Source: Glycomyces sp. TRM65418
GTDB lineage: Bacteria > Actinomycetota > Actinomycetes > Mycobacteriales > Micromonosporaceae
Assembly: GCF_019710475.1 (NCBI RefSeq)
Contig: NZ_JAJFAX010000007.1
Coordinates: forward strand, 1-64,000
Reading direction: 5' to 3'
Length of the DNA: 64,000 nucleotides
Below the pieces are notes generated by a model that searched no databases, had not been told where the DNA came from, and saw nothing but the letters and a program-made list of their open reading frames with translations. The position numbers were made by a program, and so were the translations under genes. How positions within the stretch are numbered: position 1 is the first letter of the stretch; each line of letters starts with the position of its first letter. Positions 1 to 64,000 of the stretch are shown in pieces.

Positions 1-122
1 CCGGTGGAGAGCGGTGGACCGCCGGCTTGAGCGGGCCGGCACCGGCCGCTGCGACGCCTGCCGCGTCGCCGATCCAGCCGCAGCACGCCGGAACCCGCGA
101 TGCCGTCCCGTGTCTCCGGAAC

Positions 123-168
123 AGCGGAAGGGCCCCCGACCGGTGTCCCGGTCGGGGGCCCTTCCGCT
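123..168 (-). terminator. Terminator downstream of tRNA-Tyr
   Basis: A perfect 21-bp inverted repeat (123-143 with 148-168, loop of 4) lies just beyond the 3' end of tRNA-Tyr on the minus strand. Positions 1-122, at the window edge, show no ORF with a credible start or recognisable product; the frames open there are ordinary high-GC shadows. Confidence 0.8.
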
Positions 169-170
169 AC

Positions 171-255
171 TGGTGGCAGGTGCAGGATTCGAACCTGCGA
201 AGTCGAAGACGGCTGATTTACAGTCAGCTCCCTTTGGCCACTTGGGTAACCTGCC
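171..255 (-). tRNA. tRNA-Tyr (GTA)
   Basis: Read on the minus strand, a 7-bp acceptor stem (GGCAGGT with ACCTGCC), a T-arm with GGTTCGAATCC and an anticodon loop holding GTA give tRNA-Tyr. The 85-nt length fits the class II tRNA with a long variable arm. The 3' CCA is encoded at 171-173. Confidence 0.95.
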
Positions 256-455
256 GTGGCGTGTAGCGAGAGCAAGAATAGCCCCTCCCCTCCGGGGCCG
301 CGCAAGCGGGTTCTCCCCCGTTGAGACCGCGTTCACTGCCGTCCGCTCCGCAGTCGCGCGACCCGGTCGGCGGGGCCGGACTAAGCTTGACGATCGCGCC
401 CCTGGGGCCGTGCCTCTGACACTGCGCCCGTGAACAATGGAAGGACCGGACTGCC

Positions 456-947
456 ATGGCTGACGCCTCGTTCGACATCGTCTCCGAGATCGACCTGGCC
501 GAACTCGACAACGCGATCAACCAGGCCCAGCGGGAGCTGGGGACCCGGTTCGACTTCCGCGGTACCGGCGCGAGCGTGGAGCGCAGCGGCGACGAGGCGG
601 CCGTGATCGCCGCCGAGACCGAGGACCGCGCCAAGGCCGCGCTCGAAGTGCTCAAGGAGAAGCTGATCAAGCGCGGCATCTCCCTCAAGGCCCTCGACGC
701 GGGCGAACCGCGCCAGTCGGGCAAGGAGACCAAGATCGACGTGACCTTCAAGCAGGGCATCTCGACCGAGGACGCCAAGAAGATCGGCAAGATCATCCGC
801 GACGAGGGCCCCAAGGGCGTCAAGCCGCAGATCCAGGGCGACAAGCTGCGCGTCACCGGCAAGAAGCGCGACGACCTCCAGGAGGTCATCAGCCTGCTCA
901 AGGGCAAGGACCTCGACGTGGCGCTCCAGTTCACCAACTACCGCTGA
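456..947 (+). CDS. yajQ: YajQ-family nucleotide/c-di-GMP-binding protein
   Basis: The 163-residue product matches the usual YajQ length (about 160) and carries its signatures: N-terminal [15 protein letters not shown] after the first strand, and a C-terminal DDLQEVI segment ending in LQFTNYR. The fold is two ferredoxin-like domains; some members bind cyclic di-GMP, others were described as RNA/nucleotide binding, so the ligand here is inferred. An AAGGA-type ribosome binding site precedes the ATG. The stop overlaps the start of the next gene (TGATG), so the two are probably translationally coupled. Confidence 0.93.
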
Positions 948-1318
948 TGGACCGCGACCCCGTTGTCACGATCGCGGCACTGACCCTGATCCTCGTGGTC
1001 GGGTCCGTGGCGGTGGCCGTGGCCGCGCGCCGCGCCGACCGCCGCGCCGCCGGGACGGGGACCACGTCACCGCCTCCGGTCGGGGCGGGGCCGGTCCGCG
1101 AAGGCCCGTGGACGCTCACACTGGAGAGCGTCGGGCCGAAGCTGATCCCGGTCGTCAGAGAACTCAGAGCGATCACGGGCCTGGGGCTCGCCGAAGCCAA
1201 GGGCTTGACCGATCGCGTCCCGTCGACCGTGCTGGCCGGCGTCGACCACGCCGCCGCGACCGCCGCCCGCGACCGGCTCGCCGCAGCGGGCGCGGCCGTG
1301 CGGATCGCCCAGGGCTGA
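947..1318 (+). CDS. Small membrane protein with ribosomal L7/L12 C-terminal-like domain
   Basis: The 123-residue protein has one N-terminal membrane segment (about residues 5-25, TIAALTLILVVGSVAVAVAA), a basic linker, and a C-terminal part resembling the L7/L12 C-terminal fold: VGPKLIPVVRELRAITGLGL followed by AEAKGLTDRVPSTVL and a helix ending in AAGAAVRI. Such membrane-anchored L7/L12-like proteins are common in actinobacteria; their function is not established. The start overlaps the yajQ stop by one base. It faces recD2 with only one base between the two coding regions. Confidence 0.7.
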   Translation: MDRDPVVTIAALTLILVVGSVAVAVAARRADRRAAGTGTTSPPPVGAGPVREGPWTLTLESVGPKLIPVVRELRAITGLGLAEAKGLTDRVPSTVLAGVDHAAATAARDRLAAAGAAVRIAQG

Positions 1319-1319
1319 G

Positions 1320-3527
1320 TCACGGCGCGAGCCGGTGGGTGAGGCCGGTGTGGCGTTTGCCGGTGCCGGAGTTGCGCACCGCGGCCGCGAGCGCCTGCTT
1401 GGAGCCGACGAGCACCACGAGCCGCTTCGCGCGCGTGATCGCCGTGTAGATCAGGTTGCGCTGCAGCATGGTCCACGCGCTCGTGGTCACCGGGACGACG
1501 ACGGCCGGGTACTCCGAGCCCTGCGAGCGGTGGACCGTGACGGCGTAGGCGTGGACGAGCTCGTCGAGTTCGGCGAACTCGTAGTCGACGTCCTCGTCCT
1601 CGTCGGTGCGGACGGTGAGCTGCTGGGCGACCGCGTCGACGGCCTGGACGAGCCCGACCGTGCCGTTGAAGACGCCCGCCTTGCCTTTGCCGTAGTTGTT
1701 GCGGATCTGGATCACCTTGTCGCCGAGGCGGAAGACGCGGCCGCCGTGGCGGCGTTCGGGCAGGCCCTCCTGCGCGGGCGTGAGCGCCTCCTGGAGGCGG
1801 GCGTTGAGGTTCCCCGCGCCGGGCCCGCCGCGGTGCATCGGGGTGAGGACCTGCACGTCCCGCACCGGATGGAACCCGAACTTCGCGGGGATCCGGCGGG
1901 CCACGATCTCCACCACCCGGTCGGCGACGAGCTCGTTGTCGTCGCACGCGAACCAGAAGAAGTCGGGGTAGCCGTCGAGGACGGGGAACTGCCCCTGGTT
2001 GACCTTGTGGGCGTTGGCGACCACACCGGATTCGGCCGCCTGCCGGAAGATCCGCGTCAAGCGCACCCGCGGGACCGCGGGGGCGGCGAGGAGGTCCCGC
2101 AGGACCTCCCCGGCGCCGACGCTCGGGAGCTGGTCCACGTCCCCGACGAGCAGCAGGTGCGCGCCGGGCGGGACGGCCTTGACGAGCTTGTTCGCGAGAA
2201 TCGTGTCCAACATGGATGATTCGTCGACCACGAGCAGGTCCACGTCGAGGGGGCGGTCGCGGTCGTAGGCGGCGTCGCCGCCGGGCCGCAGCTCGAGCAT
2301 CCGGTGCAGGGTGCGGGCCTCGAAACCGGTGAGCTCGGCCAGGCGCTTCGCGGCGCGGCCGGTGGGCGCGGCCAGCATGACCTTGGCGCCCTTGGCCCTC
2401 GCGAGGGCGACGATCGAGGAGACGGTGAAGCTCTTGCCGCAGCCGGGCCCGCCGGTGAGCACCGCGACCTTCTCGGTCAGGGCCAGGCGCACGGCCTCGG
2501 CCTGCTCGGGGGCGAGCTCGGCGTCGGTGCGCCGCCGCAGCCACGCGAACGCCTTGTCCCAGTCCACGTTCGCGAACGCGTCCAACCGGTCGTCCCCGGC
2601 GCGCAGGAGCCCGAGCAGCCCGGCGGCGAGGCCGCGTTCGGCGTGGAAGAACGGCGCGAGGTAGCGGGCCGGGACGTGGGAGTCCTTCGCGGGCACCTCG
2701 TCGGCGATGACGTGCTCGCCCGCGTCCGCGAGCTCCTGCAGCGCCTTCGCGACCGGCCCCGGTTCGAGGCCCAGGAGCGCGACGGTGTCGGCCACGAGGT
2801 TCGGGGCCGGCAGGAAGCAGTGCCCGGCGTCGGACGCCTGCGAGAGCGTGTACTGCAGCGCCGCCTTGATCCGCTCGGGCGAGTCGTGCGGGATGCCGAC
2901 CGCGCGGGCGATCGCGTCCGCGGTCTTGAACCCGATGCCCCACACCTCGTTCGCGAGGCGGTACGGCTCGTTCTTGACCACGCCGATCGCGGCGTCCCCG
3001 TACTGCTTGTACACGCGCACGGCGAGCGAGGTGGAGACCTCCACGGACTGGAGGAAGACCATGACCTCCTTGATCGCCCGCTGCTCCTCCCAGGCGGCCG
3101 CGATCGCCTCGGTGCGCTTGGGACCGAGCCCGGGCACCTCGGCGAGCCGGCCGGCGTCCGCGTCGATCACCTCGAGCGTCTCGGCGCCGAAGTGCGCCAC
3201 GATCTTCGCGGCGGTCTTGGGTCCGACCCCTTTGATGAGGCCGGACCCCAGATACCGCTCGATGCCCTGGACCGTGGCGGGCAGGACCGTCCGATACGAC
3301 CAGACCTCGAACTGGCGGCCGTACTTCGGGTGGCTCGACCACCGGCCGGTCAGCGACAGCGACTCGCCGACCTGCGCGCCCAGGAGCGGACCGACGATCG
3401 TGATCAGGTCGCCGCCGCCGCGCGCCGGGCTGGCGCGGGCGATCGTGTAACCCGTGTCCTCGTTCGCGTACGTGACGCGTTCGAGGACCGCCTCGAGGTC
3501 CGTCCCACCGGTCCGGGGTTCCGCCAT
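1320..3527 (-). CDS. recD2: RecD2-type ATP-dependent 5'-3' DNA helicase
   Basis: This 735-residue protein has the RecD2 layout: an N-terminal OB-like region (TYANEDTGYTIARA), tandem helix-hairpin-helix segments (LIKGVGPKTAAKIV, VPGLGPKRTEAI, GIGFKTADAIA), then the superfamily 1B helicase core. Walker A is GGPGCGKS (near residue 358), Walker B is LLVVDESSML, and the C-terminal UvrD-like part has TVHRSQGSEYP and AITRAKRLVVLVG. RecD2 acts without RecBC in DNA repair and replication-fork maintenance. The ATG at 3525-3527 gives the usual start MAEPRTGG. No recBC genes are nearby, as expected for RecD2. Confidence 0.95.
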   Translation of the reverse strand: MAEPRTGGTDLEAVLERVTYANEDTGYTIARASPARGGGDLITIVGPLLGAQVGESLSLTGRWSSHPKYGRQFEVWSYRTVLPATVQGIERYLGSGLIKGVGPKTAAKIVAHFGAETLEVIDADAGRLAEVPGLGPKRTEAIAAAWEEQRAIKEVMVFLQSVEVSTSLAVRVYKQYGDAAIGVVKNEPYRLANEVWGIGFKTADAIARAVGIPHDSPERIKAALQYTLSQASDAGHCFLPAPNLVADTVALLGLEPGPVAKALQELADAGEHVIADEVPAKDSHVPARYLAPFFHAERGLAAGLLGLLRAGDDRLDAFANVDWDKAFAWLRRRTDAELAPEQAEAVRLALTEKVAVLTGGPGCGKSFTVSSIVALARAKGAKVMLAAPTGRAAKRLAELTGFEARTLHRMLELRPGGDAAYDRDRPLDVDLLVVDESSMLDTILANKLVKAVPPGAHLLLVGDVDQLPSVGAGEVLRDLLAAPAVPRVRLTRIFRQAAESGVVANAHKVNQGQFPVLDGYPDFFWFACDDNELVADRVVEIVARRIPAKFGFHPVRDVQVLTPMHRGGPGAGNLNARLQEALTPAQEGLPERRHGGRVFRLGDKVIQIRNNYGKGKAGVFNGTVGLVQAVDAVAQQLTVRTDEDEDVDYEFAELDELVHAYAVTVHRSQGSEYPAVVVPVTTSAWTMLQRNLIYTAITRAKRLVVLVGSKQALAAAVRNSGTGKRHTGLTHRLAP

Positions 3528-3552
3528 GGCCCAAGGCTAGACGGCGGGTACG

Positions 3553-5118
3553 TCAGTCCTTTCGGTCCTGGTCCGGCTCGTCGGCCAGCACGAGCTTGTG
3601 CGTGGCCGTGGGCGGGTCGTCGGTGCCCTCGACGGCGTTCGACGGCAGCAGCCGCCAGTCCGGCCGCGCGAAGAACGCCTTCGTCTCCCGGTACACCAGC
3701 GGCGTCAGGATCAAGAGGCCGATCAGGTTCGGCAGCGCCATGAGGCCGTTCGCGATGTCCGACAGGCCCCACAGCAGGTCGAGGCTGGTCACCGCGCCCA
3801 GGTAGGTCACGAGGACGTACAGGATCCGGTAGGGGAGGATCAGCGTCCGGCCCGTGAAGCGCTCGAGGCACTTCTCGCCGTAGTAGGACCAGCCGATGAT
3901 CGTCGAGAACGCGAACGTGGCCAGGCCGACCGCGACGATGAAGCCGCCGATCGCGCCGCCCGTCGTGCCGGACCCGCCGAGGCCCTCCTCGAACGCGAGC
4001 CGCGTCAGCGCCGCCGAGGTGACGAGCTCGCCCTCCTCGTCCTGCGCGCCGAGGACGCCCGTGGAGATGATGACCAGGCCGGTCAGCGAGACGACGATGA
4101 TCGTGTCGATGAACGTCTGCGTCATCGACACCAGCGCCTGGCGCACCGGCTGGTCGGTCTTGGCCGCGGCGGCCGCGATGCCGCCCGTGCCCAGGCCCGA
4201 CTCGTTCGAGAAGATGCCGCGCGCGAAGCCCATCTGGATGGCCAGCATGATCGTCGAGCCGGTGAAGCCGCCGACGGCCGCGCCGCCGGTGAACGCCTGC
4301 TCGAAGACCATGACGAGGGCCGTGCCGAGCACGTCCCAGTTGAACGCGAGCACCGCGAGCGCGCCGAGCACGTAGAACACGATCATGAGCGGCACCAGCG
4401 CGGCCGCGACGTTGCCGATCCACTTGATGCCGCCGAGGATCGTGACGCCCACGAGCACGAAGATCACCAGGCCGGTCAGCTCGGGGGTCCACCAGGAGTC
4501 GGCGGGCAGCTGCGCGTCGAGGGCGCTCGTGACGTTCCCCGACTGCACCGCGTTGCCGATGCCGAAGCTCGCGACGACGCCGAACACGGCGAACATGATC
4601 GCCAGGACCTTGCCGAGCGGGCCGCGGATGCCCTGCGAGAGGTACTGCTGCGGGCCGCCGGACTGCTCGCCCTTCTCGTTCGTGACGCGGAACTTGACGC
4701 CCAGGAGCGCCTCGGAGTACTTGGTGGCCATGCCGAGGAAGCCGGTCACCCACATCCAGAACAGCGCCCCGGGGCCGCCGATCGCGATCGCCGCGCCGAC
4801 GCCGCCGATGTTGCCCACGCCCACCGTGGCCGCCAACGCGACCGACAGCGCCTGGTAGTGGCTCAGGTCCCCCTTGGACTCCGAGTTCTCCTTGCGCTTG
4901 AACAGCGCGAGCCACAGTCCGTAGCCGAGGCGGCGGAACTGCACGCCTCGCAGCACGATGGTGAAGATCAGGCCCACGGCGAACAACGTGAAGATGAGGA
5001 TGGGGCCCCACACCACGTCGACGACGGAACCCACGGCGGACCCGTACCGCTCGTTCAGTCCGTCCGCCCAGGACTGGATGGCCTCTGTCACGGGATCGAG
5101 GAAGTCCATGAAGTCCAC
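3553..5118 (-). CDS. Sodium:alanine/glycine symporter (AGCS family), copy 1
   Basis: The 521-residue, highly hydrophobic protein carries the AGCS signature region (GVQFRRLGYGLWLALF, TVGVGNIGGVGAAIAIGGPG) and about ten membrane segments. The family imports alanine or glycine with Na+ or H+. The GTG at 5116-5118 follows an AAAGGAG only three bases upstream; the in-frame ATG at 5107-5109 is twelve bases from it, so the start is ambiguous by three codons. A second AGCS gene lies at 28658-30124, and the two differ clearly in sequence, which suggests different substrates or regulation. The C-terminal tail is acidic (DEPDQDRKD). Confidence 0.92.
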   Translation of the reverse strand: MDFMDFLDPVTEAIQSWADGLNERYGSAVGSVVDVVWGPILIFTLFAVGLIFTIVLRGVQFRRLGYGLWLALFKRKENSESKGDLSHYQALSVALAATVGVGNIGGVGAAIAIGGPGALFWMWVTGFLGMATKYSEALLGVKFRVTNEKGEQSGGPQQYLSQGIRGPLGKVLAIMFAVFGVVASFGIGNAVQSGNVTSALDAQLPADSWWTPELTGLVIFVLVGVTILGGIKWIGNVAAALVPLMIVFYVLGALAVLAFNWDVLGTALVMVFEQAFTGGAAVGGFTGSTIMLAIQMGFARGIFSNESGLGTGGIAAAAAKTDQPVRQALVSMTQTFIDTIIVVSLTGLVIISTGVLGAQDEEGELVTSAALTRLAFEEGLGGSGTTGGAIGGFIVAVGLATFAFSTIIGWSYYGEKCLERFTGRTLILPYRILYVLVTYLGAVTSLDLLWGLSDIANGLMALPNLIGLLILTPLVYRETKAFFARPDWRLLPSNAVEGTDDPPTATHKLVLADEPDQDRKD

Positions 5119-5217
5119 ATGCTCCTTTCAAGGGGGTATACGCGGCGAAAGGCAGTGTGCTACCGCGCCCGAAGAGCATATAGGTGGATTGTCGGGGCCG
5201 GCCGGTACGGTGTGGCG

Positions 5218-5922
5218 ATGAGCGAACGATGGTTTGAAGGGCCCCTCCTCGGCTTCGACACCGAGACGACCGGCGTGGTCGTCGACCGCGACCGGATCGT
5301 CCAGGCGGCGCTGGTCTCCGGGACCGGCGGCGCCCGGGTGCCCGGCGGCGAGACCGCGAGCGTCTGGCTGATCGACCCCGGCGTCCCCATCCCCCCGGGG
5401 GCCACGCGGGTCCACGGCATCACCGACGAGCGGGTCCAGGCCGAGGGCCGCGCCCCGGCCGAGGCGCTCGCGGAGATCGCGGCGGCGCTGCGCGGGGCCG
5501 TGGAGGGCGGGGTGCCGGTGGTGGTGTTCCGGGCCGGGTTCGACTGCACGATGCTCTCGTACGAGCTGGAGCGGCACGGGATCGCGCAGCCCGACTGGCA
5601 GCGCATGGCGATCGTGGACCCGTCGGTGCTCGACAAGCGCGTCGACCGCTACCGCAAGGGCAAGCGGACGCTCGGCGTGACGGCCGCGCACTACGGGGTG
5701 CCGCACGCCGAGGCGCACTCGGCGGCGGGCGACGCGGCCGCGACCGTGGCGCTGGCGCGGGCGATCGGCGCGATGTACCCGGAGGTCGGCGACGTGACCG
5801 CGCAGGAGCTGCACGCGGCGCAGGTGCGGTGGCACGCCGAGGACGCGGCGAGCCTGGAGGCGTACTTCCGCCGCAAGGGCCGCGAGGAGGCGGTGGACCG
5901 GCGCTGGCCCCTGTGCCGCTGA
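5218..5922 (+). CDS. DEDDh 3'-5' exonuclease (DnaQ-like)
   Basis: The start at 5218 gives a 234-residue protein that begins with the ExoI motif FDTETTG (D14, E16), has an ExoII region GVPVVVFRAGFDCTML and an ExoIII motif HSAAGDA with the catalytic His and Asp. This is the RNase T/DnaQ exonuclease fold and may be a proofreading-like or nucleic-acid turnover nuclease; it is too short and lacks the tau-binding tail expected of the full polymerase III epsilon subunit. The open frame extends far upstream, but only this start follows a plausible promoter region and matches the family. Confidence 0.9.
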   Translation: MSERWFEGPLLGFDTETTGVVVDRDRIVQAALVSGTGGARVPGGETASVWLIDPGVPIPPGATRVHGITDERVQAEGRAPAEALAEIAAALRGAVEGGVPVVVFRAGFDCTMLSYELERHGIAQPDWQRMAIVDPSVLDKRVDRYRKGKRTLGVTAAHYGVPHAEAHSAAGDAAATVALARAIGAMYPEVGDVTAQELHAAQVRWHAEDAASLEAYFRRKGREEAVDRRWPLCR

Positions 5923-5926
5923 CACG

Positions 5927-5964
5927 GAACGAGGCCCCGATCCTTCCGGATCGGGGCCTCGTTC
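5927..5964. terminator. Bidirectional terminator
   Basis: A perfect 17-bp inverted repeat (5927-5943 with 5948-5964, loop TTCC) lies between the convergent exonuclease and lipoprotein genes. Confidence 0.8.
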
Positions 5965-5979
5965 GCAACGTTCGGCGGC

Positions 5980-6747
5980 CTAGTGGCCCTCGGCCTCGGC
6001 TTCGGGCTCGTAGTACTCGCGGTCGGCGGCGTCGACCGGCGGGGCGATCGGCAGGTCGACCTCGACCTCGGTGCCGTCGGAGAAGAGGAAGGTGACCCGG
6101 ACGGCCTCACCGGTGCGCAGCTCCTCACCGACGTTCTCGATCAGCAGGTGACCGCTGCTCTGGGCGCTCTGGTCGAGGCGCACGTAGTCGCCGACGGCGA
6201 TCGGGATCTCGAACGAGGTCTCGCCGTCGAGCGCGTCGGCTCCGCTCGTGGGGGCCTCGGACGTGGCGTCCCCTGCGGGGGCGCTCGTCTCCCCGCCGTC
6301 GGGAGCGCTCGTCTCCTCATCGGTGGGGGTGCTCGTCTCCTCCGCGGCGGTGGTCGGCTCGTCCGGGAGGGCGGTCGGCTCCCCGGTCGGCGTGTTCGCG
6401 TCCGCCGTGGGGGTCGCCTCGGACTCGGCGCTCACGTAGGTGACGGTGCCCGCGTCGGTCTCGACGCCGACCAGGCTGACCTCTTCGGTGCCCTCGTTGC
6501 CGATCCAGACCCGCAGGGCCGCGTCGTCGCCCGTGTCGTAGCCCCCGGCGTCGTCGAATTCGACCGCGAGGTCGCGCAGAGCCAGGTCGTCCTTGTCGAC
6601 GTTGACCCCGGCGATGGCGCTCTGCTTCTGGTCGGTCTGGGTCTCCAGACCCGCGCCGCATGCCGACAGAGCGGCCGCAGCGGCCCCCGCGATCGCGATG
6701 GCGGCCGCGCGACGAACCGTGATCGCCGTGCTGATTCCCCTGACCAC
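5980..6747 (-). CDS. Secreted lipoprotein, LpqE-like position next to carD
   Basis: A GTG at 6745-6747 sits six bases from a GGGAGGA ribosome binding site (6754-6760) and gives 255 residues; the ATG at 6775-6777 is the main alternative. The N-terminus is a lipoprotein signal (hydrophobic AAAIAIAGAAAAALSACGAG, Cys after LSA). The mature chain has a beta-rich front part (LALRDLAVEFDD, LRVWIGNEGTEEVSLVGVET), a 60-residue linker of Thr, Ser, Ala, Pro and Glu, and a second beta part ending in an acidic tail. The two halves resemble a split PCu(A)C-type copper-chaperone fold, the family of mycobacterial LpqE, which also neighbours carD; that assignment is inference. Confidence 0.75.
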   Translation of the reverse strand: MVRGISTAITVRRAAAIAIAGAAAAALSACGAGLETQTDQKQSAIAGVNVDKDDLALRDLAVEFDDAGGYDTGDDAALRVWIGNEGTEEVSLVGVETDAGTVTYVSAESEATPTADANTPTGEPTALPDEPTTAAEETSTPTDEETSAPDGGETSAPAGDATSEAPTSGADALDGETSFEIPIAVGDYVRLDQSAQSSGHLLIENVGEELRTGEAVRVTFLFSDGTEVEVDLPIAPPVDAADREYYEPEAEAEGH

Positions 6748-7164
6748 TGCTGGTCCTCCCTGAGTTCCGACAGGCATGCTGACGACAGCGTAGACGACGA
6801 GCACCGCTGGTCGCTCTTGGCCGGGCGCGCGGCGAGCCCTGCGTCTCATCCCGACGCTGCTACCGCTCGGATCAATTGCGCGCCAACGATATTACCGAAC
6901 GATCGAATCATCGGAGCAGGTCGTCGGCGCGCCGACGCCGGCCGCGCCCCGCCCCGTGCCGTACCGCGCCGGAGCGGCGCGAGGCGCCGGACACACCGGA
7001 GCGACCCAGGCCTCATTTGCCTCCTCCGCGCGCCGCCCGGAAGCCCAAGGTGCCGTAGAGTAATCAGTCACATACCAATTGACCAGGGAATTCGTGGCGA
7101 TCCGCTGTCGGGGAAAACCCCGATGACGTGTTAGGCTAGACACAGCGAAAGGGGTTTCGATCCT
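6748..7164. other. Divergent intergenic region, lipoprotein / carD
   Basis: These 417 bases have no supported gene. They carry AT-richer patches near 6870-6915 and 7060-7095 and a -10-like TAGGCT at 7132-7137, about 27 bases before the carD start. The carD ribosome binding site is the GAAAGGGG stretch just before the ATG. A transcription start cannot be fixed from sequence alone. Confidence 0.4.
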
Positions 7165-7662
7165 ATGGGTTTTAGTGTCGGCGAGACCGTTGTCTACCCC
7201 CACCACGGGGCCGCACTCGTTGAAGCTGTAGAGACTCGCGTCATCGGTGGTATCGAACAGGAATACCTCGTGCTGCGCGTCGAACAGGGTGACCTCACGG
7301 TCAAGGTTCCAGCCAAGAACGTCGAGCTCGTCGGCGTCCGGGAAGTCGTCGGCGCCGAAGGCCTCGAAGAGGTCTTCGAGGTGCTGCGCGCCCCCCACAC
7401 GGAGGAACCCACCAACTGGTCGCGGCGTTACAAGGCCAATGTCGAGAAGCTCGCCTCCGGCTCTCCGCTGAAAATAGCAGAGGTCGTCCGGGACCTGTGG
7501 CGGCGTGACCGCGAACGGGGTCTGTCGGCCGGGGAGAAGCGCATGCTCTCCAAGGCCCGCGAAATCCTCACCGGCGAGATCGCCCTCGCCGAGGACTGCG
7601 TGAAGGACGAGGCGGACAACATCCTCGACAAGGTCCTGCTCCAGGAGGCCCCGGTCAAGTAG
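7165..7662 (+). CDS. carD: CarD-family RNA polymerase-binding transcription factor
   Basis: The 165-residue protein has the CarD layout: an N-terminal Tudor-like RNA-polymerase-interaction domain ([19 protein letters not shown]) and a C-terminal helical DNA-binding domain ([34 protein letters not shown]). The conserved tryptophan that wedges into the -10 upstream edge corresponds to the W in RDLWRRD. In mycobacteria CarD stabilises open complexes, notably at rRNA promoters, and is essential. Gene order carD then ispF matches many actinobacteria. Confidence 0.96.
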
Positions 7663-7690
7663 CCGGCCCTCCTCAGCGAACCGCACCAGC

Positions 7691-8245
7691 GTGAGCTTCG
7701 ATCACAGTGTGGACTCCCACGACAGCGTGAGTTCCCAGGACGGCACGCGTTCCAGCGAACGCGCCGGTCCCCATACGCCCTTCGTCGTCGGGCACGGCAG
7801 TGACGTGCACCGATTCGACGACGAGCAGCCATGCCGCCTCGCCTGCCTCTCCTGGCCCGGCGAGGCGGGCTTGGCCGGGCACTCCGACGGCGACGTGGCC
7901 GCCCACGCGGCCTGCGACGCCCTGCTCGCCGCCGCCGGCCTCGGCGACCTGGGATCCAACTTCGGCACCGCCCGCCCCGAATGGGCCGGCGCCTCCGGGG
8001 CCGCGCTCCTCGCCGAATCCGCCCGCCGCGTCCGCGACGCCGGCTGGTCGGTCGGCAACGTGTCCGTCCAGGTCATCGGCAACCGCCCCAAGATCGGCCC
8101 GCGCCGGGCCGAGGCGGAGGCCGCCATGGCGGACGCCGTCGGCGCACCCGTGCGGCTGTCGGCCACCACCACCGACGGCCTGGGCTTCACCGGACGCGGC
8201 GAGGGTCTGGCCGCGACCGCGGTAGCGTTGCTGTACCAGCACTGA
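7691..8245 (+). CDS. ispF: 2-C-methyl-D-erythritol 2,4-cyclodiphosphate synthase
   Basis: IspF makes the cyclic diphosphate of the MEP isoprenoid pathway. The zinc site DVH, the loop [11 protein letters not shown] with its Asp and His, and the substrate motif [16 protein letters not shown] are all present. The predicted 184 residues exceed the usual 155-160 because of a polar N-terminal extension; no clear ribosome binding site supports the GTG at 7691, and the true start may lie up to about 25 codons downstream. IspD, the enzyme two steps earlier that often precedes ispF, is not between carD and ispF here. Confidence 0.93.
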
Positions 8246-8266
8246 TCTCCGTTCGGAAGTAATCCC

Positions 8267-9118
8267 ATGGACTCAGACCCCGACCGCCGCTCCGTCGCCG
8301 AGCACCTCCAGCGCGCCGAGATGATGTACGAACTCGGCCAAGTGCCCGACGCGCGAGCCGAAGTCGACGCCGCGCTGCGCGTCGACCCCCTCGACCCCGA
8401 CGCCAACGCCATGGCCGCCGCCTGCGCGCTGGCCGAGCACGACCCGGACGAGGCCCTCGTCTACGCCGGGGCCGCCCTCGCCCACCGGCCCGACCACTCG
8501 CGGGCGATGATCACGCGCGGCTACGCGCTCGCCGACGCCGGACGGCGCGAAGAGGCCCTGCAAGCCGCCGCGAGCCTGCTCGACCTCAACCGGACCTCCT
8601 GGCGCCACCACATCCACTACGCGCTCATCACCCGCCGCGCCGGCGCGGGACAGCCCGCCCTGGACGCCGCGTGGAACGCCGTGAACCTCGCCCCCGAAGA
8701 ACCGCGCACCCACATGGCCCTCGCCGCCATCGCCGAGAACCTCGGCATGGACGACCTCGCCAAGCGCTCCCGGCAGGCCGCCGCGGAACTCGACCCCGAG
8801 GGCACCGACGGCTCGCCCGCGTTCAAGCTCGCGTTCGACATCGCGTCCCAGCTGCCGCCCGAGGCGCGCCGCGCCCCGCGCCGGTGGGTCGACGCCGACC
8901 GGGACGACCCGCACTGGCGCCAGAAGATCTACGGTCCCGGGCTCTTCAGCGGCGCGCTCGGCCGCTCGATCCTGCTCGGCCTCGCCGTCGTCTTCGCCGT
9001 CCCGGCCCTGCTCGGCACCGACATCGCCACCGGCCCGCGGCTGTTCTTCGCCGTCATCGCCGTCGGCGCCTGGGTGGGATGGTTCACAGTTCTGCGGCGC
9101 CACCGCAACCCCGAGTGA
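8267..9118 (+). CDS. TPR-repeat membrane protein
   Basis: This 283-residue protein has about four helix-turn-helix repeats with TPR spacing in its first 190 residues (for example AEMMYELGQVPDARAEVDAA and ALADAGRREEALQAAASLLD) and two membrane segments near the C-terminus (ILLGLAVVFAVPALLG and LFFAVIAVGAWVGWFTVL). The topology puts the repeats on the cytoplasmic side, suggesting a membrane-tethered scaffold. No enzymatic motif is visible. It follows ispF by 21 bases and is probably co-transcribed with it. Confidence 0.75.
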   Translation: MDSDPDRRSVAEHLQRAEMMYELGQVPDARAEVDAALRVDPLDPDANAMAAACALAEHDPDEALVYAGAALAHRPDHSRAMITRGYALADAGRREEALQAAASLLDLNRTSWRHHIHYALITRRAGAGQPALDAAWNAVNLAPEEPRTHMALAAIAENLGMDDLAKRSRQAAAELDPEGTDGSPAFKLAFDIASQLPPEARRAPRRWVDADRDDPHWRQKIYGPGLFSGALGRSILLGLAVVFAVPALLGTDIATGPRLFFAVIAVGAWVGWFTVLRRHRNPE

Positions 9119-9173
9119 CCTTTCGCGCGCGGCGCTCGTTAGTCCTTCACCACGATCTTTGGAGGACGAGCAA

Positions 9174-10268
9174 GTGACGACGTGCTGGGTTCCCGGGGCC
9201 GACGAGAGTCCCTACAACATCCACAATCTCCCCTTCGGGGTCTTCTCGACCGCCGACGAGACGCTGCCGCGCATCGGCGTGCGCATCGGCGACCAGATCC
9301 TCGACATGTACAAGGCGGTCCTCTCGGGCGACTGCCAGACGTGCGCGACCTGCGCCGCCCTGCGCGACCCCGCCCTCAACCGGCTGCTCTCGCTCGGCAA
9401 GGAGGCGTGGCGGCAGGTCCGGGCCCAGGCGCAGGAGGCCCTCACCGAGTCGAGCATCCAAGAGGTCGCCACCAACTGGCTCACCCCCGTCAGCGAGGCG
9501 ATCATGCACGCGCCGCTGCTGGTGACCGACTACGTCGACTTCACCATGCGCGCCCCCCACTCCGACCGGTACTTCCCGCGCGCCTCCAACGGCCGGGCCT
9601 CGACGCTCCTGCCCTCCGGGATGGAGCTCGTGCGCCCCAGCGGGTACCGCCGCGGCGACGACGGCCTGCCCGTGTTCGGGCCCACCCGCGCCCTCGACAT
9701 CGAAGCCGAGGTCGGCTTCCTCATCGGCGGCGAGTCCGAGATCGGCCGGCCCGTGTCCCCCGACGCGTTCGAGGACTACGTCTTCGGCGCGGTCCTGCTC
9801 AACGACTGGACCGCCCGCGACTTCGCCGAACTCGAGACCGACGGGCTCGGCCCCGTCGCCTCGAAGTCCTTCGCGACCTCCATGAGCGCCTGGGTCACCC
9901 CGATCGAGGCCCTCAACGCCTCCCGCACCGCCGCGCCGGAACCGAACGCCGACATGGCCTCCTACCTGAAGGAATCGGACCGGTACGGCTTCGACCTGCG
10001 CCTGAACATCGAAGTGAACGGCGTCGCCGTCGCCGGAGCCAACTTCGCGGAGTCCCACTGGACCCCCGCGCAGCAGCTCGCGCAGCTCACCGCCAGCGGC
10101 GCGATCCTGCGCCCCGGCCTCCTGTACGGCTCGGGCGAGGCCGCGACCGGCCAGTTCCGGCTCGAGAACGGCGACATCGTCAAAGTCACCGCGACCGCCC
10201 CCGGCCCGCGCGGCACCACCATCGCCCTCGGCGAAGTCGAGACGCGGGTCCTCCCGTCGATCACGTGA
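9174..10268 (+). CDS. Fumarylacetoacetate hydrolase-family protein
   Basis: The GTG at 9174 lies seven bases behind GGAGGA (9161-9166), giving 364 residues; an upstream TTG would overlap that ribosome binding site. The protein has an N-terminal FAH-type domain (PYNIHNLPFGVFS) and the C-terminal catalytic fold with DIEAEVGFLIG, the metal ligands and VLLNDWTARDF, SKSFATSMSAWVTP and LYGSGE. True fumarylacetoacetases perform the last step of tyrosine degradation; the central segment here (APHSDRYFPRASNGRAS) differs from the classical enzyme, and no other tyrosine-catabolic gene is adjacent, so the substrate is uncertain. Confidence 0.82.
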   Translation: MTTCWVPGADESPYNIHNLPFGVFSTADETLPRIGVRIGDQILDMYKAVLSGDCQTCATCAALRDPALNRLLSLGKEAWRQVRAQAQEALTESSIQEVATNWLTPVSEAIMHAPLLVTDYVDFTMRAPHSDRYFPRASNGRASTLLPSGMELVRPSGYRRGDDGLPVFGPTRALDIEAEVGFLIGGESEIGRPVSPDAFEDYVFGAVLLNDWTARDFAELETDGLGPVASKSFATSMSAWVTPIEALNASRTAAPEPNADMASYLKESDRYGFDLRLNIEVNGVAVAGANFAESHWTPAQQLAQLTASGAILRPGLLYGSGEAATGQFRLENGDIVKVTATAPGPRGTTIALGEVETRVLPSIT

Positions 10269-10274
10269 ACCGGA

Positions 10275-10306
10275 CCGGCCGGAGCCACCGAGGTGGCTCC
10301 GGCCGG
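10275..10306. terminator. Terminator after FAH-family gene
   Basis: A 15-bp inverted repeat (10275-10289 with 10292-10306) with a minimal loop lies between convergent genes and could serve both strands. Confidence 0.7.
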
Positions 10307-10329
10307 GAACGGGACGTCGAAGACGGGTG

Positions 10330-10812
10330 CTAGACGAGGACGGTCTTCGCGCTCGGGACGAGCTGCGCGATCAGCTCGACCTCGACGGGGGCGCCCAAGG
10401 GCAGCTCCGCGACGCCGACGGCGCTGCGGGCGTGCTTCCCCGCGTCGCCGAAGACGTCACCGAACAGCTCTGAAGCGCCGTTGAGGACCTTCGGCTGGCC
10501 GGTGAACCCGGGCGCCGAGGCCACGAAGCCGACGACCTTCACGATCCGCTCGACCTGGTCGAGCGGGACGATCGAGGCCACCGCCGCGAGGCAGTTCAGA
10601 CCGCAGATCCGGGCCAGGTCGTAGCCCTGCTCCGGATCGACCTCGGCGCCGACCCTGCCGACCGCGGCGAGTTCGCCGTCGACCATCGGCAGCTGGCCCG
10701 AGGTGTACACGTAGTCCCCGGAGCGGACGGCCGGCTGGTAGGCGGCCAACGGCGGGACGACCGTCGGCAGCGCGAGCCCGAGGCGCTCCAACGCCCCGTC
10801 CACATCCGCCAC
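10330..10812 (-). CDS. RidA-family protein (Rv3678c-like)
   Basis: The GTG at 10810-10812 starts two bases after the stop of the upstream microprotein gene and gives 160 residues. RidA-fold features include DYVYTSGQLPMVDGELAAVG and CGLNCLAAVASIVPLDQVERIVKVVGFVAS. RidA proteins deaminate reactive enamine/imine intermediates, but this longer subfamily lacks a clear catalytic Arg placement and may have another role. Order RidA, DUF4177, Get3-like pair, WhiB and PBP is the one seen at Rv3678c-Rv3682. Confidence 0.85.
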   Translation of the reverse strand: MADVDGALERLGLALPTVVPPLAAYQPAVRSGDYVYTSGQLPMVDGELAAVGRVGAEVDPEQGYDLARICGLNCLAAVASIVPLDQVERIVKVVGFVASAPGFTGQPKVLNGASELFGDVFGDAGKHARSAVGVAELPLGAPVEVELIAQLVPSAKTVLV

Positions 10813-10814
10813 CG

Positions 10815-10973
10815 CTACTGCTCCTTCTTGCGCTTGAAGTACGCCACGAGCTGCTCCGAGTTCTGGCCGGGCAGGACGGTGACCAGCTCCCAGCCTTCGT
10901 CCCCGAAATTGTCGAGGATCATCTTCGTGTTGTGGATCAGCAGCGGCGCGGTGAGGTACTCCCATTTCTCCAT
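10815..10973 (-). CDS. DUF4177-family microprotein
   Basis: A 52-residue protein beginning MEKWEYLTAPLLIHN and containing the conserved core LDNFGDEGWELVTV and a basic end (YFKRKKEQ). Small DUF4177 proteins are widespread in actinobacteria next to this RidA gene; no function is known. The downstream RidA start is two bases away, so the pair is coupled. The ATG at 10971-10973 is chosen because it matches the family start; the frame continues upstream without a family match. Confidence 0.85.
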   Translation of the reverse strand: MEKWEYLTAPLLIHNTKMILDNFGDEGWELVTVLPGQNSEQLVAYFKRKKEQ

Positions 10974-11085
10974 GCGCCCACAGTACGGCGTCTTGATTCC
11001 CCCGCGACGCACCGCTACGCTCAGAGTGCGTCGCCTCCCCGAATGCCGCAGCCGCAGGCTGCACCACTCGAAACAGGGAGTTCCC

Positions 11086-11658
11086 GTGTCGTCAGACACT
11101 GCGGCTCAGCCGCCACAGACCGCATCCCGCCAGTCCCCGCGGCCCACCGAGGGACACGCGCCGGCCGACGACCCGAAGCGAACGGACGCACGGCCCCCCG
11201 AACACCCCGGCCCCCCGGACCGCTCCAGCCGCGTGTGGGCCTGGGCGACCGCCGGCGCGGCCATCGCGTTCTGCGCGGCCCTCGCCTTCGGCGCGATGCG
11301 CCTCTACGTGGACGTCGGCGAGGTCGCCGACTCCCCCGAACGCACCGTCGACGCGTTCCTCGAAGCGCTGCTCGACCAGCGCGACGCCGACGCCGCGGCC
11401 GCCTGGCTGTGCGAGGACAAATCCGACCGGGACCTGAGCGAGGCCGTCGCCGCCCTGTCCTACATCGACGACGCGGGCGAGTTCCGCTGGGGCGACGTCG
11501 CCGAGACCGGCCGCTCCGTCGGCGCGGCCACCGTCACCGCCGACATCCGCGTCGGCAGCGGCGACGACACCTTCTCGTCCCCCACGACATGGGAGTTCTC
11601 GCTCGTGGCCGAGCAAGGCGAGCCGCAATGGCTCATCTGCAGCATCACCGCGGAATGA
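11086..11658 (+). CDS. Conserved actinobacterial membrane-anchored protein
   Basis: The GTG at 11086 follows AGGGAG by about seven bases and gives 190 residues. A proline-rich, polar, probably cytoplasmic N-terminus of about 50 residues precedes one membrane segment (AWATAGAAIAFCAALAFGAM), and the extracytoplasmic part (about 115 residues) looks like a small alpha+beta fold of the NTF2/DUF4878 kind (TVDAFLEALLDQRDADAAAAWLC, TTWEFSLVAEQGEPQWLICSI). Two cysteines, in WLCED and LICSI, could pair. It lies just before the Get3-like operon and divergent from the DUF4177 gene. Confidence 0.6.
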   Translation: MSSDTAAQPPQTASRQSPRPTEGHAPADDPKRTDARPPEHPGPPDRSSRVWAWATAGAAIAFCAALAFGAMRLYVDVGEVADSPERTVDAFLEALLDQRDADAAAAWLCEDKSDRDLSEAVAALSYIDDAGEFRWGDVAETGRSVGAATVTADIRVGSGDDTFSSPTTWEFSLVAEQGEPQWLICSITAE

Positions 11659-11672
11659 CTAGACTCCGATGA

Positions 11673-12662
11673 ATGACTGCCTCTGCGCCCCCGGTGCCGC
11701 GCCTGCACATCGTCACCGGGAAGGGCGGCACCGGGAAGACCTCGGTCGCCGCCGCGCTGGCACTGGCGCTGGCCGGCCCGGGCAGGCGGGTCCTGCTGGT
11801 GGAGGTCGAAGGACGCCAAGGCATCGCGCCGCTGTTCGACGCCCCCTCGCTGGGTTACCAGGAGCGGCACCTGGCCGCCGGACTCGACGGCGGGGAGGTC
11901 TTCGGGCAGTCCGTGGACGCCGACGAGGCGCTCCTGGACTACCTCACGCTGTTCTACCGGCTCGGATCGGCCGGGAAGGTCCTCCAGAAGTTCGGGGCGA
12001 TCGACTTCGCGACGACGATCGCGCCCGGCCTGCGGGACATCCTGCTGACCGGGAAGCTCAAGGAGGCGGTCTCGCGCGCCGAGTCGGGCCGGATGGCGTA
12101 CGACTCGGTGGTGCTCGACGCGCCGCCGACCGGCCGGATCGTGCGGTTCCTGAACGTCACGGTCGAGAGCGGACGGCTGGCGAAGACCGGCCCCATCGGG
12201 AAGCACTCGCGCTCGGTGGCGCGGCTCCTGCACTCCTCGCTCACCGCCGTGCACCTGGTGACGACTCCGGCGGCGATGCCGGTGCAGGAGACCGTGGACG
12301 CGCACAGGGAACTGCTCGCCGCCGACCTCCCCGTAGGGCACCTGGTGCTCAACCGGGTGGCCGCCGCGAAAGCCGTCGAAGTCGACCACGCTGAGATCGC
12401 CGCGGGCCTGACCCGGGCCGGACTGGCCGCGGACGAGACCCTGGTCGCGGGCCTCATGGAGGAGTACGCGGCGGCGCGCCACGAGATCGAGGCGGTGGAC
12501 GCCTACCGGGACCGGCTGGAGCGCCTCGGCCGCCCGGTCGACGAGCTGCCGCTGCTGCCCGAGGGGGTCGACCTGTCGGGCCTGTACCAGTTGGCGCGGG
12601 AACTGCGGCCGAGCTTCGCCGGCGCGCGGCGGCCGCTGAGCGGAGGCACCGATGCGGCCTGA
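11673..12662 (+). CDS. Get3/ArsA-like ATPase, subunit A (Rv3679-like)
   Basis: The 329-residue protein has the deviant Walker A GKGGTGKTS with the signature lysine (residues about 16-24), a switch region VVLDAPPTGRIVRFL, and A-loop-like sequence near LVLNRVAAAKA. It belongs to the ArsA/Get3 dimeric ATPases that in eukaryotes carry tail-anchored membrane proteins. It overlaps the second ATPase gene by eleven bases, indicating co-translation and probably a heteromeric complex as described for the Rv3679-Rv3680 pair. No arsenical pump or ars gene is nearby, so an arsenite role is not indicated. Confidence 0.9.
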   Translation: MTASAPPVPRLHIVTGKGGTGKTSVAAALALALAGPGRRVLLVEVEGRQGIAPLFDAPSLGYQERHLAAGLDGGEVFGQSVDADEALLDYLTLFYRLGSAGKVLQKFGAIDFATTIAPGLRDILLTGKLKEAVSRAESGRMAYDSVVLDAPPTGRIVRFLNVTVESGRLAKTGPIGKHSRSVARLLHSSLTAVHLVTTPAAMPVQETVDAHRELLAADLPVGHLVLNRVAAAKAVEVDHAEIAAGLTRAGLAADETLVAGLMEEYAAARHEIEAVDAYRDRLERLGRPVDELPLLPEGVDLSGLYQLARELRPSFAGARRPLSGGTDAA

Positions 12663-13824
12663 CACCATGCGCCCCACTGCCGCCACCCCCGGCGGCGTCC
12701 CTGAACTCGATGTGGACGCCCTCTTGGGCGACAAGGAAAAACACGTGATCGCCTGCTGCGGCTCGGGCGGCGTCGGCAAGACCACGACCGCGGCGGCGCT
12801 GGCGCTGCGCGCGGCCGAGGTGCACGGACGGCGCACCGTGGTGCTCACGATCGACCCGGCCCGGCGGCTCGCGCAGTCGCTGGGCATGGAGGCGCTCGAC
12901 AACACCCCGAAGTCGGTCGCAGCGGTGCAGGGCGGTTCGCTGGACGCGATGATGCTCGACATGAAGCGGACGTTCGACGAGGTCGTGGCCTCCCACACGA
13001 GCGCCGAGCGCGCGGCCGAGATCTTCGCGAACCCGTTCTACCAGGCGGTGTCCTCGACGTTCTCCGGCACGCAGGAGTACATGGCGATGGAGAAGCTCGG
13101 CCAGCTGCGCGCCACGGGCAAGTGGGACCTCATCGTGCTCGACACCCCGCCCTCCCGCTCGGCCCTCGACTTCCTCGACGCCCCCGCCCGCCTGGCCCGC
13201 TTCCTCGACGGCCGCATCATCCGCCTCCTCTCGGCCTCGACGCCGGGGGCCCGGCGGTCGATGCTGTCCCTCATGGGCGCGAGCGCCGCGGTGTTCACTC
13301 GCGTGTTCAACAAGGTCCTCGGCGGGCACCTGCTCACCGATGTAGCGGAATTCACGGCCAGCCTGGAGGACACCTTCGGCGGCTTCCGCAAACGCGCCGA
13401 GGCGACCTTCCGGGCCCTGCAGGACGACCAGACGTCATTCCTGGTCATCGCGGCCCCGGAACCGGCAGCGGTGGGCGAGGCGGTGTACTTCACCCGGCGG
13501 CTCACCGAGGAGCGGATGCCGCTGGACGGCATGATCCTCAACCGCCTGACCCCGGTGGCTGCGAGCCTGTCGGCGGAACGGGCCCTCGGCGCGGCGGCCG
13601 CGCTGGAAGAGGCCGACGCCGACGACCCTGTGGCCGCGGTGCTGCGCACCCACGCCGACCTGGCCCGGCGCCGAGCGGCCGAGGAGCGGGTCGCGGCCCG
13701 GTACGCCGCGGCGTGCCCCGACGTGCCGCAACGGTGGGTCCCGGCGCTCGGGGTCGAAGTCGTCGACTTGGACGATCTCCGCGCCTTCGGCGCGGCGGCC
13801 GCCGGCGCGTTGCCGTCTGAGTGA
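12652..13824 (+). CDS. Get3/ArsA-like ATPase, subunit B (Rv3680-like)
   Basis: The 390-residue partner carries GSGGVGKTTT: the signature lysine of the deviant Walker A is replaced by Ser, while the catalytic-loop lysine remains. Switch sequence DLIVLDTPPSRSALDFLDAP and ADVTARVF-type helical region (SAAVFTRVFNKVLGGHLL) follow the family. The longer helical middle may form the client-binding groove. The asymmetry between this subunit and its neighbour suggests that the two nucleotide sites of the dimer are not equivalent. Confidence 0.9.
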   Translation: MRPDTMRPTAATPGGVPELDVDALLGDKEKHVIACCGSGGVGKTTTAAALALRAAEVHGRRTVVLTIDPARRLAQSLGMEALDNTPKSVAAVQGGSLDAMMLDMKRTFDEVVASHTSAERAAEIFANPFYQAVSSTFSGTQEYMAMEKLGQLRATGKWDLIVLDTPPSRSALDFLDAPARLARFLDGRIIRLLSASTPGARRSMLSLMGASAAVFTRVFNKVLGGHLLTDVAEFTASLEDTFGGFRKRAEATFRALQDDQTSFLVIAAPEPAAVGEAVYFTRRLTEERMPLDGMILNRLTPVAASLSAERALGAAAALEEADADDPVAAVLRTHADLARRRAAEERVAARYAAACPDVPQRWVPALGVEVVDLDDLRAFGAAAAGALPSE

Positions 13825-13827
13825 GGT

Positions 13828-14127
13828 GCGGGCGGACCGCTGGTTGCGGTCCGCCCGCGATCTCCTCGCGAGGTGTGCCTGTAGGAGCCGCGCGCGGGTG
13901 CACCCGCGCGCGGTCTTCGGGGGCGGCTCCCGGGATGCCCACTTCGCCGCCGGTCCTACAGGCACCGGTCCGCCGCTCCGCGCTTCCACCTCCACCGGCG
14001 GAGCAGCCGTTTTTTCAATCAACCATCACATGTCCGCGATGTGCCGCCAAGGACTGTTTTTCGACCTGTGGATAACTTTGCGAATGTCGCTTATGTTGCC
14101 TGGTGGCATGGGGAAGGGTTTTCCACA
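13828..14127. repeat. Composite hairpin/DnaA-box element, copy A
   Basis: Between convergent genes lie: hairpin 1 (13828-13840 with 13846-13858, loop TGGTT); a 12-bp outer stem (13875-13886 with 13954-13965) enclosing a 26-nt perfect palindrome (13888-13913); a TCCGCCG/CGGCGGA hairpin running into a T6 tract at 14010-14015; then TGTGGATAA at 14067-14075 and an inverted TTTTCCACA at 14119-14127. Copy B at 45895-46261 has the same order, nearly the same hairpin sequences (GCGGGCGG arms with a TGGT loop; GCGCGCGG), and the same 49-base distance from T6 to CCTGTGGATAACTTT. See also the findings. Confidence 0.65.
14067..14075 (-). promoter_or_regulatory. DnaA-box-like site
   Basis: TTATCCACA on the minus strand, identical to the strongest E. 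coli DnaA box; a second site, TTTTCCACA, lies on the plus strand at 14119-14127. Whether DnaA binds here is inference. Confidence 0.45.
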
Positions 14128-14525
14128 GGGCATGAAAACGCGCCCGAGACGGCTTCGCCGTCCGGGCGCGGTGGTCTTCCTGTGCTCGTGCTGGTCGCCG
14201 GTAAGACGTTCACGTTCACCGGTATCCGGCGCCTGCTCTTGCGAGCGCTCCGCTGCTCATCCTCCAAGGCCACTTCGAACACCGCCCTCCATGAGCGGAC
14301 GTCGGCGTGCTTGCGCAGCAGCGCCCTTCGTTCCCTCTCGGTCATGCCACCCCAGACGCCGAACTCGATACGGTTGTCGAGCGCGTCCGCGAGGCATTCC
14401 AGCCGGACCGGACAGCCTCGGCACACCTTCTTCGCATTGTTCTGCTCCGCCCCTTGGACGAACAAGGCGTCAGGATCACCCTCCTGACACAGCGCCTTGG
14501 TCGTCCAGTCGATCAGCAGTCCCAT
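14091..14525 (-). CDS. WhiB-family iron-sulfur regulator (WhiB4-like)
   Basis: The second of two close ATGs (14523-14525) is eight bases from GGGGAGG and gives 144 residues; the first ATG (14529-14531) is too close. Four cluster cysteines are at C13, C35, C38 and C44, followed by the beta-turn motif GVWGGMTERERR and a basic DNA-binding tail. Placement beside the Get3-like pair and a PonA2-like PBP matches WhiB4, a redox-sensing 4Fe-4S protein. The last 50 or so residues are low-complexity and the frame runs across a terminator-like hairpin (14139-14170), so the annotated end is doubtful. Confidence 0.9.
   Translation of the reverse strand: MGLLIDWTTKALCQEGDPDALFVQGAEQNNAKKVCRGCPVRLECLADALDNRIEFGVWGGMTERERRALLRKHADVRSWRAVFEVALEDEQRSARKSRRRIPVNVNVLPATSTSTGRPPRPDGEAVSGAFSCPVENPSPCHQAT
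14139..14170 (-). terminator. Apparent whiB terminator inside the reading frame
   Basis: A 13-bp hairpin with one bulged base (14139-14146 with 14163-14170, inner 14148-14152 with 14158-14162) is followed on the minus strand by four T. It lies about 45 bases before the in-frame stop of the WhiB frame at 14091. Confidence 0.55.
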
Positions 14526-14935
14526 CTGCATGACCTCCCCGTGAGATCTACCCTTCATACCCCCCGACGACTACATTCGAGTGATCCTTCGATCACGCAA
14601 CGTCGCCGTCAGAACGGACCCTACACCTCTTGTAAGTGTTTGACTACTCTCCGAGACGAAAATCGGACTTTGCGGGACGGCTTCACCCCTACGGCTCACT
14701 ACGCGATGGCGACTCGCGATAATAACGATTCCGATACGAGAGCATCTCGTCTTCCGGATTGCGGCGTATGCATGCAGGGAACCTGAATCGACGTGGCCGA
14801 CGCGCTGATCGCAAGCGCTCTCAGCTGGGCCCGCGCCCCGTCGGTCCGACCGGCCGACACTGTCGGCGAGTCGCTGATTCGGCATTTGCACACAGCCGCT
14901 CCCGCAGTTTCCGAAGTTCGTTCTAATCTGAGGCG
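14526..14935. other. AT-richer divergent promoter region, whiB / PBP
   Basis: The 410 bases hold no supported gene and are clearly less GC-rich than the surroundings. A short perfect hairpin GTGATC-CTTC-GATCAC lies near 14580-14595 and a -10-like TCTAAT near 14920-14926 may serve the PBP gene. Nothing else recognisable is seen. Confidence 0.4.
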
Positions 14936-17359
14936 GTGGAGACCTTGAAACGCGACCGGAGTCCCCTTGGGGATGCCATAGCTCTGCTCGTCTGCGGCAT
15001 CCTCGCCGGAGTACTCGCGGCCGCGGCCGCCTTCCCGCTCGTCGGGCTCGCCGGCCTCGTGACCGAGGACAGCGTCGCCTCGTTCGAATCGCTGCCGACG
15101 GAGCTCACCAAACCCACACTCCCGCAGACGTCTTACGTGTACGCTTCTGACGGAGAGACACTCATCACCTCTTTCTACGAGGAGAACCGCCGCGAGGTCA
15201 CCCTCGAGGAGGTCTCCCCAGTCATGATCGACGCGCTCCTAGCGGCCGAGGACTCGAAGTTCTACGAACACAACGGGGTCGACTGGGCCGGGATCATCCG
15301 GGCCGCCGTGGCGAACCAGGGCGGCGACTCCCAGGGGGCGTCGACCCTCACCATGCAGTTCGTACGCAATACCCTGATCTACTCCGCTTCAACCATCGAC
15401 GAAGTGATCGCCGCGTCGGAGGACACGTACGAGCGCAAGCTCCGAGAAGCTCGGTACGCCATGGGCATCGAGGAGACGATGTCCAAAGAGGAGATCCTGC
15501 AGGGCTATCTCAACGTGATCTACCTCGGCAACCAGGCGTACGGGGTCCACGCCGGCTCCTACACCTACTTCAACAAGCCGCCGAGCGAGCTCACCACCGC
15601 CGAGGCCGCGACGCTCGCCTCGCTGCCGAAATTCCCCTCCTTCGCCGACGGCCTGCTCGACGGCGAGGGTGACGACAGCGACATCATCGACCGCCGCAAT
15701 TGGATCCTCGACCGCATGGTCGGTCTCGACATGATCACCCAGGCCGAGGCCGACGAGGCGCAGGAGCAGCCGCTGGGCCTGAACCCCCGCCCGGTCCGCA
15801 GCGAATGCGTCGACGTCGCCACCCCGAACTGGGGCTTCTTCTGCGACTACTTCAAGGACTGGTGGGCGAACCAGGAGGTCTTCGGCGAGACCGAGCGCGA
15901 CCGCCTCAGCCTGCTCAAACGCGGCGGCTTCAGGATCGTCACCAGCCTCGACCCCGCCCTCCAAGAGGCGGCGATGGACGCCATCCACGACGAGATCGAC
16001 GACGACGACCCGCGCGCCCTCGGCTCCGTGACGATCACGCCGGGCACCGGGCACGTCCGCTCCATGGCGGTCAACCGCGTCTACAGCCTCGACCAGACCG
16101 AGAACGGCGAACGCTCCGACGGGGACGACTCCAAGCCGTCGAACTACCCGAACACGACCATCCCGCTGCTCAGCGGCAATGAGCAGGTCTCCGGTTACCC
16201 GGCGGGCTCGACGTTCAAGATGTTCGTCATGCTGGCGGCGCTGGAGCAGGGCTGGCCGCTCAAGACGGCCATCCCCTCCCCCAGCCAGTACGCCTCCCGC
16301 CTCTACTTCGACGAGACCAAGCAGCCGGCGTCCTGCAACTACCAGGTGGACGGCAAGTGGCCCTGGTGCCCGTCGAACGACGGCAACTGGTCCTCGTCCC
16401 CGCTGAACATGTGGGGCATGTTCGGCCGCTCCTCCAACACCGCGTTCGTGCAGTTGCAGGAGCTCGTGGGCACCAGCGCCGCCTTCGACGCCGCCAAGCG
16501 AGCCGGGATCGACTTCTACTCCGAAGGCGGCGTCAACGACGCCCTCGCGCACGACAACGTCGACGGCTACGGCGTGTTCACGCTCGGGTTCGACCCCACC
16601 ACTCCGCTGGAGATGGCCGAGGCCTACGCCACCGTGGCGGCCAAGGGCCTGCACTGCGAGCCGCTGCCGGTCACGCAGATCATCAAGGCCGACGGCGCGG
16701 AGTGGACTGAAGCGGTCGCGCCGAAGTGCGACCAGGCCTTCTCCGAATCGGTGGCCCTGGCCGCGGTGAGCGCCGCCCACTGCCCGGTCTACGACAACGC
16801 CGACAAGACCCGCTGCTCCGGCGGCACGGCCCGCGAGGCCGAGAGCATCGACCGGCCCGTCATCGGCAAGACCGGTACGGCCAACAACGACCGCTCCTAC
16901 TGGTTCATCGGCTCGACGCCCAACGCCACCACGGCGACCTTCGTCGGCGACCCCGACAACTCGTCCAACGACGGCATCGCGTCGAACTTCCACGACGAGG
17001 TCCGCTCCGCCGGCGTCAAGACGCTGAAGGCCGCGTACAAGGACCTCGAAGAGCAGTCCTGGCCCGCGCCTTCGGACAAGATGGTCAACGGCGACGACCT
17101 GGTGTCGATCCCCTCGATCGGCTGCATGGACCCGGACGACGCGCGCTCGCGGGTCGCGAACGCCGGCTTCGAAGCGTCGATCGCGTCCGGTCGCTTCAAC
17201 TCCGACTGCAAAGAGGGCCAAGCGTTCTCGACGTCGATCACCGGTTCGGCCCCCAAGGGCAGCCCCGTCTACATCCTCATCTCGAACGGCTCCGATCACC
17301 AGGAGGAGGAAGAGGACGAGGAGGAGCCCGGCGGCACGACGCCGCCCGACCGGGACTGA
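14936..17359 (+). CDS. Bifunctional class A penicillin-binding protein with PASTA domain (PonA2-like)
   Basis: An 807-residue peptidoglycan synthase. After a short cytoplasmic start comes one membrane segment (ALLVCGILAGVLAAAAAFPL), then the GT51 glycosyltransferase with AAEDSKFYEHNGVDW and GASTLTMQFVRN, and the transpeptidase with SxxK (STFK in PAGSTFKMF), SSN and KTGT (GKTGTAN). The C-terminus has one PASTA domain (IPSIGCMDPDDARSRVANAG) and an acidic, Glu-rich tail. It matches mycobacterial PonA2 in domain order and location. The GTG start is supported by a weak GAGG upstream and by the family start. Confidence 0.95.
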   Translation: METLKRDRSPLGDAIALLVCGILAGVLAAAAAFPLVGLAGLVTEDSVASFESLPTELTKPTLPQTSYVYASDGETLITSFYEENRREVTLEEVSPVMIDALLAAEDSKFYEHNGVDWAGIIRAAVANQGGDSQGASTLTMQFVRNTLIYSASTIDEVIAASEDTYERKLREARYAMGIEETMSKEEILQGYLNVIYLGNQAYGVHAGSYTYFNKPPSELTTAEAATLASLPKFPSFADGLLDGEGDDSDIIDRRNWILDRMVGLDMITQAEADEAQEQPLGLNPRPVRSECVDVATPNWGFFCDYFKDWWANQEVFGETERDRLSLLKRGGFRIVTSLDPALQEAAMDAIHDEIDDDDPRALGSVTITPGTGHVRSMAVNRVYSLDQTENGERSDGDDSKPSNYPNTTIPLLSGNEQVSGYPAGSTFKMFVMLAALEQGWPLKTAIPSPSQYASRLYFDETKQPASCNYQVDGKWPWCPSNDGNWSSSPLNMWGMFGRSSNTAFVQLQELVGTSAAFDAAKRAGIDFYSEGGVNDALAHDNVDGYGVFTLGFDPTTPLEMAEAYATVAAKGLHCEPLPVTQIIKADGAEWTEAVAPKCDQAFSESVALAAVSAAHCPVYDNADKTRCSGGTAREAESIDRPVIGKTGTANNDRSYWFIGSTPNATTATFVGDPDNSSNDGIASNFHDEVRSAGVKTLKAAYKDLEEQSWPAPSDKMVNGDDLVSIPSIGCMDPDDARSRVANAGFEASIASGRFNSDCKEGQAFSTSITGSAPKGSPVYILISNGSDHQEEEEDEEEPGGTTPPDRD

Positions 17360-17374
17360 CCGCAGTACGCGCGG

Positions 17375-17417
17375 CGGCCGCGGCCCGCTCCCCTTCGGAG
17401 GGAGCGGGCCGCGGCCG
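17375..17417. terminator. Terminator after PBP gene
   Basis: A perfect 18-bp inverted repeat (17375-17392 with 17400-17417, 7-base loop) begins sixteen bases after the PBP stop. Confidence 0.8.
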
Positions 17418-17572
17418 TTCCGCGGACGGGCGGTCGCAGGACGGGCCGCAGCCGCGCGGCAGGCGGACCTGCGGCCGCGCCTCGAACGGCCGCATCGGTC
17501 CGCTTGGGGCGCAAGGATTCCCGGCCCGTCCGGGTCCTCCTCGGCGTGCCGCGGCCGTGCTCGGAACGGGTT

Positions 17573-17602
17573 GCGGGCCCGCGCCGATCGGCGCGGGCCC
17601 GC
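17573..17602. terminator. Terminator for ABC ATPase gene
   Basis: A perfect 13-bp inverted repeat (17573-17585 with 17590-17602, loop GATC) lies 27 bases beyond the stop of the minus-strand ABC gene. Confidence 0.65.
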
Positions 17603-17629
17603 GGTTTCCTTTGGGAGGAAGGAAGTCGG

Positions 17630-18517
17630 TCAGTCGGCCTTCGGCATGACGAGCGTCCCGGGTTCGACGCGGTCGGTCGGGGTGCGGTCCTCGTGCTCGC
17701 GGTCCTCGTAGAGGTGGTTGCCTTCGCGGAGCCGGCCGTCGCGGATGGTCACCGCCCGCTGGGCGCGGTCGGCCACCTCGTGGTCGTGGGTGATGATCAG
17801 GATCGTCAACCCCTCGTCGTGCAGTTCGTCCAATGTGGCCATGATCGCGTCGGCGGTCTTCGAGTCCAGGTTGCCCGTCGGCTCGTCGCACAGCAGCAGA
17901 CTCGGTTCGGCGGCGAGGGCCCGCGCGATCGCCACGCGCTGGCGCTCACCGCCCGAGAGCGTGGTCGGCAGCGCGTCCAACCGGTGCGAGAGCCCGACCA
18001 GTTCGAGTTTCTCCCGCGCGATCTGCCGCCGCTTGCGGCGCGGCACCCCTTGGTACACCAGCGACATCGCGACGTTCTCCGTCGCCGTCCGGTGCGCCAT
18101 CAAGTGGAACGCCTGGAAGATGAACCCGATCTTGTCCGCCCGCAGCTGGGTCCGGTGGGACTCCTTCATCTTCGAGGTGTCGTGCCCGTCGAGCCAGTAC
18201 GTGCCCGCCGTCGGGGTGTCCAGCAGCCCCAGGAGGTTCAGCAGGGTCGACTTCCCCGACCCCGAGGGGCCCACGATCGCCACGTACTCGCCGTCGTCGA
18301 TGCGCAGCTGGACGGGTTTGAGGGCCTCCACCGGCGGCGGCCCCGGATAGGTCATCCCGACCCCGTCCAGCTCGATCAGCGCATGCGGCCCCTCGGCCGC
18401 CGGCGGAGCGTCGGCCACGCGCGCGAACACCGCGGTGTCGTCGCCGTCCGCTGGGCGGCCGCCCGCGTCGGCCGCGTTCACGGTCGGCAGGATCATGGTG
18501 GCGTCGTCTTCGGTCAC
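17630..18517 (-). CDS. ABC transporter ATP-binding protein (LolD/MacB-like), orphan
   Basis: The 295-residue protein has Walker A GPSGSGKST, Q-loop IFQAFHLM, signature LSGGERQRVAIARA, Walker B LLLCDEPTGNLDS and H-loop ITHDHEVA. The sequence class (GLLDTPTAGTYWLDG) is that of ATPases working with MacB/FtsX-type permeases that export lipids or peptides or drive extracytoplasmic work. No permease is next to it. An N-terminal extension of about 45 acidic and Ala-rich residues and a polar C-terminal tail are unusual; an internal ATG at 18494-18496 would shorten the former. Confidence 0.9.
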   Translation of the reverse strand: MTEDDATMILPTVNAADAGGRPADGDDTAVFARVADAPPAAEGPHALIELDGVGMTYPGPPPVEALKPVQLRIDDGEYVAIVGPSGSGKSTLLNLLGLLDTPTAGTYWLDGHDTSKMKESHRTQLRADKIGFIFQAFHLMAHRTATENVAMSLVYQGVPRRKRRQIAREKLELVGLSHRLDALPTTLSGGERQRVAIARALAAEPSLLLCDEPTGNLDSKTADAIMATLDELHDEGLTILIITHDHEVADRAQRAVTIRDGRLREGNHLYEDREHEDRTPTDRVEPGTLVMPKAD

Positions 18518-18572
18518 GTCACCAAGACGCCGGAAGCGGCGCCGGGGGTTGCACGCGGAGGCGCATCGGGGC

Positions 18573-19508
18573 TCAGAACGCGAAGTCCGCCTGGACCGGG
18601 CGATGGTCGGAAGCGGTCGCGTCGAGCACGTCTGAGCCTGTGGCCTGCACTCCGCGGTACAGGACCTGGTCGATTCGCGCCATGGGCGCGTCTGCGGGCC
18701 AGGTGAAGCCGAAGCCGCTGCCGGCCTCGGCGTGCGCGGAGGCGAGCTGGTAGGTGATCGGTGCGAGGGAGCGGTCCTGCACGGTCCCGTTGAGGTCGCC
18801 GGCCAGGATCACGTTCTCGAGCGGCTCGTCGGCGATGGCCTCGCCGAGGAGCGAGGCGGTCTCGTTGCGCTGCTCGGAGGTGAAGCCCTCGGCGTTCACC
18901 CGCACCGAGAGGAGGTGCGCGACGTAGAACGCCACGGACTCGCCCTCGATGTCGACCGCGGCGCGGAAGGCGCGGGGCCAGCCGAGGTTGAGGTCCACTT
19001 CGGCGGAGTCGAGGACCGGGTAGGTCGACCAGAGCGCCACCGTGCCGTAGGAGACCGAGTACTCGTACCGGTCGGCCAGCCTCTCGCCCCAGTCGAGGCG
19101 CTGCTCGTCGGTGAGCTCGACCAGGACGATCACGTCGGGGCCGGCGGCGAGGAGCGAGGCCGCGGTGCCCTCGGTGTCGGCGTTCTCAGCGTTGACGTTG
19201 TGGGCGACGACGCGGAAGTCGCCCTCGCCGACGTGCTTGTCGGGCAGGAGCCCGCCGTACATCTGGAACCACACCAGGGCCGGCAGCAGCGAGCAGGCGA
19301 TCGCGAGGGGCCGGCGCCGGATGGCGGCGAGGAGGACCAGGGGCGGGACGGCCAGGCCGAACCACGGCAGGAACGTCTCGATGAGGCTGCCGAGGTTGAA
19401 CCAGGCGTTGGGGATGAAGCGGTGCAGGAGCAGGATCGCGGCCAAGAGGAGCGACGCCGCGATCACGGCCCCGCTGAAGATCTTCCCGCCCGTCGAGGAT
19501 CGGCTCAC
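18573..19508 (-). CDS. Membrane-anchored endonuclease/exonuclease/phosphatase-family protein
   Basis: The 311-residue protein has three N-terminal membrane segments (about residues 10-30, 40-62, 66-85) and an extracytoplasmic EEP domain: FRVVAHNVNAENA, VIVLVELTDEQ, VILAGDLNGT and the terminal catalytic ASDHRPVQADF. EEP enzymes cleave phosphodiesters in nucleic acids or phospholipids; similar actinobacterial membrane members are of unknown substrate. The His in the family's HxxxP-like strand corresponds to VAHLLSVRV. The gene is monocistronic, with the tRNA-Ser gene upstream on the same strand. Confidence 0.85.
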   Translation of the reverse strand: MSRSSTGGKIFSGAVIAASLLLAAILLLHRFIPNAWFNLGSLIETFLPWFGLAVPPLVLLAAIRRRPLAIACSLLPALVWFQMYGGLLPDKHVGEGDFRVVAHNVNAENADTEGTAASLLAAGPDVIVLVELTDEQRLDWGERLADRYEYSVSYGTVALWSTYPVLDSAEVDLNLGWPRAFRAAVDIEGESVAFYVAHLLSVRVNAEGFTSEQRNETASLLGEAIADEPLENVILAGDLNGTVQDRSLAPITYQLASAHAEAGSGFGFTWPADAPMARIDQVLYRGVQATGSDVLDATASDHRPVQADFAF

Positions 19509-19593
19509 CCGCTGCCCGCCCTTCGTTGTCCGAGTTGCGCTGTCGTCCGTTGCCGGGGTTTCGACAGACTAGTCGCAGGGTGCCAGGAACGCC

Positions 19594-19624
19594 GAACGCC
19601 GGGTCTGTGTCAGACCCGGCGTTC
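19594..19624 (-). terminator. Terminator downstream of tRNA-Ser
   Basis: A perfect 14-bp inverted repeat (19594-19607 with 19611-19624, loop TGT) immediately follows tRNA-Ser on the minus strand. Confidence 0.8.
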
Positions 19625-19632
19625 GTTCTCGC

Positions 19633-19723
19633 TGGCGGTGGCGGTGGGATTTGAACCCACGGTTGAGGGTTACCCAACACTCGCTTTCGAGGCGAGCTCC
19701 TTCGGCCGCTCGGACACGCCACC
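19633..19723 (-). tRNA. tRNA-Ser (CGA)
   Basis: On the minus strand the gene begins GGTGGCGTGTCCGAGCGG, has an anticodon loop CTCGAAA (anticodon CGA, codon UCG), a long variable arm and a T-arm GGTTCAAATCC. Acceptor strands are GGTGGCG and CGCCACC, the discriminator is G and CCA is encoded at 19633-19635. Confidence 0.95.
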
Positions 19724-19830
19724 GCCGAAAAGGTTACAGGACCGCCGCGACGCCGGCGCGGTGGGGACCGGCGATCCGGCTCACAGCCGGTCGCCGCGGA
19801 TACATGGGATGTTTATGAGAAGCTGAGTCC

Positions 19831-20541
19831 ATGACTGCACACATCTCCGCCGAGCCGGGCGACATCGCCGAGAGCGTCCTCCTTCCCGGGGACCCCCTGC
19901 GGGCGAAGTGGATCGCCGAGACCTTCCTCGACGACGCCTCGTGCTACACCGAGGTCCGGAACATGTTCGGCTTCACCGGCACCTACAAGGGCCGCCGCGT
20001 GTCGGTCCAGGGCACCGGGATGGGCCAGCCGTCGGCCTCGATCTACACCCACGAGCTGCTGGACGTGTACGGCGTGAGGACCGTGGTCCGCGTGGGTTCG
20101 GCGGGCGCGATCCACGATGACATCGAGCTGCGGGACGTGGTGGCCGGGATCGGCGCCTCCACGAACTCCTCGATGAACCGCATCCGCTTCAACGGGGTCG
20201 TCGACTACGCGCCCGTGGCCGACTTCGGCCTGCTGCGCGCCTCGGTGGACGCCGCGGCCGCCCGCGGCGTCAACCTGCACGTGGGCCAGCTGTACTCCTC
20301 GGACACGTTCTACACCGACGCGCCCGACGTCGAGTCCAAGCTCGCCGACTACGGCATCCTCGCCATCGAGATGGAGGCCGCGGCGATCTACACCCTCGCC
20401 GCGAAGTTCAAGGCGCGCGCGCTGGCGCTGTGCACGATCTCCGACCACATCCTCAAGGGCACCGAGCTGCCCGCTGCCGACCGCCAGGAGTCGTTCTCCG
20501 AGATGGTGGAGATCGCGCTGGACGCGGTCACCGCCGAGTAG
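19831..20541 (+). CDS. deoD: Purine-nucleoside phosphorylase, DeoD type
   Basis: The 236-residue protein matches the hexameric DeoD class in length and motif: LLPGDPLRAKWIAETFL, GTGMGQPSASIY, RVGSAGAI, AIEMEAAAIYTLA and TISDHILKG. It splits purine (deoxy)nucleosides with phosphate to free base and (deoxy)ribose-1-phosphate in the salvage pathway. The Asp of TISDH is the base-protonating residue. It is monocistronic and ends at a hairpin. Confidence 0.95.
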   Translation: MTAHISAEPGDIAESVLLPGDPLRAKWIAETFLDDASCYTEVRNMFGFTGTYKGRRVSVQGTGMGQPSASIYTHELLDVYGVRTVVRVGSAGAIHDDIELRDVVAGIGASTNSSMNRIRFNGVVDYAPVADFGLLRASVDAAAARGVNLHVGQLYSSDTFYTDAPDVESKLADYGILAIEMEAAAIYTLAAKFKARALALCTISDHILKGTELPAADRQESFSEMVEIALDAVTAE

Positions 20542-20557
20542 TCCCGGGACGACGCGG

Positions 20558-20583
20558 GGCCCGGCTCGTGTGCGAGCCGGGCC
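20558..20583. terminator. Terminator between deoD and acyltransferase gene
   Basis: A perfect 11-bp inverted repeat (20558-20568 with 20573-20583, loop TGTG) lies between the convergent genes. Confidence 0.75.
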
Positions 20584-20589
20584 TTCGCG

Positions 20590-22707
20590 CTACCCGGCGG
20601 CGGCGGGCGTGGCGAGGGCGGCGGCGAGCTCGGCCTCCAGGTAGGGGCCGAGGGTCGCGGCGTAGGTGTTCGTCAGGTGCGCGTCGTCGCGGTAGACGAG
20701 GACGTTGCCGACCACCGGCGGGCAGGTCTCGGCCTCGCAGATGTAGTCGGTGAAGTCGGCCTTGTGCACGCCCTCGGGGACCTCCAGGTCCTCGAACGCG
20801 CTCGCCTCGTAGTAGGCGTCGCGGTCCACGCTGCACTCCTCGGAGTCGGGGCCGTGCAGGTCGACGCACAGGGGGATGTCGAAGCGCGGGCTCGGGGTGT
20901 CGCGGACGGCGACGACCTCGGCTCCGGTCGCCAGGAGCTGCTCGTAGCGGTCGGTGTAGTCGGGGAAGGTCTCGCGGGCCTCGTAGCCGACCCGGGAGCC
21001 GTAGGTGAACACCAGGTCGGGGCCGATCTCGGCGATCTCGTCCACGACCGCGTCGTTCCAGGCGGCGCAGGAGCGGAAGCGCTCCTCGTCGAGGGCCGCC
21101 TGGCCGGTCTCGATGATGCAGGCGTTCTTGGTGAACGCGATGACGTGCCAGTTCCGGGACTCGGCGGCGTAGAGCACGGCGGGGAGCCACTGCCAGATCT
21201 TCGAGCCGCCGTACATGACGACGGTGGCGTCGGCGGACCCGTCGTCCTCCTCCTCGTCGCCGTCCGCTGCTTCGCCTTCGTCCTCGCCGGCGCTGAAGTC
21301 GCAGCGGATCGGCTCGAAGCCGTTCATCGTCTGGTTGCAGTCGTGCGAGAGGGCCGGGTCGAAGTCCTCGGCGGCGTCCAGCGTGGAGGGCGTGAAGTCG
21401 GTTTCGGGCACGTCGAGGCCTTCCGCGAGGGCGGCCGCGCCCGGGTAGCGGCCGGGGTCGTGGGCCGCCTCGGCGAGGCGGTCGCGTTCGTAGGCGACGT
21501 ATCCGCTCAAGGCCGTGTACGAGGCGAGGACGAGCGCCAGGCAGGCCGCGCCGAGCGCGAAGCCGCCGCGGGCGGTCCGCTGGCCCAGCCCCGTGGCGGG
21601 GAGGCGCTGCTCGAGGGACCAGCGTGTGGCGGCGGCGAGCGCGGTCGCGCCGACGAGGACGCCGAGGCCGCCGAGGAGCGTGGCGGTCTCGCGGCCGGTG
21701 GCGGTGAGGTAGCAGATGAGGATCGGCCAGTGCCACAGGTAGAGGGTGTAGGAGTGGTCGCCGAGCCATTGGGCCGGACGCGTGTCGAGCAGGCGGCCGG
21801 CGCCGGCGCCGGGGCTCAGGGAGGCGGCGGCGATGACGGCGCAGCCGGCGCCGACGGGCCAGAGCGCGGCGAGGCCGGGGAACTGGGTGCTCTCGAGGAA
21901 GAAGCCGCCGCCGAGGAGGACGGCGACGCCCGCCCAGCCGAGCGCGGCGGCGAGGAACCGCTGCCGGGTGTCGGCGGCGGCGACGGCGGTGCGCAGGCGC
22001 GGGAGGGCCAGGGCGAGGAGGCCGCCCGCGGCGAACTGCCAGAGGCGGGCGCGGAGGTCGAAGTAGGCGTAGGCCTGGTTCGCCGCGGTCTCCCAGAGCG
22101 CGAAGGCGAACGAGGCGGCGAAGACGGCGGCCAGCGCGGCGGCGAGGGTGCGGCGGCGGCGCCATCCGGCGCGGCGGGCGGTCCAGACGCAGGCGCCGAT
22201 GAGGATCGGCCACAGCGCGTAGAACTGGGCTTGGACGCCCATGGACCAGTAGTGCTGGACGATGCTGGCGCCGTTGTTGGAGGAGAGGTAGTCGACGGAG
22301 TTGCCCGCGAGGTGCCAGTTGCCGTAGTAGAGGGCCGAGGCGAGGATGTCGCCGAGCTGCTGGTTCCAGGTGGCGCGGGGGAGCCAGAGGGCGGTCATGA
22401 GCACGGTCGCGGCGGCGACGACGAGGGCGGGCGGGAAGATCCGGCGGACGATGCGCGCGGCGAAGGCGAGGGGCGCGACCGAGCCGGTGCGTTCGACCGA
22501 GCGCAGGAGGCTCGCGGTGATGAAGAAGCCGGAGAGCAGGAGGAACACGTCGACGCCGCCGGAGACGCGGTTGAACCAGATGTGGTAGACGGCGATGACG
22601 ACGATGGCGAGGCCGCGGAGCCCGTCGATCTCGCGGAGGCGCGGCGGCCGTGGGGCGGCGACGGATTCGGCGCGGCCGGAGTCGGCCGTGGTGGCGGTGG
22701 CGCTCAT
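20590..22707 (-). CDS. OafA-type membrane O-acyltransferase with C-terminal SGNH domain
   Basis: The 705-residue protein begins with the acyltransferase-3 signature LREIDGLRGLAIVVIAVYH and GGVDVFLLLSGFFIT, has about ten or eleven membrane segments to residue 380, and ends with an SGNH-like extracellular domain (VVMYGGSKIWQW, near the end YRDDAHLTN with the catalytic Asp-x-x-His). The nucleophile position reads GGSK. Such two-domain enzymes O-acetylate cell-surface glycans or exported glycolipids. A striking acidic stretch of Glu, Asp and Ala before the SGNH domain (about residues 480-500) is probably a linker. No polysaccharide cluster is nearby. Confidence 0.9.
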   Translation of the reverse strand: MSATATTADSGRAESVAAPRPPRLREIDGLRGLAIVVIAVYHIWFNRVSGGVDVFLLLSGFFITASLLRSVERTGSVAPLAFAARIVRRIFPPALVVAAATVLMTALWLPRATWNQQLGDILASALYYGNWHLAGNSVDYLSSNNGASIVQHYWSMGVQAQFYALWPILIGACVWTARRAGWRRRRTLAAALAAVFAASFAFALWETAANQAYAYFDLRARLWQFAAGGLLALALPRLRTAVAAADTRQRFLAAALGWAGVAVLLGGGFFLESTQFPGLAALWPVGAGCAVIAAASLSPGAGAGRLLDTRPAQWLGDHSYTLYLWHWPILICYLTATGRETATLLGGLGVLVGATALAAATRWSLEQRLPATGLGQRTARGGFALGAACLALVLASYTALSGYVAYERDRLAEAAHDPGRYPGAAALAEGLDVPETDFTPSTLDAAEDFDPALSHDCNQTMNGFEPIRCDFSAGEDEGEAADGDEEEDDGSADATVVMYGGSKIWQWLPAVLYAAESRNWHVIAFTKNACIIETGQAALDEERFRSCAAWNDAVVDEIAEIGPDLVFTYGSRVGYEARETFPDYTDRYEQLLATGAEVVAVRDTPSPRFDIPLCVDLHGPDSEECSVDRDAYYEASAFEDLEVPEGVHKADFTDYICEAETCPPVVGNVLVYRDDAHLTNTYAATLGPYLEAELAAALATPAAAG

Positions 22708-23177
22708 GGGGCTCCGGGGTGGCGGCGGGGTGCGGCGTTCTCACGAGCGTAGCGCCGATGGGTTACGAGAACATGAGAGCCGGGTAGCGGACCCCGGCGC
22801 GAGTCGGCGGGCGGGCGGGCCTGGAGCGGGGAGCGAGTCGCGTGCGGGAGGAGGCGGCAGCGGGCGCGCGGATCGGCGGGAACGTCGGCGCGGCCGGGGG
22901 AACGTGCCCGGTCGGTGCGACGGGCGCGTGCGGCGGTTCGGGGTTGACGGAGGCGCGGGTGCGGCGGTTCGCGGCGGATGCGTACAAATCGGGCATCGGC
23001 GGTCGCCCCCGATTCGATGATGCGCTCCGGGTACGACACGGCCTAGAGCGAAGATCCGGATCCGGCACGGCCTTGACCGGTGCCACGTGCATGCGGGTGC
23101 ACCGGGCGTTCTCGCGCGCCCCCGGCTCGATCGCGCCCCGCGGGTCCGACAACTGAATGACGCATGGGGCAGATCCG
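22708..23177. other. Intergenic region without recognised gene
   Basis: About 470 bases between the divergent acyltransferase and acyl-CoA carboxylase genes. Both strands are open over 100-150 codons, but the encoded chains are Arg/Pro/Ala-rich with no family resemblance or ribosome binding site and look like GC-driven shadows. I see nothing else here. Confidence 0.4.
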
Positions 23178-23231
23178 TTGACACGGGAGCGTTCACCCGC
23201 CACAATTGCAGTACCTTAACGATCGTTAAGG
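23178..23231 (+). promoter_or_regulatory. Promoter and 18-bp palindromic operator of accD-acd operon
   Basis: TTGACA (23178-23183) is followed after 17 bases by a weak -10, CACAAT (23201-23206). The expected transcription start falls at the beginning of the perfect palindrome CCTTAACGATCGTTAAGG (23214-23231). Palindromes of this kind upstream of acyl-CoA metabolism genes are typically bound by TetR-family acyl-CoA-responsive repressors; no such regulator gene is adjacent. Confidence 0.75.
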
Positions 23232-23259
23232 GACGACGACCGGCAAGGAGGGCGGTGCG

Positions 23260-24783
23260 GTGGACTTCAGCGGGGACTACCCGGCCGAACGCACCCGGAT
23301 CGAGCGCGGCGGCGCCGAGAAGTACCACCAGGCGGCGGCCGCCGCGGGCAAGTACCACGCCCGCGAGCGCATCCGCCGCCTGTGCGACCCGGACTCGTTC
23401 CGCGAGGACGCGCTCTGGGCCAACCCGGACCCGAGCCTGCCCGCCGACGGCGTCGTCGTCGGCACCGCCACCGTCCAGGGCCGCCCGATCCGGCTCGTCG
23501 CCAACGACTCCACCGTCAAGGCCGGGTCCTGGGGCGCCCGCACCGTGGAGAAGATCATCCGCACCGTCGAGGCCGCCCAGCTGGAGCAGCACCCGATCGT
23601 CTACCTCGTCGACTCCGCCGGGGCCCGCATCACCGACCAGGTGCAGCTGTTCCCCGGCCGCCGCGGCGCGGGCCGGATCTTCCACGAACAGGTCCGCGCC
23701 TCCGGCCGCATCCCGCAGGCCTGCGCCCTCTTCGGGCCCTCCGCCGCGGGCGGGGCCTACATCCCGGCGTTCTGCGACATCGTCACCATGGTCGACGGCA
23801 ACGCCTCCATGTACCTCGGCAGCCCCCGCATGGTCGAGATGGTCACCGGCGAGAAGACCACCCTGGAGGACATGGGCGGCGCGCGGGTCCACTGCGAGCA
23901 GTCCGGCGTCGGGCACTTCCTGTGCCGCAACGAGGACGAGGCCATCGCCGCGGTCCGCCGCTGGCTCTCCTACCTGCCCTCGAACTGGACGCAGCCCGCG
24001 CCGGTGCGGGCGGCCCGTCCGCCGCTGCCCGTCGACCTCGCCTCGGTCATCCCGCCGAGCGAATCGGCCCAGTTCGACATGCACGACGTCATCGACGGCC
24101 TGGTCGACCGCGATTCGCTCCTCGAAGTCCAGGCCCGCTGGGCCGGGGAGCTCATCACCGCGTTCGCCCGGCTCGACGGGCGGCCCGTGGGCATCGTCGC
24201 CAACAACTCGGCGGTGCGCGGCGGCGTCCTGTTCTCCGACTCGGCCGACAAGGCCGCCCGCTTCGTGAACACCTGCGACGCGTTCAACGTGCCCCTGCTG
24301 TTCCTCGCCGACGTCCCCGGCTTCATGGTCGGCGCCGCCGTCGAGCACGGCGGCATCATCCGCCACGGCGCCAAGATGATCGCCGCCGTCGCCGAGGCCA
24401 CCGTCCCCAAGGTCTGCGTCGTCGTCCGCAAGGCCTACGGCGCGGGCCTCTACGCCATGGCCGGGCCCGCCTTCGGGTCCGACGCCGTGCTCGCCCTGCC
24501 GAGCGCCCGCATCGCCGTCATGGGCGCCGAAGCGGCCGTGAACGCCGTGTACGCCAACAAGATCGCCGCGATCGAGGACCCCGCGATGCGGGAGCGCTTC
24601 GTCGCCGACAAGCGCGCCGAGTACGAGGCCGACGTCGACCTGCGCCGCCTCGCCGGCGAACTGGTCGTCGACGACATCGTCGAACCCGACGCGCTCCGCG
24701 ATGACCTCATCGCCCGATACCGCCGGCTGACCCACAAGGACCGCCGGTTTTCCGACCGCAGACACCCGATCACACCGGTGTAG
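23260..24783 (+). CDS. Acyl-CoA carboxylase, carboxyltransferase (beta) subunit
   Basis: The GTG at 23260 is seven bases from AAGGAGGG. The 507-residue protein shows both crotonase-like halves: substrate acyl-CoA pocket residues around VYLVDSAGARITDQ and FGPSAAGGAYIPAFCD, and the carboxybiotin half with PLLFLADVPGFMVG and VVVRKAYGAGLYAM. The length and ADKRAEYEADVDLRRLA region resemble AccD1/methylcrotonyl-type subunits of branched-chain catabolism more than AccD5 propionyl types, but the specificity is inference. The biotinylated alpha subunit is not in the window. Confidence 0.9.
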   Translation: MDFSGDYPAERTRIERGGAEKYHQAAAAAGKYHARERIRRLCDPDSFREDALWANPDPSLPADGVVVGTATVQGRPIRLVANDSTVKAGSWGARTVEKIIRTVEAAQLEQHPIVYLVDSAGARITDQVQLFPGRRGAGRIFHEQVRASGRIPQACALFGPSAAGGAYIPAFCDIVTMVDGNASMYLGSPRMVEMVTGEKTTLEDMGGARVHCEQSGVGHFLCRNEDEAIAAVRRWLSYLPSNWTQPAPVRAARPPLPVDLASVIPPSESAQFDMHDVIDGLVDRDSLLEVQARWAGELITAFARLDGRPVGIVANNSAVRGGVLFSDSADKAARFVNTCDAFNVPLLFLADVPGFMVGAAVEHGGIIRHGAKMIAAVAEATVPKVCVVVRKAYGAGLYAMAGPAFGSDAVLALPSARIAVMGAEAAVNAVYANKIAAIEDPAMRERFVADKRAEYEADVDLRRLAGELVVDDIVEPDALRDDLIARYRRLTHKDRRFSDRRHPITPV

Positions 24784-24794
24784 GAGGAGCAGCC

Positions 24795-25922
24795 ATGAGA
24801 CTCGACCTGGAGCAGACCGAGTTCGCCGCCGCCGTGCGCGCGTTCGCCCAAGAGCAGATCAGACCGGTCATCGGCGACTACTACGAGCGGGGCGAGTTCC
24901 CCGCCGACCTCGTCCGCGAGCTCGGCAAGCTCGGCGTCTTCGGCGTCACGCTCCCCGAGGAGTACGGCGGCAGCGGCATGGGCCTGTTCATGCTCGGCCT
25001 CGCCCTGGAGGAGATCGCCCGCGTGGACGCCTCCGTGGCCGTCACCGTCGAGGCCTCCGTGACCCTCGGCGCCGAGGGCCTCGCCCGCTACGGCACCGAG
25101 GAGCAGCGCCGCCGCTGGCTCCCGCGCCTCGCCGCCGGGGAGGGCCTGTGCGCGTTCGCGCTCACCGAGCCCGGCGGCGGCACCGACGCCGGGCACACCG
25201 ACACCAAGGCCCGCCTCGAAGACGGCGAATGGGTCATCGACGGCGCCAAGTGCTTCATCACCAACGCCGGCACCGCGATGACCGACCTCATCGTCGCCAC
25301 CGCCCAGACCGGGCCCGGCGAGATCTCCTGCATCGCCGTCGAGCCCGGGACGCCCGGCCTGGAGATCGGCCCCGAGTACTCCAAAGTGGGCTGGCGGGCC
25401 TCCGACACCCGCCCCGTGTACTTCGACGGCTGCCGCGTGCCCGAGGCCAACCTCATCGGCCAGCGCGGGCGCGGGTTCGTGCAGTTCCTCGAACTGCTCG
25501 ACAGCGGCCGCGTCGCCATCGCCGCGCTGGCGACGGGCTCGGCGCAGGGGTGCGTGGACGAGGCGCTCGCGCACGCGAAGGAGCGCGAGGCGTTCGGGCG
25601 GCCGATCGGCGAGAACCAGTCGATCGCGTTCATGCTCGCCGACATGAAGCTGCGGGCGCACACCTCGCGCCTGACCTGGCAGGACGCGGCGTTGAAGGCC
25701 GATGCGGGGGAGCCGTTCGGGGCCGATGCGGCGCTGGCGAAGCTGCACGCCTCCCAGGCGGCGGTCGACAACGCGCGGGACGCGACGCAGATCTTCGGCG
25801 GGTACGGGTTCATGAACGAGACGCCGGTGGCGCGGGCGTGGCGGGACTGCAAGATCCTGGAGATCGGCGAGGGCACGAACGAGGTGCAGCGGATGGTCAT
25901 CGCGCGTTCGATGGGGCTGTGA
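24795..25922 (+). CDS. Acyl-CoA dehydrogenase (FadE19-like)
   Basis: The 375-residue flavoprotein has the standard acyl-CoA dehydrogenase motifs: CAFALTEPGGGTDA, KCFITNAGTAMTDL, and ATQIFGGYGFMNETPVARAWRDCKILEIGEGTNEVQRMV, where the last E-G-T-N contains the catalytic-base region. It starts eleven bases after the carboxylase gene with GGAGGAGC upstream, so the two form an operon. An isovaleryl- or short branched-acyl-CoA substrate is likely given the partner. The gene changes toward more G/C-ending codons halfway without frame disruption. Confidence 0.92.
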   Translation: MRLDLEQTEFAAAVRAFAQEQIRPVIGDYYERGEFPADLVRELGKLGVFGVTLPEEYGGSGMGLFMLGLALEEIARVDASVAVTVEASVTLGAEGLARYGTEEQRRRWLPRLAAGEGLCAFALTEPGGGTDAGHTDTKARLEDGEWVIDGAKCFITNAGTAMTDLIVATAQTGPGEISCIAVEPGTPGLEIGPEYSKVGWRASDTRPVYFDGCRVPEANLIGQRGRGFVQFLELLDSGRVAIAALATGSAQGCVDEALAHAKEREAFGRPIGENQSIAFMLADMKLRAHTSRLTWQDAALKADAGEPFGADAALAKLHASQAAVDNARDATQIFGGYGFMNETPVARAWRDCKILEIGEGTNEVQRMVIARSMGL

Positions 25923-26165
25923 CCGCTCGGACGGGCGCTGGGGCGGCAGTGCCGCCGGCGCCGTGCGCTCGCTTGAGGGGCGACGCCCCCTGACAGTTTT
26001 ATCAAAACTTCAACTAAAACCCTTGAGTTTCGGTGTCCGGGCGTGACAAGCTCGGTGCTCCGGCGTCAGCGTTGCGGCCGCAGGCTCCGCAACCGCCCTG
26101 CCATGGCTCGCAGGCACCGCCATGGAGGAAGACGGCGCCGCATCCGAAGCGCAAGGAGCTCACCG

Positions 26166-26657
26166 ATGACCGACACCAAGACCGGAACCGACCCGGCCGA
26201 GCGGGCACTCGTCAAGGGCGCCGCCTCGCGGCGCGGCGTGATGTGCGGCCTGGCCGGGCTCGGGGCCGCGGGCGCGCTCGCCGCGTGCGGCACCGCCGAG
26301 ACCCCCGCCGGATCCGATGCCGACGCCACCGCGGGCGGCACCGACGCCTCCACCGGCGGCGGCGCCGAAGGCGGCGGGACCGCGATCGCGGCGACGACCG
26401 ACGTCCCCGAGGGCGGCGGCATCGTCGTCGACGAGACCGTGATCGTCCAGCCGAGCGCGGACGAGTTCCTGGCGTTCTCGGCGGTCTGCCCGCATCAGGG
26501 CGCGATCGTGAGCGAGCCGGACGCCGACGGGAACATCGTCTGCCCTCGCCACCAGTCGACCTGGACGATCGACGGCGCGCTGGAGCAGGGCCCGGCCGAG
26601 GTCGATCTCGCCGAAGTGGACATCACGGTGGAGGACGGCCGGATCTTCCTGTCGTAA
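26166..26657 (+). CDS. Tat-exported Rieske-type 2Fe-2S lipoprotein
   Basis: The ATG at 26166 lies nine bases behind AAGGAG and gives 163 residues. A twin-arginine signal (SRRGVMCGLAG) with lipobox LAAC is followed by a Thr/Gly/Ala linker and a Rieske domain with CPHQG and CPRHQSTW, the two Cys-His cluster pairs. Small proteins of this kind are single-electron carriers outside the membrane; the partner oxidoreductase is not adjacent. The region upstream (25990-26030) is AT-rich and has a GTTTT-ATC-AAAAC hairpin at 25996-26008, possibly a regulatory site. Confidence 0.9.
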   Translation: MTDTKTGTDPAERALVKGAASRRGVMCGLAGLGAAGALAACGTAETPAGSDADATAGGTDASTGGGAEGGGTAIAATTDVPEGGGIVVDETVIVQPSADEFLAFSAVCPHQGAIVSEPDADGNIVCPRHQSTWTIDGALEQGPAEVDLAEVDITVEDGRIFLS

Positions 26658-26666
26658 GTCGAGGAC

Positions 26667-26708
26667 ACGGCAGCGGCCGAGGAGCGGAGGCTCCTCGGCC
26701 GCTGCCGT
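26667..26708. terminator. Terminator after Rieske gene
   Basis: A perfect 19-bp inverted repeat (26667-26685 with 26690-26708, loop GGAG) lies between convergent genes. Confidence 0.85.
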
Positions 26709-26732
26709 CGTTCGCGTGGGACGGTGTCCGGA

Positions 26733-27140
26733 TCAGGTCAGGGCGTCGGCCGCGGCCGGGTCCGAGTCGCGCAGGAACTGGGCGCAGCGGGCGGCCTCGT
26801 CGGCCTCCCCGATCGCCGCCGCGGCCCGCGAGAGCTGGTGCAGCGACTTGAGGAACCCGCGGTTCGGCTTGTGGTCCCAGGGGATCGGGCCGTGCCCCTT
26901 CCAGCCGCTGCGGCGCAGCTGGTCGAGACCGCGGTGGTAGCCGGTGCGCGCGAACGCGTACGCGGCGACGTCGTCGCCCGACTCCAGGGCGTTCTTCGCC
27001 AGCCGGGCCCAGGCGGCGCAGAACCACGGGAAGTGACGGACCGTGTCCTCGGGCGAGTGCTCGTCGAGGTACTTCCTGGCCTCGGTGTCCTCGGGCAGCA
27101 TCGTCGCCGGAGGTTGGGACATGAGATTCTGCGGAGCCAA
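26733..27140 (-). CDS. DUF3151-family protein
   Basis: The 135-residue protein matches the actinobacterial DUF3151 family: PEDTVRHFPWFCAAWARLAKNAL, AFARTGYHRGLDQLRRSGWKGHG and PNRGFLKSLHQLSRAAAAIGE. The helical repeats are TPR-like; no function is established. A TTG start (27138-27140) is supported by GAGGA seven bases upstream, whereas the in-frame ATG at 27120-27122 has no ribosome binding site. Confidence 0.88.
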   Translation of the reverse strand: MAPQNLMSQPPATMLPEDTEARKYLDEHSPEDTVRHFPWFCAAWARLAKNALESGDDVAAYAFARTGYHRGLDQLRRSGWKGHGPIPWDHKPNRGFLKSLHQLSRAAAAIGEADEAARCAQFLRDSDPAAADALT

Positions 27141-27155
27141 TACGCTGTCCTCACT

Positions 27156-28613
27156 CTAGGGTCGAGTCGCGGTGAAAGCCGTCAGCGCCAAGCCTAACCC
27201 GGTGGTCGAGGCGTCCTCCACGGCCGGTTCGGCGTCGTCGTCCTCCTCGCCGTCGTCCTCGTCCTGCGGGGTCTTCGGGGCCGTGAGGTGCACCGCGAGC
27301 GCGCCGACGGCCGCGGCGAGGAACGAGGCGCACAGGACGCCGATCTTGCCCTCGTCCGTGAGCAGCTCGGCGTCGCCGCCGCCGAAGGCCAGTTCGGTGA
27401 TGAACAGGGCGACGGTGAAGCCGATGCCGGCCACGAGCGCGATCGCGGCCAGGAGCGGCCAGGTCGTGCCCTTGGGCAGGCGGCCCCAGCCGAGCTTGAC
27501 GACGAGCCAGGTGACGGCGGTGATGCCGACGACCTTGCCGACGACGAGGCCGAGGACGATGCCGAGCGTCACCGAGGAGGTGAGCGCGGTGGCGAACAGG
27601 TCGCCGGTGAGGGCCACGCCCGCGTTGGCCAGGGCGAACAGCGGGAGCACCACGAACGAGGAGAACTGGTGGTTGCGCTCCTGGAGCTGCTCGGTCGGGG
27701 GCACGGCGTCGCGGGCGAGCTTGACGAGCCGCTCGGTCTCGGCGGCCGTGAGGCCGCCCTTGGCCATCTCCTGCGCCTCCTCGTGGGCGTACTGCGGGTC
27801 GAGGAGCGGCTTGGCGGAGATGATGAGGCCCATGATGACGCCGGCGACGGTGGCGTGGACGCCCGATTCGAGCATGGCGACCCACAGGAGCACGCCGATG
27901 ACGAGGTAGACCGGCGCGGACCAGACGTTGAGCAGTCGCAGGACGATCGCGATCGCGACGATCGCCCCGGCGGCGGCGAGCCAGGTGGTCGAGAGGTCCG
28001 CGGTGTAGAAGATCGCGATGACGGCGATCGCGCCGAGGTCGTCGACGATCGCGAGGGTGAGCAGGAAGATCCGCGCACCCGAGGGGATGCGGGAGCCGAA
28101 CAGCGCGAGGATGCCGACCGCGAAGGCGATGTCCGTGGCCATCGGGATGCCCCAGCCGCCGGCGCCCTCGCCGCCGGCGTTGAAGGCCGTGTAGATGAGG
28201 GCCGGGATGAGCATCCCGCCGACGGCGCCCGCGATGGGCGGTATGGCGTTGCGCAGCCGCCGCAGCTCCCCCGAGACGATCTCGCTCTTGATCTCCACGC
28301 CCACGACGAAGAAGAAGATGGCCATGAGGCCGTCGTTGATCCAGTCCTTGAGCGTGTGGTGGAGCTCGAAGTCCCCGAACTGGAACGTGATGTCCAGGCC
28401 CCACACGCTCTCATAGGAGGCGGCCCACGGCGAGTTGGCCCACACCATCGCCACCACGGCGCAGATGACGAGGACGACCCCCGCCGCCGGCTCGATCTTG
28501 AGGAACTGCGCGGCGGGGCGTCCCACATACCGGGCGAGCGGCCGCCGCGAATAGAGGAACGCGGGCTCTGAGCGCCAGATCGGGGACTTCCAGGGTTCCT
28601 TCGACTGCGTCAT
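27156..28613 (-). CDS. nhaA: Na+/H+ antiporter NhaA
   Basis: The 485-residue protein has about twelve membrane segments and the NhaA hallmarks LKDWINDGLMAIFFFVVGVEIKSE, ATDIAFAVGIL with the paired transport aspartates in IVDDLGAIAVIAIFYT, and a C-terminal TGLFIT-like segment (GIGFTVALFITELAFG). It extrudes Na+ or Li+ in exchange for protons. The C-terminus beyond the last helix is a long acidic tail (EDDGEEDDDAEPAVEDAS) not seen in E. coli NhaA, perhaps regulatory. It lies 15 bases from the DUF3151 gene on the same strand. Confidence 0.95.
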   Translation of the reverse strand: MTQSKEPWKSPIWRSEPAFLYSRRPLARYVGRPAAQFLKIEPAAGVVLVICAVVAMVWANSPWAASYESVWGLDITFQFGDFELHHTLKDWINDGLMAIFFFVVGVEIKSEIVSGELRRLRNAIPPIAGAVGGMLIPALIYTAFNAGGEGAGGWGIPMATDIAFAVGILALFGSRIPSGARIFLLTLAIVDDLGAIAVIAIFYTADLSTTWLAAAGAIVAIAIVLRLLNVWSAPVYLVIGVLLWVAMLESGVHATVAGVIMGLIISAKPLLDPQYAHEEAQEMAKGGLTAAETERLVKLARDAVPPTEQLQERNHQFSSFVVLPLFALANAGVALTGDLFATALTSSVTLGIVLGLVVGKVVGITAVTWLVVKLGWGRLPKGTTWPLLAAIALVAGIGFTVALFITELAFGGGDAELLTDEGKIGVLCASFLAAAVGALAVHLTAPKTPQDEDDGEEDDDAEPAVEDASTTGLGLALTAFTATRP

Positions 28614-28657
28614 GCGGGAGAGCCTATCTATGCGTCAGACAGCGGCGCGCTTTGTCG

Positions 28658-30124
28658 TCACTTCTCGTATGCCCGTGCCACAGTTTCCGTGTCGGTCTCC
28701 TGGTCGGGCTCCCACGCCTGCAGGCCCTTGAGGCCGGGGACGGACTCGCGCGTGAACACCGGGTCGAGGCCCGCGCGGCGCTGCTCGTCGTAGTCGCGCA
28801 GCACCTTGTAGGTCACGCCGCTCAGCGCGAGCACCGCGATGAGGTTGACGGTGGCCATGAGGCCCATGGTGACGTCGGCGAAGTTCCAGACGGTGCCGAG
28901 CGAGGCGACCGAGCCGACGAAGGCGAGCCCGACCACGACCGCGCGGAGCACGTAGATCAGATACGGCTTGTCGAACATGTACTTGATGCTCGACTCGCCG
29001 TAGTAGTAGTTGCCGATCAGCGACGTGAAGGTGAACAGCATCAGGATGAGCGCCATGACCTGCAGGGCCCAGCCGCCGAGGGCGGCGTCGACGCCGCGGG
29101 TGACGAGGTTGATCTCGTCGTCGCCGAACACCGGGTTCGTGGTGAGGATGATGAACGCGGAGATCGTGCAGATGAAGAGGGTGTCGAAGTAGACGCCGAA
29201 CGCCTGGGTGAGGCCCTGCTTGACCGGGTGGGTGACCGACGCGGTGGCGCCGGCGTTGGGGGCCGAGCCCATGCCGGCCTCGTTGGAGAACATGCCGCGG
29301 CGCACGCCCATGAGGATGACGGTGCCGATGGTGGCGCCGGCGAACTCCTCGACGCCGAACGCCGAGGTGACGATGTCGCTGAGCGCGCCGGGGATCTCGC
29401 CGGCGTTGATGATGACGATGGCGGTGCCGATGAGCAGGTACACCAGGGCCATGATCGGGACGGCGAGCTGCGTGAAGTGGGCGATGCGCTTGAGGCCGCC
29501 GAAGATCACGGCGGCGGTGAGGGACGCCAGGACGAGGCCGATGACGATCGAGGTGCCGTCGCCCGTGGTGACGCCCATGCCGTCGAGGGAGTCGTTGACC
29601 GCGCCGGTGAAGGTGTTGGCCTGCACCATGTTGAAGCTGATCGGGTAGGTGAAGATGAGGATGATCGAGAAGACGACGCCCATCCACGGCAGTCCCATGC
29701 CGTGCCGCATGTAGTAGGCGGGCCCGCCCTTGAAGCCGCCCTCGGGGGTGCGCTCCTTGTAGACCTGCGCCAGGGTGGACTCGGCGAAGGCGGTGGCGGC
29801 GACGACGATGGCCATGAGCCACATCCAGAAGACCGCGCCGGGGCCGCCGAGGGCGATGGCCGTGGAGACGCCGACGATGTTGCCGGTGCCCACGCGGGCC
29901 GCCGACGAGATCGCGAACGCCTGGAACGCGGAGATGTTCTTCGTGCCGTCGGGCAGGCTGCCGGGGTCCTCGCGCAGACCGCGGAACATCTGGCCCAGGA
30001 GCCGGAACTGCACGCCCCGGGTGAGGACGAGGTAGACCAGGCTGGTGAGGACGATCAGGGGGATGATGCCCCACGTCCAGAACTGGTCGTTCACCGTCAA
30101 CGTCTGCTGGAGGAGGTCGTCCAT
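28658..30124 (-). CDS. Sodium:alanine/glycine symporter (AGCS family), copy 2
   Basis: The 488-residue paralogue of the symporter at 3553 has the same AGCS motifs (GVQFRLLGQMFRGL, RVGTGNIVGVSTAIALGGPG, SNEAGMGSAPNAGATA) and about ten helices. The chain differs from copy 1 in the N-terminal segment and in the C-terminus (GLKGLQAWEPDQETD). A GGAGCC ribosome binding site precedes the ATG at 30122-30124. The upstream region does not match the glycine riboswitch that controls some AGCS genes. Confidence 0.92.
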   Translation of the reverse strand: MDDLLQQTLTVNDQFWTWGIIPLIVLTSLVYLVLTRGVQFRLLGQMFRGLREDPGSLPDGTKNISAFQAFAISSAARVGTGNIVGVSTAIALGGPGAVFWMWLMAIVVAATAFAESTLAQVYKERTPEGGFKGGPAYYMRHGMGLPWMGVVFSIILIFTYPISFNMVQANTFTGAVNDSLDGMGVTTGDGTSIVIGLVLASLTAAVIFGGLKRIAHFTQLAVPIMALVYLLIGTAIVIINAGEIPGALSDIVTSAFGVEEFAGATIGTVILMGVRRGMFSNEAGMGSAPNAGATASVTHPVKQGLTQAFGVYFDTLFICTISAFIILTTNPVFGDDEINLVTRGVDAALGGWALQVMALILMLFTFTSLIGNYYYGESSIKYMFDKPYLIYVLRAVVVGLAFVGSVASLGTVWNFADVTMGLMATVNLIAVLALSGVTYKVLRDYDEQRRAGLDPVFTRESVPGLKGLQAWEPDQETDTETVARAYEK

Positions 30125-30342
30125 CCGGGCTCCTTCGATCGGGCGTGCAGGCTCGTGGCCTGAACCTAACGGGCGGAAGGGGTGCTCGCTGCGGATTGGG
30201 GGCGGAGGCAGCCCGCTGAAGGTATCGGAGCGGATCGGGGCAAGGCAAGCGAAGCGGGCAGTCGTGACCGTTTCGTCACCGAAGCGCGACTAGCGCGCGA
30301 CAGGGCCGGGCGCCCGGAGAGCCGGGAAGGGCCGAGCCCGGC

Positions 30343-30762
30343 TCAGGCGGCGTCCTGGCAGTCGGGGCACCGGCCGCGGTAGGTGATCGCGGCGCGGGTG
30401 ACGGCGAAGCCGTGGCGCTCGTCGCCGGGGAGCCACTCGATCGGGTCGCCGACGGCGTGGACGTCCTTCATGAGGCCGCAGCCCTCGCAGATGAGGTGGT
30501 GGTGCGCGTGGTCGGCGTTGGGGTCGTAGCGCTTCGAGCGCCCGTCGAAGGCCAGCTCGAGGACCTCGCCGAGGGCGACCATCTCGTTGAGGGTGTTGTA
30601 GACCGTGGCGCGCGAGAGCTCGGGCATGCGCTCGCAGGCGCGCTCGAGGATCTCGTCGGCGGTGAAGTGCACGTGGGAACCCTCGAGGGTCTCGGCGATG
30701 ACGCGTCGCTGAGGCGTGATGCGCCAGTTGTGGCGCCGTAGTCGGGTAACGAGGTCGCTCAT
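30343..30762 (-). CDS. Fur-family peroxide/metal regulator, divergent from catalase
   Basis: The 139-residue protein has the Fur winged helix (WRITPQRRVIAETLEG, LSRATVYNTLNEMVALG) and dimer domain with HAHHHLICEGCG and a second CxxC in YRGRCPDCQ forming the structural zinc site. In actinobacteria Fur-type genes beside a catalase (FurA/CatR/PerR-like) repress the catalase and themselves and respond to peroxide, so a PerR-like role is likely. The intergenic region has repeated AGTGGTA words upstream of this gene, including a perfect GTGGTACCAC at 30817-30826. Confidence 0.9.
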   Translation of the reverse strand: MSDLVTRLRRHNWRITPQRRVIAETLEGSHVHFTADEILERACERMPELSRATVYNTLNEMVALGEVLELAFDGRSKRYDPNADHAHHHLICEGCGLMKDVHAVGDPIEWLPGDERHGFAVTRAAITYRGRCPDCQDAA

Positions 30763-30848
30763 GCTGTTCTCTCACACGGTCGGGGAGTGAAATACCACTC
30801 TAGCAGGCGAAACAGTGTGGTACCACTTACTCGGGACTGGTTCTTTGT

Positions 30849-30863
30849 TTAGACATAGTCTAA
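30849..30863 (+). promoter_or_regulatory. Fur/PerR-type operator in catalase promoter
   Basis: The inverted repeat TTAGAC-ATA-GTCTAA lies just upstream of a -10-like TAGGAT (30866-30871), in the spacer position where a Fur-family repressor would block polymerase. Confidence 0.6.
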
Positions 30864-30956
30864 GCTAGGATCGTATCTAAGTACCAGCGAAGTCATACGA
30901 GGTTCCGCGAGCGGCCGCGCCGCGGGAACCGGTGAAACGCTAGAGAGGGCCAATCC

Positions 30957-32426
30957 ATGAGCGAGCAGTTCGACAACACTGCTGGGCCGCTGACCACCGA
31001 GTCCGGCGCGCCGATCTCCAACAACAACCAGAGCGAGGCCGCCGGTGTCGGCGGGCCGGTGCTCGTCCAGGACCAGGTGCTGCTGGAGAAGCTGGCGCAC
31101 TTCAACCGCGAGCGCATCCCCGAGCGCGTCGTCCACGCGCGCGGCGCGGGCGCCTACGGCACCTTCACCGTGACCGCCGACGTCACCAAGTACACGAAGG
31201 CCAAGTTCCTGTCCCAGGTCGGCAAGGAGACCGAGACCTTCCTGCGCTTCTCCACGGTGGCCGGCAACCTCGGCTCCGCCGACGCGGTGCGCGACCCCCG
31301 CGGCTTCGCGCTGAAGTTCTACACCGAAGAGGGCAACTACGACCTGGTCGGCAACAACACCCCGGTGTTCTTCATCCGGGACGCGATCAAGTTCCCCGAC
31401 TTCATCCACACCCAGAAGCGCGACCCGTACACCGGTTCGCAGGAGGCGGACAACGTCTGGGACTTCTGGAGCCTCTCGCCCGAGTCGGTCCACCAGGTGA
31501 CCTGGCTGTTCGGCGACCGCGGCATCCCCGCCTCCTACCGCCACATGGACGGTTTCGGCTCCCACACCTACCAGTGGGTCAACGAGGCCGGCGAGCAGTT
31601 CTGGGTCAAGTACCACTTCAAGACCGACCAGGGCATCAAGAACCTCACCCAGGACGAGGCCAACCGGATCGCCGGCGAGGACCCCGACTCCCACCAGCGG
31701 GACCTGCGCGAGGCCATCGAGCGCGGCGACTACCCGTCCTGGACCGTGCAGGTGCAGATCATGCCAGCCGCCGAGGCCGCGACCTACCGGTACAACCCGT
31801 TCGACCTGACGAAGGTCTGGCTCAACGGCGACTACCCGCGCATCACCATCGGCAAGCTGGAGCTCAACCGGAACCCGGACAACGTCTTCGCCGAGGTCGA
31901 GCAGTCGATCTTCTCCCCCGCGCACTTCGTGCCGGGCATCGGCCCGAGCCCCGACAAGATGCTCCAGGGCCGCCTGTTCGCCTACGGCGACGCGCACCGC
32001 TACCGCGTCGGCATCAACGCCGACCACCTGCCGGTCAACCGCCCGCACGCCACCGTGGCGCGCAACGGCAACCGCGACGGCCTCGGTTACGACGGCCGCC
32101 ACGGCCGCCAGAAGAACTACGAGCCGAACTCCTTCGGCGGCCCGTACGAGACCGGCCAGCCCCTATGGGGCCCGGTCCAGGTCAGCGGCGTCACCGGCGA
32201 GTGGGAGACCCCGAAGCACGCCGAGGACGACGACTTCGTGCAGGCCGGGAAGCTCTACAACCTCATGAGCGAGGACGAGAAGGACCGCCTGATCGCGAAC
32301 CTGGCCGGCTTCATCGCCAAGGTCAGCCGCGAGGACATCATCGAGCGCGCCATCGGGAACTTCGCGAAGGCCGACGAAAACTACGGAAAGCGGCTCGCCG
32401 TGGCCGTCGCGGAACTGCGACGCTGA
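30957..32426 (+). CDS. katA: Monofunctional heme catalase
   Basis: The 489-residue protein is a clade 3-type small-subunit catalase: the catalytic His lies in [13 protein letters not shown], Asn in [21 protein letters not shown], and the heme-ligand Tyr in [19 protein letters not shown]-binding-type residues follow. It converts H2O2 to water and oxygen. The divergent Fur-type gene and the operator at 30849-30863 suggest peroxide control. GAGAGGG precedes the ATG. Confidence 0.96.
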
Positions 32427-32448
32427 AGCCGCCGCTTTCCGGAGCAGG

Positions 32449-32478
32449 CAGCGCAGCGGCCGTCACGGCGCTGCGCTG
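32449..32478 (+). terminator. Catalase terminator
   Basis: A 10-bp perfect inverted repeat (32449-32458 with 32469-32478) begins 22 bases after the stop. Confidence 0.65.
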
Positions 32479-32580
32479 GCAAGACGCCGAGAGCCGCGGG
32501 CGGGAATAGCCGCCAGGCCCGCGACTTTTCGACAACGACCCGGTCCGACCCCCTGTCGGAAGCGCCGGACCGGGTCCGAC

Positions 32581-32668
32581 CGCCCGGTCGGGGCCTTGGG
32601 AAGGGCACCCCGACCGGGCGTTCCGCGTACGAGAGCGGCCCGGCGGGGGAACCCGCCGGGCCGCTCTC
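32581..32668 (-). terminator. Two tandem hairpins downstream of the TnpB-derived gene
   Basis: Two perfect inverted repeats: 13 bp (32581-32593 with 32608-32620) and 17 bp (32631-32668, loop GGAA). The second starts 21 bases after the minus-strand stop. In IS605-type elements this is where a guide-RNA scaffold would lie, but nothing beyond the hairpins supports that here. Confidence 0.65.
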
Positions 32669-32689
32669 GGCCATGCCGCCCCCGGATCG

Positions 32690-33289
32690 CTACTCCTCCA
32701 GGACCCGCCCGCACTCGCCGCATTCCGGCGGCTTCTGGCGCGGCACCTCCACGAACTCCTCGGCCACGATCCACAGCTTCCAGCGGTCCTCGCCCTCGCG
32801 GATCACCGTGATCGAGGTGATGTCGTCCCGGCTGGGCCGCTCCAGGCCCCACAGGATGTCCAACGGCGCCTTGTGCTTCGCGAGCTTCACCTCGCGGCCC
32901 TTCAAGTAGTAGCCCGCCCGCGAGTACACCAGCTGCGTCTGCTCCCCGTGCTCCTTCGGCACCGGTTCGCGGCTGCGCCCGTTGAGGAACGAGTGGTACT
33001 CGGTGTGCAGCTGCCGGGCGATCTGCTGCAACGGCACCGACGAATAGGCCTTGACCCACCGGTTCGCCGGCTGGTTCTTCCACTTGGTCAGACGCGAGGA
33101 GATCTCCGCGTACGAGATCTTCTCCCCCTTCGCGCGCCACTCGCGCTGGAACACCGACAGCGACCAGTTGTACACGGCCCGAACCGCTTCGAGCGTCTCC
33201 TCCAGGTTCCGCCGCTGCTGGTCATCGGGGTCGAACGTATACTCGTACCCGCGTTTCACCAAGTGGGTCATAGGCTTCGTCATGTCCAT
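32690..33289 (-). CDS. TnpB-derived protein lacking the RuvC nuclease domain
   Basis: From the ATG at 33287-33289 the product has 199 residues. It aligns by eye with the N-terminal domains of IS200/IS605 TnpB: HLVKRGYEYTFDPDDQQ, the helix-turn-helix YNWSLSVFQREWRAKG with ISYAEISSRLTKWK, SVPLQQIARQL, and the beta-barrel strand pair ITSITVIREGEDRWKLWIV. Where RuvC-I (GIDLG) should begin, it runs into PPECGECGRVLEE and a stop; ECGECG resembles the first half of the TnpB zinc finger (C190, C193). Codon use is host-like and the frame is intact. No tnpA, IS ends or neighbouring transposon is seen. The initiator Met could also be at 33283 or 33265. Confidence 0.7.
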   Translation of the reverse strand: MDMTKPMTHLVKRGYEYTFDPDDQQRRNLEETLEAVRAVYNWSLSVFQREWRAKGEKISYAEISSRLTKWKNQPANRWVKAYSSVPLQQIARQLHTEYHSFLNGRSREPVPKEHGEQTQLVYSRAGYYLKGREVKLAKHKAPLDILWGLERPSRDDITSITVIREGEDRWKLWIVAEEFVEVPRQKPPECGECGRVLEE

Positions 33290-33378
33290 GACCTGTTGAT
33301 ACCAGACGATTACGCACCGACACGTGTTCCTCACCTCATCGGCGTGTCCACTGGCCGTGCGGCAAGTAATTTGGCGTC

Positions 33379-34170
33379 GTGCCCTTCGACCTCGACCCCG
33401 GCCTGTTCGCCCTGCTCATCGTCGCGGCGATCTTCGCCGGCTGGATCGACGCGGTCGTGGGCGGGGGCGGCCTCGTCCAACTCCCCGCCCTCCTGGTGGC
33501 CTTTCCCACAGCGCCGCCGGCGCTGATGCTGGGCACCAACAAGATGGCGTCGGTGTGCGGCACGACCGTCTCGGCTTTCACGTACGCCCGGAAGATCCCC
33601 CTCGAACACCGGTTGCTGTGGCCCACGGTCGGGCTCGCGCTCCTGGGCTCGGGCGCCGGAGCGGTCGCGGCGCTCACGGTCGCCGCGAGCGCCTTGAAGC
33701 CCATCATCATCGCCGTGCTCCTGGCGGTCCTGGTGCTCGTCATCACCCGGCCGCGGCTCGGGCTCGTACCGCAGCCGAAGCTGCGCACCCCGCTGCGCGG
33801 CGCGGCGCTCATGGTCGCCGCGGGCGTGGGCGTCGCCTTCTACGACGGGATGATCGGGCCCGGCACGGGCATCTTCCTGTCGATCGCGTTCACCGCGATC
33901 ATCGGCTTCGACTACATCACCGCCGCGGCCCACACGAAGGTCGTCAACGCCGCCACCAACCTCGGCAGCCTCGTCGTCTTCGCGCTCCAGGGCAACGTGT
34001 GGTGGGTCCTCGGCCTCACGATGGGCCTGGGCTGCATGCTCGGGGCCTGGTTCGGGGCGCGCACGGCCATGGCCCGCGGCTCGGGCTTCGTCCGGCTCGT
34101 CCTGGTGATCGTCGTCCTCGCGCTCCTGGCCCGGCTGAGCTGGGACGTCTGGAACACCTCGCGGGCCTGA
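33379..34170 (+). CDS. TSUP (TauE/SafE) family permease
   Basis: The 263-residue protein has about eight membrane segments and the duplicated TSUP motifs: GWIDAVVGGGGLVQLPALL and, in the second half, FYDGMIGPGTGIFLSIAF with HTKVVNAATNLGSL. Members export or import sulfite, sulfoacetate or similar organic anions. The GTG at 33379 follows a -10-like TAATTT (33367-33372) so closely that the mRNA is probably leaderless. It has no partner gene, so the substrate is open. Confidence 0.88.
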   Translation: MPFDLDPGLFALLIVAAIFAGWIDAVVGGGGLVQLPALLVAFPTAPPALMLGTNKMASVCGTTVSAFTYARKIPLEHRLLWPTVGLALLGSGAGAVAALTVAASALKPIIIAVLLAVLVLVITRPRLGLVPQPKLRTPLRGAALMVAAGVGVAFYDGMIGPGTGIFLSIAFTAIIGFDYITAAAHTKVVNAATNLGSLVVFALQGNVWWVLGLTMGLGCMLGAWFGARTAMARGSGFVRLVLVIVVLALLARLSWDVWNTSRA

Positions 34171-34451
34171 GGACCGCTGGCGAGGAGCAGGCGGGCAGGG
34201 CGCGGAGGCCCACGGCCCGGCCCGGGACGATCGCCAGGACGCCGACGAGGATGCGGCCGAGCAGCACGATCGCGGTCGCGCCCAGGCCCGGTGGCGTCTG
34301 GCGGCGGCCCGGGACGCGCGGCCACAGTGCCGCCGCTCCCCGGTGCGGCTTCACCGATCCCCACGAGCGGTCGTTCGCCCCCGGCGTCACCGGCGGGCCG
34401 GACCGCGCCGCGGGATTCCCTCGGAGGCGCTCGTCCCGCTAGGCTCAGGGC

Positions 34452-35831
34452 ATGACCGGCAACGACATTCCCTCGACGGTGGAGCGCCTCCGCGCCCATT
34501 TCGCGACCGGACGGACCAAGCCGCTGCCGTGGCGGCTCGAGCAGCTCAAGGGCCTCGACCTGATGCTGCGGGAGGCCGGCGGCGAACTCGCGGACGCCCT
34601 TCGCGAGGACCTGGGCAAGGCCGCACCGGAGTCGTTCCTCAGCGAGATCGACTTCGTGGCCGCCGAGGTGCGGGCCCTGCGCAAGCACCTGCGGTCCTGG
34701 ATGCGGCCCAAGCGGGTCTACACGCCGCCGCACCTGCAGCCGGCGAAGGCGTACGTGCTGCGGGAGCCGCTCGGCGTGGTCACGGTGATCGGGCCGTTCA
34801 ACTATCCGGTGCAGCTGCTGCTCGCACCGCTGGCCGGGGCGCTGGCCTGCGGGAACGCGGTCGTGGTGAAGCCGAGCGAGGCGGCGAACACGACGGCGGT
34901 CGTGCTGGAGCGGCTCATCGGCGAGTACCTCGACCCGGACGCGGTGGCGGTCGTGCAGGGCGGGCCCGCGGCGACCGAGGCGCTGCTGGCCGAGCGGGTC
35001 GACCACATCTTCTTCACGGGTTCGCAGCGGGTGGGGCGGATCGTCGCGAAGGCGGCGGCCGAGCACCTGACGCCGGTGACGCTCGAACTGGGCGGGAAGA
35101 GCCCGGCCATCGTGGAGCCGGGCGTGGACCTGGCGGTGGCGGCGCGGCGGATCGCCTGGGGGAAGTTCATGAACGCGGGCCAGACCTGCATCGCCCCCGA
35201 CTACGTGCTCGCCGTCGACGGCGTGGGCCCGGAGCTGGAGCGGCACCTGGCCGAGGCGGTCCGGGAGATGTACGGGCACGCGCCGGCCGACAGCCCGGAC
35301 TACGCGCGGATCATCGACGAGCGGTCCTTCGACCGGCTCGTGCGGTTCCTCGCCGAGGGCCGCCTGGTGTGCGGCGGCGGGCACAACCGGGCCGAGCGCT
35401 ACATCGCGCCGACGGTGATCGCGGACGTCTCGCCGAAGGACGCGGTGATGGGCGAGGAGGTCTTCGGGCCGATCCTGCCGATCCTCGCGGTCGACTCCCT
35501 CGACGACGCGATCGCGCACGTGAACGCGGGCGAGAAGCCCTTGGCGCTGTACGCGTTCACGAACTCGGACCTGACGCGGCGGAAGCTCTTGACGCGCACC
35601 GCGTCGGGCGCGGTGGGCTTCAACGCGCCGATGGCGCACATCGACGTGCCGGGCCTGCCGTTCGGCGGCGTGGGGCGCTCGGGGATGGGCGCCTACCACG
35701 GGAAGTCGTCGATCGAGACGTTCAGCCACGCGAAGTCGGTGCTGGACAAGCCGCTCGCGCCGGACACGATGAAGGTGGCGTACCCGCCGTTCACGGCGTT
35801 CAAGGAGCAGGTGCTGCGGCGGCTGCGCTAG
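34452..35831 (+). CDS. Aldehyde dehydrogenase (class 3-like, fatty aldehyde type)
   Basis: The 459-residue protein has the NAD-linked ALDH motifs: FNYPVQLLLAPLAGALACGNAVVVKPSE, LELGGKSPAIV with the general-base Glu, and the catalytic Cys in NAGQTCIAPDYVL. The short length and YHGKSSIETFSHAKSV tail match class 3/AlkH-type enzymes that oxidise medium- and long-chain aldehydes. The region before it (34171-34451) contains no supported gene; an in-phase membrane-like stretch on the minus strand there is discussed under rejected items. Confidence 0.9.
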   Translation: MTGNDIPSTVERLRAHFATGRTKPLPWRLEQLKGLDLMLREAGGELADALREDLGKAAPESFLSEIDFVAAEVRALRKHLRSWMRPKRVYTPPHLQPAKAYVLREPLGVVTVIGPFNYPVQLLLAPLAGALACGNAVVVKPSEAANTTAVVLERLIGEYLDPDAVAVVQGGPAATEALLAERVDHIFFTGSQRVGRIVAKAAAEHLTPVTLELGGKSPAIVEPGVDLAVAARRIAWGKFMNAGQTCIAPDYVLAVDGVGPELERHLAEAVREMYGHAPADSPDYARIIDERSFDRLVRFLAEGRLVCGGGHNRAERYIAPTVIADVSPKDAVMGEEVFGPILPILAVDSLDDAIAHVNAGEKPLALYAFTNSDLTRRKLLTRTASGAVGFNAPMAHIDVPGLPFGGVGRSGMGAYHGKSSIETFSHAKSVLDKPLAPDTMKVAYPPFTAFKEQVLRRLR

Positions 35832-35870
35832 TTCCCGCAGCGCGTCGGACCGCGGCCGCCAGGCGGCGGC

Positions 35871-36362
35871 TCAGCCGCCCGCCGCGAGGTGGGCGTTGAT
35901 CCGGCCGAGCAGTGCGAAGAGCTGCTCGCGCTCCCCGGGGCCGAGGGGCGCCATGACGCGCTCGTTGACGCCCTCGAGGATCGCGTCGAGTTCGGCGAGC
36001 CGCTCCGCGCCCGCTTCGGTGATGGTGATGACGTTGCGGCGTTTGTCGGCCGGGTCGGGGGCGCGCCGGATCCAGCCGCCGTCGGCGAGCTCGTTGAGGA
36101 CGGCCACGAGGTCGCTGCGGTAGACGCGCGTGCGGTCGGACAGCTGCGCCTGGCTCGCGGGGCCGAACTCGGCGAGCGCGGCGAGCACCACGAAGTGGTC
36201 CTTGCTGGCGCCGATCGCGCCCATGGCCTCGTTCGCGATCTTGCGGATCTGCGCGCTCGTCATGCCCATGAGGCGCGAGAGCTGGCGTTTGAGACGCTCA
36301 GGGGTCGCTCCGTCCGGGCCTCGGCCGGCGGTGTCGAACCGCAGTTCGGCGTTGGATTCCAT
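35871..36362 (-). CDS. MarR-family regulator
   Basis: The 163-residue winged-helix protein has the MarR core: GPASQAQLSDRTRVYRSDLVAVLNELADGGWIRR and the wing PDPADKRRNVITITEAG. It is divergent from the SnoaL-like/dehalogenase pair and sits next to two copies of TTAG-N5-CTAA, which are likely its operators. A ligand related to the pair's substrate is probable but unknown. Confidence 0.88.
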   Translation of the reverse strand: MESNAELRFDTAGRGPDGATPERLKRQLSRLMGMTSAQIRKIANEAMGAIGASKDHFVVLAALAEFGPASQAQLSDRTRVYRSDLVAVLNELADGGWIRRAPDPADKRRNVITITEAGAERLAELDAILEGVNERVMAPLGPGEREQLFALLGRINAHLAAGG

Positions 36363-36381
36363 GCGGACAGCCTACCCCTTG

Positions 36382-36437
36382 CGTTAGTGTCACTAACGAT
36401 GTATGGTCGTTAGGAGAACAAACATTAGATGATCTAA
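36382..36437. promoter_or_regulatory. Two MarR-type operators in divergent promoter
   Basis: Two inverted repeats share the pattern TTAG-N5-CTAA: one within CGTTAGTGTCACTAACG (36382-36398) and one as TTAGATGATCTAA (36425-36437). Their centres are 41 bp apart, about four helical turns, so two dimers would sit on one DNA face. Confidence 0.75.
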
Positions 36438-36455
36438 CGAATAAAGGAGCGCCCC

Positions 36456-36920
36456 GTGCTCAACGAGACGACCGTCCGAGCCCTGTCCGACCGCATCGAA
36501 CTCGCCGACCTCGTCGCCCGCCACAGCCTGTGGATCGACGAGGCCCGGTGGGACGAGACCGACCGCATCTTCACCGAAGACGTCGCCGTCGCCTCCCCCC
36601 GCGGACAGGCCCGCGGCTTCGAGGAGCTCCTCGCCCTCGTCCGCAAAGGGCACGACCAGTTCGCGACGACCCTGCACTGCAAGTCGAACCTCGTCATCGA
36701 GGTCGACGGCGACACCGCCGCCGTGCGGGCCCACGAGATCGCCGTCTTCGTCGTGGACGAGCGGACCGAGGCGATCGCGGCCGGGATCGCCCGCTACACG
36801 GCCCGCCGCACCGAGGGCGGCTGGCGGTTCTCGAGCCTCGACATCACCCCCGTCGCCCTCACCGAGGGCATCGAACGGGCCCCGATCCCCAATCCCCGGA
36901 CGAAAGGCACCACGTCATGA
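36456..36920 (+). CDS. SnoaL/NTF2-like protein
   Basis: The 154-residue product has the alpha+beta cone fold pattern of SnoaL-like polyketide-cyclase/dehydratase relatives: IELADLVARHSLWIDEARWDET at the start (Asp/His region), then TLHCKSNLVIEVDGDTAAVRAHEIAVFVV and GWRFSSLDITPV. Its GTG start has AAAGGAGC upstream. It overlaps the dehalogenase-like gene in an ATGA junction. It may be an enzyme or a binding protein for the same substrate. Confidence 0.78.
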   Translation: MLNETTVRALSDRIELADLVARHSLWIDEARWDETDRIFTEDVAVASPRGQARGFEELLALVRKGHDQFATTLHCKSNLVIEVDGDTAAVRAHEIAVFVVDERTEAIAAGIARYTARRTEGGWRFSSLDITPVALTEGIERAPIPNPRTKGTTS

Positions 36921-37783
36921 AACGCGTCGACCTGCTCGACTCCCACATGTCCTATGTCGACGAAGGCGCGGGCGAGGGCACCGTCGTGCTCCTGCACGGC
37001 AACCCGACCTCCTCGCACATCTGGCGGCACGTCGTCCCGCGCCTCGCCGGCGCCGCGCGGGTGGTCGCGCCCGACCTCATCGGGATGGGCGAGTCCGGCA
37101 AGCCCGACATCGACTACTCCTTCGCCGACCAGGCCGCGTACCTGGAGGCGTTCCTGGCCGCGATCGGGGTCGAGCGCCCCGTCCTGGTCGGCTACGACTG
37201 GGGCGGCTCACTCGCCTTGGACTGGGCCGCAAGGCATCCTGGCCGGGCGCGGGGCCTGGTCCTCATGGAGACGTTCCTGCGCCCGATGACCTGGGCCGAG
37301 TTCCCGACCGGGGCGACCGAGTTCTTCCGGACGCTGCGCACGCCCGGAGCGGGCGAGCAGATGGCCTTGGCGGAGAACTGGTTCATCGAGCACGCGCTGC
37401 GCGCCACCAATCCCGGCATCGCGGACGAGGACCTGGCGGCCTACCGCAAGCCCTTCCCCGATCCGGATGCGCGTCGCCCGCTGCTGGCCTGGCCCCGGCA
37501 GATCCCGCTCGCCGAAGCGGGCGGCCCGTTCGAGCCCGCGGCCGTGGCCGAGCGCTTCGAGGCTTACGCCGCGTGGGCGGCGGCCACCCCGGAGGTCCCG
37601 AAGCTGCTGCTCACCGGGAGCCCGCACGCGCTCGGCTCACCCGCGATGACCGCGTGGGCGAAGGAGCACGTCGCGGGCCTGGAAGTGGCGAGCATCGGCG
37701 AGGAGGTCGGCCACCACGCGCCGGAGGACGCCCCCGAGGCGATCGCCGAAGCGGTCCTGGGGCTGCTCGCACGGCTGCCGTGA
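36917..37783 (+). CDS. Haloalkane dehalogenase-like alpha/beta hydrolase
   Basis: The 288-residue protein has the haloalkane-dehalogenase layout: N29 in LLHGNPTSSHIWR, the nucleophile elbow GYDWGG with Asp94 in place of Ser and halide-binding Trp95, and a catalytic His in GEEVGHHAPEDAPE. Asp rather than Ser at the elbow points to a covalent aspartyl intermediate, as in haloalkane dehalogenases (a few relatives are epoxide hydrolases). It is translationally coupled to the SnoaL-like gene and lies under MarR-type operators. Its natural substrate is unknown. Confidence 0.82.
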   Translation: MKRVDLLDSHMSYVDEGAGEGTVVLLHGNPTSSHIWRHVVPRLAGAARVVAPDLIGMGESGKPDIDYSFADQAAYLEAFLAAIGVERPVLVGYDWGGSLALDWAARHPGRARGLVLMETFLRPMTWAEFPTGATEFFRTLRTPGAGEQMALAENWFIEHALRATNPGIADEDLAAYRKPFPDPDARRPLLAWPRQIPLAEAGGPFEPAAVAERFEAYAAWAAATPEVPKLLLTGSPHALGSPAMTAWAKEHVAGLEVASIGEEVGHHAPEDAPEAIAEAVLGLLARLP

Positions 37784-37809
37784 CCGCCGGTCGCGGCGGC
37801 ACGAAAAAC

Positions 37810-37843
37810 GGGCCCTGACCGGTGGTGAAACCGGTCAGGGCCC
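37810..37843 (+). terminator. Terminator after dehalogenase-like gene
   Basis: A perfect 13-bp inverted repeat (37810-37822 with 37831-37843, 8-base loop) begins 26 bases after the stop. The rest of the 330-base gap to 38114 holds a CGGGGC-TTCG-GCCCCG hairpin at 38046-38061, probably terminating the kinase gene on the other strand, and no supported gene. Confidence 0.75.
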
Positions 37844-38113
37844 ATACCCCTCGAAGACAAGCTTGGGGAAAGCGTACCAAACGACTTGCGCGCGCTAGAT
37901 CCGGGCAGGGCAGCACGAATACGCAACGCTCCCAGGCGGAACACGGGCACGAATATCAGCCTTCAGTCCATAGAGGATTCCGATGTCGCACGGCACGCGA
38001 CCGGGTCCCGCCACGGGCGGCAGGGCCGGTTCGCCGCGGTCGCCGCGGGGCTTCGGCCCCGAGCGAACGCGACGACCGGGTCGCGGTCGACGGAACCGAG
38101 ACCCGCTGCGGCC

Positions 38114-40120
38114 CTAGAGGTACCGCCAGCAGACGGTGTAGGCGTGGTCGGGGAAGTCGTCGCTCCTCCAGGTGCTCCAGCCGTCGTCGCCGCACCACCA
38201 GCCGGCGTCGTATTCGTCGGTGCGGCCGGTGACGTACACGTTCGCGCCGTCGCAGTCGCTGAAGGCGTAGTCGGCGTCGCCGCCGTCGGGGTCGCCGGTC
38301 ATCGACATGCAGTTGTCCAGCTCGGCGTATCCGATGTCGTCGGGGTAGATCATCGACAGGCACAGCACCACGTCCAGGTAGGACTCGGAGGCGGTGAAGG
38401 CGTACCAGTGGTTGAAGTACGTCGATTCGGCGCACGCCTCGGCGTCGGACTCGCCCTCCAGGCGTTCGAGCACCTCGAACGCGCCGGTCCGGCAGTCGAT
38501 GAAGTACCACGCGTCCCCGTCCGGCCGCCCGTAGACGCACTCGCCGACGTCGGCGTGGTAGATCTCGCCGTGGGTGTGCAGGTAGCTCAGGCACAGCACC
38601 AGGTCGCCCGAGGACGAGGAGACGCTGGTGCTCACGTCGTCGACGCCGTCGCACGAGTCGAGGTCGGTGGTGCCGTGGAAGACCTCCACGACCTCGAAGG
38701 AGCCGTCTTCGCACGAGGACGGTTCGAGGTCGGCGGTGTCCTCGTCGCCGTAGTCCCAGAAGCAGTCGCCGACCGCCGCGTCGTCGACCGGGTCGGCGGG
38801 CGCCCCGGTCGGGTCGTCGGCCCAGTCGGCGTCCGCGTCGTAGGCGTCCTCCGATTCGGTGTCGTACGCAGGGGTCTCGCCGTCCGAGCCGATCGTCGGG
38901 TCGCCGCCGCCGCCGTCCAGACCGGGCAGGATGACGATGCCGGCGAGGACGACCGCGGCGATCGTGGCGAGCGCCTTGTAGAGCGCCGACCGGTCGGGCT
39001 TCGGCGCCGGAGGCGGCGGGCCGCCGGGGGCGACGCCCGGTCCACCCGGCGGCGCGGGCGAGGACGGGTCCGAGCCGCCGGGCGGGGTGGTGCTGTACGA
39101 GCCGGGCGGCGGGGTCGGCCCGTACGCGAAGGTGGTCGCGTCCGCGCCGGTGACCTCCTCGGCGGCGACGAAGCCGGGCCCGAACATGAACGCGGTCCGG
39201 TCGGGCCGCACCCGGGTGTCCCATCCGTGCCGCCGCGCGAGGTCGGCGACCTCGGCGCGCCGGCGTTCGTCCAGGGCGGCGACACCGGGCGGCCACGGGC
39301 CCGCGAGCGGTTCGCCGACGCGGGCGAGGAGCTCGGGGGCGGTGACGCGTTCCTCGGGGTCTTTGCGCATGCACGGCCCGACGAGCGCGCGCAGGCCTTC
39401 CGGGAGGCCGCTGAGGTCCGGGTCGCGGTGGACGACGCCGCTCATGATCGCGAAGAGCGTGTCGGCCTCGAAGGGGTTCGCGCCGGTGGCCGCGGTGATC
39501 ACGGTGGTGCCCAGGGAGAACAGGTCGGTGGCCGGCCCGAGCGGGCGCTTGGTGATCTGCTCGGGGGACATGAACGCGGGCGCGCCGATGAGAGCGCCGG
39601 TCTCGGTGACGGTGGTGGCGCTGCCGCTCGCGCCGGGGACGCGGGCGATCCCGAAGTCGATGACCCGCACCCCGTCCTCGGTGAGGATCACATTGGACGG
39701 TTTGAGGTCGCGGTGGACGACGCCGTACCCGTGGATCTCCGCCAGTGCGGCGACGAGGCCGTGCATGAGGCGGCGTGCGGCGGCCTCGTCCAAGGGGCCG
39801 TTCGCGTCGACGGCCTCGGCGAGGGTGGGGCCGTGGAAGAACTCGGAGGCGAGCCACGGCTCGGGGGCGTGCTCGTCGGAGGCGACCACGGCCGCGGTCC
39901 AGGGGCTGGCGGCGACCTCGCGGGAGGTGAGCACCTCGCGGCGGAACCGGAAGCGGAACCGGTCGTCGTGGAGCAGGTGGGCGCGCATGACCTTGAGTGC
40001 GACGAGTCGCCCGTCGTCGGCGGCGGCGAGGAGGACGCGGCCCATCCCGCCCTCGCCCAGTTCGGCGAGGACCCGGTAGGGCCCGATCTGGCGCGGCTCG
40101 TCGTCGCGAAGCGGCTTCAT
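38114..40120 (-). CDS. Transmembrane Ser/Thr protein kinase with three four-Cys modules
   Basis: The ATG at 40118-40120 follows GGGAG by about eight bases; 668 residues. The kinase domain (residues 13-270) has GEGGMGRV, VAIK-equivalent Lys43 (VALKVMR), HRDLKPSN (136-143) and DFG (155-157). A proline/glycine-rich linker (335-375) leads to one membrane segment (KALATIAAVVLAGIVILPGL, 382-401). The outside part (402-668) is acidic and has three repeats, each with four Cys: 453/470/490/510, 528/543/563/587 and 604/623/643/664. The second-to-third Cys distance is exactly 20 in all three. The modules resemble LppU/DUF-type sensor folds; no ligand is known. Confidence 0.92.
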   Translation of the reverse strand: MKPLRDDEPRQIGPYRVLAELGEGGMGRVLLAAADDGRLVALKVMRAHLLHDDRFRFRFRREVLTSREVAASPWTAAVVASDEHAPEPWLASEFFHGPTLAEAVDANGPLDEAAARRLMHGLVAALAEIHGYGVVHRDLKPSNVILTEDGVRVIDFGIARVPGASGSATTVTETGALIGAPAFMSPEQITKRPLGPATDLFSLGTTVITAATGANPFEADTLFAIMSGVVHRDPDLSGLPEGLRALVGPCMRKDPEERVTAPELLARVGEPLAGPWPPGVAALDERRRAEVADLARRHGWDTRVRPDRTAFMFGPGFVAAEEVTGADATTFAYGPTPPPGSYSTTPPGGSDPSSPAPPGGPGVAPGGPPPPAPKPDRSALYKALATIAAVVLAGIVILPGLDGGGGDPTIGSDGETPAYDTESEDAYDADADWADDPTGAPADPVDDAAVGDCFWDYGDEDTADLEPSSCEDGSFEVVEVFHGTTDLDSCDGVDDVSTSVSSSSGDLVLCLSYLHTHGEIYHADVGECVYGRPDGDAWYFIDCRTGAFEVLERLEGESDAEACAESTYFNHWYAFTASESYLDVVLCLSMIYPDDIGYAELDNCMSMTGDPDGGDADYAFSDCDGANVYVTGRTDEYDAGWWCGDDGWSTWRSDDFPDHAYTVCWRYL

Positions 40121-40186
40121 GCGGCGGCTCCCGGTGTCGGGTGGATCCAATGCGACGCGACAGTAGGGCCCGCCGTCACAACTCCG

Positions 40187-40944
40187 TCATGATCGGCGGC
40201 ACCGCCGTCCCGACCGGGTCATCGCCCGCTTCGCCGTCGGCGGTCCGAGCGGCGCCGCCGGCGCGGGCTCACGCGGGTCCGGCGCTTCGGGTCCGTCCGA
40301 GGAGCGCCGGGCGGCGGGGGCGGTCTCCGCCGCCACCGGTGCGCCCGCGGCGGCTCGGGTGCCGCCGTACGGTCCGAGCTCGCCGTCCGCGCGGAGCCGC
40401 GCCGGAGGGCTGCGGTTCGTCACCGCCCTGATCCCCGACGGGATCGCCTCGGTCGGCGCCGTCACCGGGAAGTCGTGCCGCTGGCAGCGGGCGCGTTCGG
40501 CGAGCCAGCCGGCCATGGCGCGGACGCCGAGACCAATGGCGTCCTCGTCGGGTTCGAAGGCCCCGCAGTGCGGGTAGGCGGTGGTGATGTCGGCTCCGGG
40601 CTCGCGGACGCCGAGGGAGGTCCAGGTGCCGGGGACGTGGTCGAGGAACAGCGCGAAGCCCTCGCCGCCGAAGGGGATCGCGTCGGGGCCGACGGCGCGG
40701 TGCAGGCGCCGTTCGAGGGCGCGGGCCTGGTCCTCGTCGACGATCACGGCGGGGAACGGGTCGTTCGGGAAGCGCACGGCCGCTTCGCCGTACGACTCGG
40801 CGAGCCGCTCGATCGCGTACTGGGGGAGGCCTTGAGCGGCCGGCGCGGCGCGCGCGGGGCCTCGGCGGCGACGAGGGCCGCCGCCGCACCGCCGACCATG
40901 AAGCGCCTGGTGAGTGCGGGGGCGCTGATCGTCTTGCGGCGCAT
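40187..40944 (-). pseudogene. Tat-signal protein gene with frameshift
   Basis: The start ATG (40942-40944) follows GGAGGAG and opens with a Tat-like signal (MRRKTISAPALTRRFMVGG and AAAALVAA). About 35 codons in, near 40840-40860 in a GC-rich run, the frame that continues the protein shifts: the other frame encodes QGLPQYAIERLAESYGEAA, FPNDPFPAVIVDEDQ and FALFLDHVPGTWTSLG, an apparently genuine chain that then becomes low-complexity toward 40187. A sequencing error or real mutation would both fit. The protein family is not recognised. Confidence 0.6.
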
Positions 40945-41076
40945 GGGGCTCCTCCATCGTCGGCGGCGGGGCCGCGGGTTCCTGACACCGTTCAGCCTGC
41001 TGCGATCCGCACCTCGAAGCAGTCATGCCCACCCCCGGACCGCCCTCGCGCCGTGACCCAGAACATAGGCGGGTCC

Positions 41077-41103
41077 TGTCATGGAACCGGGAGCCGTCCC
41101 GTT
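41077..41103 (+). promoter_or_regulatory. Candidate ECF41-type promoter
   Basis: TGTCATG (41077-41083) followed after 16 bases by CGTT (41100-41103) resembles the published ECF41 promoter pattern (TGTCACA and CGTC). It lies 35 bases before the oxidoreductase start and upstream of the ECF gene in the same operon. Confidence 0.4.
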
Positions 41104-41138
41104 CAAAGGGCGCCATCGAACCAGAGAGGCACGCGATC

Positions 41139-42329
41139 ATGAAGCACCGCATCACCGTCCTCGGCGCCGGATACGCGGGCGGCTACACCGCCGGATACCT
41201 CGCCCGCCACCTGCACCCCGACGACGTCCAGATCACCGTCGTCAACGCCGAACCCGACTTCGTCGAACGGCTCCGGCTCCACCAGGTCGCCGCCGGACAG
41301 GAACTGCGCCGCCGCCCGCTCGCGGACATGTTCGCCGGCGCCGGCGTCCAACTGCGGGTCGCGCGCGTCGACATGGTCGACCCGGACCACCGCACGGTCA
41401 CCGCGACCGGCGGCGGGGGCGTCGACCGGCTCGAGTACGACACGCTCGTCTACGCGCTCGGCAGCGCGGTCGACGACCACGGGGCGCCCGGCGTGGTCGA
41501 ACACGCCCACCACGTCACCACCCGGCCCGCGGCGATGCGCCTGCGCGAGCATCTCGACGCGCTGGGCGGCACCGGGAAGGTCCTGGTCGTCGGCGGCAAC
41601 CTGACCGCGATCGAGGCCGCCACCGAGCTCGCCGAATCCCGGCCCGGACTCCAGGTCGCCCTCGCCACCCGAGGCGAGCTCGGCGGCTGGCTCGGCCCCA
41701 AGGCCCGACGCCACCTCCGGCAGGCCTTCGACCGGTTCGGCATCGCGATCCACGAGCACGCCGCCGTCACCGAGGTCGCCGCGAACGGCGCGATCGCCGA
41801 GAACGGCACCGCCTTCACCGCCGACGCCACCGTGTGGGCGGCCGGCTTCGCCGTCCACCCGATCGCCGCCGCCAGCGGCCTCGCGGTCGAACCCAACGGC
41901 CAGGTCACCGTCGACCGCCGGATGCGCTCGGTCTCCCACCCGGAGGTCTACGCCGTCGGCGACGCCGCGTTCGTCGTCGGCGAGAACGGGAAGCCGCTGC
42001 CGATGTCGTGCGCCTCAGCGGGGGCCACCTCGATGCAGGCGGTCGCCTCGGTCATCGGCGACCTCACCGGCCGCTCGCCCAAGCAGACCGGCCTCTCGTA
42101 CGTCGGCAACCACATCAGCCTCGGACGGAACGACGCGATCTTCCAACTGGTCGACGGCGACGCGCGGTCGAAGCCCGGGGCCCTGCTCGGCCCTCCGGCC
42201 GCCCGCGTCAAGGGCGCCATCCTGAGGACGTCCGCCTGGAGCATGGGCCACCCGACGTTCGGCATGCCGGCCCGCAGGCGCCGCGTGGCGACCGCCGCCG
42301 ACCACACCCGGAAGGCGGTCAACGCCTAG
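41139..42329 (+). CDS. NDH-2-like FAD-dependent oxidoreductase
   Basis: The ATG at 41139 has a GAGAGG upstream and gives 396 residues. FAD- and NAD-binding Rossmann motifs are ITVLGAGYAGGYTAGYLA and VLVVGGNLTAIEAATELAE, and the C-terminal flavin-binding signature is HPEVYAVGDAAFV. The membrane-binding C-terminal helix of true NADH dehydrogenase 2 is not obvious. It is directly followed by an ECF sigma gene; in the ECF41 group such oxidoreductases are typical targets. Single base pair gap to the sigma gene's possible GTG start. Confidence 0.88.
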   Translation: MKHRITVLGAGYAGGYTAGYLARHLHPDDVQITVVNAEPDFVERLRLHQVAAGQELRRRPLADMFAGAGVQLRVARVDMVDPDHRTVTATGGGGVDRLEYDTLVYALGSAVDDHGAPGVVEHAHHVTTRPAAMRLREHLDALGGTGKVLVVGGNLTAIEAATELAESRPGLQVALATRGELGGWLGPKARRHLRQAFDRFGIAIHEHAAVTEVAANGAIAENGTAFTADATVWAAGFAVHPIAAASGLAVEPNGQVTVDRRMRSVSHPEVYAVGDAAFVVGENGKPLPMSCASAGATSMQAVASVIGDLTGRSPKQTGLSYVGNHISLGRNDAIFQLVDGDARSKPGALLGPPAARVKGAILRTSAWSMGHPTFGMPARRRRVATAADHTRKAVNA

Positions 42330-42339
42330 AGTGGCCCTC

Positions 42340-43275
42340 ATGGACGCCGCCGCCTTGGAGCGCTTCGAGGCCGACCGGTCCCGGTTGGCCTCGCTGGCGT
42401 ACCGCCTGCTCGGCTCGGCGGCCGACGCCGAGGACGTCGTCCAAGACGCGTTCCTGCGCTGGCAGGCCGCCGACCGGGAGCGGGTCGAGGTGCCGGAGGC
42501 GTGGCTGACGAAGGTCGTCACGAACCTGGCGCTGGACCGGCTCCGTTCGGCGAAGGTGCGGCGCGAGCGCACGGTCGGCACCTGGCTGCCCGAGCCGCTG
42601 CTCGACGGCGACCCGATGCTGGGCCCCGCCGAGACCGCGGAACAACGCGAATCGGTGACGCTCGCCGTGCTGACGCTCCTGGAGCGGCTGCCGCCGATCG
42701 AACGGGCCGTCTACGTCCTGCGGGAGGCGTTCTCCCACAGCCACGCCGAGATCGCCGAGATCCTCGACATCAGCGAAGCGGCGAGCCAGCAGCACGCCCA
42801 CCGGGCGCGGCGGCATGTGGCCGCCGCCCGCAACGTCAACGAGATCGACGACAAGGCCGCGCGGGCGATCGTGGAGGCGTTCGTCGAGGCCGCCGCCTCA
42901 GGCCGCACCGAACGGCTCGTGGCCCTGCTCACCAGCGACGCGACCGCGATCTCGGACGGCGCCGGACTGGTCGAGCACCTGATCCGGCTGTCGGCGCCCG
43001 AGCGGATCGCCGCGGCCGTACGCGCCGCGTTCAAACCGACCCCGGCGAAGCGGAAACTGGCCGGCGGCACGCCGTCGATCCACGCCGGCGTCGTCAACGG
43101 CTGCCCCGCGGTGCTCGCCGTGCTCGACGATCAAGTCGTCGGGACCGCGGTCCTCGAAGTCCGCGACGGCAAGGTCGCCAGCGTGCGCGGCATGGCGTCG
43201 CCGAAGCGCCTCGGCCGCCTCACCGAGGAGTGGCGTCGGCGCGACCACGACGCCCCGATCATCGAATCCTGGTGA
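42340..43275 (+). CDS. ECF41/SigJ-type sigma factor with SnoaL-like C-terminal domain
   Basis: 311 residues from the ATG at 42340 (a GTG at 42331 is an alternative). Region 2 (SLAYRLLGSAADAEDVVQDAFLRWQAAD) and region 4 (LPPIERAVYVLREAFSHSHAEIAEIL) are followed by a 130-residue NTF2/SnoaL-like domain (IVEAFVEAAASGRTERLVALL, TAVLEVRDGKVASVRGM). In ECF41 this domain tunes activity in place of an anti-sigma factor, and none is adjacent. The neighbouring oxidoreductase is the expected partner, and a candidate promoter of this class lies upstream. Confidence 0.92.
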   Translation: MDAAALERFEADRSRLASLAYRLLGSAADAEDVVQDAFLRWQAADRERVEVPEAWLTKVVTNLALDRLRSAKVRRERTVGTWLPEPLLDGDPMLGPAETAEQRESVTLAVLTLLERLPPIERAVYVLREAFSHSHAEIAEILDISEAASQQHAHRARRHVAAARNVNEIDDKAARAIVEAFVEAAASGRTERLVALLTSDATAISDGAGLVEHLIRLSAPERIAAAVRAAFKPTPAKRKLAGGTPSIHAGVVNGCPAVLAVLDDQVVGTAVLEVRDGKVASVRGMASPKRLGRLTEEWRRRDHDAPIIESW

Positions 43276-43511
43276 CCGACGCTCCATCGAGCACCCACGA
43301 ACGGCCGCACCCACGACCGGCCCCCCCCCCGACCGGCGTCCGCCGCGGCACCGCCTCGCCCCTTGCCTTCAGGAGCCTGCACGAGCGATGCCGCAACCGT
43401 TCCCGCCGTCCCGGTACCTCATCGTCCACCCGGCCCTCACGAGGCAGTGGGAACGGGCCTCGCTCGAGGAGACCGGCCGAGCGAACCCATAAAGGACTCG
43501 CGACTTCTACC

Positions 43512-43539
43512 CGCGCAGGGGAGGCCCCTCCCCCGCGCG
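43512..43539 (+). terminator. Terminator-like hairpin after ECF gene
   Basis: A 12-of-13-bp inverted repeat (43512-43524 with 43527-43539) with a minimal loop. The region 43276-43653 around it has a C10 run at 43321-43330 and no supported gene. Confidence 0.4.
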
Positions 43540-43653
43540 AGGGAGGCGACCGCCCTGGCGCCGCCGCCAAGATGGAGCCAATGCGGGCACACCGGACCGC
43601 CGACCTCCACCGTCCACTGTGATCCAACTACCTTCACCAGTAGGAGCCCCATC

Positions 43654-44136
43654 GTGCGCCAACCCCGCGTCGTCGTCATCGGAGCCGGTTTCGCCGGATT
43701 CCACGCCGCCCGCATGCTGTCCCCCTCGACACCGCCGACCCCGAACTCCCCGCCCTGCCACCGCGAGAACCGGCCGCGAAGTAACCCGGGCCACTCCCCC
43801 GCACGTTCACCCAAGGATCACCACCGAGCCGGACAGGAGACCGCCCGGTCCGCCGGCGCGGACGTGAACTCGCCCATGGCCCGACTCGGATGGCGTTGCG
43901 GCCACGCCGCCGCGCTCAGCCGACTCCAGATCATTCCGGGCATCCCCGCAGCCGCGCGTTCACGCCCGAGAATCCGGAATTTCACCTCGATGGCGCGGAC
44001 GCGCCTGCACCCGAGCGGAGACGCCACCGGCCACGTCCTCCCGCGCTCCCGAGCCGGAGGTGATGCGGCCTCAACCCCAGGACGAAACACCATCCTTCCG
44101 GAGGCGACGCCTTCATCCTTGAAACGACTGACTTGA
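43654..44136 (+). pseudogene. Degenerate NADH dehydrogenase-like gene
   Basis: A GTG at 43654 behind AGGAG (43642-43646) begins VRQPRVVVIGAGFAGFHAAR, a perfect NDH-2-type FAD-binding start. After about 25 codons the sequence becomes Pro/Ser/Arg-rich without family resemblance although the frame stays open to 44136; a late GDATGHVLP could be a trace of the C-terminal flavin motif. I read this as an internally deleted and decayed second copy of the oxidoreductase class found at 41139. Confidence 0.5.
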
Positions 44137-44233
44137 CCGTTTCATTACCGTACTCGGAGACGCCCGGACCACTACAGGACCGGAGCCGAGTCAATCGGCA
44201 CCGAATCCAGTCGGTCACGGCCGAACGAGAAAC

Positions 44234-44271
44234 ATCCCCGCCTTCCAGCGTTTGTGCTGACAGACGGGGAT
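44234..44271 (+). terminator. Intrinsic terminator with T6 tract
   Basis: ATCCCCG (44234-44240) pairs with CGGGGAT (44265-44271), followed by a run of T to 44276. It ends plus-strand transcription before the tRNA-Phe gene and may also stop transcription from the tRNA on the other strand. Confidence 0.6.
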
Positions 44272-44290
44272 TTTTTACAGGCTATGAAGG

Positions 44291-44364
44291 TGGCCAGGGC
44301 CGGGGTCGAACCGGCGACCTTCCGCTTTTCAGGCGGACGCTCGTACCAACTGAGCTACCTGGCC
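44291..44364 (-). tRNA. tRNA-Phe (GAA)
   Basis: On the minus strand the gene begins GGCCAGGTAGCTCAGTTGG, has anticodon GAA in loop CTGAAAA and T-arm GGTTCGACCC. Acceptor strands GGCCAGG/CCTGGCC with discriminator A. CCA is not encoded, unlike the Tyr and Ser tRNAs in this window. Confidence 0.95.
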
Positions 44365-44602
44365 GAGATGCGCATCGTGCCCGCATCGCAGTGAACACTG
44401 TACAGGACCCCCGACGCCCGCTCCATGCGGTATTCCTACGAACGTGACGCCGACCCCTGCCGCCCGCCACGCAGGCCCTCGGCGGCACTTCACGAGCGCA
44501 GCAAGGACGAACCCAAGAGCCGCAATCGCATTCAGAGGGCCGGTCCCGGGCGTCGGCAAGCGCGGGTAGCGTACAGGGCACTCAACCCCCGAGGAGGTTT
44601 CT

Positions 44603-45850
44603 GTGACCCGACTCGCTGCCAGGCCCCCCATGGGCTGGAATTCATGGGATGTGTTCGGCACTTCGGTGACCGAGGCCGAGACGCGGGCGAACGCGGACTT
44701 CATCGCCGAGCACATGGCCGAATACGGCTGGGAGTACGTCGTCGTCGACATCCAGTGGTACGACCCCGCGGCCCGCGCGGGCGGCTACAACACCGGAGCC
44801 AAGCTGGCCCTCGACGAATACGGCCGGCCCCAACCGGCCCCGAACCGCTTCCCCTCCGCGGCGGGCGGCGCGGGCTTCAAGCCGCTGGCCGACTATGTGC
44901 ACTCCCTGGGCCTGAAGTTCGGCCTCCACATCCTTCGGGGCGTGCCGCGCCAAGCGGTCGCGGCGGACACCCCGATCCAGGGCAGCGAGTACTCGGCGGC
45001 ACAGATCCCCGACCGGGAGCGGCTCTCCTCGTGGATCGACGACAACTGGGGCATCGACCACTCCCACCCCGGCGGACAGGCCTACTACGACTCGCTCGTG
45101 CGCCAATTCGCCGAGTGGGGCGTGGACTACATCAAGGCCGACGACATGATCGCCCCGTATTGGGAGGACGAGGTCGAAGCGTTCTGGCATGCGGTCGAGC
45201 GCGTGGACCGCGACATCGTGCTCAGTCTCTCGCCCGGGATGAGCGTGTCGACGGAGCACGCCGAACATCTGCAACAGCACTCGCACATGTGGCGGATCTC
45301 GGCCGACCTTTGGGACCGGTGGCGCGACATCGACGTCCAGTTCGACCTGCTGCGCGACTGGGTCCCGTTCGGGGGCCCGGGACACTGGCCCGACGCCGAC
45401 ATGCTCCCACTGGGGCACATCGGCATCCGCGCAGAAGTCGGCGAGCCTCGGGAGAGCCTTCTGACGCCCGACGAGCAGCGCACGATGCTCACCTTGTGGT
45501 GCATCGCGAGGTCCCCGCTCATGGTCGGGGCCGATCTGCCCAGCTCGAGCACTGAAACGATCGAACTGCTCACCAACCCCGAAGTGCTGGCGGCCCAGCG
45601 TCATACCGCCGGAGCCCGGGAAGTCTGGCGCGAGGGTCGGCACGTGGCCTGGGCCTCGGAGGACGGCGCCTTCGCGGCGGTCTTCAATCGGAGCGCCGAG
45701 GCCGCCGAGCTGCGGCTGCCCTGGTCGGTGCTCGGTGTGGACCGGCCCGAGCGGCTTCGCGACTGCTGGGACCGCTCGGATGTCACGCCGGAGGATCTGC
45801 TTCGGGTGAAGCTTCAGCCGCACAGTTCGGCGCTGTTCCGTCTTTCCTGA
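44603..45850 (+). CDS. Glycoside hydrolase family 27-like alpha-galactosidase
   Basis: The GTG at 44603 is five bases from GAGGAGG. The 415-residue protein opens with RPPMGWNSWDVFG, the GH27 start, and has YVVVDIQWYDP, LKFGLHILRG and the nucleophile segment VDYIKADDM (Asp near 180). The C-terminal beta domain (WREGRHVAWASEDGAFAAVFN) is complete. It has no signal peptide, so it acts inside the cell, probably on alpha-galactosides or related glycosides; GH27 also includes isomaltodextranases. It is monocistronic. Confidence 0.9.
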   Translation: MTRLAARPPMGWNSWDVFGTSVTEAETRANADFIAEHMAEYGWEYVVVDIQWYDPAARAGGYNTGAKLALDEYGRPQPAPNRFPSAAGGAGFKPLADYVHSLGLKFGLHILRGVPRQAVAADTPIQGSEYSAAQIPDRERLSSWIDDNWGIDHSHPGGQAYYDSLVRQFAEWGVDYIKADDMIAPYWEDEVEAFWHAVERVDRDIVLSLSPGMSVSTEHAEHLQQHSHMWRISADLWDRWRDIDVQFDLLRDWVPFGGPGHWPDADMLPLGHIGIRAEVGEPRESLLTPDEQRTMLTLWCIARSPLMVGADLPSSSTETIELLTNPEVLAAQRHTAGAREVWREGRHVAWASEDGAFAAVFNRSAEAAELRLPWSVLGVDRPERLRDCWDRSDVTPEDLLRVKLQPHSSALFRLS

Positions 45851-45894
45851 GGGGGTACATGCCGAAAGCCGGCCGAGGGCCGGGATGCTGCGAT

Positions 45895-46261
45895 GCGGGC
45901 GGTCGGGCTGGTGTGCCCGACCGCCCGCGTGTTCCGCGGAAGGCATGGTCCTGCGGGGACCGCGCGCGGGCGGCTTCCCGCGCGCGGTCTCGGTATGGCG
46001 ACGTTCGCGAATCCCCTTCTGTCGCCGCCATCCCGCAGGGCCAGATGGCTTTTTTGTTTCAACCCTGACACGCTCTGCGATTGACCGGCAACAGCGAGTT
46101 TCTTCCTGTGGATAACTTTCTCCGCAGTGGAATCCATGCGGGGTGCAGCCTTGTGGACAGTGGAGGTGGGCGTGCCGACGGCGATGGTTCGGTGGCGCAT
46201 CTTTCAACCGTGTCACGGGTTGCAAGCGAGCGGCAACCTTAGGTTTTCCGCCTGTGGATAA
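45895..46261. repeat. Composite hairpin/DnaA-box element, copy B
   Basis: Same order as copy A: hairpin 1 of 14 bp (45895-45908 with 45915-45928, loop TGGTGT); outer stem GGTCCTGCGGG/CCCGCAGGGCC (45947-45957 with 46032-46042) enclosing a 13-bp hairpin (45958-45970 with 45977-45989); T6 at 46050-46055; then CCTGTGGATAACTTT starting at 46105, 49 bases after the T6 as in copy A. Further box-like sites lie at 46152-46160 and 46253-46261. It also sits between convergent genes (GH27 and VOC). The whole gap 45851-46288 contains no supported gene. Confidence 0.65.
46107..46115 (-). promoter_or_regulatory. DnaA-box-like sites (three)
   Basis: TTATCCACA on the minus strand at 46107-46115 and again at 46253-46261; a one-mismatch CTGTCCACA at 46152-46160. 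All three have the same orientation. Confidence 0.45.
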
Positions 46262-46288
46262 CCCTGGGGATTCGTTTGTTATTGCAGG

Positions 46289-46690
46289 TTATGACTCGGT
46301 TGCGGTCTTGGGGTCGACCATCCACTGGACGAGCTGGATGATGACGCCGTTGGGGTCGGCGGTCTGGAAGTAGCGCTCGCCCCATTCCTCGGTCTCGATC
46401 GGCGTGGTGATGGCGACGCCCTCCTCTTGGATGCGGGCGTATTCGGCGTCGATGTCGTCCACGACGAACACGAGCAGCAGGCCGTCGGCGTGCCCCTTCG
46501 CGCTCTCGGGCTTGAAGGTCGACAGGCCTGTCTTCAGGAAGATGACGTTGAAGCCGGCGTCAGGGCGGGAGAGCGAGACGAAGCCCTCCGCGGCCATGTC
46601 CTCCGCGAAGCCGTAGTGGCGCTTGAGGAATTCGGCCGAGGCGGTCGGTTCGGCGACGTTGAGCGAAACGGCGGACGAGGTAATGCGCAT
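46289..46690 (-). CDS. VOC (glyoxalase/bleomycin-resistance fold) protein
   Basis: The ATG at 46688-46690 has AAGGAG six bases upstream; 133 residues in two beta-alpha-beta-beta-beta halves (AVSLNVAEPTASAEFLKRHYG and LLLVFVVDDIDAEYARIQEEGV). Metal-ligand positions include the Glu of IQLVQ-type strand end (GVIIQLVQWM). It is divergent from a TetR regulator gene across a long inverted repeat, suggesting induction by a small molecule it binds or modifies. Confidence 0.85.
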   Translation of the reverse strand: MRITSSAVSLNVAEPTASAEFLKRHYGFAEDMAAEGFVSLSRPDAGFNVIFLKTGLSTFKPESAKGHADGLLLVFVVDDIDAEYARIQEEGVAITTPIETEEWGERYFQTADPNGVIIQLVQWMVDPKTATES

Positions 46691-46707
46691 GTGCGGCTCC
46701 TTATCTT

Positions 46708-46740
46708 CGTACGTTGTATATTGTACAAAGTACGTCGTAC
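46708..46740. promoter_or_regulatory. TetR-type operator in divergent promoter
   Basis: A 27-nt inverted repeat with 11-nt arms and one mismatch (46708-46718 with 46724-46734, centre TATTG) contains TTGTA/TACAA and CGTAC/GTACG; the adjoining GTACGTCGTAC (46730-46740) is a second palindrome. This is the likely binding site of the adjacent TetR protein. Confidence 0.75.
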
Positions 46741-46771
46741 GCCGTACAAGTCTGCGCGATAGGATTCCTCT

Positions 46772-47518
46772 GTGAGAGCCACCACCGAGTCCCCCAGACC
46801 GAATCTGCTCGAACTGCTCTGGAGGGCCACGCCCGAGACCAGCCGCGGCCCCCGCAAAGGCCTGACCGTGGACGAGGTGGTCGCCGCCGCCATCGCCCTC
46901 GCCGACGCCGAGGGCCTCGAAGCGGTCACCGTGCGCCGCCTCGCCCAAGAGCTCGGGAAGGCCCCCATGACGCTCTATACCTACGTGCCGGGCAAAGCCG
47001 AGCTCGTCTCGCTCATGCTCGACTCCCTGTTCGAGGGCATGGCGCGGACACCAGCGCAGGGCTCTTGGCGCGAGCGCCTGGCCACGGTCGCCCGTGACAA
47101 CTACACGCTCTACCGGGCCCACCCTTGGGCCGCTGCCGCATCGCCGAACCGGCCGCCGCTCGGGCCCGGGCAGTGCGCCAAGTACGAGCACGAGCTCCAG
47201 GCCCTCGAAGGACTCGGGCTGAGCGACGTGGAGATGGACGACGCCCTCACCTACCTGCTCGCCTTCGTGCGCACCGCCGCGCGGGACGCGGCCCAGTCCG
47301 ACGCCGAGCGCGAGACCAGCGGCATGAGCGACGAGGAGTGGTGGGAGACCAACGGGCCACTGCTCGCGAGGGTCCTCGACCCCGCGCGCTTCCCGACCGC
47401 CGTCCGCGTCGGCCAGGCCGCGGGGGAGGCGCACGACGCGGCCTACAACCCCGAGCACGCCTTCGTGTTCGGGCTCGAGCGAACCCTCGACGGCCTCAGC
47501 ACGCTCATCGAGCGCTGA
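46772..47518 (+). CDS. TetR-family repressor with TetR-type C-terminal domain
   Basis: The 248-residue protein has the N-terminal helix-turn-helix (VVAAAIALADAEGLEAVTVRRLAQELGKAPMTLYTYVPGKAEL) and a C-terminal TetR-like ligand domain (LYRAHPWAAAASPNRPPLGPGQ, FVFGLERTLDGLSTL). The longer-than-usual N-terminus has about 25 polar residues before the DNA-binding domain. Divergent from the VOC gene; the operator lies between. Confidence 0.9.
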   Translation: MRATTESPRPNLLELLWRATPETSRGPRKGLTVDEVVAAAIALADAEGLEAVTVRRLAQELGKAPMTLYTYVPGKAELVSLMLDSLFEGMARTPAQGSWRERLATVARDNYTLYRAHPWAAAASPNRPPLGPGQCAKYEHELQALEGLGLSDVEMDDALTYLLAFVRTAARDAAQSDAERETSGMSDEEWWETNGPLLARVLDPARFPTAVRVGQAAGEAHDAAYNPEHAFVFGLERTLDGLSTLIER

Positions 47519-47566
47519 CGCGGCGAAGGCGCGGTCGTCCACGATGGATGCCCGCGCCGTCCCGGC

Positions 47567-48150
47567 TCAGATCTGGAGCGACGGGTGCAGGCTGTCCGGC
47601 CTCCATTGGCGGCGGCCCGCCACCACCGGCGACGACGCCGCGAGCGTGCCGACCAGGGACGCGCCCAGGACGAGCAGTGCTCTGACCACGTGCGAGGCCT
47701 CCCCGCCGCTGATGGTCACCCGCAGTGTGTCGACGACGTAGCTCATCGGCAGCGGCGGAGGCAGCGCCTGGAAGAACTCCGGCGTCGTCTCCACCGGGTA
47801 GAGCCCGCCCGCGCTCGTCAGCTGCAGCATCAGCAGGACGGCGAGGAGCAGGCTCCCCGCGGTGCCGAACGCGAGCTTGAACAGGTGCGCCATCGCGAGA
47901 ACGTGAGGATCGCCAGGCCGACGGTCGCCAGCGCGTCCTCGGCGTCGAGGCCGACGCCGTCGGCGAGGTCGCCTGCGCCGGATTCGGCGGTGGCGGCGGC
48001 GACCTGGGTGGCGACGTCGGCGGCGCCGGTCTTGAGGTCGGTGAGGTCGCTGGAGGCCTGTTCGAGGGTGTCGGTGGCGGTGCCTTGGATGTCGCCGCCG
48101 GGTATTTCAGGCGATTGACCGGCCTGGTCGCTCCTGGGCACTCTCCTCAC
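47567..48150 (-). pseudogene. YhgE/Pip-family membrane protein remnant
   Basis: The last 108 codons in one frame (47567-47893) are the C-terminal end of a YhgE/Pip protein: LAFGTAGSLLLAVLLMLQLTSAGG, YPVETTPEFFQALPPPLPMSYVVD. Upstream, another frame (47830-48150) carries a piece of the Gly/Ala/Asp-rich extracytoplasmic helix region of the same family. The membrane helices normally between these parts and the true N-terminus are missing, so the gene is broken. TetR regulators commonly accompany intact yhgE genes. Confidence 0.7.
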
Positions 48151-48285
48151 AGGCCGATGCGTCCCGATTCGGGCGGTTACACGGGCAGATGACCGTCCAT
48201 ATATTACTTATGAGTAACTTATGATCGAGAAGCGGCGGCCACGCTGTGACCGGCGCGTCCCGCCCGCGGCCCTTACAGTTGAGGC

Positions 48286-50478
48286 ATGTCGGAAACGCAA
48301 CCTGCGAAACCCGCGGCTCCGCGCCGCGACCAACCGCGCACTCACCACGGCGACACCGTGAACGACCCGTACGCCTGGCTCAAGAATCCCGAGGACTCCG
48401 CCACCGTCGACTACCTCAAGGCCGAGAACGCCTACACCGAAGCGCGCACCGCCCATCTCGCCGGCCTGCGCAAGGCGATCTTCGGTGAGATCAAGGGACG
48501 CACCCAGGAGACCGACCTCTCCGTCCCCGTCCGCAAGCGCGGCTGGTGGTACTACGGCCGCACCGAGGAGGGGAAGCAGTACGGCATCCAGTGCCGCCTC
48601 AAGGCCGACGGCGACACGCCCCCCGAGATCGAGGCCGGGGTGGCCGTCGAGGGCGAGGAGATCCTGGTCGACGGCAACGAGCTCGCCGAGGGCCACGACT
48701 TCTTCTCCCTGGGCACCTGCGACGTCTCCCCCGACGGGAACCTGCTGGCCTATGCGGTGAACTACTCGGGCGACGAGCGCTTCACCCTGCGGTTCAAGGA
48801 CCTGCGCACCGGCGAGGACTTCCCCGACGACATCCCGAACGTCTTCTACGGCGGCGCGTGGTCGCGCGACGGCTCCGTCTTCTTCTACACCAAAGTGGAC
48901 GACGCCTGGCGTCCGTACCAGGTGTGGCGGCACGTCCTCGGCGAGCACGAGGACAAGGACGTCCTGGTCTACCAGGAGGACGACGAGCGGTTCTGGACCG
49001 GCATCGACCTGACCCGCTCCGAGCGCTACCTCTTCATCGTCTCCGGCTCCAAGATCACCACCGAGTACCGCTACCTCGACGCCGCCGACCCGCAGGGCGA
49101 GTTCACCGTCTTCGGCGAGGGCCGCGTCCAGGGCGTCGAGCTGAGCGTCGACCACCAGGGCGACCGGTTCTGGGTGCTCCACAACAAGGACGCCGAGAAC
49201 TTCACCCTCGGCTGGGCGCCCGTCGACGACACGACGCAGTTCAACGAGGTCATTCCCCACGACGAGGCGGTCCGCCTCGAATCCGCCGACGCCTTCGCCG
49301 ACCACGTGGTCGTCTCGATGCGCCGCGCCGGACTCTCGCAGGTGGCCATCCTTGAAGGCGGAGCCGGAAAGGATCGTGAGCGCAGTCTTGAAGGCGGAGC
49401 CGGAAAGGATCGTGAGCGCAGTCTTGAAGGCGGAGCCGGACAGGGCCCGGGGCACGAGTACGACGGGGCGCGCCTGACCGAGATCCAGTTCGACGAGCCG
49501 ATCTACGCCGTCGGCCTCGGAGAGAACGTCGACTACGACTCCCGGCAGATCCGCCTCGGCTACACCTCGCTCGTCACCCCGTCCTCGGTGTACGACTACG
49601 ACATCGACGACGCCGAGCTGCGCCTGCGCAAGCGCACGCCCGTCCTCGGCGACTTCGACCCGGCCGACTACGTGCAGTACCGCGAGTGGGCCACGGCCGC
49701 CGACGGCACGAAGGTGCCGATCTCGATCGTCGCGAAGGCCGGCGTCGCCCCGGACGGGACCGCGCCGTGCCTGCTGTACGGCTACGGCTCCTACGAGCAC
49801 TCGATCGACCCGTACTTCTCCATCGCCCGCCTGAGCCTGCTCGACCGCGGCGTGGTCTTCGCGATCGCGCACATCCGCGGCGGCGGCGAGATGGGCCGCC
49901 GGTGGTACGAGGAGGGCAAGCTGCTCCACAAGCGGAACACGTTCACCGACTTCGTGGACTGCGCCGACCACCTCGTCGAGGCGGGCTGGGCCGCGCCCGA
50001 CCGGATCGTCGCCCGCGGCGGCTCGGCCGGCGGCCTCCTCATGGGCGCCGTCGCGAACCTCGCTCCCGCGCGGTTCGCCGGCATCCTCGCCGACGTCCCG
50101 TTCGTGGACGCCCTCAACACGATCCTCGACCCCACGATGCCCCTCACGGTCATCGAATGGGAGGAGTGGGGCAACCCGCTCGAGTCGGCCGAGGTCTACG
50201 AGTACATGAAGTCGTACTCGCCCTACGAGAACGTCACCGGCGTGCGGTACCCGCCGATCCTGGCCGTGACCAGCCTCAACGACACCCGGGTGGGCTTCCA
50301 CGAGCCCGCCAAGTGGATCGCGAAGCTGCGCCACGAGAGCCCGGACTCGGACGTGTTGCTGAAGACCGAGATGGAAGCCGGCCACGGCGGCCGCTCCGGC
50401 CGCTACGACGCCTGGGAGGAAGAGGCCTTCAACCTCGCCTGGGTACTTGACAAGCTCGGTGCGGCCGAGGTCGCCTGA
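48286..50478 (+). CDS. Prolyl oligopeptidase-family serine peptidase (oligopeptidase B-like)
   Basis: The 730-residue protein has the S9A plan: a beta-propeller (residues about 70-420) and a catalytic domain with nucleophile in RGGSAGGLLMGA, Asp in SLNDTRVGFHEPAKW and His in EAGHGGRSGRYDAW. HIRGGGEMGRRWYEEGK and DFVDCADHLV match oligopeptidase B, which cuts after basic residues in short peptides. There is no signal peptide. Residues about 356-385, inside the propeller, are a 12-residue tandem repeat not expected in the family. Confidence 0.93.
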   Translation: MSETQPAKPAAPRRDQPRTHHGDTVNDPYAWLKNPEDSATVDYLKAENAYTEARTAHLAGLRKAIFGEIKGRTQETDLSVPVRKRGWWYYGRTEEGKQYGIQCRLKADGDTPPEIEAGVAVEGEEILVDGNELAEGHDFFSLGTCDVSPDGNLLAYAVNYSGDERFTLRFKDLRTGEDFPDDIPNVFYGGAWSRDGSVFFYTKVDDAWRPYQVWRHVLGEHEDKDVLVYQEDDERFWTGIDLTRSERYLFIVSGSKITTEYRYLDAADPQGEFTVFGEGRVQGVELSVDHQGDRFWVLHNKDAENFTLGWAPVDDTTQFNEVIPHDEAVRLESADAFADHVVVSMRRAGLSQVAILEGGAGKDRERSLEGGAGKDRERSLEGGAGQGPGHEYDGARLTEIQFDEPIYAVGLGENVDYDSRQIRLGYTSLVTPSSVYDYDIDDAELRLRKRTPVLGDFDPADYVQYREWATAADGTKVPISIVAKAGVAPDGTAPCLLYGYGSYEHSIDPYFSIARLSLLDRGVVFAIAHIRGGGEMGRRWYEEGKLLHKRNTFTDFVDCADHLVEAGWAAPDRIVARGGSAGGLLMGAVANLAPARFAGILADVPFVDALNTILDPTMPLTVIEWEEWGNPLESAEVYEYMKSYSPYENVTGVRYPPILAVTSLNDTRVGFHEPAKWIAKLRHESPDSDVLLKTEMEAGHGGRSGRYDAWEEEAFNLAWVLDKLGAAEVA
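49351..49440 (+). repeat. In-frame 36-nt tandem repeat in the oligopeptidase gene
   Basis: Two and a half identical 36-nt units (49351-49386, 49387-49422, then 18 nt to 49440), each encoding LEGGAGKDRERS. Codons such as TTG, GAA, AAA, GAT and CGT are unlike the rest of the gene. The unit has no stop in this frame. Confidence 0.85.
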
Positions 50479-50625
50479 GCGCCGCAGTTCGCTGCGGCTG
50501 CTCGAGCGCGGCAGCGCTGCCGTGAGCGCTTGCCGTGCCGCACTCGCGTCGGCCGCCTGAACAGTCGCCCGGCACGGCATGAGGCCCGGCCCCGCGGTCG
50601 TCCGCGGGGCCGGGCCTCCATTCGT

Positions 50626-50838
50626 CTACCGTGCGTCGAGTTCCTCGTCGTCGTCGAGCAGGACGATCTGATGCTGCTCCGCCGCGTCGGCGGGGTCGGC
50701 CTCGTCGGGGACCGCCCCCTCCTCCTCCGCGACCGGCGCCTCAGGGTCGTCGTCCCCGCCCGAAGGTTCAGAGGAGTCGACCAGATCGAACTCGGACAAC
50801 TCGTCGGACTGGTCCGCCCATTCCCGGTGATAGTTCAT
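50626..50838 (-). CDS. Small acidic protein
   Basis: From the ATG at 50836-50838 a 70-residue chain begins MNYHREWADQSDELSEFDLV, has DSSEPSGGDDDPEAP and ends in a run of Asp/Glu with LLDDDEELDAR. No family is recognised. Support comes from non-shadow composition at the start (Tyr, His, Trp, Phe) and position in a gap between oppositely oriented genes; a ribosome binding site is not evident and the mRNA could be leaderless. The longer frame that continues upstream of the ATG is a shadow of fba. Confidence 0.45.
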   Translation of the reverse strand: MNYHREWADQSDELSEFDLVDSSEPSGGDDDPEAPVAEEEGAVPDEADPADAAEQHQIVLLDDDEELDAR

Positions 50839-51024
50839 ATAACCCACGGTAGACGCGCCCGAGGCCGCTCGGCCAGTGAACCACCAGGTAGCCTGAGTCA
50901 TGCCTTCACACGCCCGTGGGCAATACTTCATCTCGACGCAATAGTTCGAGGCCATCAGACAGCGGCGTCTGAGTCCCGCCCCCGGTCGGGGAGCAATCAA
51001 CGACTTGTCTAAGGAGCTGGCAGC

Positions 51025-52047
<1,023 letters not shown>

Positions 52048-52065
52048 GCGACCGCCGCAAGGCGA

Positions 52066-52100
52066 GAAAGGGCCCGGCCGCTGTGCGGCGGGGCCCTTTC
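52066..52100 (+). terminator. fba terminator
   Basis: GAAAGGGCCC (52066-52075) pairs with GGGCCCTTTC (52091-52100) around an inner GCCGC/GCGGC stem. Confidence 0.8.
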
Positions 52101-52299
52101 GCGTGGCCGGGCAGGGCGGCGAAACGGTCCGGCTGCATCCATGGGACCGGCTCGTGGCCCGGGACCGGCGCCGGTGGGCGATCCGCGCCGCCGGCCATTG
52201 GGAGGAGGTCCCCCTCTGGACGTTCGCGAAGAGGACTGGACCGCGGTCGAGGCCGCCGTCGCGCGGCGCTGGCCGCCGCCAGCGCCGCGGTGCACGCGA
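52101..52299 (+). other. Possible gene remnant
   Basis: About 200 bases between two terminators. One frame encodes VRLHPWDRLVARDRRRWAI and GHWEEVPL; a neighbouring frame then gives EEDWTAVEAAVARRWPPP. Both look more protein-like than the usual shadows, suggesting a small frameshifted gene, but no family or ribosome binding site is seen. Confidence 0.2.
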
Positions 52300-52331
52300 A
52301 ACGGGCCCGGAGCGGCCGCTCCGGGCCCGTT
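52300..52331 (-). terminator. Terminator of GH13 gene
   Basis: A perfect 14-bp inverted repeat (52300-52313 with 52318-52331, loop GGCC) lies eleven bases beyond the minus-strand stop. Confidence 0.75.
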
Positions 52332-52342
52332 GCCGGGTCGGG

Positions 52343-53896
52343 TTACTTGGCGAACCAGGCGGTCGCGCCGCCCGGCAGGGCGCCGTTTTCGATCGGGGCG
52401 CTCGCGAGGAGGACCTCGCCGCCGTAGCCCTCGACCGGGACGGGCTCGTCGCCGAAGTTGGTGACGCACACCAGGGCGCCGTTGTCGAACGCGAACGCGT
52501 TCTCGCCCGGGTCGGCCAGCCACGTCAGCGCCGCCGCCTTCCGGGTCTTGCGGATCGCGATCGCGGCCCGGTAGAACTCCAGCGTGGAGCCCTCCACGCC
52601 GTCCTCGGCCTCGGCCGAGACCGCGGCCCAGTCGGCCGGCTGCGGCAGCCACGAGCCGTTCGCGCCGAACCCGAACGACGAGCCCTCCCGCGTCCACGGC
52701 AGCGGCACGCGACAGCCGTCGCGGCCGAGCTGCTCCCCGTTCGTGCGGAAGAACGTCGGGTCCTCCCGGACCTCCGCGGGCAGGTCCAGGACCTCGTTGA
52801 GCCCCAGCTCCTCACCCTGGTAGACGTACACGACGCCCGGCAGCGACAGCAGCAGCTGCGTCGCGGCCTTCGCCCGCGCCAGGCCCCGCTCGCCCCCGCC
52901 GTAGCGGGTCACGTGCCGCTGCACGTCGTGGTTCGACAGCACCCACGTGCACGGCGCGCCCACGCCCGCGTTGTTCGCGATCTCCGAGTCGATCGCCTTG
53001 CGGAAGTCCGCCGCCTGGAACGGCGCGAGCACCAGGTCGAAGTTGAACGCCTGGTGCAGCTCGTCGGGCCGCAGGTAGAGGGACCGGCGCTCGGCCGAAT
53101 CGGTCCACGCCTCGGCGACGAAGATCCGGTCGCCCTCGTACTCCTCGATGATCGGCCGCCACGCGCGGTAGATCTCGTGCACGCCGTCCTGGTCGAAGAA
53201 CGGCGCCTGCGTCGTGCCGATCATCTCGATCGTGCCGTCGCCGCCGGTGTCCGGCAGCCCCTCGGCCTTGACCATGCCGTGCGCGACGTCGATGCGGAAG
53301 CCGTCCACGCCCCGGTCGAGCCAGAACCGCAGGATCGACTCGAACTCCGCGTGCACCTCCGGGTTGTCCCAGTTCAGGTCCGGCTGCGAGGAGTCGAACA
53401 GGTGCAGGTACCACTGCCGGCCGTCGTCGGTCTTGGTCCACGCCGGGCCGCCGAAGATCGACTGCCAGTTGTTCGGCGGCGTGTCCGGCGCCGCCGGGTC
53501 CACGTCGCGGAAGTGGTAGCGCTCTCGTTCCGGCGCGCCGGGGTCCGCGGCCAGCGCGGCCTGGAACCAGGCGTGCTCGGAGGAGGTGTGGTTGGGCACG
53601 AGGTCCACGATGAGGCGGATGCCCGCGGCGTGCGCGGTCTCGAGCATCCGGTCGAAGTCGCCGAGGTCGCCGAAGCGCGGGTCGATCGCGCGGTAGTCGG
53701 CCACGTCGTAGCCCGCGTCCTTCTGCGGGGAGGCGTAGAACGGCGAGAGCCAGATGGCGTCCACACCCAGCTTCGCCAGGTAGGGGATGCGGGAGCGGAT
53801 GCCCTCCAGGTCGCCCATGCCGTCGCCGTTCGCGTCGGCGAAGGAACGCGGATACACCTGGTAGATGACCGCGTCGCGCCACCAGTGTTCACTCAT
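52343..53896 (-). CDS. GH13 alpha-glucosidase (oligo-1,6-glucosidase/maltase type)
   Basis: The 517-residue cytoplasmic enzyme has the GH13 conserved regions: VDLVPNHTS, GFRIDVAHG with nucleophile Asp, FVAEAW with acid/base Glu, and SNHDVQRH. WWRDAVIYQVYPRSFADANGDG is the typical start. It hydrolyses imported maltose or isomaltose/trehalose-type oligosaccharides to glucose. The lacI-type gene begins upstream on the same strand, fourteen bases away, and the importer genes are divergent. Confidence 0.94.
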   Translation of the reverse strand: MSEHWWRDAVIYQVYPRSFADANGDGMGDLEGIRSRIPYLAKLGVDAIWLSPFYASPQKDAGYDVADYRAIDPRFGDLGDFDRMLETAHAAGIRLIVDLVPNHTSSEHAWFQAALAADPGAPERERYHFRDVDPAAPDTPPNNWQSIFGGPAWTKTDDGRQWYLHLFDSSQPDLNWDNPEVHAEFESILRFWLDRGVDGFRIDVAHGMVKAEGLPDTGGDGTIEMIGTTQAPFFDQDGVHEIYRAWRPIIEEYEGDRIFVAEAWTDSAERRSLYLRPDELHQAFNFDLVLAPFQAADFRKAIDSEIANNAGVGAPCTWVLSNHDVQRHVTRYGGGERGLARAKAATQLLLSLPGVVYVYQGEELGLNEVLDLPAEVREDPTFFRTNGEQLGRDGCRVPLPWTREGSSFGFGANGSWLPQPADWAAVSAEAEDGVEGSTLEFYRAAIAIRKTRKAAALTWLADPGENAFAFDNGALVCVTNFGDEPVPVEGYGGEVLLASAPIENGALPGGATAWFAK

Positions 53897-53910
53897 CGGG
53901 GAGGTCCCTT

Positions 53911-54909
53911 TCAGTCTTTGGGCGCCGCACCGGTGGAACCGCGTACGACGAGTTCGGGCCGGAACAGGTATTCCGACGACGGCGTGGGCTGCCCGGCGAT
54001 CTCGTCGAGCAGGGCCCGGGCGGCGGCGGTGGCGATGTCGCGCACCGGTTGCCGCACGGTCGTGAGCGGGGGGTTGGTGTGGGCGATGAGCGGGGAGTCG
54101 TCGTAGCCGACCACGGAGAAGTCGGCGGGGACGGTGAGGCCGCGTTCCTCGGCGGCGCGGATCGCGCCGAGGGCCATCATGTCGGAGCCGCAGACGACGG
54201 CGGTGGCGCCGCGGTCGATGAGGCGGGAGGCGGCCGCGTAGCCGCCCTGTTCGCCGAAGAGGGTGAGTTCGATGAGTTCGGGTCCGACGCCTTGCATGGC
54301 GGCGCGGTAGCCGTTGATCTTGCGGCGGACGGGCCAGTAGCGGTCGGGGCCGGAGACGAGGCCGATCTCGTGGTGGCCGAGGCCGGCGAGGTGTTCGACG
54401 GCGATGCGGGCGGCGACGGTGTCGTCGCAGGAGAAGGAGGCGGCCTCGACGCCTTCGGGGTGGCCGGTGACGAACGCGACGGGGAGGCGCTTGTCCTTGA
54501 GTTCCTGGTAGCGCTCGGTGCTGGCGGCGGTGTCGGCGTGGAGGCCGGAGACGAAGATGATGCCGGCGACGGCTCGTTCGCGGAGCATCTCGACGAATTC
54601 GTCTTCGGAGACGCCCCCGGGGGTCTGGGTGCAGAGCACCGGGGTGTAGCCGGAGCCGGCGAGCACGTTGGAGATCGTCTGCGCGTAGAGCGGGAAGATC
54701 GGGTTCTCCAGTTCGGGCACGACGAGGCCGATGAGGCCGATGGCGTGCTTGCGCAGCGCTGGGGGGCGTTCATAGCCGAGCACGTCGAGGGCAGTGAGGA
54801 CGGACTGTCGGGTCTGCTGACCGACCCCGGGTTTGTCGTTGAGGACCCGGGACACCGTTGCCTCACTGACCCCGGCCTGCCGGGCGATGTCAGAGAGTCG
54901 AAGCCGCAT
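53911..54909 (-). CDS. LacI-family sugar-responsive repressor (MalR-like)
   Basis: The 332-residue protein has the N-terminal LacI HTH (LSDIARQAGVSEATVSRVLNDKPGV) with hinge and a periplasmic-binding-like core (LVVPELENPIFPLYAQTIS, GFSVVGYDDSPLIAH). It heads an operon with the GH13 gene and faces the importer, which it very likely represses in the absence of maltose-type sugars. Confidence 0.93.
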   Translation of the reverse strand: MRLRLSDIARQAGVSEATVSRVLNDKPGVGQQTRQSVLTALDVLGYERPPALRKHAIGLIGLVVPELENPIFPLYAQTISNVLAGSGYTPVLCTQTPGGVSEDEFVEMLRERAVAGIIFVSGLHADTAASTERYQELKDKRLPVAFVTGHPEGVEAASFSCDDTVAARIAVEHLAGLGHHEIGLVSGPDRYWPVRRKINGYRAAMQGVGPELIELTLFGEQGGYAAASRLIDRGATAVVCGSDMMALGAIRAAEERGLTVPADFSVVGYDDSPLIAHTNPPLTTVRQPVRDIATAAARALLDEIAGQPTPSSEYLFRPELVVRGSTGAAPKD

Positions 54910-54933
54910 GATGACAGACTAACCTATCTGAAA

Positions 54934-54982
54934 CTTGGCAACAGTTTGGTTGCAAGGGTTTCCTGATTCTGAAACATCTTGC
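54934..54982. promoter_or_regulatory. LacI-type operators between lacI and importer genes
   Basis: Two imperfect inverted repeats share a GCAAG half-site: CTTGGCAAC/GTTGCAAG (54934-54956) and GCAAGGGTTTC/GAAACATCTTGC (54952-54982). They cover the start-proximal promoter area of both units. Confidence 0.6.
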
Positions 54983-55062
54983 TAATCTTCGGGGGAGTCG
55001 GGGCGCGAGCCCCGGGACACCGGCCCCCGCCCCGGGGCCCCTCAATGAGGAGTGAGACAGAC

Positions 55063-56301
55063 ATGCGCAGAAGGACCCTGGGTATCACCGCCGTCTCGGC
55101 CGCCGCTCTCGGCGCGGCCGCCGCCTGCGGTTCGGACGACGGCGACGCGTCGAGCGAGGAGACCTCGCAGTTCTCGGGCGAGCTGGTCATCTGGGCCGAC
55201 GAGACCCGCACGCCCGTCCTCAAGGAATTCGTCAAGGACTTCGAGTCCCAGGTCGGCGTCAAGGTCACCGTGGAAGAGCACGTGGAGACCCTCCGCGAGG
55301 ACTTCCTCACCGCCGCCGAGCAGGGCCAGGGCCCCGACATCGTCGTGGGCGCGCACGACTGGGCCGGCCAGTACGCCGCCGCCGGCGCGATCGCCCCGAT
55401 CACCCTCAGCGCCGACAAGCAGGGCACCCTCAACGAGACCTCCGTGAAGGCCTTCACCGTCGACGGCAACGTCTACGGCGTCCCCTACGCGATGGAGAAC
55501 CTCGGCCTCATCCGCAACACCGACCTCGCGCCCGCGGCCCCCACCACGTTCGAGGAGCTCATCGCGGCCGGCCGCGCCGCGGGCACCGACGAGGTCCTCA
55601 CCATGGAGGTCGGCGTCGACGGCAACGCCTACAGCGCCTACCCGCTGTTCGCGTCCATGGGCGGCTACCTGTTCAAGGACGACGGCGCGGGCAACCTCGA
55701 CCCGACCGACGTCGGCGTCGACTCCCCCGGCGGCGTCGCCGCGTTCGAGAAATTCGCCGAACTCGGCGCCGACGGGGTCCTCAAGACCACCATCGACGCG
55801 AGCAACACCATCCCGTTCTTCGTCGACGGCAAGACCGCGTTCATGATCTCCGGGCCGTGGGCGCTCGTCGACGTCCAGGGCGCGGGCCTCAACTACGAGG
55901 TCACCGCCATCCCCGGCTTCGAGGGCCAGGGCCCGGCCTCCCCGTTCCTCGGCGTCCAGGGCTTCTACGTCTCGGCGACCGCCAAGAACGCCGTGTTCGC
56001 GCAGGAGTTCGTCACCAACTACGTCCTCACCGAGGACCTGCAGCGCTCCCTCGCCGAGGCCGGCGGGCGCCTCCCGGCGCTCACCGCCGCCGCTGAGGCC
56101 TTCTCCGCCGGCAACGCCGACATCCAGGGCTTCGCCGCCGCCGGCGAGAGCGCCGTCCCGATGCCGAACATCCCCGCGATGAACGCCGTCTGGGAGCCCT
56201 TCGGCCGCGCCGAGGCCGACGCGATCGACGGCGTCGCCACCGGGGCCGAGGCCGCCGGCACCGCCGCGCAGGCCATCCGCGACGCCGTCGCGTCCTCCTA
56301 G
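55063..56301 (+). CDS. Maltose-type ABC importer, substrate-binding lipoprotein
   Basis: The ATG at 55063 is nine bases behind GGAG and gives 412 residues (an ATG at 55045 is an alternative). A lipoprotein signal with AAAAC precedes a family 1 solute-binding domain: LVIWADETRTPVLKEFVKDFE, PDIVVGAHDWAGQY and FMISGPWALVDVQG. The order binding protein, two permeases and LacI regulator is typical of maltose/maltodextrin uptake. The ATPase (MsiK-type) is not nearby, as usual in actinobacteria, where one ATPase serves several systems. Confidence 0.92.
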   Translation: MRRRTLGITAVSAAALGAAAACGSDDGDASSEETSQFSGELVIWADETRTPVLKEFVKDFESQVGVKVTVEEHVETLREDFLTAAEQGQGPDIVVGAHDWAGQYAAAGAIAPITLSADKQGTLNETSVKAFTVDGNVYGVPYAMENLGLIRNTDLAPAAPTTFEELIAAGRAAGTDEVLTMEVGVDGNAYSAYPLFASMGGYLFKDDGAGNLDPTDVGVDSPGGVAAFEKFAELGADGVLKTTIDASNTIPFFVDGKTAFMISGPWALVDVQGAGLNYEVTAIPGFEGQGPASPFLGVQGFYVSATAKNAVFAQEFVTNYVLTEDLQRSLAEAGGRLPALTAAAEAFSAGNADIQGFAAAGESAVPMPNIPAMNAVWEPFGRAEADAIDGVATGAEAAGTAAQAIRDAVASS

Positions 56302-56339
56302 GTCGACCGGTCAGCCCTCGACGAGCGAAGGAACGCACT

Positions 56340-57878
56340 GTGCCTGACCAACGTCCCGCGTCGGCGACCGCCGCGGGTCTGCTCATCAAGATCGCGGTAC
56401 TCGCGGTGGTCGCCGCGCTGGCCGTCTGGGCGGCCCTGCCGCTCATCGCCGCCGAGGCCTGGTGGGGCCTGGCGCTGGAGGCGGCCGTCGTGGCCGTCGT
56501 CTACTCCGTGTACCTCCAGCGCCGGGCGATCCAGCTCAAATACCTCATCCCCGGGACGCTGCTGCTCATCGCCTTCCAGATCCTCCCGGTCATCCTCACC
56601 GTCGGCACCTCCTTCACCAACTACGGCGACGGCCACCGCGTCGACAAGGAGCAGGCCACCGAGGCGATCATCGCCGCGGGCGTCCAGCAGACCCCCGGCG
56701 GCGCGACCTACCTGGTCGCCGTCGGCGAGTCCGCGAGCGGCGAGCTGACACTGCTGCTCACCGACAACGAGGACGGCTCCGCCTGGGCCGGGACCGAAGC
56801 GGGCCTGACCGAACTCGACGACGCCACCGTCGACGACACGGGACGGGTCACCGCCGCCCCCGGCTACACCGTGTGGGACCTCGCCGAACTGGGCGAACGC
56901 CAGGCCGAGCTCGGCGAACTGGCCGTGCCCACCGGGCCCGAGACCGGCATCAAACTGCAGGGCCTGTCGGCCTTCGAAGGCCGGTCGACGCGCTCCTACG
57001 ACGCGGGCTGCGACTGCATCACCGACTCGGCCACCGGCACGGTCTGGTACGCCGACGACGAGGACGGGTCGTTCCGGACCGAGGACGGCCAGGCCGCCCT
57101 CGTCGGCTGGCGGGTCGACATCGGCGCCGACAACTACCTCGACATCCTCACCGACCCCGACATCCGCGGCCCGTTCCTGGGGATCTTCACCTGGAACGTC
57201 ATGTTCGCCGCCGGATCGGTCCTGCTCACGTTCGCGATCGGCCTCGGCACCGCCATGGCGCTCAACAAGCCGACCATGCGCGGCACGAAGCTCTACCGGA
57301 CCTTCATGATCCTGCCGTACGCCATGCCGTCCTTCGCGATGCTGCTGGTGTGGGCGCAGATGTTCAACCGCGACTTCGGCCTCGTCAACGAGCTGTTCAA
57401 CCTCGACGTGAACTGGTACGGCGACACCTGGTCCGCCCGCGCGATGGTCCTCATCGCCAACACGTGGCTCGGCTGGCCGTACATGTTCCTCATCTGCCTC
57501 GGCGCGCTCCAGGCCCTGCCCTCCGACTCGCTCGAAGCGGCCAAGATCGACGGGGCCACGGGCGTGACCGCGTTCCGGAAGATCACCCTCCCGCTGCTGC
57601 TCATCGCCCTGACGCCGCTGCTGATCTCCTCGTTCGCGTTCAACTTCAACAACTTCAACGCGATCGAACTGCTCAGCGGCGGGCACCCGTTCGGAGCCGG
57701 CGACGCCGTCGGCGGCACCGACCTGCTCATCACGTACGCGTTCCGGCAGGCCTTCGGGTCCTCCAGCGCCGACTACGGGTTCGCCAGCGCGATCAGCGTG
57801 TTCATCTTCCTCATCGTCGCCACGATCTCGGCGGTCATGTTCCGCTTCACCCGCAACCAGGAGGACGTGTACTCATGA
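56340..57878 (+). CDS. Maltose-type ABC importer, MalF-like permease
   Basis: The 512-residue permease has the extended MalF N-terminus: two or three helices, then a large extracytoplasmic loop (about residues 100-270) and six core helices. The EAA motif is LEAAKIDGATGVTAFRKITLPLL. The large loop is a mark of maltose-specific MalF, where it contacts the binding protein. The GTG start follows AGGAAC weakly. It ends in an ATGA overlap with the next gene. Confidence 0.93.
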   Translation: MPDQRPASATAAGLLIKIAVLAVVAALAVWAALPLIAAEAWWGLALEAAVVAVVYSVYLQRRAIQLKYLIPGTLLLIAFQILPVILTVGTSFTNYGDGHRVDKEQATEAIIAAGVQQTPGGATYLVAVGESASGELTLLLTDNEDGSAWAGTEAGLTELDDATVDDTGRVTAAPGYTVWDLAELGERQAELGELAVPTGPETGIKLQGLSAFEGRSTRSYDAGCDCITDSATGTVWYADDEDGSFRTEDGQAALVGWRVDIGADNYLDILTDPDIRGPFLGIFTWNVMFAAGSVLLTFAIGLGTAMALNKPTMRGTKLYRTFMILPYAMPSFAMLLVWAQMFNRDFGLVNELFNLDVNWYGDTWSARAMVLIANTWLGWPYMFLICLGALQALPSDSLEAAKIDGATGVTAFRKITLPLLLIALTPLLISSFAFNFNNFNAIELLSGGHPFGAGDAVGGTDLLITYAFRQAFGSSSADYGFASAISVFIFLIVATISAVMFRFTRNQEDVYS

Positions 57879-58801
57879 CGCGGACACTCGAACCCGCCGC
57901 GCCGCGGGCGGGACGCGCGGCTCCGGCGCGCAAGGGCAGGCCGCCGTTCGCGAAGTGGATGGCCGAGTTCGGCTGGCGGCACCTGGTGGCGGTCGCGGTG
58001 CTCGTCTTCGGGCTCGTGCCGATCGTGTACGTGATCTCGGCGGCGTTCAACCCGAACGGGACGCTCTCCTCGACGAGCCTGCTGCCGACGGGCTTCAGCC
58101 TCGGCAACTTCGAGAAGCTGTTCACCGACGACAACGTGCCGTTCGCGGCGTGGTTCGCGAACTCGCTGATGATCGCGGTGCCGGCGGCGTTCATCTCGAT
58201 CTTCATCTCGTCGCTGGCGGCGTACGCGTTCAGCCGGTTCCGATTCCGGGGGCGGCGGCCGATGCTGCTGTTCCTGCTGCTGATCCAGATGTTCCCGGCG
58301 TTCCTGGCCGTGGTGGCGCTGTATCTGATCTTCGGGCGGATCGGCGAGTTCTATCCGGTCGCGGGACTGAACACGAAGCTCGGGCTGATGCTGGTGTACA
58401 TGGGCGGGGCGCTGGGCGTCTCGACGTGGCTGATGAAGGGGTTCTTCGACACGATCCCGAAGGAGCTCGACGAGGCGGCCACGATCGACGGGGCCTCGCA
58501 CGCGCAGATCTTCTTCGGGATGATCCTGCCCCTGGCGGCGCCGATCATCGCGATCTCGGGGATCCTCGCGTTCGTGGGCACCATGAACGACTTCATCCTG
58601 GCGAGCCTCTTCCTCACCGACCGGCCGGAGATGACCCTCGCGGTGGGTTTGAAGACGTTGACGGCGGAGAACTCCCCGGCGAGCTATTTCGGCATCTTCG
58701 CGGCGGGGACGCTGCTGACGTCGGTCCTGACGGTGGCGGTGTTCATGAGCCTCCAGCGGTACATCGTCTCGGGACTGACCGGTGGAGCGGTGAAGGGGTG
58801 A
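57875..58801 (+). CDS. Maltose-type ABC importer, MalG-like permease
   Basis: The 308-residue permease has six helices and the EAA loop LDEAATIDGASHAQIFFGMILPL. The N-terminus (about 35 residues of Pro, Arg and Ala) is longer than in E. coli MalG. The ATG overlaps the malF stop (ATGA), so the pair is coupled. Confidence 0.93.
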   Translation: MTRTLEPAAPRAGRAAPARKGRPPFAKWMAEFGWRHLVAVAVLVFGLVPIVYVISAAFNPNGTLSSTSLLPTGFSLGNFEKLFTDDNVPFAAWFANSLMIAVPAAFISIFISSLAAYAFSRFRFRGRRPMLLFLLLIQMFPAFLAVVALYLIFGRIGEFYPVAGLNTKLGLMLVYMGGALGVSTWLMKGFFDTIPKELDEAATIDGASHAQIFFGMILPLAAPIIAISGILAFVGTMNDFILASLFLTDRPEMTLAVGLKTLTAENSPASYFGIFAAGTLLTSVLTVAVFMSLQRYIVSGLTGGAVKG

Positions 58802-58852
58802 GAGACGGGCGAGCACTGCCCGACGAGCGCCCGCTCCTCGGAGCGGACATCG

Positions 58853-58892
58853 GGCCCGGACCACGGCGAGCCTCCCTCCCGCGGTCCGGGCC
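58853..58892. terminator. Terminator after malG
   Basis: GGCCCGGACC (58853-58862) pairs with GGTCCGGGCC (58883-58892) across a 20-base loop. Confidence 0.55.
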
Positions 58893-58985
58893 TCGACCGT
58901 GCGGGGGCTCAGGGTCCGGCGACGACCACGGCCGGCCGCGGATCGCCGACGGACCGGGCGAGGGCGACGCTGATCCTCGCGCGCC

Positions 58986-59708
58986 TCAGATCTGGCCCTC
59001 GTACGAATCGGGCGACTCGAAGGGCACGGGGCCGGAGGCGGCCCGGGTGGCGGCGAAGGGATCGACGGCGGCGGCCTGGTCGGTGGGAATGCCGTCGGGG
59101 AAGTAGTCCCCGACGAGGTCGCCTTCACCACCGGGTTCAATGCCGCCGGTCGGAGGAATGTACTCGATGTCGCTGTGGTCGCTGACCGGGACACAGCCGG
59201 ACTGAACGGTCACCGCGACGAGCCCCCATGCCGAGTACCACAAGTGGACGCCGTCTTCACGGTCGGCGCTGAGATCCCGATCGACTCGCCCGCTCGCCAG
59301 TTCCTGGCGCTGGTCCTGGGTGATCTCGTACCCGAGCGACGTCCAGTGCTCCCGGAGAGCGTCGACATACCGCTCGCGAACGAGCTCGGTGGCGGAATCC
59401 TCGACGGAGAACTCGTAGACGAGTTCGACATTGGTGTATTCGGGGTCGTCGACGCCGTTGTGGCTGCACGCCAGTTCCCGCCAGAGACGTCGTTCGAAGC
59501 CGGGGAAGTCGGGTAGGACCTCGACCATGTCGGCGACGGCCGCTTCCAGCGGTGCGTACGCCTCGGCCTGTGTGTACTGGGACTCGGGCGGGCTGTCCAT
59601 GGCTTCTCCAATAGCGGCGCAGCTGGTGGCGGCGAACATTGCGGTCACGGCGACCAGCGACGCGCTCAGCCGCGACGACGGCCGCGCCCGCGGGCCTCGG
59701 TCGTTCAT
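58986..59708 (-). CDS. Secreted lipoprotein of the DUF1023 cassette
   Basis: The ATG at 59706-59708 gives 240 residues with a lipoprotein signal (SASLVAVTAMFAATSCAAIG; Cys after ATS). The mature part has AAVADMVEVLPDFPGFERR, a conserved-looking ELACSHNG with a Cys, and an alpha+beta pattern with a second Cys in VQSGCVPVS, perhaps a disulfide. It begins five bases after the hydrolase gene on the same strand. No family is recognised. Confidence 0.7.
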   Translation of the reverse strand: MNDRGPRARPSSRLSASLVAVTAMFAATSCAAIGEAMDSPPESQYTQAEAYAPLEAAVADMVEVLPDFPGFERRLWRELACSHNGVDDPEYTNVELVYEFSVEDSATELVRERYVDALREHWTSLGYEITQDQRQELASGRVDRDLSADREDGVHLWYSAWGLVAVTVQSGCVPVSDHSDIEYIPPTGGIEPGGEGDLVGDYFPDGIPTDQAAAVDPFAATRAASGPVPFESPDSYEGQI

Positions 59709-59713
59709 TGCGG

Positions 59714-61561
59714 CTACCCCCTCTGGCCGGTGACGATGAGCGCCATGGTGTTGCGACCGGCGTCCTTGTTCGAGTCGTCCCAATAGACGCTGTGGTTCGA
59801 GATGGGGTTCCGGCCGACGGACTCGCTTTCGAAGACGTTGGCTCCGAACGACTCCGAAGCCGGGTCGGTCCCGTGCACGGTCGTGTACTGGATCACGTCC
59901 TGGGAGTTGGTGGTGGCCCAGACGTTCTCCGCGCCTACACCGAGCGCGTCCGCGGTGGCGACGCCCGTTCCCGGTGATGCCACCAGGATGAGGTTGTCGG
60001 CGTCCACGCCGTCGGTGGCGGCGGCGATTCCGATGACGGTGGTGCCGTACGAGTGGCCGGTCAACGTCAGCTCGGCGGCGTCCCTCTCGGAAGTGGCCCT
60101 GAGGCCTTGCGTGAATGATGAAAGGTCCTCGGCGGCGTCCTCGGCGTAACGGGCATCCATCGCTTCGACGTCGAGGCCGGCGCCGTCCCGGAACGGCATG
60201 GCGTTGTCCGGTGCGTCATAACCGATCCACAGCACGGTGGCCGTCTCCTGGCCCGGATCGGGGGCTTTGCGGTAGGCGTCATACGCCATGGTCTCGGCGC
60301 GGGTCATGAGGCCGCCGTCGACATCGTCGAGCTTCGCGCCGGTGCCCGGAACATAGGCGTTGACGTTGGCGGCGGTGTCGGGATTGCCGATCGAGACGAC
60401 GGCCCGGCCTTCGCCTTCCGTGTCGAAGCCGAGCAGATAGTAGGACTGGCCGGTACCGCCGTAGACGGCCGGATTCCCGTTGCCGTCGGTGACCTGATCG
60501 CTGAGGTCGCCAAGAAGCTCGCGATCTTCCTGAAGCCTGATGAGTTCGGCCTGAAGCTCGGCGTGGGACTTTCCGCCGTAGGCACCGTCGCCCGATCCAT
60601 AGGCCTCCATCTGCGCCATCTGGGACTCGATCGCCGCGATCCGATCGTCGAGGCTTTCGATCCGGGTGTCCAGCACGGCGCGGTTGGCCGTGTCCCGGGC
60701 GTCGACCGGGATGCCGTCCGTCGGGCCCACCCACCCGGGGTGCTCGGCGATCAGGGCCTCCCGCTCGGCGTCGGTCAGGCTCTCCCACCACTGGTTCACC
60801 TGCTCGGGCGACATGTCGGATCCGCCGTTGGCGATCGCTTCCATCTCGGCGGCGACTGCTTCGCTCAGCGCGGTCCGGTAGTCGTCGATCAAGTCGTCAT
60901 AGGTCGCTCCGAGCTGCGGGGGCAGCTCCGGCGGGCTCTCGCGCATGGCGGCGAGCGCCGCGGCCGCATCGTCGTCGGCGTCGTGGGCCCGAGACATGAC
61001 CGCTCTGAGCCAGTCCTGGTACTCCCTCGCGACGCACGAGGCCTCCCAGGCGAGGTCGATGCCGTTGCCGAGGGCCCTGAGGCGGTCGGCGACGTCCAGG
61101 CCCTGCGGCTTCTCGATGCCGATCCGGTGGCAGAGCCATTCCGGCGGATCGGTCGTCCAGATCGCCTGATGGAGGGCGCCGCTGAAGTTCACGTCGTAGC
61201 GGTGCCTGTCGCCCTCGATCACGAAGTCGTGCGCTTCGATCAGCCCGACGACCTCCTCCAGCTCCCGCTGCTCGGCCTCGAGCGCGTCGGCGGCTTCGAG
61301 CAGCGTCGTGGCGACCCTGATGTCGGCGTAGTCGGACAGGTCGTCCTCGAACCGGCCGGTGGACAGGTCGATGTGCTCGCGGACCTGCGTCGCGGTGTCG
61401 GACTCGAAGTGCTCGACGCTCAGGTGGCCGCCGATCACGTCGTTGCGCAGTCGTTCGGTCTGCTCGATCATGTCGGGCACATACGACTTCCAGGACTCGC
61501 CGAGGCTTCTGACGCGGGCGCAGTCGAGGTCGCGGAGGTCCTTCCAGGACATGTCGCTCAT
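59714..61561 (-). CDS. DUF1023 alpha/beta hydrolase with WXG-like N-terminal helical region
   Basis: The 615-residue protein has an N-terminal, mainly helical part (residues 1-280: SWKDLRDLDCARVRSLGESW onward with long coiled helices) and a C-terminal alpha/beta-hydrolase domain of the DUF1023 type with nucleophile elbow LTGHSYGTTV (Ser near 510), a preceding TVLWIGYDAPDN, and a late NHSVYW His. No export signal is present. Together with the WXG-like gene upstream the layout recalls ESX-type secreted effectors, but no secretion genes are in the window. Confidence 0.82.
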   Translation of the reverse strand: MSDMSWKDLRDLDCARVRSLGESWKSYVPDMIEQTERLRNDVIGGHLSVEHFESDTATQVREHIDLSTGRFEDDLSDYADIRVATTLLEAADALEAEQRELEEVVGLIEAHDFVIEGDRHRYDVNFSGALHQAIWTTDPPEWLCHRIGIEKPQGLDVADRLRALGNGIDLAWEASCVAREYQDWLRAVMSRAHDADDDAAAALAAMRESPPELPPQLGATYDDLIDDYRTALSEAVAAEMEAIANGGSDMSPEQVNQWWESLTDAEREALIAEHPGWVGPTDGIPVDARDTANRAVLDTRIESLDDRIAAIESQMAQMEAYGSGDGAYGGKSHAELQAELIRLQEDRELLGDLSDQVTDGNGNPAVYGGTGQSYYLLGFDTEGEGRAVVSIGNPDTAANVNAYVPGTGAKLDDVDGGLMTRAETMAYDAYRKAPDPGQETATVLWIGYDAPDNAMPFRDGAGLDVEAMDARYAEDAAEDLSSFTQGLRATSERDAAELTLTGHSYGTTVIGIAAATDGVDADNLILVASPGTGVATADALGVGAENVWATTNSQDVIQYTTVHGTDPASESFGANVFESESVGRNPISNHSVYWDDSNKDAGRNTMALIVTGQRG

Positions 61562-61573
61562 GGGGACCGGCTC

Positions 61574-61948
61574 CTAGAAATCGGGTCGAGCGGAGGCGTG
61601 CTCGCCGGCCCGGCCGGGGTAGCGGTCGTGGCCGGCGAGGGAGGCGAAGTCCCCGGCGTTGTACTCGTCGACCTCGACGGCCTCTTCGGCGCAGACCGCG
61701 AGGTATTCGCCGGTCGTGCCGCACAGGCGCGAGAACCCGCCCGCGCGGGAGAGCCGCCACCACTCCGCGGCTTCGGCCAGCGCCGGGCCGAGTGCGGTGC
61801 CGGCGTCCTTCAGCTGCTGCGCGAGTTCGGCGGTGCCGTCGATGAGCGTCACCGTCTGCGCGTCGACCTCGGATTCGACGTCGAAGAGGATCGCCACGGA
61901 CTGGTGGACTTCCTCGGGCTCCATGGTGAAGACGTCAGCGCCGGCCAT
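61574..61948 (-). CDS. WXG100-like small helical protein
   Basis: The 124-residue protein has GGAGG upstream of the ATG at 61946-61948 and two long helices (EEVHQSVAILFDVESEVDAQTV) followed by a Cys-containing tail (RLCGTTGEYLAVCAEEAVEVDE). Its size, helical hairpin and place directly before the DUF1023 gene (12 bases) suggest a WXG100/ESX-substrate relative, though no canonical WXG is visible (WWR at AEWWRL). It is the first gene of the three-gene cassette. Confidence 0.65.
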   Translation of the reverse strand: MAGADVFTMEPEEVHQSVAILFDVESEVDAQTVTLIDGTAELAQQLKDAGTALGPALAEAAEWWRLSRAGGFSRLCGTTGEYLAVCAEEAVEVDEYNAGDFASLAGHDRYPGRAGEHASARPDF

Positions 61949-62278
61949 GAGCGGCCTCCGTCGCGCTGCGCCCGTGGGCGATCGGGTGGGCGAGGCACCT
62001 GGGATCCAGTGTCATGCGGTTTCTCCGGGGGAAGTGGAGCGGGACCGTTGCTCACTGTATCGAGCCCGTGCAAGCGATGGGGCGCATGACCCGGATGTCG
62101 AGAACCGATTGTTTTGCGACGGCGTGCGGAGCGGCGCCGCCCGGTCGCGTTCGCGACGCACCGGGCGGCGCGTGGCCGGGGGGATGTCAGGGTCGGTCGC
62201 GGTGTGGGCGCCCCGGACGCCGAGGCGCGGGCACGCCGATGAGCCGCGGCCTTTCAGGCGCGGCCGGGTGGGGGCCGG
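61949..62278. other. Intergenic region without recognised gene
   Basis: About 330 bases upstream of the WXG-like gene. Open frames on both strands are shadows with Arg/Gly/Pro-rich composition. No hairpin or convincing promoter is seen. Confidence 0.35.
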
Positions 62279-62458
62279 TCAGGACCAGTGCGGGGGTCGG
62301 TCCGCGAGGAGGTCCAGGTCGCGCAGCGAGAGCTGGGATTTTCGGGGCTTCGCGACCGCTTCGCCCCAGCCTCGGTCGGTGTCGTCGGAGGTCTGGTCCG
62401 GGAGCACCGAGAAGTCCTCGTCGAGCTCGACGGAACGGTCGTCGTCGGAGACTGCCAT
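62279..62458 (-). CDS. Conserved actinobacterial small protein (RPPHW family)
   Basis: A 59-residue acidic protein: MAVSDDDRSVELDEDFSVLP, then SDDTDRGWGE, a basic segment AKPRKSQ and the end LLADRPPHWS. The DDTDxGWGE and RPPHW blocks recur in small actinobacterial proteins of unknown function. A GGAGG lies one base before the ATG, closer than usual, so the exact start is uncertain. Confidence 0.6.
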   Translation of the reverse strand: MAVSDDDRSVELDEDFSVLPDQTSDDTDRGWGEAVAKPRKSQLSLRDLDLLADRPPHWS

Positions 62459-62502
62459 GCCTCCGACTGTACTGCAGCCGAGCCCGGCGGCTTCAACAAA
62501 GC

Positions 62503-62537
62503 GGCCCTGAACACCCGGTGAACGGGTGTCCAGGGCC
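62503..62537. terminator. Terminator between small protein and copZ genes
   Basis: A 15-bp stem with one mismatch (62503-62517 with 62523-62537) lies beyond the copZ stop on the minus strand. Confidence 0.7.
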
Positions 62538-62544
62538 TGCGGTG

Positions 62545-62757
62545 TCAGCCGGCCTGGCCGACCAGTTCGTAGCCGGCCTCGTCCACGGCCTCGCGGACCT
62601 GCTCCTCCTGGAGGGCGGTCTCGCTGGTCACGGTGACCTTGCCGGTCTCCAGGGCCACGTCGACGCCCTTGACGCCCGGCAGCGCGGAGAGCTCCTGGGT
62701 GACGCTCCCGGCGCAGTGGCCGCAGGTCATGCCTTTCACGACGTACACGGTTTCCAT
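62545..62757 (-). CDS. copZ: CopZ-like copper chaperone
   Basis: The 70-residue HMA-domain protein has the metal site GMTCGHC near the N-terminus. It carries Cu(I) to a P-type ATPase or repressor. An AGGAG ribosome binding site is six bases upstream. It follows csoR by 18 bases, forming a csoR-copZ operon. No copA ATPase gene is within the window. Confidence 0.93.
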   Translation of the reverse strand: METVYVVKGMTCGHCAGSVTQELSALPGVKGVDVALETGKVTVTSETALQEEQVREAVDEAGYELVGQAG

Positions 62758-62775
62758 GTCGACTCCTGTCGGTGT

Positions 62776-63114
62776 TCAGGTTCTGAGCAGTCGGGCCACC
62801 GCGTCCGAGGCCTCTTTGACCTTGGCTTCGGCGGCGGTCGGGTCACCGGAGGTCTGCGCCTCTGCGACGCAGTGGGCCAGGTGGCCTTCGAGGAGGTTGA
62901 GCGCCACGGCCTGGAGTCCCTTGGTGGACGCCGAGATCTGGGTCAGGATGTCGATGCAGTACTCGTCCTCGTCGACCATCCGCTGGATGCCGCGGATCTG
63001 GCCCTCGATGCGCTTGAGGCGGCGCGTGAGCGCGGCCTTGTCGCCGTGGTACCAGTAGTGCTGCGCGTCACCGTGGTCGTGGACCTCGGCGTGGTTCGCG
63101 GATTCGTGAGCCAT
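62776..63114 (-). CDS. csoR: CsoR-family copper-sensing repressor
   Basis: The 112-residue all-helical protein has the Cu(I) ligands C53, H78 and C82 (EYCIDILTQ, LEGHLAHC) and the DNA-contacting RRLKRIEGQIRGIQRMV. A His-rich N-terminus (AHESANHAEVHDHGDAQHYW) is longer than in many CsoR proteins and may bind extra metal. Copper binding releases the protein from its operator upstream. Confidence 0.93.
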   Translation of the reverse strand: MAHESANHAEVHDHGDAQHYWYHGDKAALTRRLKRIEGQIRGIQRMVDEDEYCIDILTQISASTKGLQAVALNLLEGHLAHCVAEAQTSGDPTAAEAKVKEASDAVARLLRT

Positions 63115-63139
63115 GTCGTTTCCCTCCAGTGGTCAGTGT

Positions 63140-63156
63140 ATACCCCTGAGGGGTAT
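63140..63156 (-). promoter_or_regulatory. CsoR operator
   Basis: The inverted repeat ATACCCC-TGA-GGGGTAT is the classical CsoR-type box. It lies 26 bases upstream of the csoR ATG, so the operon is self-regulated. Confidence 0.85.
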
Positions 63157-63233
63157 CGCGGCAACTGCTCGTCATGCCGGTGCAGCGGCCCGTAGTATTC
63201 CGTGCCATTGTGCGAGAAATTCTCCCCCCGCCC

Positions 63234-63262
63234 TTGTCAAGGCCCACAACGGCCTCTAACGT
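63234..63262 (+). promoter_or_regulatory. Promoter of riboswitch-controlled NlpC/P60-type gene
   Basis: TTGTCA (63234-63239) and TAACGT (63257-63262) are separated by 17 bases; transcription would begin near 63269, giving a leader of about 250 nt. Confidence 0.6.
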
Positions 63263-63349
63263 GAAGCCCGTCGCGCCGGTACCCCGGAGGCACCCCGCCC
63301 CCGCCGCGCGGCCCCGCCGAATCGGTGAAGCCCCAGTCATGGCGAAGCG

Positions 63350-63500
63350 TGCGAGCCGGAACCTGGCGCTGTGTCACCGAACCGGGGAACCAGCAGTCGG
63401 CCGCTCAAGCCCGGCCGACGGGGTGAATCGCGCCCCCAGCGCGTAGGGCGACCCTTCCTTCCGCCCGAACCCGACAGCTAACCCGGTAGGCGGCCAAAGG
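63350..63500 (+). ncRNA. Cyclic-di-AMP (ydaO/yuaA) riboswitch
   Basis: The leader contains the ydaO signature blocks: CCGGGGAACC, GGGGTGAATC, AGGGCGACCCTTCC, GCCCGAACCCGACAGCTAAC and GTAGGCGG near the 3' end. In actinobacteria this riboswitch controls peptidoglycan hydrolase genes, turning them off at high c-di-AMP. The 5' boundary is approximate. Confidence 0.85.
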
Positions 63501-63516
63501 AAGGAGCGCATCCCTG

Positions 63517-64000
63517 GTGCGTACCCGTCGTATCGCCGCCGCCTTCGCGGCCGTAGCACTGCTCCCCGCGACCGCGGCGCTGCTCACCGCCTCCCAGGCG
63601 TCCGCGCAGACCAGCGAGGAGATCCAAGCCGAGATCGACGAGCGCAGCCACGAGCTCGAGAAGATCATCGAGGACTACAACGCCAAGCGCGAGGAACTCG
63701 AGGACGCCAACCAGCTCATCGACGAGATCGAGGCGCAGCTCCCCGCCCTCGAGGCGGCCGCCGCCGAGGCCCGCGAAGCCGTCGCCGACTACGCCGCGAC
63801 GGCGTACACGGGCGGCGACATGGCGATGTTCAACTCCGTCCTGGACGGCGACCCCTCCGACTTCGCCGACCGGCTGATGTACCTCGACAACCTCACCGCC
63901 GCCGGGAACGAGGCCCTCGCGGCCAACCTGGCCGAAGTGGACGCGCTCAAGACCCGCCAGGCCGAGCTCGAGGCCCTGCAGGCCAGCGCCGACGAGATCC
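63517..64000 (+). CDS. Secreted NlpC/P60-type hydrolase, N-terminal part (runs off the window)
   Basis: A GTG at 63517, ten bases behind AAGGAG, starts VRTRRIAAAFAAVALLPATA, a signal peptide that ends near ASQASAQ. A long coiled coil follows (EIQAEIDERSHELEKIIEDY, LEAAAAEAREAVADY), as in RipA-like and other actinobacterial NlpC/P60 peptidoglycan endopeptidases, whose catalytic domain lies at the missing C-terminus. The c-di-AMP riboswitch upstream supports this assignment. Confidence 0.75.
   Translation, partial: MRTRRIAAAFAAVALLPATAALLTASQASAQTSEEIQAEIDERSHELEKIIEDYNAKREELEDANQLIDEIEAQLPALEAAAAEAREAVADYAATAYTGGDMAMFNSVLDGDPSDFADRLMYLDNLTAAGNEALAANLAEVDALKTRQAELEALQASADEI

Follow-up and report, generated by a model that had tools for sequence, protein, structure and literature searches.

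A candidate small-RNA family in Glycomyces with a predicted dimerising loop and a DnaA-box promoter common to natural-competence genes

Overview

Two intergenic elements in the window (the whole stretch of 64,000 nt analysed here), referred to as copies A and B, probably belong to a family of dimerising small RNAs whose DnaA-box promoter places them under common regulation with natural-competence genes. Each element would encode a small RNA on the minus strand. The predicted activator site is a DnaA-type box with its centre near -56, activation being favoured over repression, and the putative transcription start (+1) would lie 49–51 nt after the box in a promoter that usually includes a TTGNNN hexamer resembling a -35 element. 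The predicted transcript of about 160–190 nt (copies B and A) would fold into a three-way junction, in which P1 closes the arms P2 and P3, and end in a GC hairpin, which might double as a terminator for the convergent gene. Through its P3 loop, the RNA may pair with a second molecule to form a kissing-loop homodimer. The same predicted promoter precedes comEA-comEC, the gene ahead of comM-dprA, and ssd-tadA of the Flp/tad pilus. Because the promoter is shared with competence loci, the RNAs would be made together with the DNA-uptake machinery, and RNA and uptake genes would most likely be on when DnaA occupies the box.

Organization of the Two Window Copies

The initial annotation described an ordered composite that occurs twice between convergent genes, with an identical 49-base spacing between a T6 tract and the string CCTGTGGATAAC. 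The positions of both copies were confirmed in the 64,000-nt window. T6 occupies 14010–14015 in copy A and 46050–46055 in copy B, CCTGTGGATAAC begins exactly 49 bases past T6 in each (14065 and 46105) and is followed directly by TTT, and the flanking ORFs, read from the ORF lists, are convergent in both cases. The GCGGGCGG hairpins lie at 13828–13858 (copy A) and 45895–45928 (copy B). An inverted-repeat listing of the window copies contains the GCGCGCGG palindrome and, for copy A, the outer stem, which forms in both copies by folding.

The orientation and parts of the element were derived from a line-up of nine copies from the source genome. On the minus strand, the predicted order is the box GTTATCCACAGG, a promoter stretch of 49–51 nt, an A-tract, the three-way-junction RNA, and the GC hairpin. 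Because the element reads on this strand, T6 would correspond to the A-tract at the predicted RNA 5′ end rather than to a terminator tail. The features are as follows, with the evidence in brackets where it is specific to the feature.

14065..14076, minus strand: copy A DnaA-type box GTTATCCACAGG (sequence, box scan)
14045..14050, minus strand: copy A putative -35-like TTGGCG, 14 nt after the box (read from the sequence)
14010..14015, minus strand: copy A A-tract, predicted RNA 5′ end (+1), 49 nt after the box
13967..14009, minus strand: copy A extra 5′ segment, typical of the A subtype (copy line-up/folding)
13874..13966, minus strand: copy A three-way-junction core, P1 enclosing P3 and P2 (R1 68.3 bits, R2 80.6 bits)
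13928..13935, minus strand: copy A self-complementary P3 loop TCCCGGGA (loop analysis)
13828..13858, minus strand: copy A GC hairpin, predicted RNA 3′ end, and downstream of the convergent plus-strand ORF
14119..14127, plus strand: copy A one-mismatch box TTTTCCACA, opposite orientation (box scan)
46105..46116, minus strand: copy B proximal DnaA-type box GTTATCCACAGG (sequence, box scan)
46086..46091, minus strand: copy B putative -35-like TTGCCG, 13 nt after the box (read from the sequence)
46050..46055, minus strand: copy B A-tract, predicted RNA 5′ end, 49 nt after the box
45946..46042, minus strand: copy B three-way-junction core (R1 103.6 bits)
46004..46011, minus strand: copy B self-complementary P3 loop TTCGCGAA (loop analysis)
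45895..45928, minus strand: copy B GC hairpin, predicted RNA 3′ end
46251..46262, minus strand: copy B distal box, full second promoter cassette
46198..46200, minus strand: copy B ATG, 50 nt after the distal box

Six box-like sites with at most one mismatch are found in the window against 1.62 expected, and none of 100 shuffles reached six. The additional box-like sites that had been reported beside both copies are present, as a single one-mismatch site in the opposite orientation in copy A and as the second cassette in copy B.

Elsewhere in the window, a c-di-AMP riboswitch (RF00379, 66.7 bits) lies at 63357–63508, near the window end. The plus-strand ORF at 48286–50478 contains a short translated repeat (SLEGGAGKDRER repeated), apparently an in-frame insertion.

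Copies, Distribution, and Conserved Fold

The proposal that this arrangement is unlikely to result from chance agrees with the frequency of CCTGTGGATAAC, which occurs exactly 24 times in the 5.09-Mb source genome (reversed control, 0) and 9–44 times in each of the 22 genus genomes, the source genome included. Named records with the promoter pattern are all from Glycomyces (11 stretches from six species, the source genome possibly not among them). Two main subtypes are distinguished. In subtype B, to which copy B belongs, the box-to-core distance is mostly 61–67 nt; in subtype A, which includes copy A and carries an extra 5′ segment relative to B, it is mostly 94–103 nt.

A lack of further copies in the genome or its relatives would have counted against the initial annotation, but further copies exist in both. 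The covariance model R1 finds nine copies in the source genome and has matches in 19 of the 22 genus genomes; on a family sample, it matched 6 of 101 genomes, all Glycomyces, in a draw for which the number of genus members is not shown. The broader model R2 finds ten copies in the source genome, adding the diverged member C4:13981–14077, and matches 19 of the 22 genus genomes compared with none of 18 others (three of the same family and 15 of the same order). Three Glycomyces genomes, G017, G018, and G021, gave no RNA in the search of the 22 genus genomes.

Covariation in the stems, which the initial annotation had proposed to score, is extensive. In the R1 alignment (101 of the 117 hits, from 100 sources and with 88 distinct rows; 16 loci were aligned apart), 95.0% of the cells are paired and 19 of 29 pairs have changes on both sides. 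None of 500 shuffles reached any covariation measure, and slid controls fell to 36–54% paired; because the sequences are related, these counts cannot be taken as probabilities, and the rows were aligned to the covariance model. The fold is considered conserved despite the model-fitted alignment because slid controls and two-sided changes point the same way. Read in the minus-strand sense, the wobble cells comprise 159 G.U/U.G versus 67 C.A/A.C, and a single pair, which subtype A forms poorly, accounts for 31 of the 67. Single-sequence folding energies did not discriminate between the strands.

Within 110 nt after the core, a mismatch-free stem of ≥10 bp is found in 80 of 115 copies and is absent in 35, compared with 0 of 115 shuffled stretches; these shuffles, like those of the loop described below, preserve composition only. 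In L164, long G and C runs at ~125–210 lie just past an RNA copy and are probably an assembly artefact.

An Rfam 15 scan of the window at the gathering threshold returned only three tRNAs and the c-di-AMP riboswitch, all away from the copies, and permissive scans of copies A and B gave sub-threshold matches only. BjrC80 (RF02354) scored 32.2 bits (E-value 1.1e-4), with a bias correction of 12 bits and far under its gathering score of 80. This match lies mostly over the copy B GC hairpins, GC-hairpin bias is its best explanation, and the element is not considered a member. An intrinsic terminator alone was also rejected, being contradicted by the covarying three-way junction, the loop rule, and the fixed promoter spacing. 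The elements look like genes for a previously undescribed small-RNA family that is multicopy in Glycomyces. A literature search of titles and abstract openings, with few subscription journals, found no Glycomyces small RNA of this kind; the sole paper on Glycomyces and small RNA that it returned concerns Ms1.

A Self-Complementary P3 Loop

The P3 loop consists of a GGG run followed by a self-complementary 6–10-mer. A palindrome with at least three Watson-Crick pairs per half is present in all 68 distinct loops (115 of the 117 copies), four pairs per half are present in 60 of the 68, and the centre lies 3–5 nt from the loop end in 67. Over 300 rounds, the number of shuffled loops with a palindrome averaged 15.9 and never exceeded 28, versus the 68 observed. 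The letters themselves vary among TTCGCGAA, CCCCGGGG, TCCCGGGA, GATCGATC, TCCGCGGA, TCCATGGA, TTCCGGAA, TCTGCAGA, and others, and diverged members have the loop CCGCGCGG. Of 20 held-out copies, which were used in neither model but include near-duplicates and nine existing R1 hits, 19 fit the loop rule (including ACCGCGGT) and one has a weak palindrome only.

Because the letters turn over while self-complementarity persists at neighbouring bases, the pairing is judged not to be intramolecular. The best reading of this pattern is that the RNA forms a kissing-loop homodimer. Two loop types are found among the nine source-genome copies, seven with TTCGCGAA and two with CCCGGG, and RNAs of these two types should be unable to pair with each other.

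Geometry of the Box Promoter

All 117 R1 hits have a box within 250 nt on the RNA 5′ side (93 exact, 23 with one mismatch, and one with two). The 20 held-out copies likewise have a 5′ box in every case, and no site with two or fewer mismatches lies 3′ of them. The distance from box to A-tract is 49, 50, or 51 nt in 114 of the 117 hits, and the other three are without a run of four A. A TTGNNN hexamer 12–14 nt after the box is found in only 78 of the 114 copies. No single -10 element fits all Glycomyces subtypes, as TTGTAG, TGATTG, and TTGATA-like hexamers compete.

The same distance separates the box from the start codons of genes. Of 95 unique sites that have an exact box and lie apart from R1 hits, an ATG occurs at offset 49 in 16 and at offsets 48–51 in 24, compared with at most six at any other offset in the range 0–97; this peak represents a handful of orthologous gene families, not 24 independent events, and several of the 95 sites are RNA copies missed by R1 or cut by contig ends. 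From G001–G006, 60 of at least 73 non-RNA box regions were retrieved. Because several unrelated genes and the RNA begin at the same box distance, the A-tract or ATG position is the probable +1.

Distal cassettes, which were picked by script and include that at window positions 46198–46262, have an ATG 49–50 nt after the box in 27 of 27 cases. Often, the frame opened by this ATG continues across the proximal box, where it reads VIHR, in the direction of the RNA. The sequence of the resulting peptide is not conserved, and for this reason no protein is claimed for the distal ATG. Four loci of one congener (L207, L210, L212, and L213) carry near-identical box cassettes followed by different downstream sequence (GGACTTTCGTGG...), which is apparently not the Glycomyces RNA; three of the four lie within 1.5 kb of a contig end.

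Competence Genes with the Same Promoter

Leaderless genes behind the box include those for ComEA (TIGR00426, 71.9 bits, cut-off 53.1), a DUF4192 protein (207 bits), an M23 peptidase (55.7 bits; one protein tested, L002), and a weakly REase-like protein (28.0 bits, below the cut-off of 38.2). Ssd/CpaE (TIGR03815, 221 bits) is encoded by a leadered box gene. A second M23-type protein (L165) gave only sub-cut-off peptidoglycan-hydrolase matches, and the remaining M23-type genes are named by their similar N-terminus.

In Glycomyces, a box with at most one mismatch is present at all 21 comEA loci over the cut-off, and an ATG follows 48–49 nt after it in 20; at locus L234, a good box is found in the distal position only. 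In total, 22 of 30 comEA-model loci were scanned, and the one below the cut-off, L236, has no box and is counted among the 20 controls. All 22 ssd loci scanned, out of 30 ssd-model loci, have the box. For DUF4192, it is present at 18 and lacking at seven of the 25 loci scanned, five short or low-scoring loci of the 30 having been dropped. In 21 of 22 loci, the ORF ahead of comM, which has an M23-type N-terminus, starts 48–50 nt past a box that lies 1.0–1.3 kb ahead of comM. The single miss, L435, is 3127 nt long and shorter than the other loci. Between the M23-type gene and comM presumably lies yraN. Control loci from the same searches have the box in 0 of 20 cases.

A comEC-type gene (PF03772) follows comEA at the two loci tested, and at one locus tested each, DprA (TIGR00732, 197.8 bits, cut-off 191.15) follows comM and TadA (TIGR03819, 443.9 bits, cut-off 373.15) follows ssd. 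The box is also kept at ssd and ahead of comM in G017, G018, and G021, in which the RNA was undetected. One putative cis-signal is common to the DNA-uptake genes, as a competence regulon is expected to have. The literature search, again of titles and abstract openings and with few subscription journals, returned no DnaA-box competence promoter in actinobacteria.

Beyond Glycomyces, the comEA promoter was followed in sets of best-scoring loci. In other genera of the GTDB family (27 loci from 58 non-genus genomes), the box is found at 23 of 27 comEA loci and on the opposite strand at none. An in-frame open start lies 40–69 nt from the 9-mer end in 20 of these loci and 51–53 nt from it (49–51 nt from the 12-mer end) in 15, and TANNNT precedes the start by 6–8 nt in 14. 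In other families of the class (29 loci from 59 genomes), a looser box pattern is seen at 8 of 29 loci (other strand, 0 of 29), with the same start distance at four. Other classes of the phylum (29 loci from 118 genomes) are largely negative, with the box at only 2 of 29. The comEA promoter appears to be older than the RNA, which would be a Glycomyces addition.

The Factor That Reads the Box

The box has the DnaA consensus (TTATCCACA-type) at a fixed promoter position. Its variants in genus comEA promoters are TTATCCACA (23), TTGTCCACA (15), and TTTTCCACA (1), and the same variants are found in the dnaA-dnaN interval (dnaA and dnaN confirmed by Pfam). DnaA is the reasonably likely binder on these grounds. 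The box pairs at comEA start 18–22 bp apart, and many RNA promoters show one box. In vivo, E. coli DnaA is described as preferring box pairs 2–3 bp apart (PMC11317965, excerpted text), a spacing that the comEA pairs do not have.

It is rather unlikely that a dedicated competence regulator reads the DnaA-like 12-mer at the same RNA genes and promoter, an explanation that differs from the one preferred here in the binder only. The conserved unit GTTATCCACAGG, which at 12 letters exceeds the 9-mer DnaA box, and the wide pairing of the comEA boxes would suit such a protein, whereas the variation of the comEA box follows DnaA degeneracy and matches the variants of the dnaA-dnaN interval.

With DnaA as the binder, a broader reading may be put forward tentatively. 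DnaA would directly switch on competence in Glycomyces, and comEA in much of the family, from a leaderless promoter with its box near -56, and a homodimer RNA would have been added to the regulon. At least two mutually exclusive loop "dialects" per genome are part of this reading, as is a possible action of the homodimer RNA in DNA uptake or in the control of uptake.

Groups of DnaA boxes were also seen at other sites. At L008:4053–4184 (source genome C33, ~81.5 kb), a 132-bp stretch inside the long ORF 3739–6873 contains five exact TTATCCACA boxes, which encode SYPQ-like repeats there. A 102-bp box spacing as in L008 recurs in at least four congeners, and a DnaA-box cluster may have been kept inside the coding region. 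Lying inside a long ORF and without a cassette, it was rejected as another element of the copy type. L015:3861–3936 contains five TTGTCCACA and one TTATCCACA with no promoter cassette, and similar clusters occur in congeners (L156, L170, L182, L189, and L200); clusters of this type are perhaps titration or reactivation sites. At L011:4245–4408, boxes 144 bp apart lie upstream of dnaA, a spacing found in several congeners among the matches listed, which suggests dnaA autoregulation.

Evolution of the Copies and Remaining Alternatives

The initial annotation considered a mobile or amplified element. Amplification in the genome is evident, and mobility is at most partial, as many sites are shared across species and copies are homogenised within genomes. 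Flank comparison gave 17 clusters of copies at shared sites, with both flanks matching. Pairs at least 98% identical make up 22 of 370 same-genome pairs, 0 of 256 orthologous-site pairs, and 0 of 6160 others, and the best match of 86 copies is a paralogue in 51 and an orthologue in 35. The site of copy B holds subtype B in three genomes and subtype A in three. These patterns fit concerted evolution of fixed copies with some replacement.

A non-autonomous, MITE-like mobile element carrying the promoter and hairpins is improbable. Near-identical copies confined to the same genome are what such an element would leave, but gene conversion between fixed copies explains the identity pattern, many copies occupy sites shared across species, and the structure and promoter are under constraint.

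More improbable still is that the boxes are DnaA titration or timing sites, as the initial annotation ventured, and the hairpins ordinary bidirectional terminators with no relevant RNA product. The many boxes, the GC hairpins, and the convergent intergenic sites are compatible with this idea; a crude gene caller assigned both neighbours for 74 of the 117 copies, and 46 of these lie at such sites. However, neither the A-tract nor leaderless ATGs would be expected to keep a constant distance of 49–51 nt from the box, and stem covariation and the loop rule are foreign to titration sites and terminators alike. As titration does not predict that the box keeps a set distance ahead of both the RNA and leaderless competence-gene starts, this part of the annotation is unsupported.

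The least probable alternative makes the plus strand the product, serving the left-hand gene as its RNA 3′ end or as a terminator. In its favour, T6 comes after the outer stem on that strand, the order found in intrinsic terminators, and whole-segment folds are about as stable as those of the minus strand. Against it, the balance of G.U over C.A cells speaks for the minus strand, all 117 hits have a minus-pointing box at the distance seen before start codons, and the element is constant while flanking genes differ between sites. The "structured RNA/terminator" of the initial annotation is accordingly retained as a conserved RNA fold and not as a plus-strand terminator, against which box geometry and wobble ratio argue.

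Significance and Comparison with Known Systems

The preferred reading, a dimerising small RNA co-regulated with competence genes, bears on the control of actinobacterial competence, which is an open question. A cis-signal at comEA-comEC, comM-dprA, and ssd-tadA, together with an RNA, makes it directly testable, and a DnaA box at competence promoters would tie DNA uptake to replication status. The RNA lies outside all Rfam families and has comparative evidence for intermolecular self-pairing; to our knowledge, few bacterial RNAs have any such evidence.

The nearest parallel for the regulon is natural transformation in Micrococcus luteus, for which tad genes are reported to be required (PMC4322843). 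The comEA/EC and tad/Flp pilus genes of that system (PMC4322843 and PMC8467076) have counterparts in Glycomyces among the loci with the common putative promoter. The competence regulon of M. luteus was stated to be unknown in 2026 (PMC12849477, excerpt), and the main text of PMC8467076 contains neither "DnaA" nor "leaderless." The E. coli DnaA regulon, as outlined in the excerpt of PMC11317965, is similarly compact, with TTATCCACA boxes at target promoters. It differs in box-pair spacing, and the predicted targets in Glycomyces are competence genes and a small RNA.

For the RNA, symmetric kissing loops are a likeness to OLE, ROOL, and GOLLD (PMC12286853, excerpt). Switches between palindromic loop sequences in OLE and GOLLD were taken there as evidence of intermolecular pairing. 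Unlike these large RNAs, that of Glycomyces has a core of ~95 nt, is multicopy, and would stand behind a DnaA-box promoter; sequence comparison with the three was made through Rfam only. The retroviral dimerisation-initiation-site kissing loops offer a further likeness, in that a GC-rich self-complementary loop joins two RNA copies. Between those loops and a bacterial chromosomal small RNA, the principle alone is alike.
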